DNA of 64,000 nucleotides, taken from contig NZ_ATXK01000004.1 in assembly GCF_000421645.1 (NCBI RefSeq), positions 186,001 to 250,000 on the forward strand, read 5' to 3'. The translations under genes were made by a program, and so were the position numbers. This document shows positions 1 to 64,000 of the stretch, piece by piece (the stretch's first letter is position 1; each line of letters opens with the position of its first letter). The notes under the pieces are model-generated. The model had not been told where the DNA came from. It worked only from the letters and a program-made list of their open reading frames with translations, and did no database searches. The stretch comes from Aurantimonas coralicida DSM 14790 (lineage in GTDB: Bacteria; Pseudomonadota; Alphaproteobacteria; Rhizobiales; Rhizobiaceae).

Positions 1-529
1 CAAGCCGGGCGACACGATCTCGCTCGACGATACCTTCGGCTGGATCCGAGAATTGCGGGCGCGCTTCGTCTCGGTGGTGACCCGCGACGGCCGCGAATAT
101 CTGATCCCGAACGAGGACTTCATCACCAACCAGGTGATCAACTGGTCGTTCTCGAACGACTTGGTGCGGATCGATGTGGAGTTCGGCGTCGCCTATGACA
201 GCGATCCGCATGCGGTGATCCGGATCGCCAAGGAGGCCGCGGAGAGCTGCAATCGGGTGGTCTCCCACAAGCCGGCGGTCTGCTGGATGACCGGCTTCGG
301 GGCATCGTCGATCGACTTTGTCGTGCGGTTCTGGATCCGCGACCCGCAGGCCGGCTTGACCAATGTCAGGGGTGACGTGCTGCTGGCCCTGTGGGATGCC
401 TTCAAGGCGAACGGCATTGCCATTCCGTTCCCGCATCGCGAGATCCTCATGCGCACGCCGGTCGTCGTACAGACGGAGCCGCGCGAGGATGCGCCGGTGG
501 TCGCACGCCGGGACGGCGACGAGAGCTGA
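1..529 (+). CDS. MscS-family mechanosensitive ion channel, C-terminal part
   Basis: The frame is open from the first bases of the window, so the 5' end is missing; 175 residues are visible. The first visible residues (KPGD, then a Trp-Ile-Arg-Glu stretch, then VTRDGREYLIPNEDF) match the beta domain that follows the pore helix in MscS channels, where the IPN motif is diagnostic. The remainder is the alpha/beta cytoplasmic vestibule. The protein would sit in the inner membrane and release solutes on hypo-osmotic shock. No transmembrane helix is in the visible part. It ends in a Glu/Asp/Arg-rich tail. The ydcF-like gene follows 16 bases later, so the two are probably co-transcribed. Confidence 0.85.
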   Translation, partial: KPGDTISLDDTFGWIRELRARFVSVVTRDGREYLIPNEDFITNQVINWSFSNDLVRIDVEFGVAYDSDPHAVIRIAKEAAESCNRVVSHKPAVCWMTGFGASSIDFVVRFWIRDPQAGLTNVRGDVLLALWDAFKANGIAIPFPHREILMRTPVVVQTEPREDAPVVARRDGDES

Positions 530-545
530 CCGGAGAGGGCCGCCA

Positions 546-1337
546 TTGTTCTTCTATGCCGCCAAGATCGGCTGGTTCGTGCTGCAGCCGCTGGCCGCCA
601 TCCTGCTCGTCGCGATTCTCGGGCTTCTGGCCGGCTGGCTCGGCCGGCCACGCATCGCGGCGGGTCTGTTCGTTGTTGCGACGGCGACACTGGCGGTGTG
701 CAGCCTGACGCCGCTGGGCCTCGTGATGACGGCGGTGCTGGAGGACCGGTTTCCCCGTCCCGACCTGCCGCCGGCGATTGACGGTATCATCGTCCTCGGC
801 GGGGCCTTCGACACGCGGGTGGCGCGCACGCGGGGCATGAACGAGCTGAATGACGCGGCTGACCGGGTCACCGCCGGCATGGAGCTGGCGCAGCGTTACC
901 CGGAGGCGAAGCTGCTGTTCAGCGGCGGCGTGGCGGCGCTCCTGGAAGAGGACATTCCCGAGACCGAGGCCGCCGAGGCGCTCTACCGGGGGCTGGGCTT
1001 GGCGCCGGACCGCCTGCTTCTCGACGGGCGCGCGCGCGACACCTTCGAGAACGCCGTCTTCGCCAAGGAGCTTGCGCAGCCGAAGCCGGCCGAGACGTGG
1101 GTGCTGGTGACGTCGGCGTCGCACATGCCGCGTGCCGTCGGATGCTTTCGCGTCGCCGGCTTCGACATCGTGCCCTATCCGGTGGATTACCGCACGCCGT
1201 CGGGGCCGGCCCTGTACCGCCCCTCCAGCACGACGACCCGCAACCTGGAAAAGGTGCATTTCGCCATTCGCGAATATCTGGGGCTCGTCGCCTACCGTCT
1301 GAGCGGACGCACCGACGCGCTGTTTCCGACGCCCTGA
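546..1337 (+). CDS. YdcF/DUF218 family membrane-anchored protein
   Basis: 263 residues from a TTG start preceded by GGAGAGGG at 531-538; the frame is open further upstream but that part overlaps the MscS gene. Two hydrophobic segments (about residues 5-25 and 33-58) anchor a DUF218 domain from about residue 78: it opens with DGIIVLGGAF, contains a LLFSGG stretch, and a TSASHMPRA stretch typical of the ElyC/SanA/YdcF group. Family members bind S-adenosylmethionine or act in envelope and peptidoglycan homeostasis; the exact reaction is not known. It runs convergently into the DUF599 gene 18 bases downstream. Confidence 0.85.
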   Translation: MFFYAAKIGWFVLQPLAAILLVAILGLLAGWLGRPRIAAGLFVVATATLAVCSLTPLGLVMTAVLEDRFPRPDLPPAIDGIIVLGGAFDTRVARTRGMNELNDAADRVTAGMELAQRYPEAKLLFSGGVAALLEEDIPETEAAEALYRGLGLAPDRLLLDGRARDTFENAVFAKELAQPKPAETWVLVTSASHMPRAVGCFRVAGFDIVPYPVDYRTPSGPALYRPSSTTTRNLEKVHFAIREYLGLVAYRLSGRTDALFPTP

Positions 1338-1355
1338 GACAGGTAAGCGGCCGGT

Positions 1356-2087
1356 TCAGTCCAGCAGCGCCCGACGGGCATTCGACATGAACTGCCGGTG
1401 GGCGAGAATCACCACGACGAGGATCGTCGCAGCGACGAGTGCCGTCGGGCCGAGGAACCAGCCGAGATAGGCGATGGCGAAGAAGACGGCGCGCAGTCCG
1501 GAGTTGAAGTGCTTGCCGGCGAGCTGGTTCAGCCGCGTGGCCTTGGCGAGGGCTCGCTCGGCGGCGTCCGGGTCGAGATCGGCTTCCGCCCGCATGGGAA
1601 TCGCGCCGATCAGGATCGAGCAATAATTGAACAGCCGGTAGGCCCAGCCGAACTTGAAGAAGGCATAGGCGAAGATCGTCACCAGGCCGAGCAGCTTGAT
1701 CTCCACCAGCGCGCGGTCGAGCCGGGCGTGGAAGGGCAGTTCGGCGGCGATGGTGGCGATCTGGTCGGCCGAGCTGAACAGGGCGAAGCAGCCGCCGATG
1801 GCGAAGATGCAGGCGGAGGCGAAGAAGGCGGTGCCCTGCTGGAGCCCCGCCATGATCGCCGTGTCGATCATCCGCAGATCGCGCAGCAGCATCACCTGCA
1901 TCCAGCATTCGCGTTGCCGGTTCATCGCCTGGGACAGGCCACGGGCTGCCAGCGGCCCGTGCTCCGTCACGATATTGTAGACGAGCCACACCGCCAGAAA
2001 GAATGCGAGTGCGGCGCCATCCCCCGTATCGATCGTCACAATGCCACGCCCCGCTTCGCCCCTCGCGGCGAGGGGCCGGATTTCCAT
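1356..2087 (-). CDS. DUF599 family membrane protein
   Basis: 243 residues from the ATG at 2087; a GTG at 2039, sixteen codons in, is an equally possible start and the frame is also open to a TTG at 2108. Neither start has a clear ribosome-binding site. At least four hydrophobic segments are visible: one near the N-terminus (LAFFLAVWLVYNIV), a pair in the middle (ASACIFAIGGCFALF and GLVTIFAYAFFKFGWAYRLF) and one at the C-terminus. The arrangement and the Trp-Leu-Val-Tyr-Asn N-terminal motif match DUF599, an uncharacterised bacterial family. No function can be assigned. The gene shares its upstream region with the small ORF at 2306. Confidence 0.8.
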   Translation of the reverse strand: MEIRPLAARGEAGRGIVTIDTGDGAALAFFLAVWLVYNIVTEHGPLAARGLSQAMNRQRECWMQVMLLRDLRMIDTAIMAGLQQGTAFFASACIFAIGGCFALFSSADQIATIAAELPFHARLDRALVEIKLLGLVTIFAYAFFKFGWAYRLFNYCSILIGAIPMRAEADLDPDAAERALAKATRLNQLAGKHFNSGLRAVFFAIAYLGWFLGPTALVAATILVVVILAHRQFMSNARRALLD

Positions 2088-2222
2088 GAGGTTTTCATAG
2101 CGCGGCAACGGGACGCAGGCCAGATGACGCGCGACACGCCGGCATCAGTCCGGGACAAGCTTGCCGTGGAACATAGCAGCCATGAGGAAATATGCATCGC
2201 ACCCGCCTTGTGGCGTCGTCGC

Positions 2223-2237
2223 TTAACGGATATTTAA
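2223..2237. promoter_or_regulatory. Candidate CtrA binding site (TTAA-N7-TTAA)
   Basis: TTAA at 2223-2226 and TTAA at 2234-2237 are separated by exactly seven bases, the full consensus of the alphaproteobacterial cell-cycle regulator CtrA. It lies in the 218-base divergent region between the DUF599 gene and the 41-codon ORF at 2306, 68 bases upstream of the latter. AT-rich matches like this are rare by chance in DNA of this composition. Confidence 0.6.
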
Positions 2238-2305
2238 GAGCTGCAACCGCTGGACGGGGGTCATGACCGGTTCGCAAGCCATCTCGATTCAGGATATTCA
2301 GTTAC

Positions 2306-2431
2306 ATGGATGACAGCGTGCGCAAGTCGTGCTGGGGCGTGACCGTATGGACGGTCGCGATCTTCTCTACGCTCCTCGTTCTGGGGTTCCTCTTCACGGT
2401 TCCCGAGACCGTCGCCATCGCCGCCAGCTGA
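2306..2431 (+). CDS. 41-residue single-pass membrane peptide, unknown
   Basis: ATG at 2306 to TGA at 2429-2431, 41 residues. The N-terminus is MDDSVRKSCWG; residues about 10-32 form one hydrophobic helix (VTVWTVAIFSTLLVLGFLF), followed by a short tail VPETVAIAAS. CAGGA at 2290-2294 is a weak, rather distant ribosome-binding site. I recognise no family. Support comes from the membrane-helix composition, the CtrA-like box 68 bases upstream, the otherwise empty space, and a possible hairpin with a T-run just downstream (2438-2474). It could still be a chance ORF. Confidence 0.5.
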   Translation: MDDSVRKSCWGVTVWTVAIFSTLLVLGFLFTVPETVAIAAS

Positions 2432-2437
2432 CCGAAC

Positions 2438-2474
2438 CGGTCGGCGCCAGGCGCCCACCGACGCAGACCTTTTT
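2438..2474 (+). terminator. Possible terminator after the 41-aa ORF
   Basis: CGGT (2438-2441) pairs with ACCG (2457-2460), and inside it GGCGC pairs with GCGCC around a CAG loop, with one C/C mismatch. A run of five T begins at 2470, nine bases after the stem, which is farther than in a standard intrinsic terminator. The rest of 2475-2674 shows no gene. Confidence 0.3.
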
Positions 2475-2674
2475 CCGACAGATCCGATCCGCTTCGCTTC
2501 GGCACGCCAGTGCCGGGCCGTCTTAACCTTGCCGAAGCTTTCGTTCGGCATGGCCGGGCAGGACATTGCGTGTCGGGCGTCTGGTGGGGAATCCGCCCGG
2601 CGGCGTCCTGAGGTGGCAGCCACGGGTGCCTGATCCGGCTTGACGCGGCGGGCCGTTTGCTTCGAGAAGCACCC

Positions 2675-3112
2675 ATGCCTTTGCATCTGATCAAGCTATG
2701 CGTCGGAATCGGCAGCGTCGAGGACCTCGAGGAGCATGTCGCCGCGCGTCTCGACGCGGCGCGTCTTCAGGGTCGGCCTGCCGAACAGGCGCATGTGACA
2801 CGCATGGTTCCCAAGCGGATCGACGAACTGCTCGATGGCGGCTCGCTCTACTGGGTGATCAAGGGCCAGATCCAGGTCCGCCAGCCGCTCGTCGCCATCG
2901 CGCCGTTCAAGGATGCCGAAGGCGTCGGGCGTTGCCGGCTCGTTCTGGAGCCGACTTTCGTGCGGACCGCCCGCCAGCCGCGCCGCCCGTTTCAGGGCTG
3001 GCGCTACCTGACGCCCGACGACGTGCCGCGGGACATCGGAACCGGCGATGCGGGCGAGGGCGACCTGCCCGTGGACATGCAGCGCGAACTCATCGAGCTC
3101 GGGCTGTTCTGA
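2675..3112 (+). CDS. DUF1489 family protein
   Basis: 145 residues from ATG at 2675; an in-frame TTG at 2657 would add six residues but has no better ribosome-binding site. The sequence MPLHLIKLCVG at the N-terminus, the central SLYWVIKG and RQPLVAI segments, and the Arg-rich RPFQGWRYL stretch followed by an acidic region match DUF1489, a small soluble family almost confined to Alphaproteobacteria. Function is unknown. There is no signal peptide or membrane helix, so it is cytoplasmic. A GC-rich hairpin follows the stop codon. Confidence 0.85.
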   Translation: MPLHLIKLCVGIGSVEDLEEHVAARLDAARLQGRPAEQAHVTRMVPKRIDELLDGGSLYWVIKGQIQVRQPLVAIAPFKDAEGVGRCRLVLEPTFVRTARQPRRPFQGWRYLTPDDVPRDIGTGDAGEGDLPVDMQRELIELGLF

Positions 3113-3138
3113 GGCGACGCCGAATCCGGCGGTCGCCT
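3112..3138 (+). terminator. GC-rich hairpin after the DUF1489 gene
   Basis: AGGCGAC (3112-3118) and GCCG (3119-3122) pair with CGGC (3127-3130) and GTCGCCT (3132-3138) around an AATC loop with one bulged G. It begins in the stop codon. No T-run follows, so termination would need a factor or the hairpin may only stabilise the 3' end. Confidence 0.3.
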
Positions 3139-3159
3139 GAAACTCATATTGTCTCGTTG

Positions 3160-3429
3160 TCAGCCGAAGCGCATGTGGATCGCCGCGTGCCCTTCGGGCG
3201 CGATGGTCCTGATCCGCGTGTAGGCGATCGGCTGCGATGCCCGCCAGGCGCGGGCGCCATGGGACAGAAGCAGCCCCACGAGATCCTTTGCCTTCAGCCG
3301 CGAACGGCCGTCGCGGGCTTCGCCGAGGCGAAGCGCGGCCTGCTGCAGCGGGTGGGGATTGGCGGCCCGCGCGCTGCCGGCGAAGGCGAGCGTGTTGGCG
3401 AAGCTGGCTGCCTGGTGCTCGGTCGTCAT
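3160..3429 (-). CDS. Small hypothetical protein (89 aa)
   Basis: ATG at 3429 with a strong ribosome-binding site (AGGAAGGG, about seven bases upstream) to TGA at 3160. The protein is basic and Ala/Arg-rich; it begins MTTEHQAASFANTLAFAGSA and contains an internal RLKAKDLVGLLLSHGARAW segment that could form an amphipathic helix. There is no signal peptide. I recognise no family. The well-placed ribosome-binding site and isolated position between two leftward and rightward units argue that it is real, but no function can be inferred. Confidence 0.6.
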   Translation of the reverse strand: MTTEHQAASFANTLAFAGSARAANPHPLQQAALRLGEARDGRSRLKAKDLVGLLLSHGARAWRASQPIAYTRIRTIAPEGHAAIHMRFG

Positions 3430-3511
3430 GCTGGAACCCTTCCTACGCGATACATCTTAGGGTCCGTCTGAACGGACGGGCTGGTCGGTCGCACGGCGGC
3501 GACAAGGAGGT

Positions 3512-3536
3512 CGGCGGCCCGGAACAAGGGCCGCCG
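3512..3536 (-). terminator. Hairpin downstream of the carboxypeptidase gene
   Basis: A perfect nine-base stem, CGGCGGCCC (3512-3520) with GGGCCGCCG (3528-3536), and a seven-base loop, lying nine bases beyond the stop of the leftward dac gene. No T-run follows on that strand, so it is only a possible terminator. Confidence 0.35.
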
Positions 3537-3544
3537 GACCGGTG

Positions 3545-5023
3545 TCAGTTGGCGACGGCGTAGCAGCTGTACGAGCTGCGCTTGAGCGCGGCACAGGCCG
3601 ACCAGGCCTGGTCCTTGCTGGCAAAGCCGGCGAAGCGAGCGCGGTAGAGCGTCTGCGAACCGCTCTTCACCGTCTCGGTGAAGGGCTCGGCATCCGCCAG
3701 CTCGCCGCCGACCTTGCGCTTGGCGGTGGCCAGCATCTCCATGGCGGCATCGGCTTCCGGCGTGGCGGCGATCTGGACCACCCAGGGGGAGGTCGGCGTG
3801 CGAACGGTCTCCGAGACGCTGGCAACCTTTATTGCACCGGTCGTCGAGGGATCGAGATCGCGTCCACCCGGGACGGCTGCCGGCGGCAGGCGGACGCCTG
3901 CGCTCGGCACGCGGCTGGCGGCCGGGATCGGCATGCGCACCGACGGACGCTCGGCGACGAGGGCCGCCTTCAGGGCATCACGGCCGACGATCGGACGGGA
4001 CTGCGGCTGGACCATGCGCGCCACGGCCGGGGCGGCCTCGGAGCCGTAGGCCATTGCGATGCGCTGGTCGATCTCGGTCATGGCCGGGCGGGAATCGGGA
4101 ACCGGGCCCTGCTTGGGAAGCGCAGCGACGATGGCCGGGCTGGCCGAGCGGGCGGCGAGCAGCATGCCGGAATCGCGAGTGCTGGCCTTCGGCAGATAGC
4201 GCGAGAGCAGCTCGACCATGTGATCGTCGCGCGAACGGCCGGAGCGACCGCCCATGACCACGGCGACAAGGCTCTTGCCGTCTCGCTCGATCGAGGTGAC
4301 GAGGTTGAAGCCGGAAGCGTTGATGTAGCCGGTCTTGATGCCGTCGACGCCCTTCACCCGGCCCAGGACCCGGTTGTGGTTGCCGAGCCGGCGGCCACGG
4401 AAGCTGTAAGAGCGGGTCGAGAAGATCTTGTAATATTCCGGAAAATGCTCGCGCAGGGCGATGCCCAGGGTCGCCATGTCCCGCGCCGTGGTCTTCTGCC
4501 CGGAATCCGGCAGGCCGTTGGCATTGCGGAAGGTGGTCTTCGGCATGCCGATCTGACGCGCCTTGGCGGTCATGCGGGCGGCAAAGGCCGATTCGGAGCC
4601 GGCCTGGAACTCGCCCAGCACCACGGCGGCATCGTTGGCCGACTTGGTGACCAGCGAATAGACGGCTTCCTCGACGGTGAGGGTCGAGCCGGTCTTCAGG
4701 CCGATCTTCGACGGCGGACGCCCGGCCGCATAGGCCGACACCGGCATCTTGTCCTTCATGGAAATCCGACCGCTCTTCAGCGCGTCGAAGGTCATGTAGA
4801 GCGTCATCATCTTGGTGAGCGACGCCGGGTAGCGGTACTCGTCGGCCCGGTCGTTGTAGAGGACCTGGCCATTGTTGGCGTCGATGACGAAGCCCGCATA
4901 TTTGGCGTTGGCTTCGGCATGGCCGGCGCCGGTCAGCAGCATGCCGGCGCCGAAGGCGACGACGCCTGCGAACCTGCTGAGCGATCTGGCGGCGGTGGTG
5001 AGGCGGGGGAACGGGTTACGCAC
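3545..5023 (-). CDS. D-alanyl-D-alanine carboxypeptidase (DacA-like, class A PBP) with C-terminal SPOR domain
   Basis: 492 residues from a GTG start at 5023 preceded by AGAGAG; the frame is open a further 92 codons but the upstream part looks non-coding. Residues 1-38 are a signal peptide ending AGHAEA. The serine-peptidase S11 motifs are all present: SLTK (Ser68, Lys71), SAN (128-130) and KTG (230-232). After a Pro/Ala-rich linker, residues about 413-492 form a SPOR domain that binds denuded septal peptidoglycan. The enzyme trims the terminal D-Ala of peptidoglycan stem peptides in the periplasm, and the SPOR domain probably recruits it to the division site. It diverges from the phasin gene. 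Confidence 0.92.
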   Translation of the reverse strand: MRNPFPRLTTAARSLSRFAGVVAFGAGMLLTGAGHAEANAKYAGFVIDANNGQVLYNDRADEYRYPASLTKMMTLYMTFDALKSGRISMKDKMPVSAYAAGRPPSKIGLKTGSTLTVEEAVYSLVTKSANDAAVVLGEFQAGSESAFAARMTAKARQIGMPKTTFRNANGLPDSGQKTTARDMATLGIALREHFPEYYKIFSTRSYSFRGRRLGNHNRVLGRVKGVDGIKTGYINASGFNLVTSIERDGKSLVAVVMGGRSGRSRDDHMVELLSRYLPKASTRDSGMLLAARSASPAIVAALPKQGPVPDSRPAMTEIDQRIAMAYGSEAAPAVARMVQPQSRPIVGRDALKAALVAERPSVRMPIPAASRVPSAGVRLPPAAVPGGRDLDPSTTGAIKVASVSETVRTPTSPWVVQIAATPEADAAMEMLATAKRKVGGELADAEPFTETVKSGSQTLYRARFAGFASKDQAWSACAALKRSSYSCYAVAN

Positions 5024-5399
5024 GCAGCAACTCTCTGGCTCGGGCAATGGGCGAGGAAGCCGGTCGATATCGTCGCAGCGCTTGGAAAGGCCGTGCAATA
5101 TCAGCGGGCAACTCCCTCGGGTGTCGATCCGCAGATTAATGCCGGCGGGCTTACCAATCGGTTTATGGTTGCCGGACCGTTCCCATCCCGGATCGAAATT
5201 TCTCGTACCCTGCCAAACGAAACGGGCAGGAGTGAGGTGAAATTCCCTATGGGAAGCGTGCGGCGCGTCATTCCGCTTGAATCTTATTGTGCAGTGCAAT
5301 ATCTTTGGGCGGGGCGCAGCTCAGGGCACCGGTCGGACCGGCACTTCCTGCTGAATGGACGTCCTTCCACAAACCACCACCAATCCGAGGGAAATCCAG
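5024..5399. other. Divergent intergenic region between dac and phasin genes
   Basis: 376 bases without a convincing gene. The phasin promoter and its palindrome lie at 5277-5305. Both strands have short open frames, but they are continuations of the dac frame or lack ribosome-binding sites. The dac promoter must also be here; I could not pick a convincing one. Confidence 0.6.
5277..5305 (+). promoter_or_regulatory. Phasin promoter with palindrome TGC-N3-GCA in the spacer
   Basis: TTGAAT (5277-5282), a 17-base spacer and TATCTT (5300-5305) form a good housekeeping-sigma promoter. TGCAGTGCA (5290-5298), a TGC-N3-GCA inverted repeat, lies inside the spacer, where a bound repressor would block RNA polymerase. 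Phasin genes in alphaproteobacteria are known targets of PhaR, whose operators contain such TGC-N3-GCA repeats; assignment to PhaR is inference. Confidence 0.6.
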
Positions 5400-5795
5400 A
5401 TGAACGCATATGAAGATGCCAGCAAGTTCTCCAAGGACGCGATGGACAGCGCGCTGAAGTCGGTGTCGGCCATGACCAAGGGCTTCCAGCAGGTCGCGTC
5501 GGAGACGTCCGAATTCGCCAAGCGCGCCTATGAGCAGCAGACCGAATTCATGGAGAAGCTCTTCCAGGTGCGTTCGCCGGACAAAGCCATCGCGCTGCAG
5601 AGCGAATACGCCAAGACCGCCTATCAGGGCTGGGTCAGCCAGGCGACGCGCATGGGCGAGATCTACACCGATGTCGCCAAGGAGACCTACAAGCCGTTCG
5701 AGCACTCGCTCGCGACGCTGTCGACCGCGGGCACGTCCGTGGCGACCAAGCCGGCCGCTGCCGCCAAGCAGGCCGCCGAGACCAAGGCTGCCTGA
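5400..5795 (+). CDS. Phasin family protein (PHB granule surface)
   Basis: 131 residues from ATG at 5400, with GAGGGAAA six bases upstream; the frame is open to 5355 but this start has the ribosome-binding site. The protein is almost all helix, without signal peptide, and shows the phasin_2 pattern: an N-terminal DASKFSKDAMDSALKS stretch, an EFAKRAYEQQTEFMEKLF amphipathic helix, and an Ala/Lys-rich tail like those of PHB-binding phasins. Phasins coat polyhydroxyalkanoate granules and control their size and number. The gene is monocistronic, with its own promoter and a strong terminator. Confidence 0.9.
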   Translation: MNAYEDASKFSKDAMDSALKSVSAMTKGFQQVASETSEFAKRAYEQQTEFMEKLFQVRSPDKAIALQSEYAKTAYQGWVSQATRMGEIYTDVAKETYKPFEHSLATLSTAGTSVATKPAAAAKQAAETKAA

Positions 5796-5846
5796 TCGGC
5801 GCCTCGGTTGTCCCGCGGCCGCGGGCACCACATATTCGGTACGAGG

Positions 5847-5875
5847 AAAAGCCCGGCTCTCCCGCCGGGCTTTTT
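5847..5875 (+). terminator. Intrinsic terminator of the phasin gene
   Basis: GCCCGGC (5851-5857) and GCCGGGC (5864-5870) form a seven-base stem with a TCTCCC loop, preceded by AAAA and followed by TTTTT. Confidence 0.9.
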
Positions 5876-5986
5876 CGTGTCCGGGCCATGCCTTGGCGCG
5901 GGCAGGGACGAGACGCCGCACGATGATGCTTTGCCATGCCCGCGTTGCGTCTTAAAATCCGTGCCACGGCACATACATACAGAGCG

Positions 5987-6379
5987 ATGACGAAGGTGGT
6001 TGAATTGAGCATGCACGCGTTTCCCGGCAACGGCGCTCCTGCCGTGCGGTCCCAGGCCGGGAAGGACGACGATCAGGTCCCCGATCGCGGGACCGAGGTC
6101 ATCACGCGAACGAAACCCAAAACCCAGAAGCCGAGCCTTTACAGAGTGCTCCTTCTGAACGACGATTACACTCCGATGGAGTTCGTCATCCACGTCCTCG
6201 AGCGGTTCTTCCAGAAGGACCGCGAGGCAGCCACCAGAATCATGTTGCATGTGCACAATCACGGCGTTGGCGAATGCGGAGTGTTCACCTACGAGGTCGC
6301 CGAGACCAAGGTGACCCAGGTCATGGACTTCGCCCGCCAGCACCAGCATCCGCTGCAATGCGTGATGGAAAAGAACTGA
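5987..6379 (+). CDS. clpS: ClpS, ClpAP adaptor for N-end rule substrates
   Basis: 130 residues from ATG at 5987; ATG at 6011 (122 residues) is an equally reasonable start, and the variable N-terminal arm makes the choice uncertain. From about residue 50 the ClpS core is very well conserved: [20 protein letters not shown], including the DDYTPMEFV loop that binds destabilising N-terminal residues, then [17 protein letters not shown] and a [11 protein letters not shown]-terminus. ClpS delivers N-degron substrates to ClpA and blocks other substrates. clpA follows eight bases after the stop, so the two form an operon. Confidence 0.95.
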
Positions 6380-6387
6380 GGTGAAGC

Positions 6388-8853
<2,466 letters not shown>

Positions 8854-8863
8854 TCGAAACAGA

Positions 8864-8892
8864 AAGGGCCGCCCTCGGGGCGGCCCTTCTTC
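8864..8892. terminator. Bidirectional terminator between clpA and hit
   Basis: A perfect eleven-base stem, AAGGGCCGCCC (8864-8874) with GGGCGGCCCTT (8878-8888), closed by a TCG loop. T-rich bases follow on both strands, so it can end clpA transcripts and the leftward operon. Confidence 0.85.
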
Positions 8893-8936
8893 GTTGTGGC
8901 GGATCGTGCTGCGGGGCCGGGGCCCCACGGCCGAAC

Positions 8937-9359
8937 TCAGTCGATGGCGGCGCGGATCAGGGCCGCGTGCTCGGCCAGCATCTCCGGATCGGCCATGCCG
9001 TCGGAATGCTTCTTCAGGGGCACGCCGGCATAGACCGGCAGCACGTGGAAATGCAGGTGAAACACCGTCTGCCCGCCGGCGGTCTCGTTGAACTGGGCAA
9101 TGCGGACGCCGTCGGCGTCGAACGCCTTCTTCACGGCACGCGCCAGCTTGGCGACCACCGGCATCACCGCGCCGAGCGTCTCGTCCGACGCATCGAGGAT
9201 GTTGCGCGACGGCGCCTTCGGAATGACGAGGCAATGGCCCTTCGATTCCGGCATCACGTCCATGATCGCCAGCGCCGTGTCGTCCTCGTAGAGTTTCTGG
9301 CTCGGGATCTCGCCGCGCAGGATCTTGGCGAAGATGTTGCCGTCGTCGTAGCCGCTCAT
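8937..9359 (-). CDS. HIT family nucleotide-binding hydrolase
   Basis: 140 residues from ATG at 9359. The histidine-triad signature HLHFHVLP (His101, His103, His105) is intact, and the N-terminal half carries the ILRGEIPSQKLYEDD segment typical of HinT-type proteins. These enzymes hydrolyse adenosine phosphoramidates and similar nucleotide conjugates in the cytoplasm. It is the last gene of a leftward ridA-gdpD-GNAT-hit cluster that is conserved in Hyphomicrobiales; the functional link between these genes is unclear. Confidence 0.92.
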   Translation of the reverse strand: MSGYDDGNIFAKILRGEIPSQKLYEDDTALAIMDVMPESKGHCLVIPKAPSRNILDASDETLGAVMPVVAKLARAVKKAFDADGVRIAQFNETAGGQTVFHLHFHVLPVYAGVPLKKHSDGMADPEMLAEHAALIRAAID

Positions 9360-9436
9360 GGTGTCCGGTCCTTCACAATCAGAATCAGACCGGACGATAG
9401 GCAGATTGCCGCGATTGTCGACGGCTGAGCCCGCCG

Positions 9437-10666
9437 TCAGCCACCCTTCTTGTAGGGCGTATGCTCGGACAGGACGTCGCTGACATGGGCGATTTCGGCG
9501 CGCTCGGCGTCGAGATAGTCGTCGACGGCACGGCGCAGACCGGGATGGGCGATCCAGTGGGCCGAATGGGTGGTCACGGGCTCATAGCCGCGGGCCAGCT
9601 TGTGCTGTCCCTGCGCGCCCGCCTCGACGAGGCCGAGGCCATGCGCGATCGCGAAGTCGATGGCCTGATGGTAGCAGACCTCGAAATGCAGGAAGGGGTG
9701 GTCCTCGATACAGCCCCAGTTGCGGCCGAAGATCGTGTCGGCGCCGATGAAGTTCAGCGCCCCGGCGATGTAGCGGCCGTTTCGCGAGGCCATGACGAGC
9801 AGCGTCTGGTCGGCCATGCGCTCGCCGATCAGGCTGAAGAACGCGCGGTTGAGATAGGGCCGGCCCCATTTGCGGCTGCCGGTGTCCATGTAGAATTCGT
9901 AGAAGGCGTCCCAGGCCGCCTCGGTGAGGTCGCTGCCGGTCAGCCAGGAAATGGAGATGTCGTTGGCCAGCGCCTCGCGGCGCTCCTTGCGCAGCGCCTT
10001 GCGCTTGCGCGACGCCAGCGTCTCCAGAAACTCCTCGTAGGTCGCATAGCCGCGATTGCGGAAATGGAACTGCTGGTCGGTGCGGTGCAGCCAGCCGGCC
10101 TCGGTCAGGACGTCGCGGTCCGCGGGCTTGAGGAAGGTGGCGTGAACGGAGGAAACGCCGGTCTGGGCCGCATAGGTCCTGGCACCCTCGGCCAGCGCCT
10201 GCCGCCGGATCGTCGTGCCGGGTGCGGTTCCGACCAGCAGCCGCGGCCCGGTGGCCGGGGTAAAGGGCACCGACATCTGCAGCTTTGGATAATAGCGACC
10301 GCCGGCCCGCTCGAAGGCGTCGGCCCAGCCCTGGTCGAAGACATATTCGCCCTGGCTGTGGCCCTTCAGATAGGCTGGGGCGGCTGCGATCGGCGCGCCC
10401 TGTGGATCTTCCAGAACCAGATGCTGGGGCAGCCAGCCCGTCGCTTCGCCGACACAGCCGCTATCCTCCAACGCGGAAAGAAAGGCGTGCGATACGAAGG
10501 GGTTGGCGACGCCCGATGGAGTCGCGGTAGAAGCGGGAGACGCCGGCGCGGGCTCCACGGCCAGCGCGTCCCAGCGTGCGGCGTCGATCGCGCTGAGCCG
10601 ATCGACCACCCGGATCGTGAAGCTCTCTTCGCTGCTGGTCGGGGCGGTGGCGGATTCGCGTGTCAT
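9437..10666 (-). CDS. GNAT/FemAB-like acyltransferase (DUF482 family)
   Basis: 409 residues from ATG at 10666. The family is annotated in databases as a peptidoglycan-biosynthesis or N-acyltransferase-like protein; it has a FemAB-type double GNAT fold. Visible hallmarks are the HLVLEDPQGAPIAAAPAYLK segment, FVFDQGW-like motif (EYVFDQGWADAF), RKRKALRKERREAL and the C-terminal EAGAQGQHKLARGYEP stretch. No signal peptide, so it acts in the cytoplasm. The substrate is unknown. It sits between gdpD and hit on the same strand, with 38 and 77 base gaps. Confidence 0.85.
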   Translation of the reverse strand: MTRESATAPTSSEESFTIRVVDRLSAIDAARWDALAVEPAPASPASTATPSGVANPFVSHAFLSALEDSGCVGEATGWLPQHLVLEDPQGAPIAAAPAYLKGHSQGEYVFDQGWADAFERAGGRYYPKLQMSVPFTPATGPRLLVGTAPGTTIRRQALAEGARTYAAQTGVSSVHATFLKPADRDVLTEAGWLHRTDQQFHFRNRGYATYEEFLETLASRKRKALRKERREALANDISISWLTGSDLTEAAWDAFYEFYMDTGSRKWGRPYLNRAFFSLIGERMADQTLLVMASRNGRYIAGALNFIGADTIFGRNWGCIEDHPFLHFEVCYHQAIDFAIAHGLGLVEAGAQGQHKLARGYEPVTTHSAHWIAHPGLRRAVDDYLDAERAEIAHVSDVLSEHTPYKKGG

Positions 10667-10704
10667 GCGATGAATTTATGCCGGTCCCCCGGCAGCGCAA
10701 GGCG

Positions 10705-11433
10705 TCATTGCTGCGGCGCAATGCCTTCGAAGGTCATCTGATCGCAATGGTCCCGGCTGATGCGGATCTGCGCCTCGGTGCGCACGGTCCAGGAGATCAG
10801 CGGCGCGCCCTTGCCGCGCACCCATTCGGTGAACGGGTTCGGCACGTGGTGGATGTCATAGGAAGAGAAATCGCAGCCGCGTTCGAACACCTGCCGATGG
10901 GCGGCGAAGGCGTCCGGCGTGTGTCCCGTCGCGGTCAGCCCGATGGGACGGCCGGGGCGGGCTGCCAGCATCTGGTCGATGAGCCAGGGATCGAACGACA
11001 TCAGGGCCAGTTCGCCGCGGTAGGATTCGAGAACCGGCTGCAGGCGGGCGAAATACTCTGCATCGACGTCCGGCGCGATGCCCTTCAGTTCCATGACCAC
11101 CGGCACGCGCCCGGCGACCGTTGCAAGAAAGTCCGCGACGGTCGGGATGACGGCATCAGTGCCGGCGAGCCGCAGGGCGGCGATCGCTTCATCGTCCAGC
11201 GCGCGAAAATCGGCCTCGCGGCCGGTCAGCCGTTGCAGCGTGTGATCGTGGAAGATGAAGGGCGTGCCGTCGGCCGAAAGCTGCACGTCGCATTCGATCG
11301 CGAAGCCGGCGGCGATCGCCGCTTCGGCGGCGGGAATCGAATTCTCCGCCACCGTCTTGTTGCCGTCATGAAGCCCGCGATGGGCGATCGGGTTCGCGGT
11401 CAGCCAGCCGAGCGCGCCATCGAAGGCCACCAT
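10705..11433 (-). CDS. Glycerophosphodiester phosphodiesterase
   Basis: 242 residues from ATG at 11433, which lies one base after the stop of ridA, so translation is probably coupled. The GDPD metal and catalytic residues are visible: His18-Arg19 (AHRG), Glu30-Asn31, the ECD motif at Glu47-Asp49 and His62/His64 in FHDHTL. Near the C-terminus, ISWTVRTEAQ is the usual last barrel strand. It hydrolyses glycerophosphodiesters from phospholipid turnover to glycerol-3-phosphate and an alcohol. There is no signal peptide, so it is cytoplasmic. Confidence 0.93.
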   Translation of the reverse strand: MVAFDGALGWLTANPIAHRGLHDGNKTVAENSIPAAEAAIAAGFAIECDVQLSADGTPFIFHDHTLQRLTGREADFRALDDEAIAALRLAGTDAVIPTVADFLATVAGRVPVVMELKGIAPDVDAEYFARLQPVLESYRGELALMSFDPWLIDQMLAARPGRPIGLTATGHTPDAFAAHRQVFERGCDFSSYDIHHVPNPFTEWVRGKGAPLISWTVRTEAQIRISRDHCDQMTFEGIAPQQ

Positions 11434-11434
11434 G

Positions 11435-11902
11435 TCAGGCGACCTCGAACAAGGCTTCGATCTCGACGGCGGCATCCATCGGCAGCGCCGGCACGCCGAC
11501 GGCCGAGCGGGAATGGCGGCCGTTCTCGCCGAGGATCTCGACCAGGAAGTCCGACGCGCCGTTGGCGACCTTATGCTGCTCGGTGAAGCCGGCGTCGCTG
11601 GCGACGAAGACGGTGAGCTTCAGAAGGCGGCCGAGGCGGCTCCAGTCGCCGGAGACGGCCGATTTCGCCTGGGCGAGGATGTTGATGGCGCACAGCCGCG
11701 CGGCCTTCTGGCCGTCTTCGAGCGAGACGCCGGCGCCGAGCTTGCCGGACACGGCCAGCTTGCCGCCGTCGAGGGGCAACTGGCCCGAGGTCTGCAGCAG
11801 GCCGCCATAGATGACGCTCGGCACGTAGTTGGCGGCGGGCGCCGCGGCTTCCGGAAGGGTGACGCCGGCGGCTTCGAGGCGGCTTGCGATGGTATCGGCC
11901 AT
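11435..11902 (-). CDS. RidA/YjgF family deaminase
   Basis: 155 residues from ATG at 11902, with AAGGAAG about eight bases upstream; the longer open frame upstream belongs to the opposite strand. It matches the longer RidA subfamily: PSVIYGGLLQTSGQLP at the N-terminus, LTVFVASDAGFTEQHKVANG in the middle and RSAVGVPALPMDAAVEIEAL at the C-terminus, with the conserved Arg in the HSRSAVG motif that grips substrate carboxylate. RidA proteins hydrolyse reactive enamine/imine intermediates from PLP enzymes. First gene of the ridA-gdpD-GNAT-hit operon. Confidence 0.92.
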   Translation of the reverse strand: MADTIASRLEAAGVTLPEAAAPAANYVPSVIYGGLLQTSGQLPLDGGKLAVSGKLGAGVSLEDGQKAARLCAINILAQAKSAVSGDWSRLGRLLKLTVFVASDAGFTEQHKVANGASDFLVEILGENGRHSRSAVGVPALPMDAAVEIEALFEVA

Positions 11903-12040
11903 GTTGTTGTCTTCCTTTAGCTCGACGGATAGGAGCGCCGGGGAGGGGCTGTGCCGGCCAGATGGCCGCAAGCCCGTTCCGGACGCGCCGTTCCGCAGAG
12001 GCGTAGCCCATCCGCAGACCCAGTGAAAGATCGTCCCGCC

Positions 12041-12967
12041 ATGCGCGCCAGCCTCGTAGCCCCTCTCGCGATCGGCCTTGTCGCCGGACCGGCTCTTGCG
12101 GCCGCCGCGACGATCGCGCCGCACCGCGCCTCCTACGAACTGGCGATGGACGGCAGCGGCGATCTGGTGGACGCCCAGGCACGGATAGCGGTCGAGATCA
12201 CGCGGCCGGATTGCGACAGCTACGATATCGACTACCGCTTCGTGGCGCGGTTCCAGCAGGAGCAGGAGCTGGTGGTCACCGACCAGCAGACCCAGACGCT
12301 GGAAAACCTCGCGGACGGAACGCTCGCCTTCAGGACAAGGACGCTGGTCGACGGCACAGAGCAGCAGGTCGTGCGGGGCACCGCCGTCAATACGGCGGAG
12401 GAGACGCATGTCGCCTTCGTCGAACCGGAGAGCCGCTCGGTGAGCGTGCCGCTGGCAGCCTTTCCGATGCAGCATACGCTGGCTTTGATCGAGAAGGCGG
12501 AGGCCGGCGAGCTGATCGTCCAGTCGCCGCTCTATGATGGCGACCCGACACCGGAAAAGGGCCTGTCCACGACCGCGATCATCGGGCCGGCACCGGACAG
12601 CCCGGCAGAACCCAAGGATGCGGAGGAACGCGCGCCGCTCGCAGACGAAGCGGCTCCGGCGGCGGACACGCGATCAGAGACCGCCGAGGGCGACATGCGC
12701 GACGACGATGACGACCGCGGCGAAGCCGAAAACCCCATGGCGGTCGAGGTGTCCCCGGCCAGCCAGCTGTCGGGTCTTCGCTCTTGGCGGATCAGCGAAT
12801 CCTTCTATGACAGCGACAGCGATGCCGACGGCATGCCGGTCTTCGAGACAGCCTATACGCTCTACGAGAACGGGATCTCGGACGACCTGGTGCTGAGCTT
12901 CGATGGCTACCGCCTGGCCGGCGGCCTTGCGAGCCTCGATCTTCTGGACACACCCGCCTGTCCCTGA
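12041..12967 (+). CDS. eipB: EipB-like periplasmic envelope protein (DUF1849)
   Basis: 308 residues from ATG at 12041. Residues 1-22 are a signal peptide. The mature part opens with the DUF1849 hallmark APHRASYELAM. Cys58 and Cys307 match the pair that forms the conserved disulfide of Brucella EipB, a beta-spiral periplasmic protein needed for envelope integrity. Residues about 182-236 are an Asp/Glu/Ala/Pro-rich insertion (including DDDDD) that looks like a species-specific loop. It diverges from ridA; a 138-base gap separates the starts. Confidence 0.88.
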   Translation: MRASLVAPLAIGLVAGPALAAAATIAPHRASYELAMDGSGDLVDAQARIAVEITRPDCDSYDIDYRFVARFQQEQELVVTDQQTQTLENLADGTLAFRTRTLVDGTEQQVVRGTAVNTAEETHVAFVEPESRSVSVPLAAFPMQHTLALIEKAEAGELIVQSPLYDGDPTPEKGLSTTAIIGPAPDSPAEPKDAEERAPLADEAAPAADTRSETAEGDMRDDDDDRGEAENPMAVEVSPASQLSGLRSWRISESFYDSDSDADGMPVFETAYTLYENGISDDLVLSFDGYRLAGGLASLDLLDTPACP

Positions 12968-13024
12968 CGGGGCTGGCGCCGCGCGCCCACGATCCCCATA
13001 TCGACCCTGAACGCCGTCGCCGTG

Positions 13025-13053
13025 TTGCCTCGCGTGGGCTTTTGGTGTATCGG
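13025..13053 (+). promoter_or_regulatory. Possible rpsB promoter
   Basis: TTGCCT (13025-13030), 17 bases, TATCGG (13048-13053), about 125 bases upstream of rpsB. The match is moderate. The long leader could house autoregulation by S2, but I recognise no known leader structure. Confidence 0.35.
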
Positions 13054-13178
13054 CGCTTCCATTCCACACACGGAACTCGGGTTTCGACGTTCGGGCATGT
13101 CCCGACGCCGCGATCCACCGGTGGCGGCATTCGGCCGCTTCTTTTCCGTGGAGGCTCAACCGGTAAAGGAAAAAAACC

Positions 13179-14012
13179 ATGGCATTGCCAGACTATTCCA
13201 TGCGCCAGCTGCTCGAGGCAGGCGTGCATTTCGGTCACCAGACGCATCGCTGGAACCCGAAAATGTCGTCCTACATCTTCGGGGCGCGCAACAACATTCA
13301 CATCCTCGACCTCGGCCAGACCGTGCCGCTGCTGCATCGTGCGCTGCAGGCGGTCTCCGACACCGTGGCCCGTGGCGGCCGCGTGCTCTTCGTCGGCACC
13401 AAGCGCCAGGCATCCGACATCGTCGCCGATGCGGCGAACCGTTCGGCCCAGTACTACGTCAACGCCCGCTGGCTCGGCGGCATGCTGACCAACTGGAAGA
13501 CCATCTCCAACTCGATCCAGCGCCTGCGCAAGCTCGACGAGATGCTGGCCGGCGAAGCCCAGGGCTTCACCAAGAAGGAGCGCCTGACGCTGCAGCGCGA
13601 GCGCGACAAGCTCGACCGCGCCCTCGGCGGCATCAAGGACATGGGCGGCGTGCCGGACATGATCTTCATCATCGACACCAACAAGGAGTCGATCGCGATC
13701 GAGGAAGCCAAGCGCCTGCACATCCCGATCGTCGCCGTCGTCGATTCGAACTGCGATCCCGCACCGATCGACTACCCGATCCCGGGCAATGACGACGCGG
13801 CTCGCGCCATCACCCTGTATTGCGACCTGATCGCCCGCGCCGCCGTCGACGGCATCGCGCGCCAGCAGGGCGATTCCGGCATGGATGTCGGTGCGATGGA
13901 AGAAGCGCCGGTGGAAGAGGTCGTCGAGGCCGAGCCGGTCGCCGAGGAAGCCCCGGCCGCGGACGCCCCGGCAGCCGAGGCTCCGGCCGAGAACGCAACG
14001 CCCGCCGCCTGA
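13179..14012 (+). CDS. rpsB: 30S ribosomal protein S2
   Basis: 277 residues from ATG at 13179, with AAAGGAAA upstream. The N-terminus [20 protein letters not shown] and internal [10 protein letters not shown] and AVVDSNCDP motifs are the S2 signatures. Residues from about 235 form an acidic Glu/Ala/Pro tail, common in alphaproteobacterial S2. S2 joins the small subunit late in assembly and is needed for S1 binding. First gene of the conserved rpsB-tsf-pyrH-frr-uppS-cdsA run. Confidence 0.98.
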
Positions 14013-14099
14013 GGCGAGGCGGCGAACGGCGCGGTCGGGCGGATGCCCGGCCGACGCCCGCGCCCGTCTCCGGCGTCGTAATCACGGCGTCACAATTCT

Positions 14100-14130
14100 G
14101 GCGCACCCGTTCCATCCGAGCCGGTGCGCC
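14100..14130 (+). other. Intercistronic hairpin between rpsB and tsf
   Basis: GGCGCACC (14100-14107) pairs perfectly with GGTGCGCC (14123-14130) around a 15-base loop, ending 24 bases before the tsf start. It has no T-run and may be a processing site, partial attenuator or translation-control element. Confidence 0.35.
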
Positions 14131-14153
14131 CAATCATTTCTGAAGAGGCAAAA

Positions 14154-15080
14154 ATGGCAATTACCGCTTCGATGGTGAAGGAACTGCGCGACAAGACCGG
14201 CGCAGGCATGATGGACTGCAAGACCGCGCTGTCCGAGACCGACGGCAACATGGAAGAGGCCATCGACTGGCTGCGCGCCAAGGGCATTGCCAAGGCCGAC
14301 AAGAAGTCCGGCCGCACCGCGGCCGAGGGTCTCGTCGGTTCGGCGTCCGAGGGCACCAAGGCCGTCGTCGTCGAAGTCAATTCCGAGACCGACTTCGTCG
14401 CCCGCAACGACGCCTTCCAGGGTCTCGTGCGCGACGTCGCATCGGTTGCTCTGACCACCGACGGCAGCGTCGAGGCGGTCGGCGGGGCTGCCTATCCGGG
14501 CGGCACCAAGAGCGTCAACGACACGATCAAGGACACGATCGGCACCATCGGCGAGAACCTGACCCTGCGCCGTTCGGCCATGCTCACCGTCAATGACGGC
14601 GTCGTGGCGTCCTACATCCACAACCAGGTCGTGGACGGCCTCGGCAAGCTGGGCGTGCTCGTCGCGATCGAATCGACCGGCGACAAGGCCGCGCTGGCGC
14701 AGTTCGGCCGTCAGGTCGCCATGCACATCGCCGCGACCAACCCGCTGGCCCTGACCGCCGAGGAAGTCGACGCGGCCACCGTCGAGCGCGAGAAGGCGAT
14801 CTTCAGCGATTCGGCACGCCAGTCGGGCAAGCCGGAGAACATCATCGAGAAGATGGTCGAAGGCCGCCTGCGCAAGTTCTACGAGGAAGTCGTCCTTCTG
14901 AAGCAGAACTTCGTCATCAATCCCGACCTGACCGTCGAGAAGGCGCTGGCCGAGGCCGAAGGTAGCTTCGGCGCGCCGGCCAAGATCACCGGCTTCGTGC
15001 GCTTCGCCCTCGGCGAAGGCGTCGAGAAGGAAGAGACCGACTTCGCAGCCGAAGTCGCCGCCGCCGCCGGCAAGAAGTAA
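14154..15080 (+). CDS. tsf: Elongation factor Ts
   Basis: 308 residues from ATG at 14154, with GAAGAGG seven bases upstream; an upstream in-frame ATG at 14124 is unlikely. The UBA-like N-terminus contains [16 protein letters not shown], and the core begins with [13 protein letters not shown], the TDFV motif that displaces the Mg-nucleotide end of EF-Tu. EF-Ts recharges EF-Tu with GTP. An intrinsic terminator follows, so pyrH and later genes may need a separate promoter or read-through. Confidence 0.98.
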
Positions 15081-15129
15081 GTCCCGCACGCCGGACACCC
15101 GTCCGGCGGCGACACGACAGACCGATCGA

Positions 15130-15163
15130 GGGCGTCCGCTTCACAAGCGGGCGCCCTTATTGT
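15130..15163 (+). terminator. Intrinsic terminator after tsf
   Basis: A twelve-base stem with one G-U pair (15130-15141 with 15145-15156), CAC loop, followed by TTATTGT. The 170 bases from here to pyrH contain no gene and probably a promoter. Confidence 0.75.
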
Positions 15164-15335
15164 ATCGCATCCCCCAAGCGTGGCAGGCGTTTGCGAGAAC
15201 GACCTGCCGCCGGATTTCCACATGCGCCCGCCGGTCCGGCGCGGCGTCGTCCGCAGATGCCCTCCCGGCAGCACGGCGTCGTTGCCGTCGCCGCTGCCTT
15301 GACGGGCGGGCCGCCGGACGCAGGCAAGGTGAGCA

Positions 15336-16055
15336 ATGGCCTCCGAGATACGATACCCGCGGGTGCTTCTGAAGGTGTCCGGTGAAGCTTTGATGGGGTC
15401 GCAGGGCTTCGGGATCGACGTCGCGGTGGCCGATCGGATCGCCTCCGACATCGCCGAGGCGCATCGGCTGGGCGTCCAGGTCTCCGTCGTCGTCGGCGGC
15501 GGCAACATCTTCCGCGGCGTGGCGGTGGCCTCCAAGGGCGGCGACCGCGTCACCGGCGACCACATGGGAATGCTCGGCACCGTCATCAACGCGCTGGCCC
15601 TGCGCACCTCGCTGATCAAGCTGGGCGTCGACACCATCGTCCTTTCGGCGATCGCAATGCCCGAGATCTGCGAGAGCTTCTCCCAGCGCAGCGCGCTGGC
15701 GCACCAGGCCGCGGGCCGGGTGGTCATCTTCGCCGGCGGGACCGGCAATCCGTTCTTCACCACCGATTCCGCCGGCGCGCTGCGCGCTGCCGAGATGGGG
15801 GCGGCGGCCCTGTTCAAGGGCACCCAGGTCGACGGCATCTATTCCGCCGATCCCAAGAAGCACCCCGACGCGGTGCGCTACGACACGCTGACCCATGACG
15901 AGGTCCTGCAGAAGGGCCTGGCCGTCATGGACGTGGCGGCCGTCGCGCTGTCGCGCGAGAACGACATCCCGATCGTCGTCTTCTCGATCCACGAGAAGGG
16001 CGAGTTCGCCAAGATCCTGTCCGGCGGCGGCCGGGCGACGATCGTTACCGAATAA
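15336..16055 (+). CDS. pyrH: UMP kinase
   Basis: 239 residues from ATG at 15336 with AAGGTGAG upstream. The amino-acid-kinase motifs are clear: LLKVSGEAL (Lys13) for phosphate binding, [11 protein letters not shown], and a C-terminal [14 protein letters not shown] segment. It phosphorylates UMP to UDP, the committed step for pyrimidine nucleotides and UDP-sugars, and is normally activated by GTP and inhibited by UTP. 37 bases separate it from frr. Confidence 0.97.
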
Positions 16056-16092
16056 CTGCGTCCGCGCAGTCGAGAGCCGAAAAGAGGACATC

Positions 16093-16650
16093 ATGGCCGA
16101 CATGGATCTGAACGAACTGAAGCGCCGCATGGATGGCGCCATCGCCAGCCTGAAGGGCGACCTGACGGGCCTTCGCACCGGCCGCGCCTCGCCGAGCCTG
16201 CTCGATCCGATCTATGTCGACGCCTACGGCTCGAAGATGCCGCTCAACCAGGTGGCCAACGTCTCGGTGCCGGAGCCGCGCATGGTCACCGTCACCGTCT
16301 GGGACAAGCAGATGGTGGGCAAGGTCGAGCGCGCGATCCGCGAGAGCAATCTCGGCCTGAACCCGATCACCGACGGCGCGACGCTGCGCATTCCCCTGCC
16401 GGAGCTGAACGAGCAGCGCCGCAAGGAACTGGTCAAGGTGGCGCACCAGTATGCCGAGGGCGCCAAGGTCGCGGTCCGGCATGTGCGGCGCGACGGCATG
16501 GAAACCTTGAAAAAACTGGAAAAGGACGGCGATATCGGTCAGGACGAGAGCCGTCAGCAGTCGGACCGCGTCCAGAAGATGACCGACGAGACGATCGCCG
16601 AGATCGACTCGGCGCTTGCCGTCAAGGAAGCGGAAATCATGCAGGTCTAG
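16093..16650 (+). CDS. frr: Ribosome recycling factor
   Basis: 185 residues from ATG at 16093 with AAAGAGGA upstream; this is the normal family length. It shows [15 protein letters not shown] near the N-terminus and the long three-helix bundle with [19 protein letters not shown]. With EF-G it splits post-termination ribosomes. It follows pyrH and precedes uppS by 35 bases. Confidence 0.98.
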
Positions 16651-16685
16651 CCTGCCATGGGCGTCGACCTCGTCGTCGCGGCGGA

Positions 16686-17426
16686 ATGATCGAGGGAAGG
16701 GCTGATACGGTGCGGGATCTCCAACACGTCGCCATCATCATGGACGGCAATGGTCGCTGGGCGAATGCCCGCGGCCTGCCGCGCAGCATGGGGCACCGTC
16801 GGGGCGTCGAGGCCGTGCGCGAGGCGGTCCGCGCGGCGGGCGAGCTCGGCATCCAGTATCTGACCCTGTTCGCCTTCTCCTCGGAGAACTGGCGTCGCCC
16901 CGAGGCCGAGGTCGAGGAGCTGATGGGGCTGTTGAAGCACTTCATCCGCCGCGACCTCGCCGAACTGCACAAGGAGGGCGTGCGCGTCCGGGTGATCGGC
17001 GAGCGCGAGAACCTGTCGTCGGATATCCGCGCGCTGCTCGAGGAAGCCGAGAACCTGACGCGCGACAACCAGCGCCAGACCCTGGTGGTCGCCTTCAATT
17101 ACGGCGCCCGCGACGAGGTCGCCCGGGCCATGCGCCGCGTCGCCGCCAAATACGCGGCGGGCGAGGTCGAACTCGAGGGGCTGACCGCCGAGTATCTCGA
17201 CGAGCACTTGGACACCGCCGGCATTCCCGATCCCGACCTGATCATCCGCACCAGCGGCGAGCTGCGCCTGTCGAATTTCCTGCTCTGGCAGGCGGCCTAT
17301 TCGGAATTCGTCTTCCTGCCGTGCCTATGGCCCGATTTCGACCGCAAGGCGTTCGAGGAGGCCATCGCCGATTATTTCAGCCGGGATCGTCGCTACGGCG
17401 GGTTGTCGCGCGAAATCGCTTCCTGA
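16686..17426 (+). CDS. uppS: Undecaprenyl diphosphate synthase
   Basis: 246 residues from ATG at 16686. A GTG at 16710, preceded by GAGGGAAGG, is an alternative that would shorten it by eight residues. The cis-prenyltransferase motif MDGNGRWA (Asp20, Arg24 from the ATG), FAFSSENW and [16 protein letters not shown] are intact. It condenses isopentenyl diphosphate with farnesyl diphosphate to give the C55 lipid carrier for peptidoglycan and O-antigen. cdsA begins four bases after its stop. Confidence 0.96.
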
Positions 17427-17430
17427 TCTG

Positions 17431-18282
17431 ATGGGCCTGGAACTTCGACGGTTCTTTCTCGCCGGCAGCTGGTCCGACCTGAAGTCACGCGTCATCTCCG
17501 CGCTGATCCTCGGCATCATCGTCATCGCCCTGACCGCCATCGGCGGCTGGCCGTTCCGGGTGCTGTGCGCGCTCACCGGCATCATCGTCTTCGACGAATG
17601 GGCCCGCATGACCCGCGCCAAGCGCGTCCGGCCGATCTACCACTTTGCCCGCGGTGCCCTGATCGTCGCCGTCGTCGCGCTGGTCTTCGATCTCGGCCTG
17701 CTGGCGGTGGCGATCGTCGGTGCGGCGATGATCTTCATCGCCGCGACGGACCGTGACGAGCGCAGCGCGCGCTGGGTGCATTGGGGCCTGTTCTACGCGG
17801 GCGCCGCGGCGCTGGCGCCCGGCATGCTGCGCGGCTCCGATCCTGCCGGCCTTGCGACGCTCGGATTCATCATCGTCGTCGTGTGGTCGACGGACATCTT
17901 CGCCTATTTCACCGGCCGCACGCTGGGCGGACCGAAGCTGCTGCCGGCGGTGTCGCCGAAGAAGACGCTGTCGGGGGCGGCCGGGGGCCTCCTGGCCGGA
18001 ACGATCCTCGGTGCGGTCTATGCCCATTTCGTCAGCGGCGAGGTCGGGGCCTTCATCATCGTCCTGGCGGCGGTCCTGTCGGTGGTCGGGCAGGCGGGCG
18101 ACCTGTTCGAATCCTGGATCAAGCGGCGTTTCGGCGTGAAGGATTCGGGCCGTCTCATTCCCGGCCATGGCGGACTGATGGACCGTATCGACGCCCTCGT
18201 CGTGGCGATGGCCGTGACCTGGGCCGTCGGCGTGGCAATCGCCGGATTCGGCGAACCGGCCCGTGGCATATTTGCCCTCTGA
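17431..18282 (+). CDS. cdsA: Phosphatidate cytidylyltransferase
   Basis: 283 residues from ATG at 17431. Multiple hydrophobic helices fill the first 215 residues, and the CTP-transferase signature lies near residues 228-250 (RRFGVKDSGRLIPGHGGLMD, followed by RIDAL). It makes CDP-diacylglycerol from phosphatidic acid and CTP in the inner membrane, the branch point of phospholipid synthesis. In most relatives dxr follows; here the next gene is rseP, after 194 bases without a coding frame. Confidence 0.95.
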   Translation: MGLELRRFFLAGSWSDLKSRVISALILGIIVIALTAIGGWPFRVLCALTGIIVFDEWARMTRAKRVRPIYHFARGALIVAVVALVFDLGLLAVAIVGAAMIFIAATDRDERSARWVHWGLFYAGAAALAPGMLRGSDPAGLATLGFIIVVVWSTDIFAYFTGRTLGGPKLLPAVSPKKTLSGAAGGLLAGTILGAVYAHFVSGEVGAFIIVLAAVLSVVGQAGDLFESWIKRRFGVKDSGRLIPGHGGLMDRIDALVVAMAVTWAVGVAIAGFGEPARGIFAL

Positions 18283-18314
18283 GCGCATCGATTGCAGCGC
18301 GGGCGCCGTCATCA

Positions 18315-18342
18315 TTGCGACTTGTTCGTCAACTGCTATGGA
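18315..18342 (+). promoter_or_regulatory. Possible rseP promoter
   Basis: TTGCGA (18315-18320), 16 bases, TATGGA (18337-18342), in the gap that replaces dxr. About 135 bases upstream of the rseP start. A moderate match only. Confidence 0.35.
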
Positions 18343-18476
18343 AAGGGTCCCGCGGCGCCGCTCGAGAGCGCGCAGCCACGGGCATTGTCTGATCATTTGA
18401 ATGCGGCATCGTCCCGACCGGATGTCGATGCCGGTCCGGAACCGGCGGTCCGGGTTGGAACGCGAAAGGGTGCGGA

Positions 18477-19616
18477 ATGGAATCGCCTGTCGGGCTCGCC
18501 CAGATCTGGAGCGGAGGCCTCATCTACATCGTCCCGTTCCTGTTCGTCCTGACGATCATCGTCTTCTTCCACGAGCTGGGGCATTTCCTCGTCGGTCGCT
18601 GGTGCGGCATCAAGGCGCTGGTCTTCTCTGTTGGCTTCGGCCCGGAACTGATCGGCTTCAACGACCGGCGCGGCACGCGCTGGAAGCTCGCGGCGGTGCC
18701 GCTGGGCGGCTACGTCAAATTCCTCGGGGACGAGAACGCGGCCTCGGTACCGGACAGAGCCGCGGTGGACGCGATGTCGGACGCCGAGCGCAGCGGGGCC
18801 TTTCCGGCCAAGAGTGTCGGGCGCCGTGCCGCCACGGTGGCCGCGGGCCCCATCGCCAACTTCATCCTGGCGATCGTGATCTTCGCCGGCGTCGCCTATG
18901 TCGAGGGACGCGTCGTCGGCGATCCGGTCGTTGCCGAGGTGAGGGACGGTTCGCCTGCCGCGGCCGCCGGCTTCAAGCCGGGCGACAAGGTGCTGTCCGC
19001 CGACGGCGAGACGATTCGCTATTTCTCCGACCTGCAGCGCTATGTGTCCTCGCGGGCCGACACGCCGATCCGCATGACGGTAGAGCGGAACGGTTCGCCG
19101 GTCGAGCTGACGGTGACACCGCGCAGCGAGGTCCAGACGGACGGGTTCGGCAACGAGTTCAAGGTGCCGGTCGTCGGACTAGTGGCGAACAATGACGGCT
19201 CGTCGTTCCGGGTGGAGAGCCTGTCGCCGGTGGAGGCGGTCGCCTACGGCGTTTCGCAGACCTGGTTCGTCACGACACGGACCGTGGACTTCATGGGCGA
19301 GGTTATCACCGGTCGCCAGAACGCCGACCAGATCGGCGGTCCGATCCGAATCGCGCAAGTGTCGAGTCAGGTTTCGACGATAGGACTGGGCGCGCTGCTC
19401 AATCTGGCGGCGCTGCTGTCGGTCTCCATCGGGTTGCTCAACCTTCTGCCGATTCCCATGCTGGACGGCGGACATCTGCTGTTCTACGCATTCGAGGCGA
19501 TCCGTGGCCGGCCCCTGAGCGAACAGGTGCAGGAAGTCGGCTTCCGAATTGGGCTCGCACTGGTGATGCTGCTTATGGTATTCGCCTTCTGGAACGATAT
19601 TTCGGGACTCGTCTGA
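18477..19616 (+). CDS. rseP: Site-2 intramembrane metalloprotease RseP
   Basis: 379 residues from ATG at 18477 with GAAAGGG upstream. The zinc motif HELGH is at residues 32-36 in the first membrane helix, one PDZ domain lies in the middle (from EVRDGSPAAAAGF), and the second active-site motif LDGGH is near residues 329-333. It cleaves anti-sigma factors and leftover signal peptides within the inner membrane. Alphaproteobacterial versions usually have one recognisable PDZ domain, as here. bamA follows. Confidence 0.95.
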   Translation: MESPVGLAQIWSGGLIYIVPFLFVLTIIVFFHELGHFLVGRWCGIKALVFSVGFGPELIGFNDRRGTRWKLAAVPLGGYVKFLGDENAASVPDRAAVDAMSDAERSGAFPAKSVGRRAATVAAGPIANFILAIVIFAGVAYVEGRVVGDPVVAEVRDGSPAAAAGFKPGDKVLSADGETIRYFSDLQRYVSSRADTPIRMTVERNGSPVELTVTPRSEVQTDGFGNEFKVPVVGLVANNDGSSFRVESLSPVEAVAYGVSQTWFVTTRTVDFMGEVITGRQNADQIGGPIRIAQVSSQVSTIGLGALLNLAALLSVSIGLLNLLPIPMLDGGHLLFYAFEAIRGRPLSEQVQEVGFRIGLALVMLLMVFAFWNDISGLV

Positions 19617-19732
19617 TGAGTCCCGCCGGGTCGGGGGACTTGGGGGCTTGCAAACTGTTAACCAAAGCGACGATGTCCGTGACAACGTTGCAACGGCTTT
19701 TCCGATTCCTAAAGGGACTCGGGCCAGTTTGC

Positions 19733-19760
19733 TTGAACGGACTCGGAAAGCCGGTACAAG
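19733..19760 (+). promoter_or_regulatory. Possible bamA promoter
   Basis: TTGAAC (19733-19738), 16 bases, TACAAG (19755-19760). Transcription would begin near 19768, which fits translation from the internal ATG at 19821 rather than the ATG at 19767. Confidence 0.35.
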
Positions 19761-19766
19761 GCAACG

Positions 19767-22277
19767 ATGCGCATTGCTCCCACTGCGTCTCGATACAATG
19801 ATGAAAAGGTGGCTGGGCCAATGAGGGCTGGAACGAATATCATGCGCGCGGTCTCCGCTGTCGCGCTTTCCTCGACGGTTCTTGCAGCTGCGACCCTCGG
19901 GGCCCAGCTTGCCGCTGTCACGGTCGCCGAGGCGGCTGTCGTCAATCGCATCGACGTTCGCGGCAACAGCCGCGTGGAGGCGGACACGATCCGCGGCTTC
20001 ATGCAGATCTCGGCCGGCCAGAACGTCTCCGAAGCCGATCAGGATCAGGCGGTCCGTCGCCTGTTCTCCACCGGCCTCTTCTCGGATGTGCGTATCAGCC
20101 AGTCCGGCGGCACGCTGATCGTGCAGGTCGACGAGAACCAGATCGTCAACCAGGTGCTCTTCCAGGGCAATTCCAAGGTGAAGGACGAGCAGCTCATCGC
20201 CGCCGTCCAGACGCAGCCGCGCGCAGCCTATTCGAGCGCGACCACGCAGGCCGACGTCGACGCCATCCAGGCCGCCTACACCAGCATCGGCCGCAGCGAC
20301 GCCATCGTCACCGTGCGCACGCAGGAGATCGGCGAGAACCGCGTCAATGTCATCTACGACATCCAGGAAGGCGACCGCACCAAGATCGAGAGCATCAGCT
20401 TCGTCGGCAACAACGCCTTCGGCGACAGCCGGCTGAAGCAGGTCATCGCGCTGCGCGAGAGCGGCATCCTGAGCTTCATCCAGCGCAACGACATCTATGA
20501 TCCGGAGCGCCTGCGCACCGACGAAGAGACGCTGCGCCGCTTCTACTACAACCGCGGCTATGCGGATTTCCGCATCGTGTCGTCGGTGGCCGAGCTCGAC
20601 GAGAGCCAGAACAGCTATTTCATCACGATCACCGTCGACGAGGGTGAGCGCTACAGCTTCGGCAACGTGACGATCGACAGCACCGTCGCCGGCGTCGACA
20701 CCGAGTCGCTCTATGGCGAGATCGAGACCCAGACGGGCGAGGTCTACAGCGCCAAGGATGTCGAGGACACGCTGGTCAACCTGACCAACAGCCTCGCCAA
20801 TGCCGGCTTCGCCTTCGCGCAGGTCACCCCGCGCGGCGACCGCGACTTCGCCAGCCGCACGATCGCCATCGACTACGTCATCGACCAAGGTCCGCGGGCC
20901 TATGTCGAGCGTCTGGAGATCCGCGGCAACACCAAGACCCGCGACTATGTCATTCGTCGCGAGTTCGACGTGTCCGAGGGCGACGCCTTCAACCAGGTGC
21001 TGGTGCAGCGCGCCAAGCAGCGCCTCGAGGACCTGAAGTATTTCGAGAAGGTCTCGGTTTCGACCGCGCCCGGCGCCGAGCCGGACCGCGTCATCGTGAT
21101 CGTCGACGTGGTCGAGAAGGCCACCGGTGAGCTGTCGCTGGGCGGCGGCTACACGACCGGTGGCGAGAGCTCCGGTCCGGTCGCCGAGATCGGCGTCACC
21201 GAGCGCAACTTCCTCGGCCGCGGCCAGTTCATCAAGGTCTCCGCCGGCTTCGGTGCCGACACCCGGAACTACAGCCTGTCCTTCACCGAGCCGTATTTCC
21301 TCGGTCGTCGTCTGGCCGCCGGCTTCGATGTCTATCACAGCGAGAGCAGCTCGGGCGATTACGACTCCGAGCGCACCGGTGGCGACATCCGTATCGCGGC
21401 GCCGATCACCGAGGACCTGACGGCCCAGATCGCCTACAACATCAAGCAGGAAAAGTTCGGCGACGATAACGGCACGACCTACAACCAGTTCACCAATGCG
21501 CAGCTGATCGATGGAAGCGGCAATCTCTTCGAGAGCACCTGCGGCACGCCGAACCCGAACAGCAATATCGTCGATCTGAACGGCAACGCCGCCGTGGCGC
21601 CGCCCTATACGGACTCGCCGATCATCAACCAGGCGATCTGCGAAAGCCCGTATCTGACGTCGTCGGTCTCCTACACGCTGACCTACAACACGCTCGACAA
21701 CACCAACGATCCGCGCAACGGCTTCTTCATCCAGGCCGGGCAGGAATTTGCCGGTGTCGGCGGCGATGCGAACTTCGTCAAGACGACCGGCAAGGCCAGC
21801 TATTTCCACCTTCTGAACGAGGAATACGACGTGATCGGCTCGCTCAATGCGGGCGGCGGCAACGTCACCTCCTTCGGCGGCGACGGCCTGCGGGTGTTCG
21901 ACAACTTCTTCAAGGGCCAGGACATCGTTCGGGGCTTCGACTACAAGGGCATCGGCCCGCGCCAGAACGGCGTGTCGATCGGCGGCAACAATTATGCCAA
22001 CGCCTCGGCGGAAGCGACCTTCCCGCTGCCGGGTATCTCGCGTGACCTCGGCTTCCGGGGTGCGGTCTTCGCGGATGCCGGTTCGCTCTGGGGCAGTGAG
22101 TACGAGAACGATCCGGGTGTCATCGGCGTCGATGCCTCGCTGCGCGCGTCTGCGGGCGTCGGCCTGATCTGGGCATCGCCCTTCGGTCCGCTGCGGGTGA
22201 ACTACGCCCATCCGCTGGCCAAGGAAGATTTCGACGAGCTGCAGGAATTCTCCTTCGGATTCTCGTCCCGCTTCTGA
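19767..22277 (+). CDS. bamA: Outer membrane protein assembly factor BamA
   Basis: 836 residues from ATG at 19767; ATG at 19821, preceded by AAAGGTGG, would give a more usual signal peptide (MRAGTNIMRAVS...) and may be the true start. The signal peptide ends near AEA. Five POTRA domains span residues about 58-440, beginning with VNRIDVRGNSRVEADTIRG, followed by a 16-strand barrel and a terminal FGFSSRF with the C-terminal Phe needed for insertion. It folds beta-barrels into the outer membrane. An unusual loop holds two cysteines, Cys592 and Cys625. Confidence 0.96.
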   Translation: MRIAPTASRYNDEKVAGPMRAGTNIMRAVSAVALSSTVLAAATLGAQLAAVTVAEAAVVNRIDVRGNSRVEADTIRGFMQISAGQNVSEADQDQAVRRLFSTGLFSDVRISQSGGTLIVQVDENQIVNQVLFQGNSKVKDEQLIAAVQTQPRAAYSSATTQADVDAIQAAYTSIGRSDAIVTVRTQEIGENRVNVIYDIQEGDRTKIESISFVGNNAFGDSRLKQVIALRESGILSFIQRNDIYDPERLRTDEETLRRFYYNRGYADFRIVSSVAELDESQNSYFITITVDEGERYSFGNVTIDSTVAGVDTESLYGEIETQTGEVYSAKDVEDTLVNLTNSLANAGFAFAQVTPRGDRDFASRTIAIDYVIDQGPRAYVERLEIRGNTKTRDYVIRREFDVSEGDAFNQVLVQRAKQRLEDLKYFEKVSVSTAPGAEPDRVIVIVDVVEKATGELSLGGGYTTGGESSGPVAEIGVTERNFLGRGQFIKVSAGFGADTRNYSLSFTEPYFLGRRLAAGFDVYHSESSSGDYDSERTGGDIRIAAPITEDLTAQIAYNIKQEKFGDDNGTTYNQFTNAQLIDGSGNLFESTCGTPNPNSNIVDLNGNAAVAPPYTDSPIINQAICESPYLTSSVSYTLTYNTLDNTNDPRNGFFIQAGQEFAGVGGDANFVKTTGKASYFHLLNEEYDVIGSLNAGGGNVTSFGGDGLRVFDNFFKGQDIVRGFDYKGIGPRQNGVSIGGNNYANASAEATFPLPGISRDLGFRGAVFADAGSLWGSEYENDPGVIGVDASLRASAGVGLIWASPFGPLRVNYAHPLAKEDFDELQEFSFGFSSRF

Positions 22278-22319
22278 TCGACAATGTGGGGGCCGGCTTG
22301 TCCGGCCCAGACCGTCCCG

Positions 22320-23378
22320 ATGCATGAATTGACTTTCTTCCCGCGCGGCGACGGTCTCACCCTTGCGGAGCTGGCAAGCCTGACGGGCACCAGCCTGGGC
22401 GAGGGGGCCGACCCGGCTCTGCGGATAACCGGCATCGCTGCCCTGTCCGAGGCAGGGCCGCAGGACCTGTCCTTCTTCGACAGCAAGCGCTACAGCGCCG
22501 AGCTCGCGGCAACGCGGGCCGGCTGCGTTCTCGTCTCTCCCAAGAATGTCGGGCTGCTGCCGTCGGGCATGCCGGCCCTGGTGACCCACAGTGCCGCGAT
22601 CGCCTTCACCGAGGCGGGCCGGGCGCTGTTTCCCGGCGCCGTCCTGCCGACGCCGGCCACCGGATCGCACGGTGTCTCGCTCAAGGCCGACATCCACCGC
22701 GAAGCCAAGCTCGAAGACGGCGTGACGGTGGAAGCCTTCGCGTCGATCGGTCCCGGCGTCGAGATCGGCCGCGGGACGATCGTCGGTGCGGGCGCCGTCA
22801 TCGGCGCCGGCTGCCGTATCGGCCGCAATTGCCGGATCGGCTCGAACGTGACCTTGACCCATGCGCTGGTCGGCGATCGGGTGATCCTGCATCCCGGCGT
22901 GCGGATCGGGCAGGACGGGTTCGGCTACACGGCGGGGCCCACCGGTCTCGTCAAGGCGGTGCAGATCGGCCGTGTCATCATCCAGGACGATGTCGAGATC
23001 GGCGCCAATACGACCGTCGATCGGGGCGGCGTTCGCGACACGGTGATCGGCGAAGGCACCAAAATCGACAACCAGGTCCAGATTGCCCACAATGTGCGGA
23101 TCGGGCGGCACTGCGTGATCGTCGCGCAGGTCGGCATTTCCGGCAGCACGACACTCGGCGACGGCGTGATGATCGGCGGCCAGACCGGCATCAACGGCCA
23201 TTTGACCATCGCCGACGGGGCCCAGATCGCGGCCGTATCGTCGGTCGCCGGCGACGTGCCGAAGGGCGCGCGCTGGGGCGGCACGCCCGCAAAACCCGTT
23301 CGGGACTGGTTTCGTGAGCTCATGACGTTATCTGAGCTTGCGCAACGGGGACGTTCTCCAAGGAAGACAGATGAGTGA
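22320..23378 (+). CDS. lpxD: UDP-3-O-(3-hydroxyacyl)glucosamine N-acyltransferase
   Basis: 352 residues from ATG at 22320; an upstream in-frame ATG at 22284 would add 12 atypical residues. The N-terminal uridine-binding domain begins [17 protein letters not shown] and the left-handed hexapeptide-repeat helix runs from about residue 120. The catalytic His257 sits in the [10 protein letters not shown] motif. It adds the second acyl chain in lipid A synthesis. The stop codon overlaps the fabZ start by eight bases, so the genes are translationally coupled. Confidence 0.96.
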
Positions 23379-23838
23379 CGACGCGATGGTACTCGAAAGC
23401 GCCGATATCCTGGAGATCATGGAGCTTCTACCCCACCGCTATCCGTTCCTGCTGGTCGATCGTATCATCGACATCGACGGGGACCGCAGCGCGATCGGGA
23501 TCAAGAACGTCACCGCGAACGAGCCGCATTTCCAGGGACATTTTCCGACGGCGCCGGTGATGCCGGGTGTGCTGATTCTCGAGGGAATGGCCCAGACCGC
23601 CGGCGCCATCTGCACCCGGGCGACCGGAGGCGGCACGCCGCAGCTCGTCTATCTGATGACCATCGACGGCGCCAAGTTCCGCAAGCCTGTGGTTCCGGGC
23701 GACCGGGTCGAATACCACGTGACCCAGTCCAAGAAGCGCGGCAACATCTGGAAATTCGACTGCGTCGCGCAGGTCGACGGGGTCAAGGTGGCCGAGGCGG
23801 TCGTCAGCGCAATGTTGTCGCCCCGCGGCCCGAACTGA
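23371..23838 (+). CDS. fabZ: 3-hydroxyacyl-ACP dehydratase FabZ
   Basis: 155 residues from ATG at 23371 with AAGGAAG upstream. The hot-dog fold signature [13 protein letters not shown] opens the protein; the catalytic pair is His57 in GHFP and Glu71 in LILEGMAQ. It removes water from 3-hydroxyacyl-ACP in fatty-acid elongation, competing with LpxA and LpxD for the same substrate, which explains its place inside the lipid A operon. Confidence 0.97.
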
Positions 23839-23840
23839 TC

Positions 23841-24647
23841 ATGGCCGAGACGACCATACATCCGAGCGCCGTCATCGAGGACGGCGCTGTGATCGGTGAC
23901 GGCTGCGAGATCGGCCCGTTCTGCCATGTCGGGCCGCAGGTGCAGCTTGGTGCCAACAGCCGCCTGCGCTCGCATGTGGCGCTGTGGGGCAACACGGTGA
24001 TCGGCGAGAATGCGCAGATCTGGCCGTTCGCCTCGCTCGGCCATGCGCCGCAGCATCTGAAATATCGCGGCGAGGACACCAGGCTGGTGATCGGCCGCGA
24101 CTGCCTGATCCGCGAACATGTGACGATGAACCCCGGCACCGTGCAGGGGCGCTCCGAAACGACCATCGGCGACAATTGCGCCTTCTTCACCGGTGCCCAT
24201 GTCGCCCATGACTGCATCGTCGGGCGCAACGTCACGGTGATCAACAACGTCATGCTCGCCGGTCACTGCACGATCGGCGACTATGCCACGATCGCCGGCG
24301 GCTCGGGCATTCACCAGTTCACCCGGATCGGCCACCATGCCTATGTGGGCGGCCTCGCGGCCGTCGAGGGGGACGTCATCCCCTTCGGCATGGTGCTGGG
24401 CAACCGTGCCTATCTGTCGAGCCTGAATGTCATCGGCATGAAGCGGGCCGGCTTCGATCGCGAAGCGATCCGCAATGTCCGCCGCGCCTATCGGATGCTA
24501 TTTTCCTTCGATCTGACGTTCAAGGAGAACATGGACGAGGTGCAGAGCGAGTTCCCCAACGATCCGCTCGTGCAGGATCTCCTCGGGTTCATCCGCTCGG
24601 GCGGCGATCGCGCCCTGTGCTTTCCGCGCCATCCCCAGCTAAGCTGA
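23841..24647 (+). CDS. lpxA: UDP-N-acetylglucosamine O-acyltransferase
   Basis: 268 residues from ATG at 23841, two bases after the fabZ stop. It begins with hexapeptide repeats (IHPSAVIEDGAVIGDGCEIG) and the catalytic His123 lies in HVAHDC. The C-terminal helical domain contains RAGFDREAIRNVRRAYRML. It carries out the first step of lipid A synthesis, transfer of a 3-hydroxyacyl chain from ACP to UDP-GlcNAc. Confidence 0.97.
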   Translation: MAETTIHPSAVIEDGAVIGDGCEIGPFCHVGPQVQLGANSRLRSHVALWGNTVIGENAQIWPFASLGHAPQHLKYRGEDTRLVIGRDCLIREHVTMNPGTVQGRSETTIGDNCAFFTGAHVAHDCIVGRNVTVINNVMLAGHCTIGDYATIAGGSGIHQFTRIGHHAYVGGLAAVEGDVIPFGMVLGNRAYLSSLNVIGMKRAGFDREAIRNVRRAYRMLFSFDLTFKENMDEVQSEFPNDPLVQDLLGFIRSGGDRALCFPRHPQLS

Positions 24648-24649
24648 CA

Positions 24650-25549
24650 ATGCCCGGACTGGCTCCCGATCGGCCGGGCGACGTTCTCGGTCTGGTGGCG
24701 GGGGGCGGCTCGCTGCCGCGACTGGTGGCGGAAGCGGCGCGCGCCTCAGGCTGGCGGGTCGTCGTGGTGCGTATCGGCGACGGCATGGCCGGCGACTGGT
24801 CGGGTTACGAAGGGGGCGCCTATCCCTGGGGCCGTACCGGCGACGCGATCGCCTACATGAAGTCCTGCGGGGTCCGGCGCATGGTGTTCTGCGGCACCGT
24901 CAGCCACCGTCCCGATTTCCGCTCGCTCATTCCCAGTTTCCAGACCCTGATCCGGCTGCCTGCGGCGCTGAAGATCGTGCGGGGTGGCGACGACCGGCTG
25001 TTGCGCGCCCTGTCGCGCTACATGGAGCGCCAGGGCTTCGAGATGCTGGCGGTGCAGGACATCGTTCCGCAGCTCCTGACCCCCGGCGGCACGTTGACCC
25101 GTCGCATGCCCGATGTCGACGAACAGCAGGCGCTGGTGCTTGCCGTCGGGGCCGCGGCGCGGCTGGGCGAGCTCGACATCGGACAGGCGGTCGTTGCGTC
25201 CCGGGACCGGGTGATCGCGCTGGAAGGGATCGAGGGCACGCGCGAGATGCTCCAAAGGGTCGCCGATCTGAAGATTCGCGGCCGCATCGGACGTTCCGAG
25301 CGCTGCGTGCTGGTGAAGAGCGTCAAGCCGACCCAGGACGAGCGCTTCGACCTGCCGAGCATCGGCGGCGCCACCATCGAGGAGGCGGCCGCAGCCGGCA
25401 TCACGGTGATCGGGGCGACGGCCGGGCGCAGTCTGGTCCTCGGGATCGACGATGTGCTCGAGGCCGCCGAAGCCGCGGGAATCGCCATCGTAGGGCTCGA
25501 AGAGGATACCGGTATGGCAAACGGCGACGACGGGGGAGACCGGCCATGA
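24650..25549 (+). CDS. lpxI: UDP-2,3-diacylglucosamine pyrophosphatase LpxI
   Basis: 299 residues from ATG at 24650, two bases after lpxA. The DUF1009/LpxI features are present: LGLVAGGGSLPRLVAEAAR at the N-terminus, RMVFCGTVSHRPDF in the middle, and VASRDRVIALEGIEGTREML in the catalytic C-terminal domain. LpxI releases UMP from UDP-2,3-diacylglucosamine to give lipid X and replaces LpxH in Alphaproteobacteria. It overlaps lpxB by four bases (ATGA). Confidence 0.95.
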   Translation: MPGLAPDRPGDVLGLVAGGGSLPRLVAEAARASGWRVVVVRIGDGMAGDWSGYEGGAYPWGRTGDAIAYMKSCGVRRMVFCGTVSHRPDFRSLIPSFQTLIRLPAALKIVRGGDDRLLRALSRYMERQGFEMLAVQDIVPQLLTPGGTLTRRMPDVDEQQALVLAVGAAARLGELDIGQAVVASRDRVIALEGIEGTREMLQRVADLKIRGRIGRSERCVLVKSVKPTQDERFDLPSIGGATIEEAAAAGITVIGATAGRSLVLGIDDVLEAAEAAGIAIVGLEEDTGMANGDDGGDRP

Positions 25550-26721
25550 CGACCATCGCCTTCGTGGTCGGGGAAGCGTCGGGGGACCGGATCGGCGCCG
25601 ATCTCATCCGCGCCCTTCGTCCGAAACTCGGCGACGAATTGCGGCTGGTGGGGCTCGGCGGCGAGGCGATGCAGGCCGAGGGTCTCGACAGCCTGTTCGA
25701 CATCGACGAATTGTCGATCATCGGTATCGGCGCGATCCTGGCGCGGCTACCGCAGCTGATGCGCCGACTGTCTCAAGTGGCCGATGCAGTGATCGCCGCG
25801 CGTCCCGATATTCTCGTCATCATCGACAGCCCGACCTTCTCCCACCGGGTGGCGAAGCGGGTGCGCGAAAAGCTGCCTGACGTGCCGATCGTCAATTACG
25901 TGCCGCCGACGGTCTGGGCCTGGCGCGAGGAGCGGGCCCAGAAGATGCGGGCCTATGTGGACCACGCCATCTGTATCCTGCCCTTCGAGCCGGCCACCAT
26001 GGAACGGCTGGATGGGCCGCCATCGACCTATGTCGGCCATCCGCTGATGCGGGTGCCGGCGCTGGCGCAGATGATCGCGGACCCGGCACGCACCGCGCCG
26101 GAGCGCACACCGGCATCGCCGCCGCGTCTCCTGATCCTGCCGGGGTCGCGCCGCGGCGAGATCAACCGGCTGATCGACGATTTCGGCCGTACCTTCGATG
26201 TCCTGCGCGGGCGTATGCCGGGCGTCACGGCGGTCATTCCGGCGCTCGTACGGCACCGTCGTCTGATCGAACAGAAGATCGCCGCCTGGGAGGTGAAGCC
26301 CGAGATCGTCACCGGTGAGACCGCGAAATGGACGGCCTTTGCCGAAGCCGACGCGGCACTGGCGGCCTCCGGCACAGTATCGCTGGAGCTGGCGCTCGCC
26401 GACGTGCCGATGGCGCTGGCCTACCGGCTCGACCCGGTGGCCTACCAGTTTCGCCACCTGATCTCGGCCTGGACGGCGGCGATGCCGAACTTCATCGTCG
26501 GGCACGCGCTGGTGCCGGAGCATTTCCACGAATTCGTGCGCCCGGAAATGCTGGCCCGCCGGCTCGAGCGGCTGATGACGCCGACGCCGGAGCGGGCGGC
26601 GCAGCGCGCTGGCTTTGCCGACATCCGCGAGATGATGCGGATCGACGTCGCGCCGGGCGAGGCGGCCGCCGCGATCGTCCTCGATTGCATTGCGCGCGGC
26701 AGGACGTCCATCCAGACATAG
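25546..26721 (+). CDS. lpxB: Lipid-A-disaccharide synthase
   Basis: 391 residues from ATG at 25546. The GT19 signatures are visible: VVGEASGDRIGADLI at the N-terminus, IDSPTFSHRVAKRVR, PPTVWAWREERA, and LILPGSRRGEINRL at the start of the second Rossmann domain. It joins lipid X and UDP-diacylglucosamine to form the tetra-acylated disaccharide at the inner membrane. Last gene of lpxD-fabZ-lpxA-lpxI-lpxB. Confidence 0.97.
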   Translation: MTTIAFVVGEASGDRIGADLIRALRPKLGDELRLVGLGGEAMQAEGLDSLFDIDELSIIGIGAILARLPQLMRRLSQVADAVIAARPDILVIIDSPTFSHRVAKRVREKLPDVPIVNYVPPTVWAWREERAQKMRAYVDHAICILPFEPATMERLDGPPSTYVGHPLMRVPALAQMIADPARTAPERTPASPPRLLILPGSRRGEINRLIDDFGRTFDVLRGRMPGVTAVIPALVRHRRLIEQKIAAWEVKPEIVTGETAKWTAFAEADAALAASGTVSLELALADVPMALAYRLDPVAYQFRHLISAWTAAMPNFIVGHALVPEHFHEFVRPEMLARRLERLMTPTPERAAQRAGFADIREMMRIDVAPGEAAAAIVLDCIARGRTSIQT

Positions 26722-26724
26722 AAA

Positions 26725-26748
26725 CGGGCGCCGCAGCGCCCGCTTTTC
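26725..26748. terminator. Terminator between convergent lpxB and gltA
   Basis: CGGGCGC (26725-26731) pairs with GCGCCCG (26736-26742) around CGCA, followed by CTTTTCG on the plus strand; the minus strand reads into TTTC. It may serve both lpxB and gltA. Confidence 0.75.
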
Positions 26749-26771
26749 GTTGATCTCGAAGCGGAAACGCC

Positions 26772-28064
26772 TCAGCCGCGCTCGTCGACCGCGACGTAGT
26801 CGCGCATCTCGGCGCCCGTATAGAGCTGGCGGGGACGGCCGATCCGCTGATGCGGGTCTTCGATCATCTCCTTCCACTGGGCGATCCAGCCGACCGTGCG
26901 CGCCACGGCGAAGAGCACCGTGAACATGGTGGTCGGGAAGCCGAGCGCCTTCAGGGTGATGCCGGAGTAGAAGTCGACATTCGGGTAGAGCTTCTTCTCG
27001 ATGAAGTACTCGTCGGTCAGCGCGATGCGCTCGAGCTCCATCGCCACTTCGAGCAGCGGATCGTCCTTGATGCCGAGCTCGTCGAGGACCTCGTGGCAGG
27101 TCTGCTGCATGATCTTGGCGCGCGGATCGTAGTTCTTGTAGACCCGGTGGCCGAAGCCCATCAGGCGGAACGGATCGTTCTTGTCCTTGGCCCGCGCGAT
27201 AAACTCGGGGATGCGGTCCTTGGTGCCGATCTCCATCAGCATGTTGAGCGCGGCCTCGTTGGCGCCGCCATGGGCCGGGCCCCAGAGGCAGGCGATGCCG
27301 GCGGCAACGCAGGCAAACGGGTTGGCGCCCGAAGAGCCGGCCAGCCGGACCGTCGAGGTCGAGGCGTTCTGCTCGTGATCGGCGTGGAGGATGAAGATCC
27401 GGTCCATGGCCCGCGCCAGCACCGGGTTGATCCGGTAGGGCTCGCACGGCACCGCAAAGCACATGTGCAGGAAGTTCTCGGCATAGGCGAGATCGTTGCG
27501 CGGATACACGAAGGGCTGGCCGATATGGTACTTGTAGGCCATCGCCGCGATGGTTGGCATCTTGGCGACCATGCGCAGGCTCGCCACCATCCGCTGGTGC
27601 GGATCCGCGATATCCGTCGAGTCGTGGTAGAAGGCCGACAGGGCGCCGACCGAGCCGACCATCACGGCCATCGGATGCGCGTCGCGGCGGAAGCCCGTGT
27701 AGAACCGGCTCATCTGCTCGTGGACCATGGTGTGCCGGGTCACGCGGTAGACGAAATCGTCCTTCTCGCGGGTCGTCGGCAGCTCGCCGTAGAGCAGCAG
27801 GTAGCAGGTCTCGAGGAAATCACCGCGCTCGGCGAGCTGGTCGATCGGGTAGCCGCGATGCAGCAGCACGCCCTCGTCGCCGTCGATGTAGGTGATCTTG
27901 GATTCGCAGGACGCCGTCGAGGAGAAGCCCGGGTCGTAGGTGAAGAGACCGGTCTGCTTGTACAGCGCGGTGACGTCGACGACGTCCGGTCCGATGCTGC
28001 CGCTGCGAACGGCCAGATCCGCATCTTTCTGACCCAATGTGAGCTTCGCCGACTGTTCCGTCAT
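26772..28064 (-). CDS. gltA: Citrate synthase
   Basis: 430 residues from ATG at 28064 with GAAGGGAAAA upstream. It is the hexameric Gram-negative type: an N-terminal beta domain with [14 protein letters not shown], and catalytic residues in HADHEQNAS and [15 protein letters not shown], plus the Asp in the NVDFYSG loop. It condenses acetyl-CoA with oxaloacetate and competes directly with the storage pathway for acetyl-CoA. It has a 144-base upstream gap that holds its own promoter region, including a TTGCGCCGCAA inverted repeat (28183-28193). Confidence 0.97.
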
Positions 28065-28208
28065 GCGTTTTCCCTTCGATGATAGCCGCTCAGGTATCAA
28101 CCTCTCGCAGCGCACACAGATTGTTCAGATGCCTGACTACTCCAAACCCAGGAGTGCGACAAGTTTCCGATCACGCAGTGTGTTGCGCCGCAATAGTCCT
28201 GTCCTTGG

Positions 28209-29630
28209 TCAGGCCGACTGGTCGCCCAGCCGCGCCAGCGATTCGTCCCGGCCGAGGACGGCCAGTACATCGAACACGCCCGGCGAGGTGGTGCGGCCGG
28301 TCAGGGCCGCCCGCAGGGGCTGTGCCGCCTTGCCCAGCTTCAGACCGTTCTCCTCGGCATAGGCGCGTACTATGGCCTCCAGCTCTTCCGCAGACCAGTC
28401 CGGGGCCGCCTCGAAGCGCTTGGCGAGCGCGCCGACGATCTCGCGGCCGCCATCGTCGAGAATCGCCGCCGCCTTGTCCTCGAACGACAAGGGCCGGTCG
28501 GCGAACAGATAGGCGGTGCTCTCGGTCAGCTCGACGAGGGTCTTGGCGCGCTCCTTCAGTCCGGGCATGGCCGCGGTCAGCTTGGATCGGATCTCGTCGT
28601 CCGAGCGGGTCTTCAGGATGCCGCCATTGGGCAGCACGTCGCGCTCGGCCATCAGCATGTCGACGAGATCGGCGTCGTCGCTGCGCCGGATCCAGTGGCC
28701 GTTGAGCGCTTCCAGCTTGGCGAAGTCGAAGCGCGCGGCGCCCTTGTTGATCTCGCCCAGATCGAACCATTCGATCATCTCCTCGGTGGAGATGATCTCG
28801 GAATCGCCATGGCTCCAGCCGAGGCGCACGAGGTAGTTGCGCAGCGCCACCGGCAGATAGCCCATGGCCTGGTAGGCCTCGATGCCCAGCGCGCCGTGGC
28901 GCTTCGACAGCTTGGCGCCGTCGGCGCCGTGGATCAGCGGGATGTGCGCCATCACCGGCACGTCCCAGCCCATCGCCTTGTAGATCAGCGTCTGGCGCCC
29001 GGCATTGGTCAAATGGTCGTCGCCGCGGATGATGTGGGTGACGCCCATGTCGTGGTCGTCGACGACCACGGCCAGCATGTAGGTCGGGCTGCCGTCGGAG
29101 CGCAGCAGCACCAGATCGTCGAGATCCTTGTTGGGAAAGCGGACGTCGCCCTGCACCTTGTCGCGGACGATCGTCTCGCCCTCCAGCGGCGCCCGCAGAC
29201 GGATCACCGGCTTGACGCCCTCGGGGGCCTCGGACGGGTCGCGGTCGCGCCAGCGGCCGTCATAGCGCGGCGGACGCTTCTCGGCGCGTGCGGTCTCGCG
29301 CATCTCTTCCAGTTCGGCCTGGCTGGCGTAGCAGCGATAGGCCTCGCCCCGGGCGAGCATTTCCTCGACCACCTCGCGATGGCGGTCCGCCCGCTCGTAC
29401 TGCGACACCGGCGGCTCGTTGGCGGTCAGGCCCATCCAGTCGAGGCCGTCGATGATAGCCTGGACCGCCGGCTCGGTCGAGCGGGCGCGGTCGGTGTCCT
29501 CGATCCGCAGCAGCATCTTGCCGCCCGTTGCCCTGGCGTAGAGCCAGTTGAACAGCGCCGTGCGTGCGCCACCGATATGCAGGAAGCCCGTCGGCGAGGG
29601 GGCAAAGCGGGTCACGACGGCGTCCGTCAT
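28209..29630 (-). CDS. gltX: Glutamyl-tRNA synthetase
   Basis: 473 residues from ATG at 29630 with GGAGAG upstream. Class I motifs: [19 protein letters not shown] (HIGH equivalent) and KLSKRHG (KMSKS equivalent). The C-terminal anticodon-binding domain is complete. Many Hyphomicrobiales carry two gltX genes, one of which charges both tRNA-Glu and tRNA-Gln; this one is the copy beside gltA and comEC. It diverges from comEC with a 113-base gap. Confidence 0.96.
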
Positions 29631-29743
29631 GGTCTCTCCGATATTGATACGCTGAGTGTTGGGAGCGATCGGCATGGATCGCTTTCGCTTGGCGGCTGTG
29701 TACCATAGGCGAGGGGAGAGACAAGCCGACGGGACCGGACGGC

Positions 29744-32119
29744 ATGGACAGCGCCAGCGATCGCGACGAACGCGCAGGCGCGGCCTTCGGGCGGCGCGAC
29801 GCCGTTCGGGCGGCGTTCCGGCGCTGGCGGGCGACGATCGTGCTGCCGCCGCGCGCCCGCTGGCGCCGACTTGGCCGGGACTGGCTCGCCGACCAGCTTG
29901 CCGCCGAGACCCGCGCTCGCACCGGTTTCCTGCTGGTCCCGCTTGGCCTGATGATCGGCGTGGCGCTCGTCCACGGCGCCGGCTGGGCCCCGAGTATCTG
30001 GCTGACCGTCCTTGCCGCCATCGCCAGCCTCGGCCTCGCGCTGCGCCGGGTGGGGCGCCCCTTTCTGCACCCGATGCTGATCCTGGCTGGCTTCACCCTC
30101 GTCGGTACCGCCCTTGCGATCGGCGAGATCCAGCGCACCAAAACTACGATCCTGTCCGGCCAGGCCACGGTGCGCATCGCCGGACCCGTCGTCTCACGGG
30201 AGCGGACAGAGGACGGACGCTATCGCTATGTGATCGCCGTCGCGGAAACCGAGCGGCCGGTCCTGTCGCGACCGCCGGAGCGTGTGCGCATCGTCGTCGG
30301 CAGCCGACATGAACCGATCGCGCCCGGCGGCCTCTATCGCGGTCTCGTTCGGCTCGGGCCGCCGTCCGGTCCGGCCTTTCCCGGCAGCTACGACTTTGCC
30401 ATGGCGCCGTTCTTCGCCGGGATCGGAGCCTATGGCTATTCGCTCGGCGCGCCGGAGGCCGAGCCGATGCCGTCCACGGCGACCAGCGATGGAGGCGGCC
30501 TTCTGGCCGAACTGCGGCATGTGCAGACGCAGACGCGCCTCGCCCTGACCGAGCGGATCAGCACGGTGATCGGAGGCCGCGAGGGCGCCATCGCCGCGGC
30601 CCTCATCACCGGCGAGCGCGCCGGTATCCCCGACGATGCCCGCGAATGGCTGCGCGGCACGGGGCTCGCCCATGTCCTGTCGATCTCGGGCCTGCACATG
30701 GCGATCGTCGCCGGCTTCGCCATGCTGGCCGTGCGGTCGTCGCTGTCGCTCGTGCCGGCCATCTCGCTGCGCCTGCCGGCCAAGAAGATCGCCGCCATCG
30801 TCGCGCTCGTGGTCGCGGCGATCTATCTGGCGATCTCGGGCGCCAATGTCGCGACCCAGCGCTCCTTCGTCATGCTGGCGATCATGCTCGGCGCGGTGCT
30901 GATCGACCGCCCCGCCCTGACGCTTCGCAACGTCGCGATCGCTGCCATCGTCGTCATCCTCGTCGCTCCGCATGCGGTGATGACCGCCAGCTTCCAGATG
31001 AGCTTTGCGGCGACCGTGGCGCTGATCGGCGGCTATGCGGCCCTGTCGCAATGGCGGGCAGGGCGCGAACGCGGCCGCGAGACGGATAGGGGCGTCGCCG
31101 GCAAGATCCTCGTCGCGCTCTCTGCGATCATGGTCACGTCGCTTCTCGCGGGATCGGCGACCGCGCCTTATGCCGCCTATCACTTCCACCGGATGGCGGC
31201 CTTCGGCTTCGTCGCCAATCTCCTGACCATGCCGCTGTTCACGCTGTGGATCATGCCGCTGGCGCTGGTGGGAACGCTGCTGATTCCGTTCGGGCTCGAC
31301 GCCTGGCCGTTCCAGGCGATGGGTGCCGGCCTCTGGCTCGTCTTCGAGATCGCCCGCAACGTCTATGCCTGGCTGCCGGACCAGGCGATCGGACGCATGA
31401 CCGCATCGGGACTTCTGCTGCTGACGGCGGCGATCCTCACCGCGTCCTGTCTGGCAAGCCGGTTGCGCTGGCTTGGCCTGCCGCTGGCACTCGCCGGATT
31501 CGTCGCAGCGCCCGACAGGACGGTCCCACCGGAACTGCTGATCTTCGAGGACGGCAAGGAGGTCGCGACTCTCGCGGCGGAGGGCCAGCTTGCTTTCCTT
31601 CGTGCAAGGCCCAGCGGTTTCATCGCGGAACAATGGGAGCGGGCCTTCGAGGCGCGGGCGCCGCGGGGCACGGACACCGAGCGGATCCGTGCGACGATTC
31701 CCGCCGAGTGCGCGGCCAAATACTGCCGCTTCACCACGCGCGGCGGCCTGCGGGTGGTCTGGACGGAGGATTATGCCCGCACGGGCAATGCCTGCGACGA
31801 GGCGGATGTTGCCATCGTCTCACGGGCGATCCGGCTTGCCGAATGCCGGTCCGGCGCGGCTCTGGTGACGCTGCGCACGCTGCGGCGGACCGGCTCGCTG
31901 GCGATCGGCCGGGAGGCGGCGACAGGCCGGCCCCGCATCGTGCAGGCAATCAGCGATCCACCCGAACGCTGGAACGTCCATCGGCTGGCGCCCTGGCCGG
32001 AATATTGGCGCAAGCCTGCTGCACCGGACCCGCAGGTGCCTGTCACGCAACCCGCGTCGGCGACCGTCAGCAATGGCGGCTCGGCCAGCGCAGGCCGAAC
32101 CGCGACGACTGCGCCCTGA
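29744..32119 (+). CDS. comEC: ComEC/Rec2 family DNA-uptake channel-like protein
   Basis: 791 residues from ATG at 29744. An N-terminal DUF4131 region (about 50-210) contains two helices and an OB-like segment; the competence domain (about 250-530) includes [20 protein letters not shown] and [15 protein letters not shown], its most conserved motif. The C-terminal 200 residues correspond to the metallo-beta-lactamase-like region, but no HxHxDH zinc motif is present. In competent bacteria ComEC passes single-stranded DNA across the inner membrane; many alphaproteobacteria keep it without known competence. Confidence 0.9.
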
Positions 32120-32213
32120 GCGAGGACGAGCCGGTTTCGGGCCTCAACGCTTCGGGCGCAAGTCGCGAGGCCCTATCACCCGTTCTGCGCCGACCGCGTC
32201 GCGTCCGGAGCGG

Positions 32214-32933
32214 TCAGTAGCGGCGGATCAGGCCGATCAGCTTGCCCTGGACCTTGACCCTGTCCGAGCCAAAGATCCGGGTTTCATAGGCCGGATTTGC
32301 CGCCTCCAGCGCGATGGTGTCGCCGCGACGGCGGAATCGCTTGAGCGTCGCTTCCTCGTCGTCGACGAGGGCGACCACGATCTCGCCCGGAGTCGCGGTG
32401 TCCCCCCGGCGGATGACCACCGTGTCGCCGTCGAGAATGCCGGCCTCGATCATCGAATCGCCCTTCACTTCGAGGGCGTAATGCTCGCCGCTGCCCAGCA
32501 TATCCGGCGGAACGACGATGGAATGGGTGTTGTGCTGGATGGCCGAGATCGGCACGCCGGCGGCAATGCGCCCCATGACAGGAATGGCCGTCGAGGCGGA
32601 CGCCTTGGCCGGCGCCGGCTGAGCCGCGGGTGCGGGCCGGGCCGCGTCGCGGCTGCCTTCGATGACGCTCGGCTTGAAGCCGGTGCGCCCGACTGGGGCC
32701 GGGCGGTTGCCCTGAATCGACTCGGGCAGTTTCAGGATTTCCAGCGCGCGGGCCCGGTTGGGCAGGCGGCGGATGAAGCCCCGCTCCTCGAGCGCGGTGA
32801 TCAGGCGGTGAATGCCGGACTTGGACCGCAGGTCCAGCGCGTCCTTCATTTCATCGAAGGACGGGGGCACACCAGTCTCGCGCACCCGATCGTTCACGAA
32901 GACCAGAAGATCGTGCTGCTTGCGCGTCAGCAT
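32214..32933 (-). CDS. lexA: LexA, SOS repressor
   Basis: 239 residues from ATG at 32933. The N-terminal winged helix spans residues 1-65 ([16 protein letters not shown]...). A Pro/Ala linker precedes the self-cleavage site Ala125-Gly126 (GRIAAGVP), and the catalytic pair is Ser160 in GDSM and Lys198 in ATLKRF. RecA filaments trigger its autoproteolysis and release of DNA-repair genes. An SOS box 41 bases upstream suggests autoregulation. Confidence 0.97.
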
Positions 32934-32973
32934 CCGGGCGACTCCTCAAAACAAAACCTGAACAAACCTATCT

Positions 32974-32988
32974 GTTCTAGTTGTGTTC
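32974..32988 (-). promoter_or_regulatory. SOS box of lexA (GTTC-N7-GTTC)
   Basis: GTTC at 32974-32977 and GTTC at 32985-32988 with exactly seven bases between them match the alphaproteobacterial LexA operator (read GAAC-N7-GAAC on the lexA strand). It lies 41-55 bases upstream of the lexA start and covers the moeA stop codon. Confidence 0.8.
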
Positions 32989-34218
32989 CGCAAGTGGCTC
33001 CAGCGCCGTCAGGGGGACGTAATCGCAGGGATCGCCCGCTTCGGCCGGTGCGGCGCGGACAGGGCGGACGAGCAGCGCATCGGCCGCGGCATAGATCGAC
33101 AGCAGCGAGGAATCCTGCCGCGACAACGGCACGATGCGGGGTGGGCCGGCGCCGTCCGGTTCGATCCGGGCGCGCACGAAATCCGTGCGGTCGCCATTGT
33201 CCGGCATCGGCGCGGCGAGAATACCCCGGCGGTACAGCGGACGCGCGGGACGGCCTGCGAGGCGCCGAACCAGCGGTGCCAGGAACAGGGTCGCGGCGAC
33301 CATGGAGGAGGCGGGGTTGCCGGGCAGGCCGACGACCCGCATGTCGCCCAGCCTGCCGGCCATCAGCGGCTTGCCGGGTCGCATGGCCACCTTCCAGAAG
33401 TCGAGGGAGACGCCATGAGCGGCGAAGACCTTGCCGACGAGATCGTGGTCGCCGACCGATGCGCCGCCGATGGTGACGAAGATGTCGGCGCCGTCCGCGA
33501 TCGCCTGTGTCAGCTGGGCATCGATGGCCGCTTCGCGGTCGGGCGCGATCCCGCAATTCAGCGGCAGGCCGCCGGCCTCGCGCACCAGTGCGGCGACACC
33601 GAAGGTGTTGGAGGCGACGATCTGCGACGGACCGATGGGTTCGCCGGGCAGGACGAGTTCGTCGCCGGTCGCCAGGATCGCCACGCGGGGCCGGCCGCGT
33701 ACCGGGATCGACGGATGACCACCGCTGGCGGCCAGCGCGATGGCGCCCGGGGTCAGCACGGTGCCGGCGGTGAGAAGCGGCGTGCCCGCGGCGAAATCGA
33801 TTCCCGCCGGGCGGATGTGCTGGCCGACGACGACCGGCGCCGTCGCGGTGACCGTGCTGTCCCGACGGTGGGCGTTCTCCTGGATCAGGATGGCGTCGGC
33901 GCCAGCGGGAACCGGCGCGCCGGTGGATATGCGGATGGTCTCGCCCGGCTGCAGCGTGCCGTCATAGGCGTGGCCGGCGGCCGATTCGCCGACGAGCCGC
34001 AGGGAGGGGAAGGGCGCTTCGTCGCCGAGGTCGGCGGCGCGGACCGCGTAGCCGTCCATGGCGGAGGCGTCGAAGGCCGGCTGGGTGCGCAGCGAGGCGA
34101 GGTCCGCGCCCAGAATGCGGCCCGAGGCGTCGCGCAGCGGCAGCGTCTCGGTTCGGGCGAGGGGCCGGGCGTCCTCGACGAGGAGACGATAGGCCTCCTC
34201 GACGGGGATGAGACTCAC
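32977..34218 (-). CDS. moeA: Molybdopterin molybdenumtransferase MoeA
   Basis: 413 residues from a GTG start at 34218 that overlaps the moaC stop (GTGA). The family motifs are present: [31 protein letters not shown], and the MoCF domain with [15 protein letters not shown] and GLPGNPASS. It inserts molybdate into adenylylated molybdopterin to complete the cofactor. Its 3' end carries the lexA operator. Confidence 0.96.
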
Positions 34219-34715
34219 GACGCGGCGTCCGCCGACCAGTCGCCGGAGCGGCCGCCGGATTTCGCCAGCAGGCGGATGCCGCTGATGGTCATGGAGCGGT
34301 CGACCGCCTTGGCCATGTCGTAGATGGTGAGGCAGGCAACCGAGACGGCGGTCAGCGCCTCCATCTCGACACCGGTCTTGCCGCCGACCCGCGCCGTCGC
34401 CGTGACCCTAAGGCCGGGCAGCGCCGGCTCGGCGGTGATCTCGACGCCGATCTTCTCCAGCATCAGCGGATGACAGAGCGGGATCAGGTCGTGGGTCTTC
34501 TTGGCGCCCATGATTCCGGCAATGCGGGCAATGCCGATGACGTCGCCCTTCTTGGCCTCGCCGGCCAGGATCAAGTCGAGCGTCGCCGGCTCCATCATCA
34601 CGAAGCCTTCGGCCTCGGCGACGCGGCGCGTGCGCTCCTTGTCGCCGACATCGACCATCGACGCGGCGCCGGTGGCGTCGAGATGGGTCAGCGTGACGTC
34701 GCGCGGATCGCTCAT
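34215..34715 (-). CDS. moaC: Cyclic pyranopterin monophosphate synthase MoaC
   Basis: 166 residues from ATG at 34715, overlapping the trpC stop by four bases (ATGA). It shows [18 protein letters not shown], the [13 protein letters not shown] active-site segment, [20 protein letters not shown] and a final Lys-Ser-Gly-Gly-Arg-Ser-Gly motif. With MoaA it makes cPMP, the first intermediate of molybdenum cofactor synthesis. MoaA is not in the window. Confidence 0.97.
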
Positions 34716-35527
34716 GCGGACACCGTGACGGCGGGATCGCCGCCGATCAGCGCGCGGGTCGCGGCCTCGACGTCGTCCTGACGCATCAGGCTCTCGCCGA
34801 CGAGGAAGGTGCGGATGCCGTGTCCGGCGAGGCGCTGGCAGTCGGCATGGGTGAAGATGCCGCTTTCGCCGACCAGGACGCGATCGTCGGGCACGAGGGC
34901 GGCGAGCCGCTCGGCGGTGTCCAGCGAGGTCTCGAAGGTGCGCAGATTGCGGTTGTTGATGCCCAGCAGCGGCGATGCGAGCGCAAGCGCCCGCTCGGTC
35001 TCGGCCTCGTCATGCACCTCGACCAGCACGTCCAGGCCATAGGCGATGGCCGCGGCTTCGAGGTCGCGGGCGAGGGCGTCGTCGACCGCGGCCATGATGA
35101 TCAGGATCGCGTCGGCGCCCCAGGCCCGGGCCTCGGCCACCTGATAGGTATCGTAGTGAAAATCCTTGCGCAGCGCGGGCAGGGTGGTCGCCGCGCGCGC
35201 CGCCGTCAGGAAGGACGGATCGCCCTGGAAGGACGGCGTGTCGGTGAGGACGCTGAGACAGGCGGCGCCACCGCGCTCATAGGCGGCAGCGAGGGCGGGC
35301 GGATCGAAATCCTCGCGGATCAGGCCCTTGGACGGGCTGGCCTTCTTCACTTCGGCGATGAGCGCAAACTCGCCGGCGCGGTGGCGCGCGCCGAGCGCCG
35401 CCGCAAAGCCACGCGGCGGCTCGACGGCGGCGAACTGGCCTTCGAGATCGGCCTGCGAGATCCGCTGCTTGGCGGCGGCGATCTCCTCGCGCTTGTAGGC
35501 CTCGATCCGCTGCAGGATATCGCTCAT
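34712..35527 (-). CDS. trpC: Indole-3-glycerol phosphate synthase
   Basis: 271 residues from ATG at 35527, which overlaps the trpD stop (ATGA). The TIM-barrel motifs are [17 protein letters not shown] with the catalytic Lys, the [11 protein letters not shown] loop, [15 protein letters not shown] and [11 protein letters not shown]. It closes the indole ring of carboxyphenylaminodeoxyribulose phosphate. It is a stand-alone TrpC, not fused to TrpF. Confidence 0.97.
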
Positions 35528-36555
35528 TTGGTTTCCCCCGCAATCGCCTGGGTGACCGCGGCCAGCCGCTCCAGCGCGGCGCGGGCGCGGCCGCTGTCGA
35601 TGGCGTCGGCGGCCTTGGCGATGCCCTCGCGCAGATCGGCCGAATGTCCCGACATGACCAGAGCGCCCGCCGCGTTCAGAAGAACGATCTCGCGATAGGC
35701 ATTGTCGGCCCCGTCCAGAACCGCACGCAAGGCGGTCGCGTTGGTCGCGGCGTCGCCGCCCTTGATGTCGGCCAGCGGCCAGCGGCGCAGGCCGACATCC
35801 TCCGGCTCGATGGCGAACTGGCGGATCTCGCCATTCTCCAGCGCCGCGACTTCGGTGGTGCCGCAGACCGTCATCTCGTCGAGACCGTCGCCATGGACGA
35901 GCCAGGCGGATTCGGTACCGAGCGCGCGCAGCGTCTCGGCCATCGGCACCAGCCATTCCCGCGAGAACGAGCCCAAGAGCAGCTTGCCGACGCCAGCGGG
36001 GTTGGACATCGGTCCGAGCAGGTTGAAGATCGTGCGGGTGCCGAGCTCGACGCGGCTCGGGCCCACGAACCGCATGGCGGCGTGGTGGGTCGGCGCGAAC
36101 ATGAAGCAGATGCCGGCATCCGCGAGGGCCCGCGAGATGGCGTCGGGCTTCAGGTCGACATTGACGCCGAGCGCCATCAGGACATCGGCCGCGCCGGATT
36201 TGGACGACAGGGCACGGTTGCCGTGCTTGGCGACGACAAGGCCGCAGCCGGCCAGAACGAAGGCCGAGCAGGTGGACACGTTCAGCGTGCCGGCGTGGTC
36301 GCCGCCGGTGCCGACGATGTCGACGGCTCCCGCCGGCGCCTCGACGCGCAGCATGTTGGCGCGCATGACGTCCACCGCGCCGGCCATCTCGTCGACGGTT
36401 TCGCCGCGCACGCGCAGCGCCATCAGGAAGCCGCCGATCTGCGACGGCGTCGCTTCGCCGGACATCATGACCGAAAAGGCCTCGCCGGCCTCGGCGCGGT
36501 CCAGCGTCTCGCCCGCCGCGACCTTGGCGATGAAGGGTTTCAGGCTCTGGCTCAA
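35524..36555 (-). CDS. trpD: Anthranilate phosphoribosyltransferase
   Basis: 343 residues from a TTG start at 36555 that overlaps the TGA of the upstream PPIase gene (TTGA). The phosphoribosyl-binding motif [18 protein letters not shown] and [17 protein letters not shown] are intact. It transfers the phosphoribosyl group from PRPP to anthranilate. Anthranilate synthase is absent here; in this group it is usually a fused TrpEG encoded elsewhere. The rare start within a stop codon implies translational coupling. Confidence 0.96.
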
Positions 36556-38441
36556 CGGATCAGGGCCTTCGCCCGCTCGATGCCCGCCGGGTGAACGGCG
36601 ATGGCGGTGTCGTTCTGGAGCAGCGACACGTAGGTCTCCAGAATGTCGTTCTCCAGCATGCCGGTCATCTGGCTGCGCTCGTTGGCGGCGACGTTGGCCG
36701 CCGGGTCAGCCGGGGGCGCAACCTCGACGACGCGCAGGACGATCTGCGAGCCGGCCTCGCGACCAGCGGCCGTGGCGACCGTGCCGGTTCCGCCGGAGAA
36801 CGCCGCATTGACGCCGGCCTGGCCGAGTTCCGACACGCCGGACTGGCGCGAGATCGCCGCTGCCGTGCGGGCTTCCGCGCCGACCGCGGCCGCCGCATCG
36901 GCCATGCTCTGGCCGGCCTGCAGCTCGGTCTTCATCTGCTCGGCGCGCTCGGCGAGCTGCCTGTCCGTCTCGGCGGCCTTCCAGTCGGCCACCACCCGGT
37001 CGCGCACCTCGTCGAGGGTGCGGTCGCGGGCCGGGTCGATGCTGATCACGTCATAGAAGACGTAGCCGTTGGACTGGAAGTTGATCGGCACATTGTCGAG
37101 GCCGGGCTCGGTCTCGAAGACGCCGGGCAGGAATTCCTGCGCCGACGGCTGTTCGGCGACGGGCTGGCCGTCCGGGCCGTTGCCCTCGCGGTCGACGGCC
37201 GGGATCGTCTGCACCGTCAGGCCGGCACTCTGCGCCGCTTCGGCGAAGGTTGCGCCACCGGCGCGGGCATCCTCGAAGGCGTTGTAGGCACTGTTGGCCG
37301 TATCGCTGGCCGCCACGAGTGCCAGTGCCGAGCGAATCTCGTCGGAAACCTCTTCCAGCGTCTGCACGGTTTCCGGCTGGATTTCCGTGACCTGCAGAAG
37401 CACCGGCCCGAAGGCGCCGCTGACCACGTCCGACACTTCGCCCTCGGCGAGCGAGAAGGCCGCCTCGGCGACCGTCGCATCGGGAATCTGCGACCGGGTG
37501 ACGAGGCCGAGATCGATATCGGCGGCGCTGCGGCCGGCCTCGCTCGCGACATCGGCAAAGCTGGTGCCCGCCTCGAGCTCAGCCTTGGCGCCTTGCGCAG
37601 CCGCCTCGTCGGGGAAGGCGATCTGCTGCACCCGGCGCTGCTCGGCGGTGGTATAGCGCTCCTTGTATTGCTCGTAATCCGCCGCGACCGCCTCGTCGGT
37701 GATCGTCGTCGGGTCGGCCATCGCCTCGGGCGTCAGCACCGCGTAGGCCACCGAACGATATTCCGGCGCGGCGTAGGTTTCGCTGTTCTCCTGGAAATAG
37801 GTCGCGAGAACCTCGTCCGACGGGTCGGCCACGGGAGGGATGGTGGCGGGGGTCAGCGTCACGTATTCGATCGTGCGCCGCTCGCCATTGTAGAGGCCGA
37901 GCGCCGTGGAGAAGGCGTCGGGAATGGCGATGCCTTCCGAGACCGCGTCCACGATCTGGCTGCGCACCGCCTGGTTCTCCTGGCCGCGAATGTAGTCGGC
38001 CTCGCTGATCCGGGCGTTGTAGAGCGCATTCTGGAACTGGGCGCGGGAGAAATTGCCCGAGGCATCCTGGAAGGTCGGGTCCTCGGCGATCACCTGGGCG
38101 AGGCGGTCCTGCGACAGGCCGAGATCGATGCGGCGGCCCTGCTCATCGAGCACGGCGCCTGCGACCAGCTGGCTGATGACGGACTGGCCGATGCCGAACA
38201 TCTCGGCTTCCTCGGCGGTGGGCCGGCGGCCGATCTGCTGGGCGAGGCGGGATTGAGCCCGGTTGTAGGCCAGCGCATAGTCCTGCAGCGACACTTCGGT
38301 CTCGCCGGCGGTCAGCACGGCATTCGCCACCCCGCCGCGAAAGACGTCGCCGATGCCCCAGACGGCAAAGCTGAGCACGAGAAGGCCGAGCAGGATCTTG
38401 GCCGTCCAGCCGGAAATGCTGCCGCGGAGCGTGTTGAGCAT
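36552..38441 (-). CDS. PpiD/SurA-type membrane-anchored peptidyl-prolyl isomerase
   Basis: 629 residues from ATG at 38441 with GGGAGA upstream. A short cytoplasmic N-terminus is followed by one membrane helix (about residues 13-34, [20 protein letters not shown]), then a SurA_N-like chaperone region and a parvulin domain around residues 250-370 (containing [20 protein letters not shown] and [14 protein letters not shown]). The parvulin core is degenerate, so the chaperone role may dominate. It helps fold exported proteins at the inner membrane. First gene of the chain leading to trpD-trpC-moaC-moeA. Confidence 0.9.
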
Positions 38442-38551
38442 GATGGTCTCCCGTTCGCCCGACAAGGATCGTCGCGCGCGAGGCGATCCTGGGCATTCTG
38501 TTCCGTGCCTTTTAGGAAACCGGGCCCATCGGACGCAAGCGACCCGCACGA

Positions 38552-38579
38552 TTGATTTACGCCCTTCGATGCGTAAGGT
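38552..38579 (+). promoter_or_regulatory. Possible tpiA promoter
   Basis: TTGATT (38552-38557), 16 bases, TAAGGT (38574-38579), 44 bases upstream of tpiA. On the opposite strand TTGCGT (38538-38533), 18 bases and TAAAAG (38514-38509) could serve the PPIase gene. Confidence 0.35.
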
Positions 38580-38623
38580 CCGCGCCGGGCCCTGGGCGCC
38601 TGACAAAGAGCTGAGGATACACG

Positions 38624-39379
38624 ATGGCACCGACGCCGCTGATTGCCGGAAACTGGAAGATGAACGGGCTCCTGAAGGAGCTGGGTGAGCTGCAGACGCT
38701 GGCCGAAGCCGCCGGCGCTGGCCTCAACCAGGGCCGCGACATCCTGATCTGTCCGCCGGCTACGATGCTGTCGGCGAGCTTCGGCATTCTCGGCAACCAT
38801 GTCGCCGTGGGCGGCCAGGACTGCCATCCGGCCGTAAGCGGCGCCCATACGGGCGACATTTCCGCTGCGATGCTGAAGGATGTCGGCGCGCGCTACGTGA
38901 TCGTCGGCCATTCCGAGCGCCGCGCCGATCATGGCGAGAGCGACGAACTGGTCCGCGCCAAGGCCGAGGCTGCGATGGCCGCGGGCCTGATCGCGGTGAT
39001 CTGCATCGGCGAGACCGAGGCGGAACGCGATGCCGCCGCGACGACGGACGTTCTGGCGCGGCAACTGGCCGGCTCGCTGCCGGACAACATGGACGGCGAC
39101 CGCGTCGTTGTCGCCTATGAGCCGGTCTGGGCGATCGGCACCGGCAAGACGCCGACGGCGGACGACGTGCGGCACATCCACGACTTCATCCGCCGGACGC
39201 TGGTCGAGCGCTTTGGCGAGGCCGGAAACGGGGTCCGCATCCTCTATGGCGGGTCGGTGAAACCGGGCAATGCGGCCGAACTCCTGGCCATCGACAATGT
39301 CGACGGAGCCCTTGTCGGCGGGGCCAGCTTGAAGGCGTCGGACTTCATCGCGATATGTCAGGCGTCGCCGACAGCCTGA
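38624..39379 (+). CDS. tpiA: Triosephosphate isomerase
   Basis: 251 residues from ATG at 38624. All catalytic motifs are present: IAGNWKMNG (Asn, Lys), VIVGHSERR (His), and [12 protein letters not shown] (Glu), with [11 protein letters not shown] for phosphate binding. It interconverts glyceraldehyde-3-phosphate and dihydroxyacetone phosphate. Next come secG and pyrG on the same strand, the usual order in the group. Confidence 0.97.
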
Positions 39380-39495
39380 CCGGAACGACACGGGCCGCGC
39401 GCCCAATCGCCCGCAAATGCCGAATACGGTTGGAAAGCGGGCGTCGCTTCTGTAGAAGGCGCGCAATTATCGAATAGACGCGTTGCGAAAGTTCC

Positions 39496-40161
39496 ATGGA
39501 AACCATTCTCATCATCATCCACTTGATGATCGTCGTGACGCTCGTCGTCGTCGTTCTGTTGCAGCGCTCCGAAGGCGGTGCGCTCGGCATCGGTGGCGGT
39601 GGCGGCGGCATGATGTCGGCCCGCGGTGCCGCCAATGCGCTGACCCGCACGACCGGCATCCTGGCAGCGGCGTTCTTCGTCACCTCGCTCTCCCTCGGCA
39701 TCTTGGCCCGCTACGGCGCCCAGCCGACCGACATCCTGGACCGCCTGCCGGTCAATCAGAGCGGCCAGAGTGCGCCGGCCGGTGACGGCAGCGATCAGGG
39801 TGGCAGCCTGCTGGATCAGCTGGGCGGTCTTCCCGAGCAGCCGCAGGCTCCCGCTGGCGGCGCCGCGACCGAGACGGCACCGGTCGCCGCCGACGCACCG
39901 AGCGCGGCTCCGTCGCTGCCCGACGAGGCGCCGGCAGCCCCGACCGGCGAGACCACCGCAGCTCCGGCGCAGCCGGCACCGGCGGCCGAGGAAGCGCCCG
40001 CACCGGCCACCGAGGCGGCGCCTGTCGAGGAAATTCCCGCCAATCCGGCCGAGGATGCACCGGGCGTCGAAGACGCGCCGACCGTGCCGCCCGTCGAGGA
40101 GCCGGCCGCGGGCACGACGCGTCCGTCCGACGAGCCGGCCACGCCGCAGAACGGCCAGTAG
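39496..40161 (+). CDS. secG: SecG, protein translocase subunit, with long C-terminal tail
   Basis: 221 residues from ATG at 39496. Residues 1-72 are a normal SecG: two membrane helices (about 4-22 and 50-70) joined by a Gly-rich cytoplasmic loop containing LLQRSEGGALGIGGGGGG. Residues 75-221 are a low-complexity tail of Ala, Pro, Glu and Thr, longer than the SecG core itself and probably disordered. SecG assists SecYEG during preprotein translocation. A strong terminator follows. Confidence 0.95.
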   Translation: METILIIIHLMIVVTLVVVVLLQRSEGGALGIGGGGGGMMSARGAANALTRTTGILAAAFFVTSLSLGILARYGAQPTDILDRLPVNQSGQSAPAGDGSDQGGSLLDQLGGLPEQPQAPAGGAATETAPVAADAPSAAPSLPDEAPAAPTGETTAAPAQPAPAAEEAPAPATEAAPVEEIPANPAEDAPGVEDAPTVPPVEEPAAGTTRPSDEPATPQNGQ

Positions 40162-40190
40162 CGCTTCGTTCGCCCATTGAACGTCATCGG

Positions 40191-40222
40191 CGGGGCACCT
40201 TCGGGTGCCCCGCTGGTTTTTC
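40191..40222 (+). terminator. Intrinsic terminator after secG
   Basis: A perfect nine-base stem CGGGGCACC (40191-40199) with GGTGCCCCG (40204-40212) and a TTCG tetraloop, followed by CTGGTTTTTCG. Confidence 0.85.
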
Positions 40223-40232
40223 GCATGTGTAA

Positions 40233-41906
<1,674 letters not shown>

Positions 41907-42064
41907 GCCTCTGCGGCCGTGCCGACCCGGTGCGGCTGCGTCCCCGTGACGAGCATGCCGCCCTTGGTGGAATGCCGGTTGTCGGCGCTGTCCGGCATCT
42001 GGGCTCGGCCGGGCCGGGCGCCATGCATCTGGAATTGCCGGGGGAGATCGAATAGGCCGTGACC

Positions 42065-42931
42065 ATGCGCGCGATCGATCATCTCGTCCTGTCCTTCGAT
42101 GACCTCGCCACGGCCCGCGAACGGCTGGGTGCGCTCGGCTTCACCGTTGCACCGGACGCCGTCCATCCCTTCGGCACCGGCAATGCCTGCGTGTTCCTCG
42201 CCGACGGCGTCTATCTCGAACCGCTGGCGGTCGTGGACGCGGCGGCGCAGGCCGAAGCGCTGGCGGAGGGGAATGTCTTCGTCGCGCGGGATGCTGCGTT
42301 CCGATCCGAACACAATCTGCCGGGCTTTTCGGGCCTGGCGTTCCGGTCTGCCGATGCGCTGGCCGACCGCGAGGCGCTGACGGCGCAGGATCTCGCCGAA
42401 CCGGCGACCGTCGATTTCTCCCGTACCTTCCGGCAGGGAGATGGCGCCGAGGCGACCTTGTCGTTTCGTCTCGCCTTCGCCCGCCTGCTGCCCGGATTCG
42501 TCGCGTCGCTGTTCTTCTGCGAGGCCCGCCACAGCGTCGCGCCGGATCGCTCGGCGCTGTCACGCCATGCCAACGGGGCCGACGGCCTGCTGCGCATCGT
42601 CCTCGTCGGGACGGTGGATGAGGAGACGCGGCGGCTTCTGGAGACAATCGCCGGATCGGCGCTGACAAGCGACGGCAGCGGCGGCACGACACTGACCCTG
42701 GCAAATGTCGTTCTGGAGTTCCTCACGCCGTCCCTTGCCCAGGCGCGCTACGGCGTCGCGGCCGTTGACGATCGGCTGCGGCTCGCCGGGATGGTCCTGG
42801 CGGTCGCGGATATCGAGCAGGCCCGCGCCGCGCTTGCGCCGGATGTCGTGACGGAGCGCGACGGACGCATCGTCGCCACGCTCGGTCCCGCCAGCACCCC
42901 CTTCATCGCCTTCGAGGAGAGACCATCATGA
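42065..42931 (+). CDS. VOC-superfamily (glyoxalase-like) protein
   Basis: 288 residues from ATG at 42065; a GTG two codons upstream (42059) is an alternative. The N-terminal module begins RAIDHLVLSFDDLATARERL, followed by GTGNACVFL, as in the Glyoxalase_3-type VOC domain; a second, weaker repeat fills the C-terminal half (RLRLAGMVLAVADIEQARAAL). Members bind a metal and act on varied small molecules; the substrate here cannot be told. It overlaps kdsA by four bases (ATGA), so the pair is coupled. Confidence 0.85.
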   Translation: MRAIDHLVLSFDDLATARERLGALGFTVAPDAVHPFGTGNACVFLADGVYLEPLAVVDAAAQAEALAEGNVFVARDAAFRSEHNLPGFSGLAFRSADALADREALTAQDLAEPATVDFSRTFRQGDGAEATLSFRLAFARLLPGFVASLFFCEARHSVAPDRSALSRHANGADGLLRIVLVGTVDEETRRLLETIAGSALTSDGSGGTTLTLANVVLEFLTPSLAQARYGVAAVDDRLRLAGMVLAVADIEQARAALAPDVVTERDGRIVATLGPASTPFIAFEERPS

Positions 42932-43764
42932 CAGCGCCCAACGGCACCGTCGCGGCTCGCAATACCGTGTTCGACAATTCCCGGCCCTTCGCGCTGATCG
43001 CCGGCCCATGCCAGATGGAAAGCCGGGACCACGCGATGATGATCGCGGAGAAGATGAAGCGGATCACCGACGATCTGGGCATCGGCTACGTCTTCAAGGC
43101 AAGCTTCGACAAGGCCAACCGTACCAGCCTGAAGGGCCGGCGCGGCATCGGCCTGGCCGACGCGCTGCCGGTCTTCGAGGAAGTGGCGCGGACCTTCGAC
43201 CTGCCGGTGCTGACCGACGTCCACACCGAGGAACAGTGCCGCGAGGCCGGCACGGTCTGCGACATCCTGCAGATCCCGGCGTTTCTTTGCCGGCAAACCG
43301 ATCTTCTGATCGCGGCGGCCGGAACCGGCCGGGTGGTCAACATCAAGAAGGGTCAGTTCCTGGCACCCTGGGACATGAGCAATGTGCTCGCCAAGGTCAC
43401 CGAGAGCGGCAATCCCAACGTGCTCCTGACCGAGCGCGGCGCGTCCTTCGGCTACAATACGCTGGTTTCCGATTTCCGCGCCTTGCCGATCATGGCGGGG
43501 ATGGGCGCGCCGGTGGTCTTCGACGCCACCCACTCGGTGCAGCAGCCGGGCGGGCAGGGCGGCTCGTCGGGCGGCGAGCGCCGCTTCGTCGAGACGCTGT
43601 CGCGGGCCGCCGTCGCGGTCGGCGTCGCCGGCCTGTTCATCGAGACCCATGAGGATCCGGACAACGCGCCGTCGGACGGCCCCAACATGGTGCCGCTGGA
43701 CCGCATGCCAGAGCTCCTGAAGCGCCTGCAGGCCCTGGATGCGGTGGCCAAGGGCTTCGACTGA
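42928..43764 (+). CDS. kdsA: 3-deoxy-8-phosphooctulonate synthase (KDO8P synthase)
   Basis: 278 residues from ATG at 42928 with GAGGAGAG upstream. It has the DAHP/KDO8P synthase barrel: ALIAGPCQMESRDHA, FKASFDKANRTS, TDVHTEEQC, IPAFLCRQTDLL, and DATHSVQQPGGQGGSSGG. It condenses phosphoenolpyruvate with arabinose-5-phosphate to make KDO for the LPS core. It complements the lipid A genes at 22-27 kb and precedes eno, which supplies its phosphoenolpyruvate. Confidence 0.97.
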   Translation: MTAPNGTVAARNTVFDNSRPFALIAGPCQMESRDHAMMIAEKMKRITDDLGIGYVFKASFDKANRTSLKGRRGIGLADALPVFEEVARTFDLPVLTDVHTEEQCREAGTVCDILQIPAFLCRQTDLLIAAAGTGRVVNIKKGQFLAPWDMSNVLAKVTESGNPNVLLTERGASFGYNTLVSDFRALPIMAGMGAPVVFDATHSVQQPGGQGGSSGGERRFVETLSRAAVAVGVAGLFIETHEDPDNAPSDGPNMVPLDRMPELLKRLQALDAVAKGFD

Positions 43765-45171
<1,407 letters not shown>

Positions 45172-45206
45172 AAGCCTGCCGCTTCGGCGGCGCAGAGAAC
45201 GTATGG

Positions 45207-45240
45207 AAAAAGGGCGCCAGCGAAAGCCGGCGCCCTTTTT
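45207..45240. terminator. Bidirectional terminator after eno
   Basis: AAAAAGGGCGCC (45207-45218) pairs perfectly with GGCGCCCTTTTT (45229-45240); the inner bases can add a small GC stem closed by a GAAA tetraloop. A/T tracts on both sides serve eno and the convergent FNT gene. Confidence 0.9.
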
Positions 45241-45252
45241 CGTGTCCCGCGG

Positions 45253-46167
45253 TCAGTTGCCGCGCTGATCGAGCTCGTTGACGACCTGGCCGTAGCTGAT
45301 CAGCGAGAACAGTGCGGACCCGCCGAGAACGTTGCCGAGCAGGGCCGGCAGGTAGAAGCCGACAAGCGCGTCCTCAACCGACATCCGGCCCGCGAACATC
45401 AGCGCCATCGCTTCCACCGAACCGGCCACCACATGGGCGAGGTGGAAGAGGGCGATCAGGTAGGTCAGGAGCGCGATGACCAGGAAGCCCGAGCGATCGG
45501 CCGAGGGCAGCAGCCAGACGACCGTCGCCATCAGCCAGCCCGCCGCGATGCCGCGCAGCAGCATGTAGTGGAAGGCCGGCTCCATCGCCTCGGCGGAAAG
45601 GGTGAGCGCCGCCTCGCGGATCTCCGGCGCATTGAGGACATCGTAGGCGATGCCCGCGCCGAACACCGCCGTTCCGACCATGTTGGCGGCCAGAACCACC
45701 GTCCACAGCCGCACCAGCGCCACGACGCCTTTCCAGCGTCGCCGCGCCAGGACGGGCAGGGTGGCGCTGAGGGTGATCTCGGTGAAGAGCTGCTGGCGGC
45801 CGAGAATGACGATCAGGAAACCGACCGTATAGCCCCAGGATTCCAGCAGCGGTCGCCAGGGCGCATCGGGCAGATACGCCCTGAGCGCCGCCATGGTGTA
45901 GACCGAAAAGCCGATCGACAGGCCGGCGGCAAGGCCCGACCACCAGAGGCTGGCCGTCGGCCGGGTCAGTTCGTCCTCGCCCTCTTGGCGGACGATCTCG
46001 TAGACCGCCAGCGGGCGCAGCTTCAGCCGGTCGTCGATCTGGTGCAGTTCGCCCTCGGTGAGGGTGGAGCCTTCCTTCTCGATCCGCTGTTCGGTGACGT
46101 CGTTCGAATGCCGGCGCTTGCCGGCATCATGGACGGCTTTCGCCGATGTCTGTTCATCCATGACCAT
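45253..46167 (-). CDS. Formate/nitrite transporter (FNT) family channel 1
   Basis: 304 residues from ATG at 46167 (or ATG at 46161). A charged cytoplasmic N-terminus of about 70 residues precedes six hydrophobic helices. FNT features include the half-site motif VILGRQQLFTEITLS, AANMVGTAVFGAG, and HVVAGSVEAM, where the His corresponds to the central pore histidine of FocA/NirC. It belongs to the YfdC-like branch, whose substrate is not established. It lies downstream of a paralogue on the same strand, 107 bases apart. Confidence 0.88.
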   Translation of the reverse strand: MVMDEQTSAKAVHDAGKRRHSNDVTEQRIEKEGSTLTEGELHQIDDRLKLRPLAVYEIVRQEGEDELTRPTASLWWSGLAAGLSIGFSVYTMAALRAYLPDAPWRPLLESWGYTVGFLIVILGRQQLFTEITLSATLPVLARRRWKGVVALVRLWTVVLAANMVGTAVFGAGIAYDVLNAPEIREAALTLSAEAMEPAFHYMLLRGIAAGWLMATVVWLLPSADRSGFLVIALLTYLIALFHLAHVVAGSVEAMALMFAGRMSVEDALVGFYLPALLGNVLGGSALFSLISYGQVVNELDQRGN

Positions 46168-46242
46168 CTTCGCGTTCGGTGATGCCGCCGCGGGACGGCC
46201 ATTGTCCCCAACATGGGGCCGAGCGCCCGCGACGACAGAGCC

Positions 46243-46268
46243 GGGCGGTGAACAGCGGGTCACCGCCC
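46243..46268 (-). terminator. Hairpin between the two FNT genes
   Basis: GGGCGGTGA (46243-46251) pairs perfectly with TCACCGCCC (46260-46268), seven bases beyond the stop of FNT gene 2. No T-run follows on the minus strand; it could attenuate or protect the upstream message. Confidence 0.4.
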
Positions 46269-46274
46269 TTTGCG

Positions 46275-47252
46275 TCAGCTCACCTTGGGACGCTCGCCGG
46301 GCGGCCGTCCCTTGGCGCCCAGCATCCATTCGCGCCAGGACAGGCGCTCGCCATAACGCTCGAACAGGGCCGAATCCTCGTGGGCGGCGAACTGGGAGTA
46401 GTTCAGGACGGCGACGAAAGTGACGCCGCCGATGGTGTTGCCGAGCAGGACCGGCAGCACGAACATCGGGAACAGCGGCAGGAACGCCACCTCCTCCAGC
46501 CGGAAGCTGAGGAAGAACACCTCGACCGACGAGGTGATGACGTGGAAGAAGCCGCCGACGCCGACGAAATACATCAGCAGCCAGACGAACAGGATCTTCG
46601 ACACCGTGTCGCGGCCGCCATGGACCAGCCAGACCATGGCGGCGACGATCCAGCCGGCGATGACGCCCTTGGAAAACAGCGAGAACCAGCCGGTCTCGTA
46701 GGCCTCGTGGCCCATCTCCAGGGCTCTTTCCAGCCGCTCCGGCGTCATCACGTCGAAATAGGCGAGGAGGCCGGCGGCGCCGACGGCGCCGATCATGTTG
46801 GCGACCAGCACCACAGCCCACAGGCGCAGGAGGTTGCGCAGGCTGGCGAGCTTGGTGAGGACCAGGACGACCGGCGTCAACGTGTTCTCGGTGAAGAGCT
46901 GATAGCGGCCGAGAACGATGATCAGGAAGCCGACCGGATAGAGCAGATTGCCCAACAGGCCGGGCGTCGCCTCGCCGGCGGCGTCGGTGAAGACGACGCG
47001 GGCCAGGAAGGTCAGGCCGAGCGCGCCGCCGGCGCCGATCCCGCTCCAGAAGAGATAGCGGTTGTTGGCATCGAGTTCGTCATCGGCGGTGGACAGCACC
47101 CGCGCGAAAATCTCCTCGAAGGCGAAGAAGTCCGACAGGGTCTCGCCCTCGGACGGCGCGTTGTCGAGCGAATCCTCCGGATCGGCCCGGCGCATCGCCT
47201 CCTCTTCTTCCTCGTGGCGGCGCGCCTTCGGGTCGTCCTCTTCGTGAGCCAT
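46275..47252 (-). CDS. Formate/nitrite transporter (FNT) family channel 2
   Basis: 325 residues from ATG at 47252 with GAGGATA upstream. The first 55 residues are very acidic (AHEEDDPKARRHEEEEEAMR), followed by six membrane helices with VLGRYQLFTENTLTPV, VLVANMIGAVGAAG and HVITSSVEVF, the FNT pore motifs. QLFTENT is characteristic of the YfdC-like branch. It resembles its downstream neighbour throughout the membrane part, so the pair arose by duplication, though they are well diverged. Confidence 0.88.
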   Translation of the reverse strand: MAHEEDDPKARRHEEEEEAMRRADPEDSLDNAPSEGETLSDFFAFEEIFARVLSTADDELDANNRYLFWSGIGAGGALGLTFLARVVFTDAAGEATPGLLGNLLYPVGFLIIVLGRYQLFTENTLTPVVLVLTKLASLRNLLRLWAVVLVANMIGAVGAAGLLAYFDVMTPERLERALEMGHEAYETGWFSLFSKGVIAGWIVAAMVWLVHGGRDTVSKILFVWLLMYFVGVGGFFHVITSSVEVFFLSFRLEEVAFLPLFPMFVLPVLLGNTIGGVTFVAVLNYSQFAAHEDSALFERYGERLSWREWMLGAKGRPPGERPKVS

Positions 47253-47391
47253 GCATGTATCCTCGAGTGGGGCGCGGCGGATGGGCGCCGGTGCGGCTCA
47301 TCTAGCGCCGTCGCGCGATTGCGGAAGATCGCCTGGCGGCGCCTGCGTTCGATTCCGCTGGCCAGTGCGGATTGCACCGCGCGTGGCGTGG

Positions 47392-47406
47392 TTTACGCGG
47401 CCTTAA
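47392..47406 (+). promoter_or_regulatory. Weak CtrA-like site upstream of ftsB
   Basis: TTTA (47392-47395), seven bases, TTAA (47403-47406): one mismatch from the CtrA consensus, 36 bases upstream of the ftsB start. FtsB is a division gene, but the match alone is not strong. Confidence 0.25.
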
Positions 47407-47442
47407 GCGGAACATGCGAAGGGTCGGGAAAAGGAGGGCCCG

Positions 47443-47751
47443 ATGCGCACCATCCAGAAACGTCAAAGCCGGATCGGCGGCCTCATCGTGCCGGCGATCA
47501 CCGTCAGCTTCCTCGCCTATTTCGCGATCCACGCCCATAGCGGCAAATACGGCATCGAGGCGAAGGCCGAACTGACACGCGATCTCGCGGTGAAGAGCGC
47601 GCGGCTCGACGAACTCGAGAGCCGCCGCGAACGTCTCGAACGCCGGGTGCAGCTGCTGCATGACGGGACGCTGGAACGCGACATGATCGACGAGCGGGCG
47701 CGGCGCGCGCTCAACGTGACGACGCCCGAAGAGATCGTCATCCTGCGATAG
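47443..47751 (+). CDS. ftsB: FtsB/DivIC septum formation initiator
   Basis: 102 residues from ATG at 47443 with AAAGGAGG upstream. One membrane helix (about residues 13-30) is followed by a coiled coil (about 38-76, ELESRRERLERRVQLL) and a short conserved C-terminus with DMIDERARRALN, as in the DivIC/FtsB family. It bridges FtsL and FtsQ in the divisome and activates septal peptidoglycan synthesis. Its place just upstream of pdhA is conserved in alphaproteobacteria. Confidence 0.9.
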   Translation: MRTIQKRQSRIGGLIVPAITVSFLAYFAIHAHSGKYGIEAKAELTRDLAVKSARLDELESRRERLERRVQLLHDGTLERDMIDERARRALNVTTPEEIVILR

Positions 47752-47797
47752 GTAGGCGCCGCTCGATATTGCACCTGCACAGTGATGGCGGGTTTGA

Positions 47798-47816
47798 CCG
47801 GCGGCAGTGCCGCCGG
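47798..47816 (+). terminator. Hairpin between ftsB and pdhA
   Basis: CCGGCGGC (47798-47805) pairs with GCCGCCGG (47809-47816) around AGT, 47 bases beyond ftsB. No T-run follows. Possible factor-assisted terminator. Confidence 0.35.
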
Positions 47817-47902
47817 ACGGTGTATTCCGACCCGAATTCGCACGCCAAACAACCGCCTGCGCGCACGAAAACGACCCATCATAGACTTAAACGCAATCTC
47901 GG

Positions 47903-47931
47903 TTGAATTTGCTGCATTGCAGCAAGTAAAC
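47903..47931 (+). promoter_or_regulatory. Palindromic operator upstream of pdhA, within a possible promoter
   Basis: TTGCTGCA (47909-47916), T, TGCAGCAA (47918-47925): a perfect 17-base inverted repeat containing CTGC-N3-GCAG. TTGAAT (47903-47908) abuts it on the left and GTAAAC (47926-47931) on the right, the exact spacing of -35 and -10 elements, although the -10 is poor. A better promoter lies downstream at 47961. Confidence 0.6.
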
Positions 47932-47960
47932 CGGAATTCGATTAAAGAGCGCGGCGTCGC

Positions 47961-47988
47961 TTGATGGGCGGTGCGGAGCATCTATACT
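47961..47988 (+). promoter_or_regulatory. Probable pdhA promoter
   Basis: TTGATG (47961-47966), 16 bases, TATACT (47983-47988). Transcription would begin near 47995, leaving a 43-base leader with GGAGG at 48028-48032 before the TTG start of pdhA. The palindrome at 47909 would then sit about 70-86 bases upstream of the start of transcription. Confidence 0.55.
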
Positions 47989-48037
47989 CGGGGTGAATTG
48001 TAGCCGCGAATTGGCGGATCAAGACCCGGAGGCAGCA

Positions 48038-49156
48038 TTGGCGGCCAGGCAGAGCAAGACACCCGCATCCAAGAAGGCCGCAGGCCCCTCGGGCGACGGC
48101 GCGGTTTCCACGGCGGATTCGTCCGCGGAGATCGTCAAGACGCTCGAGCATTTCGACGCGCCCGCGCCCGCAACCTTTTCCAAGGACGAGGAGATCCGCG
48201 CCTATCGCGATATGCTCCTCATCCGGCGCTTCGAGGAAAAGGCCGGCCAGCTTTACGGCATGGGCTTCATCGGCGGCTTCTGCCACCTCTATATCGGCCA
48301 GGAGGCGGTCGTCGTCGGAATGCAGATGGCGATGAAGGAAGGCGACGAGGTCGTCACCGGCTATCGCGACCACGGCCACATGCTGGCCACCGGCATGGAA
48401 GCGCGCGGCGTGATGGCCGAGCTCACCGGCCGCCGCTCGGGCTATTCCAAGGGCAAGGGCGGCTCGATGCACATGTTCTCGAAGGAGAAGAAGTTCTTCG
48501 GCGGGCACGGCATCGTCGGTGCGCAGGTGCCGATCGGCACCGGGCTGGCCTTCTCCAATCGCTACAAGGGCAATGATTCGATCGCGATCACCTATTTCGG
48601 TGACGGCGCGGCCAACCAGGGCCAGGTCTACGAGAGCTTCAACATGGCCTCGCTGTGGAAGCTGCCAGTCGTCTACGTGATCGAGAACAACCGCTACGCC
48701 ATGGGCACCTCGGTGAACCGGGCCTCGGCGGAGACGAATTTCGCCCATCGCGGCCTGTCGTTCAAGATTCCTGGCATCCAGGTCGACGGCATGGATGTGC
48801 GGGCGGTCAAGGCCGCCGGCGATCTGGCCGCCGAGCATTGCCGCTCGGGCGAGGGGCCGATCATCCTCGAGATGATGACCTATCGCTATCGCGGCCATTC
48901 CATGTCCGATCCGGCCAAGTATCGCAGCCGCGACGAGGTCCAGAAGATGCGGTCGGAATCCGATCCGATCGAACAGGTCAAGCGCCGGCTCATGGAAGAG
49001 CAGGGCATGTCCGAGGACGACGTCAAGGACATCGACAAGAAGGTCCGCGAGATCGTCGCCGACTCGGCCGATTTCGCCCAGAATGATCCCGAGCCGGACG
49101 TCTCCGAGCTGTGGACCGACATCTATGCGGACGTGCTTCCGCAGGCGGCCGAGTAG
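48038..49156 (+). CDS. pdhA: Pyruvate dehydrogenase E1 component, alpha subunit
   Basis: 372 residues from TTG at 48038, chosen because GGAGG stands five bases upstream; the frame opens at GTG 47993 but that would be at the start of transcription. After an Ala/Lys-rich N-terminus come [19 protein letters not shown], the thiamine diphosphate motif [13 protein letters not shown] with the later ENN, and the phosphorylation-loop-like [15 protein letters not shown]. With PdhB it decarboxylates pyruvate. First gene of pdhA-pdhB-(SRPBCC)-pdhC-(SGNH)-lpdA. Confidence 0.97.
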
Positions 49157-49167
49157 GGGAACCGACC

Positions 49168-50610
<1,443 letters not shown>

Positions 50611-50614
50611 TGCC

Positions 50615-51097
50615 ATGGCGAGCGGTACGGCTCATCCCGGTGCGGCAGGTGACGATGCGGGCCTTGTCCTGGTTCAGGATATCGACGCGTCGCCGGCAGC
50701 CGTCTGGGAGTGCCTGACCGAACCCGCCTGTTTCAGGAGCTGGTGGCGCGAGACCGTGGAGTTCGAGCCGCGGCTCGGCGGCCATTTGCTGGAGCCGTGG
50801 ACGGATGCCGACGGCGTCGAGCATCTGACCCGGGCCGAAGTCACCGCCTATCACCCGCCGCACGGACTGGTGATGGTCTGGGCCGACGCGGACTGGGGCT
50901 TCGACACCGTCGTGTCGGTGTCGCTGGAGTCGCTGGCGGACGGCACGCGGGTGACGATCGAACATCAGGGCTGGCAGGCTGCGCCCGAAGCGGATCGCGC
51001 GGCCCTTCTGCTCGACCACAGGAATGGCTGGTCGCATCACCTGTCCAGGCTGACCGACCACGCACACGAACATGATGCCCGGCGCAAGGGCCATTGA
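50615..51097 (+). CDS. SRPBCC (AHSA1/START-like) domain protein
   Basis: 160 residues from ATG at 50615, four bases after pdhB. The fold signature is clear: [40 protein letters not shown], and a C-terminal helix ending [10 protein letters not shown]. Such AHSA1-type proteins have a deep hydrophobic pocket for small ligands; no catalytic motif is visible. It sits between pdhB and pdhC and its end comes 13 bases before the pdhC start, so it must be made with the complex. Not a usual member of this operon. Confidence 0.85.
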
Positions 51098-51110
51098 GGA
51101 GACGTTCCGG

Positions 51111-52514
51111 ATGCCCATCAATGTGACGATGCCCGCGCTCTCGCCGACGATGGAGGAGGGCAACCTCGCCAAGTGGCTGGTGGCCGAGGGCGACACGGTT
51201 TCGGCCGGTGACATCATCGCCGAGATCGAGACCGACAAGGCGACCATGGAGGTCGAGGCCGTCGACGAGGGCAAAATTGCCAAGATCGTCGTCCCCGCCG
51301 GTACCGAAGGCGTGAAGGTCAACGCCGTCATCGCCATTCTGGCCGCCGACGGCGAGAGCGTCGAGGATGCGGCCAAGGGCGGCGGCTCGGCTGAGGGGTC
51401 GGACGACAAGGGCGGCGCGATGGTTGCCGATCCGAAGGCCGACGCTGCCGTGACCGGTTCGGAAGCCGACGCGAAGGATGCGGAAAAGCGCGGCGACAGC
51501 CGCCCAGCGGCCGATGCCAAGGGCGCGTCGTCCGGGCAGGGCGGTTCGGGCGATCGCGTCTTCGCGTCGCCGCTGGCGCGCCGGCTCGCCAAGGATGCCG
51601 GGCTCGATCTTGGCGCGGTGCAGGGCTCCGGTCCGCACGGTAGGATCGTCAAGGCCGACATCGAGAGCGCGAAGGCATCGGGCAGCGCCCGCAAGGCTGC
51701 CGATGCGCCGGCTGCCAAGAGCGAGGCCGCGCCGGCCCCGGCAGCGGCGCCTGTCGCCAAGGGCACCAGCGACGAGGCCGTTCTCAAGCTGTTCGAAGAG
51801 GGCTCCTACGAGAAGATACCGCATGACGGCATGCGCAAGACCATCGCCAAGCGCCTGGTCGAGGCCAAGTCCACGGTCCCGCATTTCTACCTGACGCTCG
51901 ACTGCGAGCTCGACGCACTCCTGGCACTGCGCAAGCAGCTCAACGAGGCGGCGCCGATGATCAAGACCGATGCGGGCGACAAGCCGGCCTACAAGCTGTC
52001 GGTCAACGACATGATCATCAAGGCGATGGCGCTGGCGCTGAAGGCGGTGCCGACGGCCAACGTGTCCTGGACCGAGTCGGCCATGCTGCAGCACAAGCAC
52101 GCCGATGTCGGCGTCGCGGTGTCGATCGAGGGCGGCCTGATCACCCCGATCATCCGGCGCGCAGAGGAGAAGACGCTCTCGGCGATCTCCAACGAGATGA
52201 AGGACCTGGCCAAGCGCGCCCGGGCCCGCAAGCTGAAGCCCGAGGAATATCAGGGCGGCACCACGGCCGTCTCCAATCTCGGCATGTTCGGCATCAAGGA
52301 CTTCGCCGCGGTGATCAATCCGCCCCATGCGACGATCCTGGCAGTCGGCGCCGGCGAGCAGCGCGCGGTGGTCAAGAACGGCGCCGTGACCGTCGCCACC
52401 ATGATGAGCGTGACCCTGTCGACCGACCACCGGGCGGTGGACGGCGCGCTGGGTGCCGAACTGGCGGTGGCGTTCAAGCAGCTGATCGAAAACCCGATGT
52501 CGATGCTGGTCTAG
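51111..52514 (+). CDS. pdhC: Dihydrolipoamide acetyltransferase (E2) of pyruvate dehydrogenase
   Basis: 467 residues from ATG at 51111 with GAGGAGA upstream. Domain order: lipoyl domain (1-80, Lys in [13 protein letters not shown]), an acidic linker, the E3/E1-binding domain (about 145-182, [15 protein letters not shown]), an Ala/Pro linker, and the acyltransferase domain from about 230 with the active-site HRAVDG (His440, Asp444). It forms the core of the complex and makes acetyl-CoA. Confidence 0.97.
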
Positions 52515-52523
52515 GGCGGGCCG

Positions 52524-53171
52524 ATGAAAACCGTCCTGTGCTACGGCGACTCGCTGACCTGGGGCTACAACCCCGAGACCGGGCTGCGCCACGACTACGA
52601 CAGCCGCTGGCCGAACGTCCTGGCCAGGGCGCTGGGCGAGGACGTGGTGGTCATCACCGACGCGCTGAACGGGCGGACCACTGTCTTCGATGACCAGATG
52701 GTGATGGCGGAGCGCAACGGGGTGAAGACCCTGCCGACGGCGCTGGGCGCGCACCAGCCGCTCGACCTCGTCGTCCTGATGTTGGGCACCAACGATCTGA
52801 AGCGGCACACTGGCGGCGGCCGGGTCTTCGAGTCGCGTCAGGGCATGGAGCGGCTGGTCGAGATCATCCTGACCTTCCCCTACCAGCGCGGCTATGACGC
52901 ACCGAAGATCCTGATCGTCGCGCCGCCGATGTTCTGCGCGACCACGGAGCCTGACTTCACGCTGCTCTTCGGGCATGCGCTCGAGGAATCCCAGCATTTC
53001 CGTTCGGCCTGCACGAAGGTCGCGGAGGAATATGGATGCGCCATGTTCGACGCGTCCGAGGTCTGCGAAACGACGCCGCTCGACGGCATCCATCTGTCGG
53101 CGGAGCATACCCGCGCGCTCGGCGAGGCGCTGATCGCGCCGGTCAAGGCATTGCTCGACGAGACGGCATGA
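52524..53171 (+). CDS. SGNH/GDSL hydrolase, arylesterase/acyltransferase type
   Basis: 215 residues from ATG at 52524, nine bases after pdhC. Block I CYGDSLTWGYNP holds Ser10, block III LGTNDLK holds the Asn, and the catalytic Asp187 and His190 are in LDGIHLS. There is no signal peptide. Length, WG motif and the ALNGRTTVFDD segment resemble the Mycobacterium smegmatis octameric acyltransferase MsAcT and rhizobial arylesterases. Substrate unknown; these enzymes hydrolyse or transfer short acyl esters. Its place within the pdh operon is conserved in rhizobia. Confidence 0.9.
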   Translation: MKTVLCYGDSLTWGYNPETGLRHDYDSRWPNVLARALGEDVVVITDALNGRTTVFDDQMVMAERNGVKTLPTALGAHQPLDLVVLMLGTNDLKRHTGGGRVFESRQGMERLVEIILTFPYQRGYDAPKILIVAPPMFCATTEPDFTLLFGHALEESQHFRSACTKVAEEYGCAMFDASEVCETTPLDGIHLSAEHTRALGEALIAPVKALLDETA

Positions 53172-53297
53172 GCCGGCCGCCGCTGCCTCGCGTCCGGCGC
53201 AGGGCAGCCTTCGCGACCGCACCCATCCGGCCTGGTGACGCACGGTTTGCGCCCGCACACCCGGCCCACGAAGTTTCGGCGTCCCAGGAGACCACCC

Positions 53298-54752
53298 ATG
53301 GCTGACACCTACGACATCCTCATCATCGGCGGCGGCCCCGGCGGCTATGTCGCGGCGATCCGCGCCGCCCAGCTCGGCTTCAAGACCGCCGTCGTGGAAC
53401 GCGAGCATCTCGGCGGCATCTGCCTCAACTGGGGCTGCATCCCGACCAAGGCGCTGCTGCGCTCGGCCGAGATCTTCCACTATGCCGAGAATGCCACGGC
53501 CTACGGCCTGAAGATTGCCAAGCCGGATTTCGACATGGAAGCGGTGGTCAAGCGTTCGCGCGGCGTCTCGGCGCAGCTGAACGGCGGTGTCGGCTACCTG
53601 ATGAAGAAGAACAAGATCGACGTCATCTGGGGTGAGGCGAAGATCACCAAGGCCGGCAAGGGCGGCCCGGTCGAGGTCTCGGTCGGCAAGATGAAGAAGC
53701 CCGTCGTCGAGCCGCAGAACCCGGTTCCGAAGGGCGTTCTCGGCGAGGGCAGCTACAAGGCCAAGCATGTGATCGTCGCCACCGGCGCCCGCCCGCGGGT
53801 GCTGCCGGGAATCGAGCCGGACGGTGACCGGATCTGGACCTATTTCGAGGCGATGAAGCCGAAGGCGATGCCCAAGAGCCTCATCGTCATGGGCTCCGGC
53901 GCCATCGGCATCGAGTTCGCCTCCTTCTACCGCACCATGGGCGCCGATGTGACGGTGGTCGAACTGCTGCCGCAGATCATGCCGGTCGAGGATGCCGAGA
54001 TCGCCGCCGTCGCCCGCAAGCAGTTCGAGAAGCAAGGCCTGAAGATCCTCACCGACGCCAAGGTGGCGAAGGTCGAGAAGGGCGGCGACGGCGTCTCCGT
54101 CACCGTCGAGACCAAGGACGGCAAGTCGCAGGTTCTGAAGGCCGAGCGGCTGATCTCCGCCGTCGGCGTGCAGGGCAACACCGAAGGGCTCGGCCTCGAG
54201 GATGTCGGCGTCGCCATCGAGCGCGGCATCGTCAAGATCGACGGCTACGGCAAGACGAATGTTGAGGGCGTCTACGCCATCGGCGATGTCGCCGGCCCGC
54301 CGATGCTGGCGCACAAGGCCGAGCATGAGGGCACGATCTGCGTCGAGAAGATCAAGGGTCTCGAAGTCCACCCGATGAAGAAGACCGAGATTCCCGGCTG
54401 CACCTATTGCCAGCCGCAGGTCGCCAGCGTCGGCCTGACCGAAGCCAAGGCCAAGGAAGCCGGGCACGCGGTCAAGGTCGGCCGGTTCAACTTCAAGGGC
54501 AACGGCAAGGCAATCGCGCTCGGCGAGCCGGAGGGGCTGGTCAAGACCGTCTTTGACGCCAAGACCGGCGAACTCCTGGGCGCCCACATGGTCGGCGCGG
54601 AAGTCACCGAGCTGATCCAGGGCTTCGTCATCGCCATGGGGCTGGAGACGACCGAGGAAGAGCTCATGCACACGGTCTTCCCGCATCCGACCCTGTCGGA
54701 AATGATGCATGAGAGCGTTCTCGACGCCTATGGCCGCGTCATCCACATGTAG
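53298..54752 (+). CDS. lpdA: Dihydrolipoamide dehydrogenase (E3)
   Basis: 484 residues from ATG at 53298; the open frame upstream to 53235 lacks a better start. FAD-binding ILIIGGGPGGYVAAIRAA opens the protein; the redox disulfide is Cys42-Cys47 in GGICLNWGCIPTK; the NAD-binding segment is MGSGAIGIEFASF; and the C-terminal HTVFPHPTLSEMMHE carries the proton-relay His-Glu. It reoxidises the dihydrolipoyl groups of PdhC and PdhB with NAD+. Confidence 0.97.
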   Translation: MADTYDILIIGGGPGGYVAAIRAAQLGFKTAVVEREHLGGICLNWGCIPTKALLRSAEIFHYAENATAYGLKIAKPDFDMEAVVKRSRGVSAQLNGGVGYLMKKNKIDVIWGEAKITKAGKGGPVEVSVGKMKKPVVEPQNPVPKGVLGEGSYKAKHVIVATGARPRVLPGIEPDGDRIWTYFEAMKPKAMPKSLIVMGSGAIGIEFASFYRTMGADVTVVELLPQIMPVEDAEIAAVARKQFEKQGLKILTDAKVAKVEKGGDGVSVTVETKDGKSQVLKAERLISAVGVQGNTEGLGLEDVGVAIERGIVKIDGYGKTNVEGVYAIGDVAGPPMLAHKAEHEGTICVEKIKGLEVHPMKKTEIPGCTYCQPQVASVGLTEAKAKEAGHAVKVGRFNFKGNGKAIALGEPEGLVKTVFDAKTGELLGAHMVGAEVTELIQGFVIAMGLETTEEELMHTVFPHPTLSEMMHESVLDAYGRVIHM

Positions 54753-54834
54753 ATTCCGCCCGCTGCCCTCTTGCCTCGTTTTCGCCCGCGCTAGCTACCG
54801 TCCGAGAAGTCAAACGCGACAAGGAGTCTCAGGA

Positions 54835-55089
54835 ATGATCGGTAGTTTTCTCGCAGCCATTATCGTTGGCGGCATTGCAGGTTGGCTGGCAGAAAAAGTC
54901 ATGAAGAGCGACATGGGCGTTCTCATGAACATCATCCTCGGCGTGGTTGGCGCCATCGTGCTGAGCCTCATCCTGCGTCTGACAGGGCTGGGCTCGGGCG
55001 CGAGCGCTTCCTTCTCCTGGGAATATCTGATCGTCGGATTCGTGGGCGCCTGCCTGCTGATCTTCATCGTGCGTCTGTTCCGGCGCTAG
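54835..55089 (+). CDS. GlsB/YeaQ/YmgE family stress membrane protein
   Basis: 84 residues from ATG at 54835 with AAGGAG and AGGA upstream. Three hydrophobic segments, with the family pattern GGIAGWLAEKVMKSDMGVLMNIILG (quoted in part: GGIAGWLAEK, then MNIILGVVGA). The family is a transglycosylase-associated protein in databases, but no enzymatic activity is established; homologues are induced by stress. Same strand as lpdA and lipA, and conserved in this position in rhizobia. Confidence 0.9.
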   Translation: MIGSFLAAIIVGGIAGWLAEKVMKSDMGVLMNIILGVVGAIVLSLILRLTGLGSGASASFSWEYLIVGFVGACLLIFIVRLFRR

Positions 55090-55160
55090 TCACCGGTCCC
55101 GCACGAATGACTGCGCCGCGGTGGATTGCACCGGGGCTCCCGGGAGCTTAATTGAAGCCC

Positions 55161-56135
55161 ATGGTCACCGTGCTCGATAACCGCCTTGCGGTCGAGGCCA
55201 AGCCTCGACCGCGGCATCCCGAAAAAGCCCATCGTCCGGATCAGGCGACGACCCTGCGCAAACCGGAATGGTTGCGCGTCAAGGCGCCGGTCTCGAAGGG
55301 CTACCAGGAAACGCGCGAGATCGCGCGGTCCAACAACCTCATCACCGTGTGCGAAGAGGCCGGCTGCCCCAATATCGGCGGCTGCTGGGAGAAGAAGCAC
55401 GCGACCTTTATGATCATGGGCGGGATCTGCACCCGCGCCTGCGCCTTCTGCAATGTGGCGACCGGCATGCCGAAGCCGCTCGACGAGAGCGAGCCGGAGA
55501 GCGTCGGCCGAGCCGTCGCGGCCATGGGGCTGAACCATGTCGTCATCACCTCGGTCGATCGCGACGATCTGGCCGATGGCGGCGCCCAGCATTTCGTCGA
55601 GACGATCCGCGCCATTCGCGCCGCGGCGCCCGGCACCACCATCGAGATCCTGACGCCGGACTTCCTGCGCAAGCCGGGCGCGCTCGAGGCCGTGGTCGCG
55701 GCCCGGCCCGACGTCTTCAACCACAATCTGGAAACCGTGCCGTCCAAGTATCTGACGGTGCGCCCGGGCGCGCGCTACTTCCACTCGATCCGGCTGCTGC
55801 AGCGGGTGAAGGAGCTCGATCCGACGATCTTCACCAAGTCCGGCATCATGGTCGGCCTCGGCGAGGAGCGGAACGAGGTGCTGCAGCTCATGGACGATCT
55901 GCGCTCGGCCGATGTCGACTTCCTGACGATCGGGCAGTACCTGCAGCCGACCAAGAAGCACCATGCGGTGATGCGGTTCGTCACGCCGGAGGAGTTCCAG
56001 TCCTTCGAGACCGTGGCGCTGTCCAAGGGCTTCCTGGTCGTGTCGGCCAGCCCGCTGACCCGTTCGTCGCATCACGCCGGCGAGGATTTCGAACGGCTGA
56101 AGGCGGCGCGTCTCGCCCGTCGCGCGGCCGCCTGA
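55161..56135 (+). CDS. lipA: Lipoyl synthase
   Basis: 324 residues from ATG at 55161; TTG at 55152 would add three residues. It has both iron-sulfur motifs: the auxiliary cluster cysteines Cys64, Cys69, Cys75 ([12 protein letters not shown]) and the radical-SAM CX3CX2C at Cys90, Cys94, Cys97. The C-terminal [10 protein letters not shown] contains the serine that ligates the auxiliary cluster. It inserts two sulfurs into octanoyl groups on lipoyl domains, so it matures the PdhB and PdhC proteins encoded just upstream. Confidence 0.97.
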
Positions 56136-56146
56136 CAGCGACGATC

Positions 56147-56623
56147 ATGGCTCATTTCCAGACCACCCGGCGCGTGCACCACTCCGCCGACGAGATGTTC
56201 GCGCTTGTCGCCGACGTGGAGAAATATCCAGAGTTCCTGCCGCTCTGCCAGCAACTGAACGTGCGCTCGCGCCGCGAACGCGACGGCAAGACGCTGCTCG
56301 TGGCCGACATGACCGTGGCCTACAAGATGGTCCGCGAGACCTTCTCGACGCAGGTGCTGCTGAAGCCTGACGAGCGCCGCATCGATGTCAAATATGTCGA
56401 GGGCCCGTTCCGCTATCTCGACAATCGCTGGGATTTCGTGCCCGTCGGCGAGGATGCCTGCGACGTCAAGTTCGACATCGAATACGAGTTCAAGAGCCGC
56501 ACGCTGGGACTTTTGATGGGCTCGATGTTCGACTACGCCTTCCGGCGCTTCGCCGAGGCCTTCGAGACGCGGGCGGACGTGATCTATGGCGACGGCGCCC
56601 GGAGCGCTCAGAGCGCCGGCTGA
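56147..56623 (+). CDS. RatA/Coq10-like START domain protein
   Basis: 158 residues from ATG at 56147, 11 bases after lipA. The START/polyketide-cyclase pattern is clear: [21 protein letters not shown] at the N-terminus, the middle [17 protein letters not shown], and the final helix [19 protein letters not shown]. The family includes mitochondrial Coq10, which binds ubiquinone, and E. coli RatA. A quinone-binding role is likely in this lineage. Its last 16 bases overlap the end of the convergent cinA gene. Confidence 0.9.
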
Positions 56624-57117
56624 TCCGCGAGCGCGTCCAGCAGCATGTCCAGCGCGACACCGACGCTGGCGCTCCTGATGTCCGCCCGATCAAGCGGGCC
56701 GAAGCGGCATTCCCGATGACGGGTGGTCGCCGGGCCGGCGCAGGCGAAGTGCACGAGACCCACCGGCTTGTCGGCCGAGCCGCCGCCCGGGCCCGCGATC
56801 CCGGTGACAGAGATTGCGACGCTCGCGCCGGAGGCGCGGCGCGCCCCCTCGGCCATCTCGCGCGCCACCGGTTCGGACACCGCACCGTGTTCTGCCAGGG
56901 TCGCGGCATCGACGCCGATCATCTCGATTTTCGCGGCATTGGAATAGGTGACATAGCCGCGATCGAGCACGGCGGACGAGCCGGCAATGTCAGTGAGGGC
57001 GGCTGCAATCAGGCCGCCCGTGCAGGATTCGGCCGTCGCAATGGTGAGCCCCGCCTTCGCATAGGCCTCGATGACGCCGCGTGCCTTCGCCGCGATCACC
57101 GTCGCATCGGCGCTCAC
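56608..57117 (-). CDS. CinA C-terminal domain protein (NMN amidohydrolase type)
   Basis: 169 residues from a GTG start at 57117 overlapping the ispDF stop by four bases (GTGA). It is the stand-alone CinA C-terminal domain: [37 protein letters not shown], and [21 protein letters not shown]. Such PncC-type proteins deamidate nicotinamide mononucleotide for NAD recycling. Translationally coupled to ispDF, as in other rhizobia. Confidence 0.93.
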
Positions 57118-58304
57118 CGGGTCTCTCCATAGGACACGCTGGCCGTCGCGATCGCGGCGATGCCCTCGCGGCGGCCGACGAAGCCGATGGTCTCGTTGGT
57201 CGTGGCCTTCACCGAGACCCGCTCCGCATCGAGCCCGGTCATCGCGGCGATCGCCGCGCACATGGCAGCGCGGTGCGGGGCGATTTTCGGCGCCTCGCAG
57301 ATCAACGAGATATCCGCGTTCATGATACGCCCGCCCTTGGCCCGGACGATCTCCACAGCCTTCTCGACGAAAATGCGCGAGGGCGCGCCGCGCCATTGCG
57401 GATCGCTGGGCGGGAAATGGTCGCCGATATCGCCGGCGCCGCAGGTCGCCAGCAACGCGTCGGTCAAAGCATGCAGGCCCACATCGGCGTCGGAATGGCC
57501 GTCCAGCGCCTGGTCGTGCGGAATGGCGATCCCGCAGAGGGTGACGTGGTCGCCCGCGACGAGGCGGTGCACGTCGTAGCCATTGCCTGTCCTGACATCG
57601 ATCATCGACCGTATTCCCCGCATCCGTTCGTCGGCCAGCGCGATATCACGGGCCGTCGTCAGTTTCACGTTTTCGGCGAGGCCTTCGACGAGACGAACAG
57701 GAAGGCCGGCCCATTCCGCAATGGACGCGTCGTCGGTGAAATCGTCGCGCCCGGATGCCGCGGCCGCCTCGTGGGCCGCGCAGATGGCTGCGAAGGGAAA
57801 ACCCTGCGGCGTCTGCGCCGCATACAGGTCGCGCCGGTCGACCGTGGCGGCGATATGCCCGTCGGGGTCCGCCTTCTTCAGCGTGTCCGGGACGGCGATC
57901 GCCGGGATGGCTCCTTCGGTCTCGCCAATGGCGGCAAGCGTGCGGTCGATCAGACCGGCGTCGACGAAGGGCCGGACGGCGTCGTGAATCAGCACCACAT
58001 CAGGGGCAGGGTTCGCCAGCGCGGTCAGACCGCGGCGCACCGATTCCTGGCGAGTCGCGCCACCGAGGGTGACATGGGCGCGGTCGAGGGTGGTTTCGAG
58101 GGCTGCGGCGAGCAGCGCGCGATCATCCCTGTGGATGACGATCACGATACGGTCGATGCCGGGATGGTCGAGAAAGACGCGGACGGTATGCGCGATCACC
58201 GCCTGTGAGGCCAGCGAACGGTACTGCTTGGGGCCTTCCACCGACTGGCCGGCGCGTTCGCCGCGTCCGGCCGCCACGATGACCGCAGCCACGCTCCGCT
58301 TCAT
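57114..58304 (-). CDS. ispDF: Bifunctional IspD/IspF of the MEP isoprenoid pathway
   Basis: 396 residues from ATG at 58304; upstream in-frame codons to 58370 overlap dusB. IspD (residues 1-232): [15 protein letters not shown] and a DAVRPFV motif for CTP-dependent transfer to methylerythritol phosphate. IspF (from about 234): GNGYDVHRL with zinc ligands Asp244 and His246, and [17 protein letters not shown]. The fusion is typical of Alphaproteobacteria. It shows that the MEP pathway operates, which matters because dxr is missing from its usual place at 18.3 kb. Confidence 0.96.
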
Positions 58305-58359
58305 CGTTCGATCCCCGTCACATTTGCCTCGCCCGCGTGAACCATAGAGGGAAGCAGCT

Positions 58360-59511
58360 ATGCAAGGCACGTGCTTGTCTTTTGTGCATGCCCGGATAAG
58401 TTACAGCCAAATGGCGAAAGAAACGACACATTCAGTAGACGCCCAAACATTGGGCGATTCCGGCCCGGCCCAGCCCCGCGTCCGGATGCCGCTGCGTGTC
58501 GGCGGCCACAGGCTGGCGAACCGCGTGTTCCTCGCGCCGCTTTCGGGGATCTCGGACGTGCCGTTCCGGCGGCTGGCGCGGCGCTTCGGCGCCGGCATGG
58601 TAGTGTCGGAGATGGTTGCCAGCGGCGAGTTCGTCAAAGGCTGCGACGAGAGCGCGCTGCGGGCCATGCGCGACGGGCCGGGACTGCACGTCGTGCAGCT
58701 TGCCGGGCGCGATCCCGGCTGGATGCAGCGCGCCTCAGCGCAACTGGTCGCCAACGGCACGGATATCATCGATATCAACATGGGGTGCCCCGCCAAGAAG
58801 GTCGTGGGCGGGCTGTCGGGTTCGGCGCTGATGCGCGAGGCGGACCTCGCCCTGCGGATCGTCGAGGCGACCGTGGCCGGGGCCGGCAGCGTACCGGTCA
58901 CACTGAAGATGCGGCTCGGCTGGGACCGCGAGTCGATGAATGCGCCCGAACTGGCGGCCGCGGCCGAGGCCGCCGGTGTCGCCATGATCACGGTGCACGG
59001 ACGCACCCGCAGCGACTTCTACGAGGGTCAGGCGGACTGGGCCGCCATCGCCGCCGTACGCGCCGCCGTGTCGGTGCCGCTGGTCGCCAATGGCGATCTC
59101 GTCTCACCGGAACAGATCGCGGCGATGCTCGCCCAGAGCGGGGCCGATGCGGTGATGGTCGGCCGCGGGTCGCAGGGGCGTCCGTGGCTGCCGGGCCTGA
59201 TGGCCGGGGCGATCGGGGCGGACGAGCTGGCCCGCTTGTCGCTCGGCGACCTCGTGGCCGAGCACTATGCGGCGATGCTCGACCACTACGGCGCGCGGGT
59301 CGGCGTGCGCCATGCCCGTAAGCATCTGGGCTGGTATCTCGACCGCTTCATCGCCGCCGCCGGACCCGTGCCGGAAGCCGACCGGATGGCGGTGATGGCC
59401 GGCAGGGACCCGCAGGCCGTGCTGAGCGTTCTGCGCCGCCTTTTCGCCGAGACCCGCCTTCTGGACGTCGAGCCGAGCCTCGCGCCCTCCGCCATGCAGG
59501 AAGCAGCCTGA
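58360..59511 (+). CDS. dusB: tRNA-dihydrouridine synthase DusB (NifR3)
   Basis: 383 residues from ATG at 58360, which has a good GAGGGAAG ribosome-binding site; ATG at 58411 or 58483 would give lengths nearer to relatives, and the first 40 residues look unlike a domain. The conserved core starts [20 protein letters not shown] and includes [22 protein letters not shown] with the catalytic Cys, and VHGRTR. It reduces uridines in tRNA D-loops with FMN and NADPH. It heads the dusB-ntrB-ntrC-ntrY operon, as in rhizobia and E. coli dusB-fis. Confidence 0.95.
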
Positions 59512-59514
59512 ACC

Positions 59515-60657
59515 ATGAACGATGAAGCGGCCCCCATGGATCTGGCGGCGACACAGACACGCATTCTCAACGCCCTGCCGCACCCGGTGGTGGTCATCGA
59601 CAGAAGCGGCCGGTTCCGCTTCGCCAATTCCGATGCCGAGCAGTTCTTTTCTGCCGGCATGTCCTATCTCGCCAAGCGGCGCCTGCAGGATTTCGTGCCG
59701 GCCGACAGCCCGCTCTTTGCGCTGATCGACCAGGTCCGCGAGCAGCAGGGGCGGATCAGCGAGTACCGGGTGGACGTGTCGTCGCCGCGGCTCGGCGGCG
59801 AGCGGCTGGTGGATCTCTATGTCTCGAACCTGCCCGACGATCCCGATCTCGTGGTCGTGATGATCCAGCTGCGCTCCATCGCGGAGAAGATGGACCGCCA
59901 GCTCACCCACCGCTCGGCGGCGCGCTCGGTCACCGGACTTGCGGCGATGCTGGCCCATGAGATCCGCAACCCTCTGTCGGGGATCAAGGGGGCGGCGCAA
60001 TTGCTGGCGACCTCGGCCAGCGACGAGGATCGCAGCCTGACGCGGCTGATCCAGGAAGAGAGCGACCGGATCGTCAAGCTGGTCGACCGGATGGAAGTGT
60101 TCTCGGACCAGCGACCAATCGAGCGTTCGGCGGTGAACATCCATTCGGTGCTCGAACATGTGAAGACGCTGGCGCGTTCGGGCGTCGCCCGGAAGATCAA
60201 GATCATCGAGCTCTACGATCCATCGCTGCCGCCGGTCTTCGCCAACCGCGACCAGCTGGTGCAGATCTTCCTGAACCTCGTGAAGAACGCAGCCGAGGCA
60301 GTGGGCGACCGCGAGGGCGGCGAAATCCGCCTGATCACCGCCTTCAAGCCGGGCGTGCGCCTGTCGGTTCCGGGCACCCGCGACCGCGTGACGCTGCCGC
60401 TGGAATTCACCGTCGAGGACAATGGCGCGGGCATCCCCGACGACATCCGCGAGCACATCTTCGACCCCTTCGTGACCACCAAGCCGAGCGGCTCGGGACT
60501 GGGCCTTGCCCTCGTCGCCAAGATCGTCGGCGACCATGGCGGTGTCATCGAGTGCGAGTCCCACGAAGGGCATACGAGCTTCCGCATCCTCATGCCGGCC
60601 TGGCGCGAGATGGCGGAAACGCCGGCGGACGCGCCCCATCCGGCATCGGAAGTCTGA
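59515..60657 (+). CDS. ntrB: Nitrogen regulation sensor kinase NtrB
   Basis: 380 residues from ATG at 59515, three bases after dusB. A PAS domain (about 14-120) is followed by the dimerisation helix with the phosphorylated His148 in [12 protein letters not shown], then the ATPase domain with [12 protein letters not shown] (N box), DNGAGIP (G1), [16 protein letters not shown] (F and G2). There is no membrane segment; it is cytoplasmic and controlled by PII protein. It phosphorylates NtrC under nitrogen limitation. Confidence 0.97.
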
Positions 60658-60666
60658 GGAATTGGA

Positions 60667-62112
<1,446 letters not shown>

Positions 62113-62130
62113 GCGGCATTTTCCAGCCTC

Positions 62131-62183
62131 GTTGCACTTTGGCCACATTCCGTTGCATTGTAGCAACGTGATGACCGGTTGCA
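62131..62183 (+). promoter_or_regulatory. Cluster of GTTGCA repeats between ntrC and ntrY
   Basis: GTTGCA occurs at 62131-62136, 62152-62157 and 62178-62183, with a near-match in the opposite direction, AGCAAC, at 62162-62167. The first two copies are 21 bases apart, two helical turns. CGTTGC (62151-62156) and GCAACG (62163-62168) form a six-base inverted repeat. Candidate binding region for a regulator of ntrY-ntrX, perhaps NtrX or NtrC themselves. Confidence 0.45.
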
Positions 62184-62190
62184 GTGATTC

Positions 62191-64000
62191 ATGAGCTCGA
62201 CACCCCAACAGAGCGCGCCCGAGGTTCCGTTCCTCATGGAGCGCCGTCGCTTCATGCTGGTCCCGGGGCTGATCGCCGTGGTCGGCGCGCTGATCACCGG
62301 CGCCATCTCCTTCGTCGTCCTGATGGGACTGACGCCGATCGCGCCGACCGACACGATCGTCACCATCGCCACCATCGTCAACGGCGCCTTCGTCGTGCTG
62401 CTCTGCGTCTTGATCGGGCGCGAGGTGCTGCGCATGGTCCGGGCTCGTCGCCAGGGCAGGGCGGCCTCCCGCCTGCATGTGCGCATCGTTGCCCTGTTCT
62501 CGATCGTCGCGGCGCTGCCGGCGCTGCTCGTGGCCATCGTTGCCGGCGTGACGCTCGATCTCGGACTGGATCGCTGGTTCGAGATCCGCACGCGCACCAT
62601 TGTGGAATCGTCGATCAGCGTCGCCCGGGCCTATGTGAACGAGAACGCCCGCAATCTGCAGGGTTCGACCCTGTCGATGGCCTACGATCTCGATCAGCAG
62701 CGGCGGCTGTTCGATCTCGACCAGAACGGTTTCGAGAACCTGATGACCGATCAGGCCAAGGGGCGCTCGCTGCTTGGCGCGCAGATCCTGCGGGCCGACG
62801 GAACGCCCTTCCTGCGCGCCGACGTGGCGGTCGAACGTCCGCTGCCGGTGCCGCCGGAGGACGCGCTGCAGCGCGCGGCGGACGGCAATCTGGTGTTCAT
62901 CCCGCCCGGCGTGACCAATCTCGTCGGTGCGATCATCAAGCTGCGGCAATTGCCCAACAGCTATCTCTACACGGTACGGGCGGTCGATCCGGAAGTGCTC
63001 GACGCGTTGCGGCTGATGGAGGAGCGTTCGGCGGAATATTCCAGCCTCCAGGCCAACCGTCTGGGCCTGCAGGTCGCCTTCGCGCTGCTGTATCTCGGCA
63101 TCATGCTGATCGTGCTCCTGTCGGCGATCTGGACCGGCATCGGCGTCGCCGACCGGCTGGTGCGGCCGATCCGGCTTTTGATGGGCGCTGCGGACGAGGT
63201 GTCGAGCGGCAACCTCGCCGTCTCGGTCCCGGTGCGGACCTCCGATGGCGATGTCGGCTCCCTGTCCAACACCTTCAACAACATGATCCTGCAGTTGCGC
63301 AGCCAGCGCTCCGAACTGGTCCACGCCAAGGACGTCATCGACGAGCGCCGCCGTTTCACCGAGGCGGTGTTGTCCGGCGTGACGGTGGGCGTCATCGGTG
63401 TCGAGCGCGACGGCTCGGTGTCGATGCTGAACCCGTCGGCCGAGCGGATCCTGCATGTCGACGCCAAGGCCGTCGTCGGCCGGTCGCTGATCGAGACGTT
63501 CCCGACGATCGGCCAGGTCTTCGAGGCTGCAACGGCCTCGTCGCGCCCCGAATTTCAGGAGCAGGTGAAGCTGCGCATCCGCGATCGCGAGCGCGTTCTG
63601 GCCATCCGCATCACCTCGTCCGAGGAGAGCGAGGGCGCTCGCTCCAGCGTCGTGACGATCGACGACATCACCGATCTCGTCGATGCGCAGCGATCGTCAG
63701 CCTGGGCCGATGTCGCACGGCGCATCGCGCATGAGATCAAGAACCCGCTGACCCCGATCCAGCTTTCGGCCGAGCGCATCCGGCGGCGCTACGGCAAGCG
63801 CATCGAGGACGACCGCGAGGTCTTCGACCGGTGCATCGAGACGATCATCCGGCAGGTCTCCGACATCGGCCGGATGGTGGACGAATTCTCCACCTTCGCC
63901 CGCATGCCGAAGCCGCGCATGGAACCAAAGGACCTGCGCGAAGCGTTGCGGGAAGCGGTGTTCATGCGGGAAATGGGGGATCACGGTATTTCGTTCGTTG
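62191..64000 (+). CDS. ntrY: NtrY membrane sensor kinase, N-terminal and central part
   Basis: The frame from ATG at 62191 is open to the window end, giving 603 codons; the ATPase domain is cut off. Near the N-terminus are hydrophobic helices (about 24-52, 58-80, 93-117) around a periplasmic sensor region, another helix near residue 290-315, a HAMP domain (ADRLVRPIRLLMGAADEV), a PAS domain, and the phosphorylated His514 in RRIAHEIKNPLTP. NtrY with NtrX controls nitrogen, redox and envelope functions in alphaproteobacteria. ntrX is expected just beyond the window. Confidence 0.95.
   Translation, partial: MSSTPQQSAPEVPFLMERRRFMLVPGLIAVVGALITGAISFVVLMGLTPIAPTDTIVTIATIVNGAFVVLLCVLIGREVLRMVRARRQGRAASRLHVRIVALFSIVAALPALLVAIVAGVTLDLGLDRWFEIRTRTIVESSISVARAYVNENARNLQGSTLSMAYDLDQQRRLFDLDQNGFENLMTDQAKGRSLLGAQILRADGTPFLRADVAVERPLPVPPEDALQRAADGNLVFIPPGVTNLVGAIIKLRQLPNSYLYTVRAVDPEVLDALRLMEERSAEYSSLQANRLGLQVAFALLYLGIMLIVLLSAIWTGIGVADRLVRPIRLLMGAADEVSSGNLAVSVPVRTSDGDVGSLSNTFNNMILQLRSQRSELVHAKDVIDERRRFTEAVLSGVTVGVIGVERDGSVSMLNPSAERILHVDAKAVVGRSLIETFPTIGQVFEAATASSRPEFQEQVKLRIRDRERVLAIRITSSEESEGARSSVVTIDDITDLVDAQRSSAWADVARRIAHEIKNPLTPIQLSAERIRRRYGKRIEDDREVFDRCIETIIRQVSDIGRMVDEFSTFARMPKPRMEPKDLREALREAVFMREMGDHGISFV

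Follow-up and report, generated by a model that had tools for sequence, protein, structure and literature searches.

A predicted PhaR operator flanked by paired copies of another palindrome upstream of the pyruvate dehydrogenase operon of Aurantimonas coralicida

Introduction

Which protein reads the perfect 17-bp palindrome that precedes the pyruvate dehydrogenase (pdh) operon of Aurantimonas coralicida DSM 14790, and in which direction would it act on these genes? A preliminary description of this DNA had placed the palindrome between a -35-like and a -10-like element and had proposed PhaR, the regulator of polyhydroxybutyrate (PHB) storage, or a relative of PhaR as the protein that binds it. 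If true, a further branch of the Hyphomicrobiales would couple the flow of carbon from pyruvate to acetyl-CoA to the status of its storage granules, and would do so through a direct site, not indirectly. Here, we followed up this proposal in the 64-kb stretch of DNA that contains the locus (64,000 nucleotides, hereafter the window), in the rest of the genome and in related bacteria; the factor controlling pyruvate dehydrogenase in these bacteria becomes directly testable.

Results and Discussion

The palindrome and its fit to the PhaR motif

The palindrome, TTGCTGCA-T-TGCAGCAA, with TTGAAT (47903-47908) directly before it and GTAAAC (47926-47931) directly after it, was found as first described, and its location upstream of the pdh operon was likewise borne out by the identity of the downstream genes, pdhA (TIGR03182) followed by pdhB and pdhC. 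The features of the locus are as follows (positions in the window).

47888 to 47906, no strand assigned: X1, weak copy of the palindrome X (see below), TAAACG-CAATCTC-GGTTGA, 9 of 12 arm positions; centre near -99, right arm overlapping TTGAAT
47909 to 47925, no strand assigned: 17-bp palindrome TTGCTGCATTGCAGCAA, the predicted PhaR operator; 21-bp motif at 47907-47927, centre near -79 from the predicted transcription start
47927 to 47945, no strand assigned: X2, copy of X, TAAACC-GGAATTC-GATTAA, 10 of 12; centre near -60, left arm overlapping GTAAAC
47961 to 47988, forward strand: predicted core promoter TTGATG-N16-TATACT, with the predicted transcription start at about 47995-47996
48028 to 48032, forward strand: GGAGG, likely ribosome-binding site of pdhA, read from the sequence
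48038 to 49156, forward strand: pdhA, encoding pyruvate dehydrogenase E1 alpha (511.5 bits to TIGR03182, whose cut-off is 393.85); its TTG start is a reading of the sequence, the mechanical open reading frame opening at 47993
49168 to 50610, forward strand: pdhB, the following operon gene, for E1 beta with a lipoyl domain, read from the translation
51111 to 52514, forward strand: pdhC, dihydrolipoamide acetyltransferase, read from the translation

The window has 9 perfect palindromes whose arms reach 8 or more, where 40 dinucleotide shuffles gave 7.1 on average, and 2 occurrences of CTGC-N3-GCAG, where 2.21 are expected by chance. Each being near its chance level, neither palindromicity alone nor this motif alone was retained as evidence. 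When up to three mismatches were allowed, the 17-mer pattern had one match in the window, the exact one, and was present in 18 of 100 shuffles; two exact copies of the 17-mer occur in the whole 4.6-Mb genome, of which contig 4 carries the window.

For a more specific measure, a PhaR matrix was made from 25 of 28 Sinorhizobium meliloti sites lying on fragments bound efficiently or weakly by His6-PhaR (PMC12542648, Table 3), three of the four exoH copies being left out; this matrix favours an R-N-Y core, and its training sites had been found with such a motif. It gave two strong matches in the window, one at 5294 (24.8) and the other at 47917 (24.3), well ahead of the next best (11.2). Because the score of 24.3 compares with maxima of 7.3 to 16.0 in 12 shuffled windows, the site at 47909-47925 exceeds the chance level when judged by the PhaR motif, though not by its palindromicity alone. 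It also falls within the span of the 25 training sites (13.7-28.8), the palindrome fits the Bradyrhizobium consensus TGCRNYGCASMA on both strands (PMC6201568), and both its core, TGC-RNY-GCA, and its flanks agree with PhaR sites that were gel-shifted or footprinted. A lone high score may nevertheless arise by chance, since one reversed control (L116) scored 21.2 among the longer, 630-bp pdhA upstream regions.

phaR and PhaR-type sites elsewhere in the genome

The genome carries one copy of phaR (G000:C2:511332), with both expected domains (PF07879 and PF05233) and a score above the cut-off of the equivalog TIGR01848; the preliminary proposal had depended on the presence of such a gene. Beside phaR, at L021:2757-5849, lies a patatin-like gene (PF01734), with a thiolase gene on one side and a short-chain reductase gene on the other.

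The other strong match in the window precedes a phasin gene, and serves as an internal positive control.

5284 to 5304, no strand assigned: second PhaR-type site, TTATTGTGCAGTGCAATATCT, found with the PhaR matrix (score 24.8)
5400 to 5795, forward strand: phasin gene (PF09361), its start 106 bp past the centre of the PhaR-type site at 5294

For the genome-wide list, 50 sites were scored, drawn from the matches listed of a broad pattern (130 forward) and of a narrow one, the latter complete with 22 sites although its end letters miss some sites, such as one at L023 (23.1). Among these matches, the best nine of the 50 scored sites (22.2-27.6) include both window sites, one located 93 bp before a second phasin gene (L191; TIGR01985, above cut-off), one before a PhaZ depolymerase gene (L020; TIGR01849) and one before a gene for a PHB-depolymerase-type esterase (L018; NF050058). 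Thus, the same motif stands before four PHB granule genes of this genome, namely two phasins, one PhaZ and one PHB-depolymerase-type esterase. Of the remaining four, one precedes a sox operon and another a diguanylate cyclase gene, a third is close to the start of a YceI-like gene that scored below its cut-off, and the last, at L187, has no clear target. The preliminary description had forecast that phaR, phasin, phaC and pdhA genes would head such a list: pdhA and the phasin genes are indeed among the best, the gap between phaR and phaA reaches just 13.1, and phaC was not located.

Three occurrences deserve a record in their own right. A perfect PhaR-type palindrome at L017:5981-5997 (G000:C6:158980-158996) lies just past the stop codon of the gene preceding soxX, upstream of the thiosulfate-oxidation operon (SoxX, SoxY, SoxA), and a tie of sulfur oxidation to PHB would be unusual. 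Two overlapping PhaR-type sites at L023:6036-6049 (G000:C6, near 143148), scoring 23.1 and 13.4, have a divergent set of ABC-transporter-like genes on one side and a leucine-breakdown-like acyl-CoA dehydrogenase/carboxylase operon on the other, names that were given by reading; the dehydrogenase was above no NCBIfam cut-off. Finally, at L022:6029 (G000:C4, near 176028), a PhaR-type site (22.2) is followed 138 bp on by a gene for a PAS-GGDEF diguanylate cyclase.

PhaR thus stands as the best candidate for the protein that binds the palindrome, given the presence of phaR, the fit to matrix and consensus, and the same motif before phasin and depolymerase genes; binding of PhaR at pdhA is likely on these sequence grounds. 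The promoter placement that accompanied the proposal was wrong, as detailed below.

The predicted pdhA promoter lies downstream of the palindrome

The hexamers taken for -35 and -10 elements are arms of the other palindrome, X, and GTAAAC is identical to TATAAT at 2 of 6 positions. A consensus scan of positions 47752-48040 returned a single promoter-like pair, TTGATG-N16-TATACT. All 12 of the closest pdhA loci (own included) share this pair and its spacing, as TTGAnn with TATACT in 11 and with TATAGT in G029. The promoter finder gave extra weight to TATACT. Its matches beyond the Aurantimonas-type loci were weaker (L051 excepted) and were not used; positions at those other loci are counted from where the protein match begins. 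A conserved promoter is therefore predicted about 50 bp downstream of the palindrome, which would itself be centred near -79, so that the expected mode of action moves from promoter occlusion to control from upstream.

A second palindrome is associated with pdhA

Each of the two hexamers in the preliminary description overlaps the inner arm of one copy of TTAACC-N7-GGTTAA, a palindrome that we call X, and the PhaR motif lies between the two copies. X2 is the sole match in the whole genome to TWAACC-N7-GGTTWA at up to one mismatch, the backward pattern having 5. Comparison of 13 Aurantimonas-type loci showed X1 and X2 (9 to 11 of 12 positions) to be always 38-39 bp apart, including the three loci (G027, G030 and Mangrovicella) in which no PhaR-like site was found; G005 also carries a third, weak one at -45. 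Within the genus, the internal spacing of the X1-PhaR-X2 block is constant, also in G001, G003 and G004, where the block as a whole is displaced upstream by 21 bp, or two helical turns. This shift of the block as a unit points to an upstream activating element that would be read from one face of the helix.

X was then surveyed in the pdhA upstream regions of L026-L135 and L194-L222, and occurs in most Rhizobiaceae and neighbours examined. At 10 or more of 12 positions it precedes pdhA in 41 of 59 genomes, against none with the reversed control and a shuffle mean of 0.35 (maximum 2). When spacers of 3 to 12 were compared over 107 pdhA upstream regions, the spacer of 7 gave at least 10 of 12 in 87 of them (24 perfect; reversed, 1), and the runner-up, the spacer of 8, gave 9 against 0 reversed.

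Three identities considered for X were dropped. It is not a variant PhaR site, because it is kept at pdhA in 3 of 7 genomes without phaR (G013, a 1.1-Mb genome of the same family, G040 and G049). The CtrA box is TTAA-N7-TTAA; X, being TTAA-N11-TTAA, differs from it in spacing. As a regulon motif X fails on numbers, with 121 forward against 399 backward-pattern matches at up to one mismatch in 60 genomes, and it is thus notable for its place before pdhA and not for its number. To our knowledge, X is also unlike the operator of PdhR. A literature search for a pdh-specific regulator or for the X sequence yielded no paper naming one, which is not proof of absence. Overall, this palindrome, common before pdhA to most relatives examined and matched to no known protein by our searches, is apparently tied to pdhA. 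We regard as an even proposition that a dedicated regulator acting on X runs pdhA in the Rhizobiaceae (in the GTDB sense) and their neighbours, through a helically phased pair at -99/-60 in the Aurantimonas type, and that PhaR has repeatedly been wired in as an input of PHB status, here docking exactly between the pair.

The PhaR-type site at pdhA in relatives

The PhaR matrix was calibrated on phasin genes. A homologue of the window phasin was found in 25 of the 36 genomes searched (own included), and all 25 upstream regions (400 bp) had a PhaR-type site of at least 17.4, the best reversed control reaching 15.6; on this ground the matrix transfers to this order. Applied to the 350-bp pdhA upstream regions of 59 genomes (60 searched, G036 having no pdhA match; own genome included), it gave (i) 17 sites of at least 13, against 0 reversed and a shuffle mean of 1.35 (maximum 4), and (ii) 6 sites of at least 20, against 0 reversed and a shuffle mean of 0.05 (maximum 1). 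In a set of 107 non-redundant pdhA upstream regions from 110 loci, which overlaps the former set (L026-L055 are in both), 20 reached at least 13, again with 0 reversed.

phaR itself was found in 29 of the 36 genomes searched. A PhaR-type site of at least 13 at pdhA occurred in 10 of the 28 phaR-bearing genomes with a pdhA locus and in 0 of the 7 genomes without phaR; this co-occurrence is weak, because 8 of the 10 genomes belong to one genus.

Of the 12 closest loci considered above, 4 have a strict PhaR core, 6 a broken core and 2 (G027 and G030) no site. The strict ones are those of this genome, its near twin G006, G029 (at -77) and G034 (at -124, outside the X pair). In G001-G005 and G007 the arms are mostly kept and the central triplet is ATA, TTT or TCC, which breaks the R-N-Y core and lowers the scores to 13.1-15.6. 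Conservation in close relatives, on which the preliminary description had staked its proposal, is thus found for the arms, kept in all 8 genus members with at most 2 bases changed, and not for the PhaR-type core, present in the genus just here and in G006. The phasin sites of the same genus members retain the core, though they were chosen by a matrix that favours it. This loss of the strict core weakens the case for a long-standing control of pdhA by PhaR, not the fit of the present site; the broken-core species either have a weaker control of pdhA by PhaR or use the palindrome for another purpose. PhaR-type sites before pdhA are also seen in other families, at other positions (G050, G052, G054).

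Palindrome-like sequences that resemble the PhaR box in their arms and not in their core were seen in the pdhA upstream regions of Nitratireductor (L058 and L059; TAGCTGC-ATG-GCAGCTA) and of Brucella (L125 and L128; GGCGGCATAGCAGC).

Proposed mechanism and alternatives

The reading that we favour, with moderate confidence, is that PhaR uses the palindrome as its operator and from there, upstream, helps to set pdh transcription: PhaR would sit at about -79 between the X copies, most likely activating together with an X-binding protein, and this effect would be lost when PHB granules form. For this promoter we infer PhaR binding, its sign, the binding of a protein to X, and co-operation between PhaR and X. 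At low PHB, free PhaR would bind near -79, flush between the X copies at -99 and -60, and would most likely raise pdhA transcription jointly with the putative X-binding protein; as PHB granules form, PhaR would be drawn off the DNA and pdh expression would shift. Activation by free PhaR, lost on titration by PHB, seems likelier than repression by analogy with other rhizobia, because the site is upstream and in helical register and because the published pdh effects are falls in the absence of phaR.

The opposite sign is nonetheless conceivable, and we hold it to be unlikely without being negligible. PhaR wedged between X1 and X2 would then block an X-binding activator and lower pdhA transcription, and PHB would relieve pdh. 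The geometry lends itself to this, as X1 (47888-47906), the PhaR motif (47907-47927) and X2 (47927-47945) abut and their joint occupancy may be crowded, and in S. meliloti PhaR does repress phasin and depolymerase genes (PMC12542648). Both published pdh effects, however, run in the other direction (PMC6201568, PMC12542648), the distance between X1 and X2 is the same 38-39 bp in the 13 loci with or without a PhaR site, and the palindrome does not overlap the promoter found by the scan.

Two other readings take PhaR out of pdh control. The palindrome might be the operator of another reader of CTGC-N3-GCAG, perhaps part of the X system, the PhaR-like core here and in G006 being incidental. Such a reader would account for arms largely kept in 8 of 8 genus members around a core that varies (with ATA, TTT or TCC at its centre in 6), and for a palindrome placed, in the genus, midway between the X copies. 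It sits poorly with the score of 24.3, flanks included, by which the site resembles the phasin site, with the near-identical sites that precede PHB genes in the same genome, and with the PhaR-type sites found before pdhA in other families at other positions (G050, G052, G054), and we think it improbable. It is also conceivable that PhaR can bind without measurably affecting pdh, which would then be controlled by X alone or by neither element: X is commoner than the PhaR box at pdhA (41 against 17 of 59) and persists there in the three genomes without phaR (G013, G040, G049). To this, the retention of the palindrome arms across the genus and the dependence of pdh on PhaR in two other rhizobia (PMC12542648, PMC6201568) are opposed, and we give it very little weight.

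Comparison with known systems

Activation by PhaR from between the X copies, which remains our preferred reading, has its nearest parallel in Bradyrhizobium, where PhaR at pdhA is already a published precedent. In B. diazoefficiens USDA110, pdhA expression fell from 249.67 to 111.10 RPKM without phaR, a 2.25-fold drop; PhaR-His6 bound the pdhA promoter weakly, with some shift at 110 nM; and direct positive control of pdhA by PhaR is the authors' own proposal (PMC6201568). Both species thus have a PhaR-type sequence at pdhA. The B. diazoefficiens site, TGCAGTGCGGCA, is imperfect and copies of X go unmentioned in the available portion of that paper (PMC6201568), whereas the present palindrome is perfect and lies between X1 and X2.

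The PhaR/AniA regulon of S. meliloti is alike in its YGCRNYGCR core, in having phasin and depolymerase promoters as targets, the phasin gene being the classic PhaR target, and in the dependence of PDH proteins on PhaR (PMC12542648). In the phbC phaR mutant compared with phbC in low-phosphate medium, PdhB and PdhC changed by log2 -2.01 and -2.05, respectively, an effect absent in TY medium (log2 -0.27 and -0.16), and Table 3 of that paper lists no site at pdh (PMC12542648). The dependence there can thus be indirect, as there is no listed pdh site and no effect in TY; likewise, no strong PhaR site was found in the two Ensifer/Sinorhizobium pdhA upstream regions examined (L061, 8.9; L081, 2.6). 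More generally, PhaR is mainly seen as a repressor, and its target in P. denitrificans and R. sphaeroides is given as a "TGC-rich region" (PMC10888616); the operator CTGC-N3-GCAG, which the preliminary description ascribed to PhaR of Rhodobacter, did not turn up in the portions of the literature available. As to X, a parallel for control of pdh only, such as an X-binding protein might exert, is offered by PdhR, the GntR-family regulator of gammaproteobacteria, which in several lineages controls the pyruvate dehydrogenase operon alone (PMC5343134).
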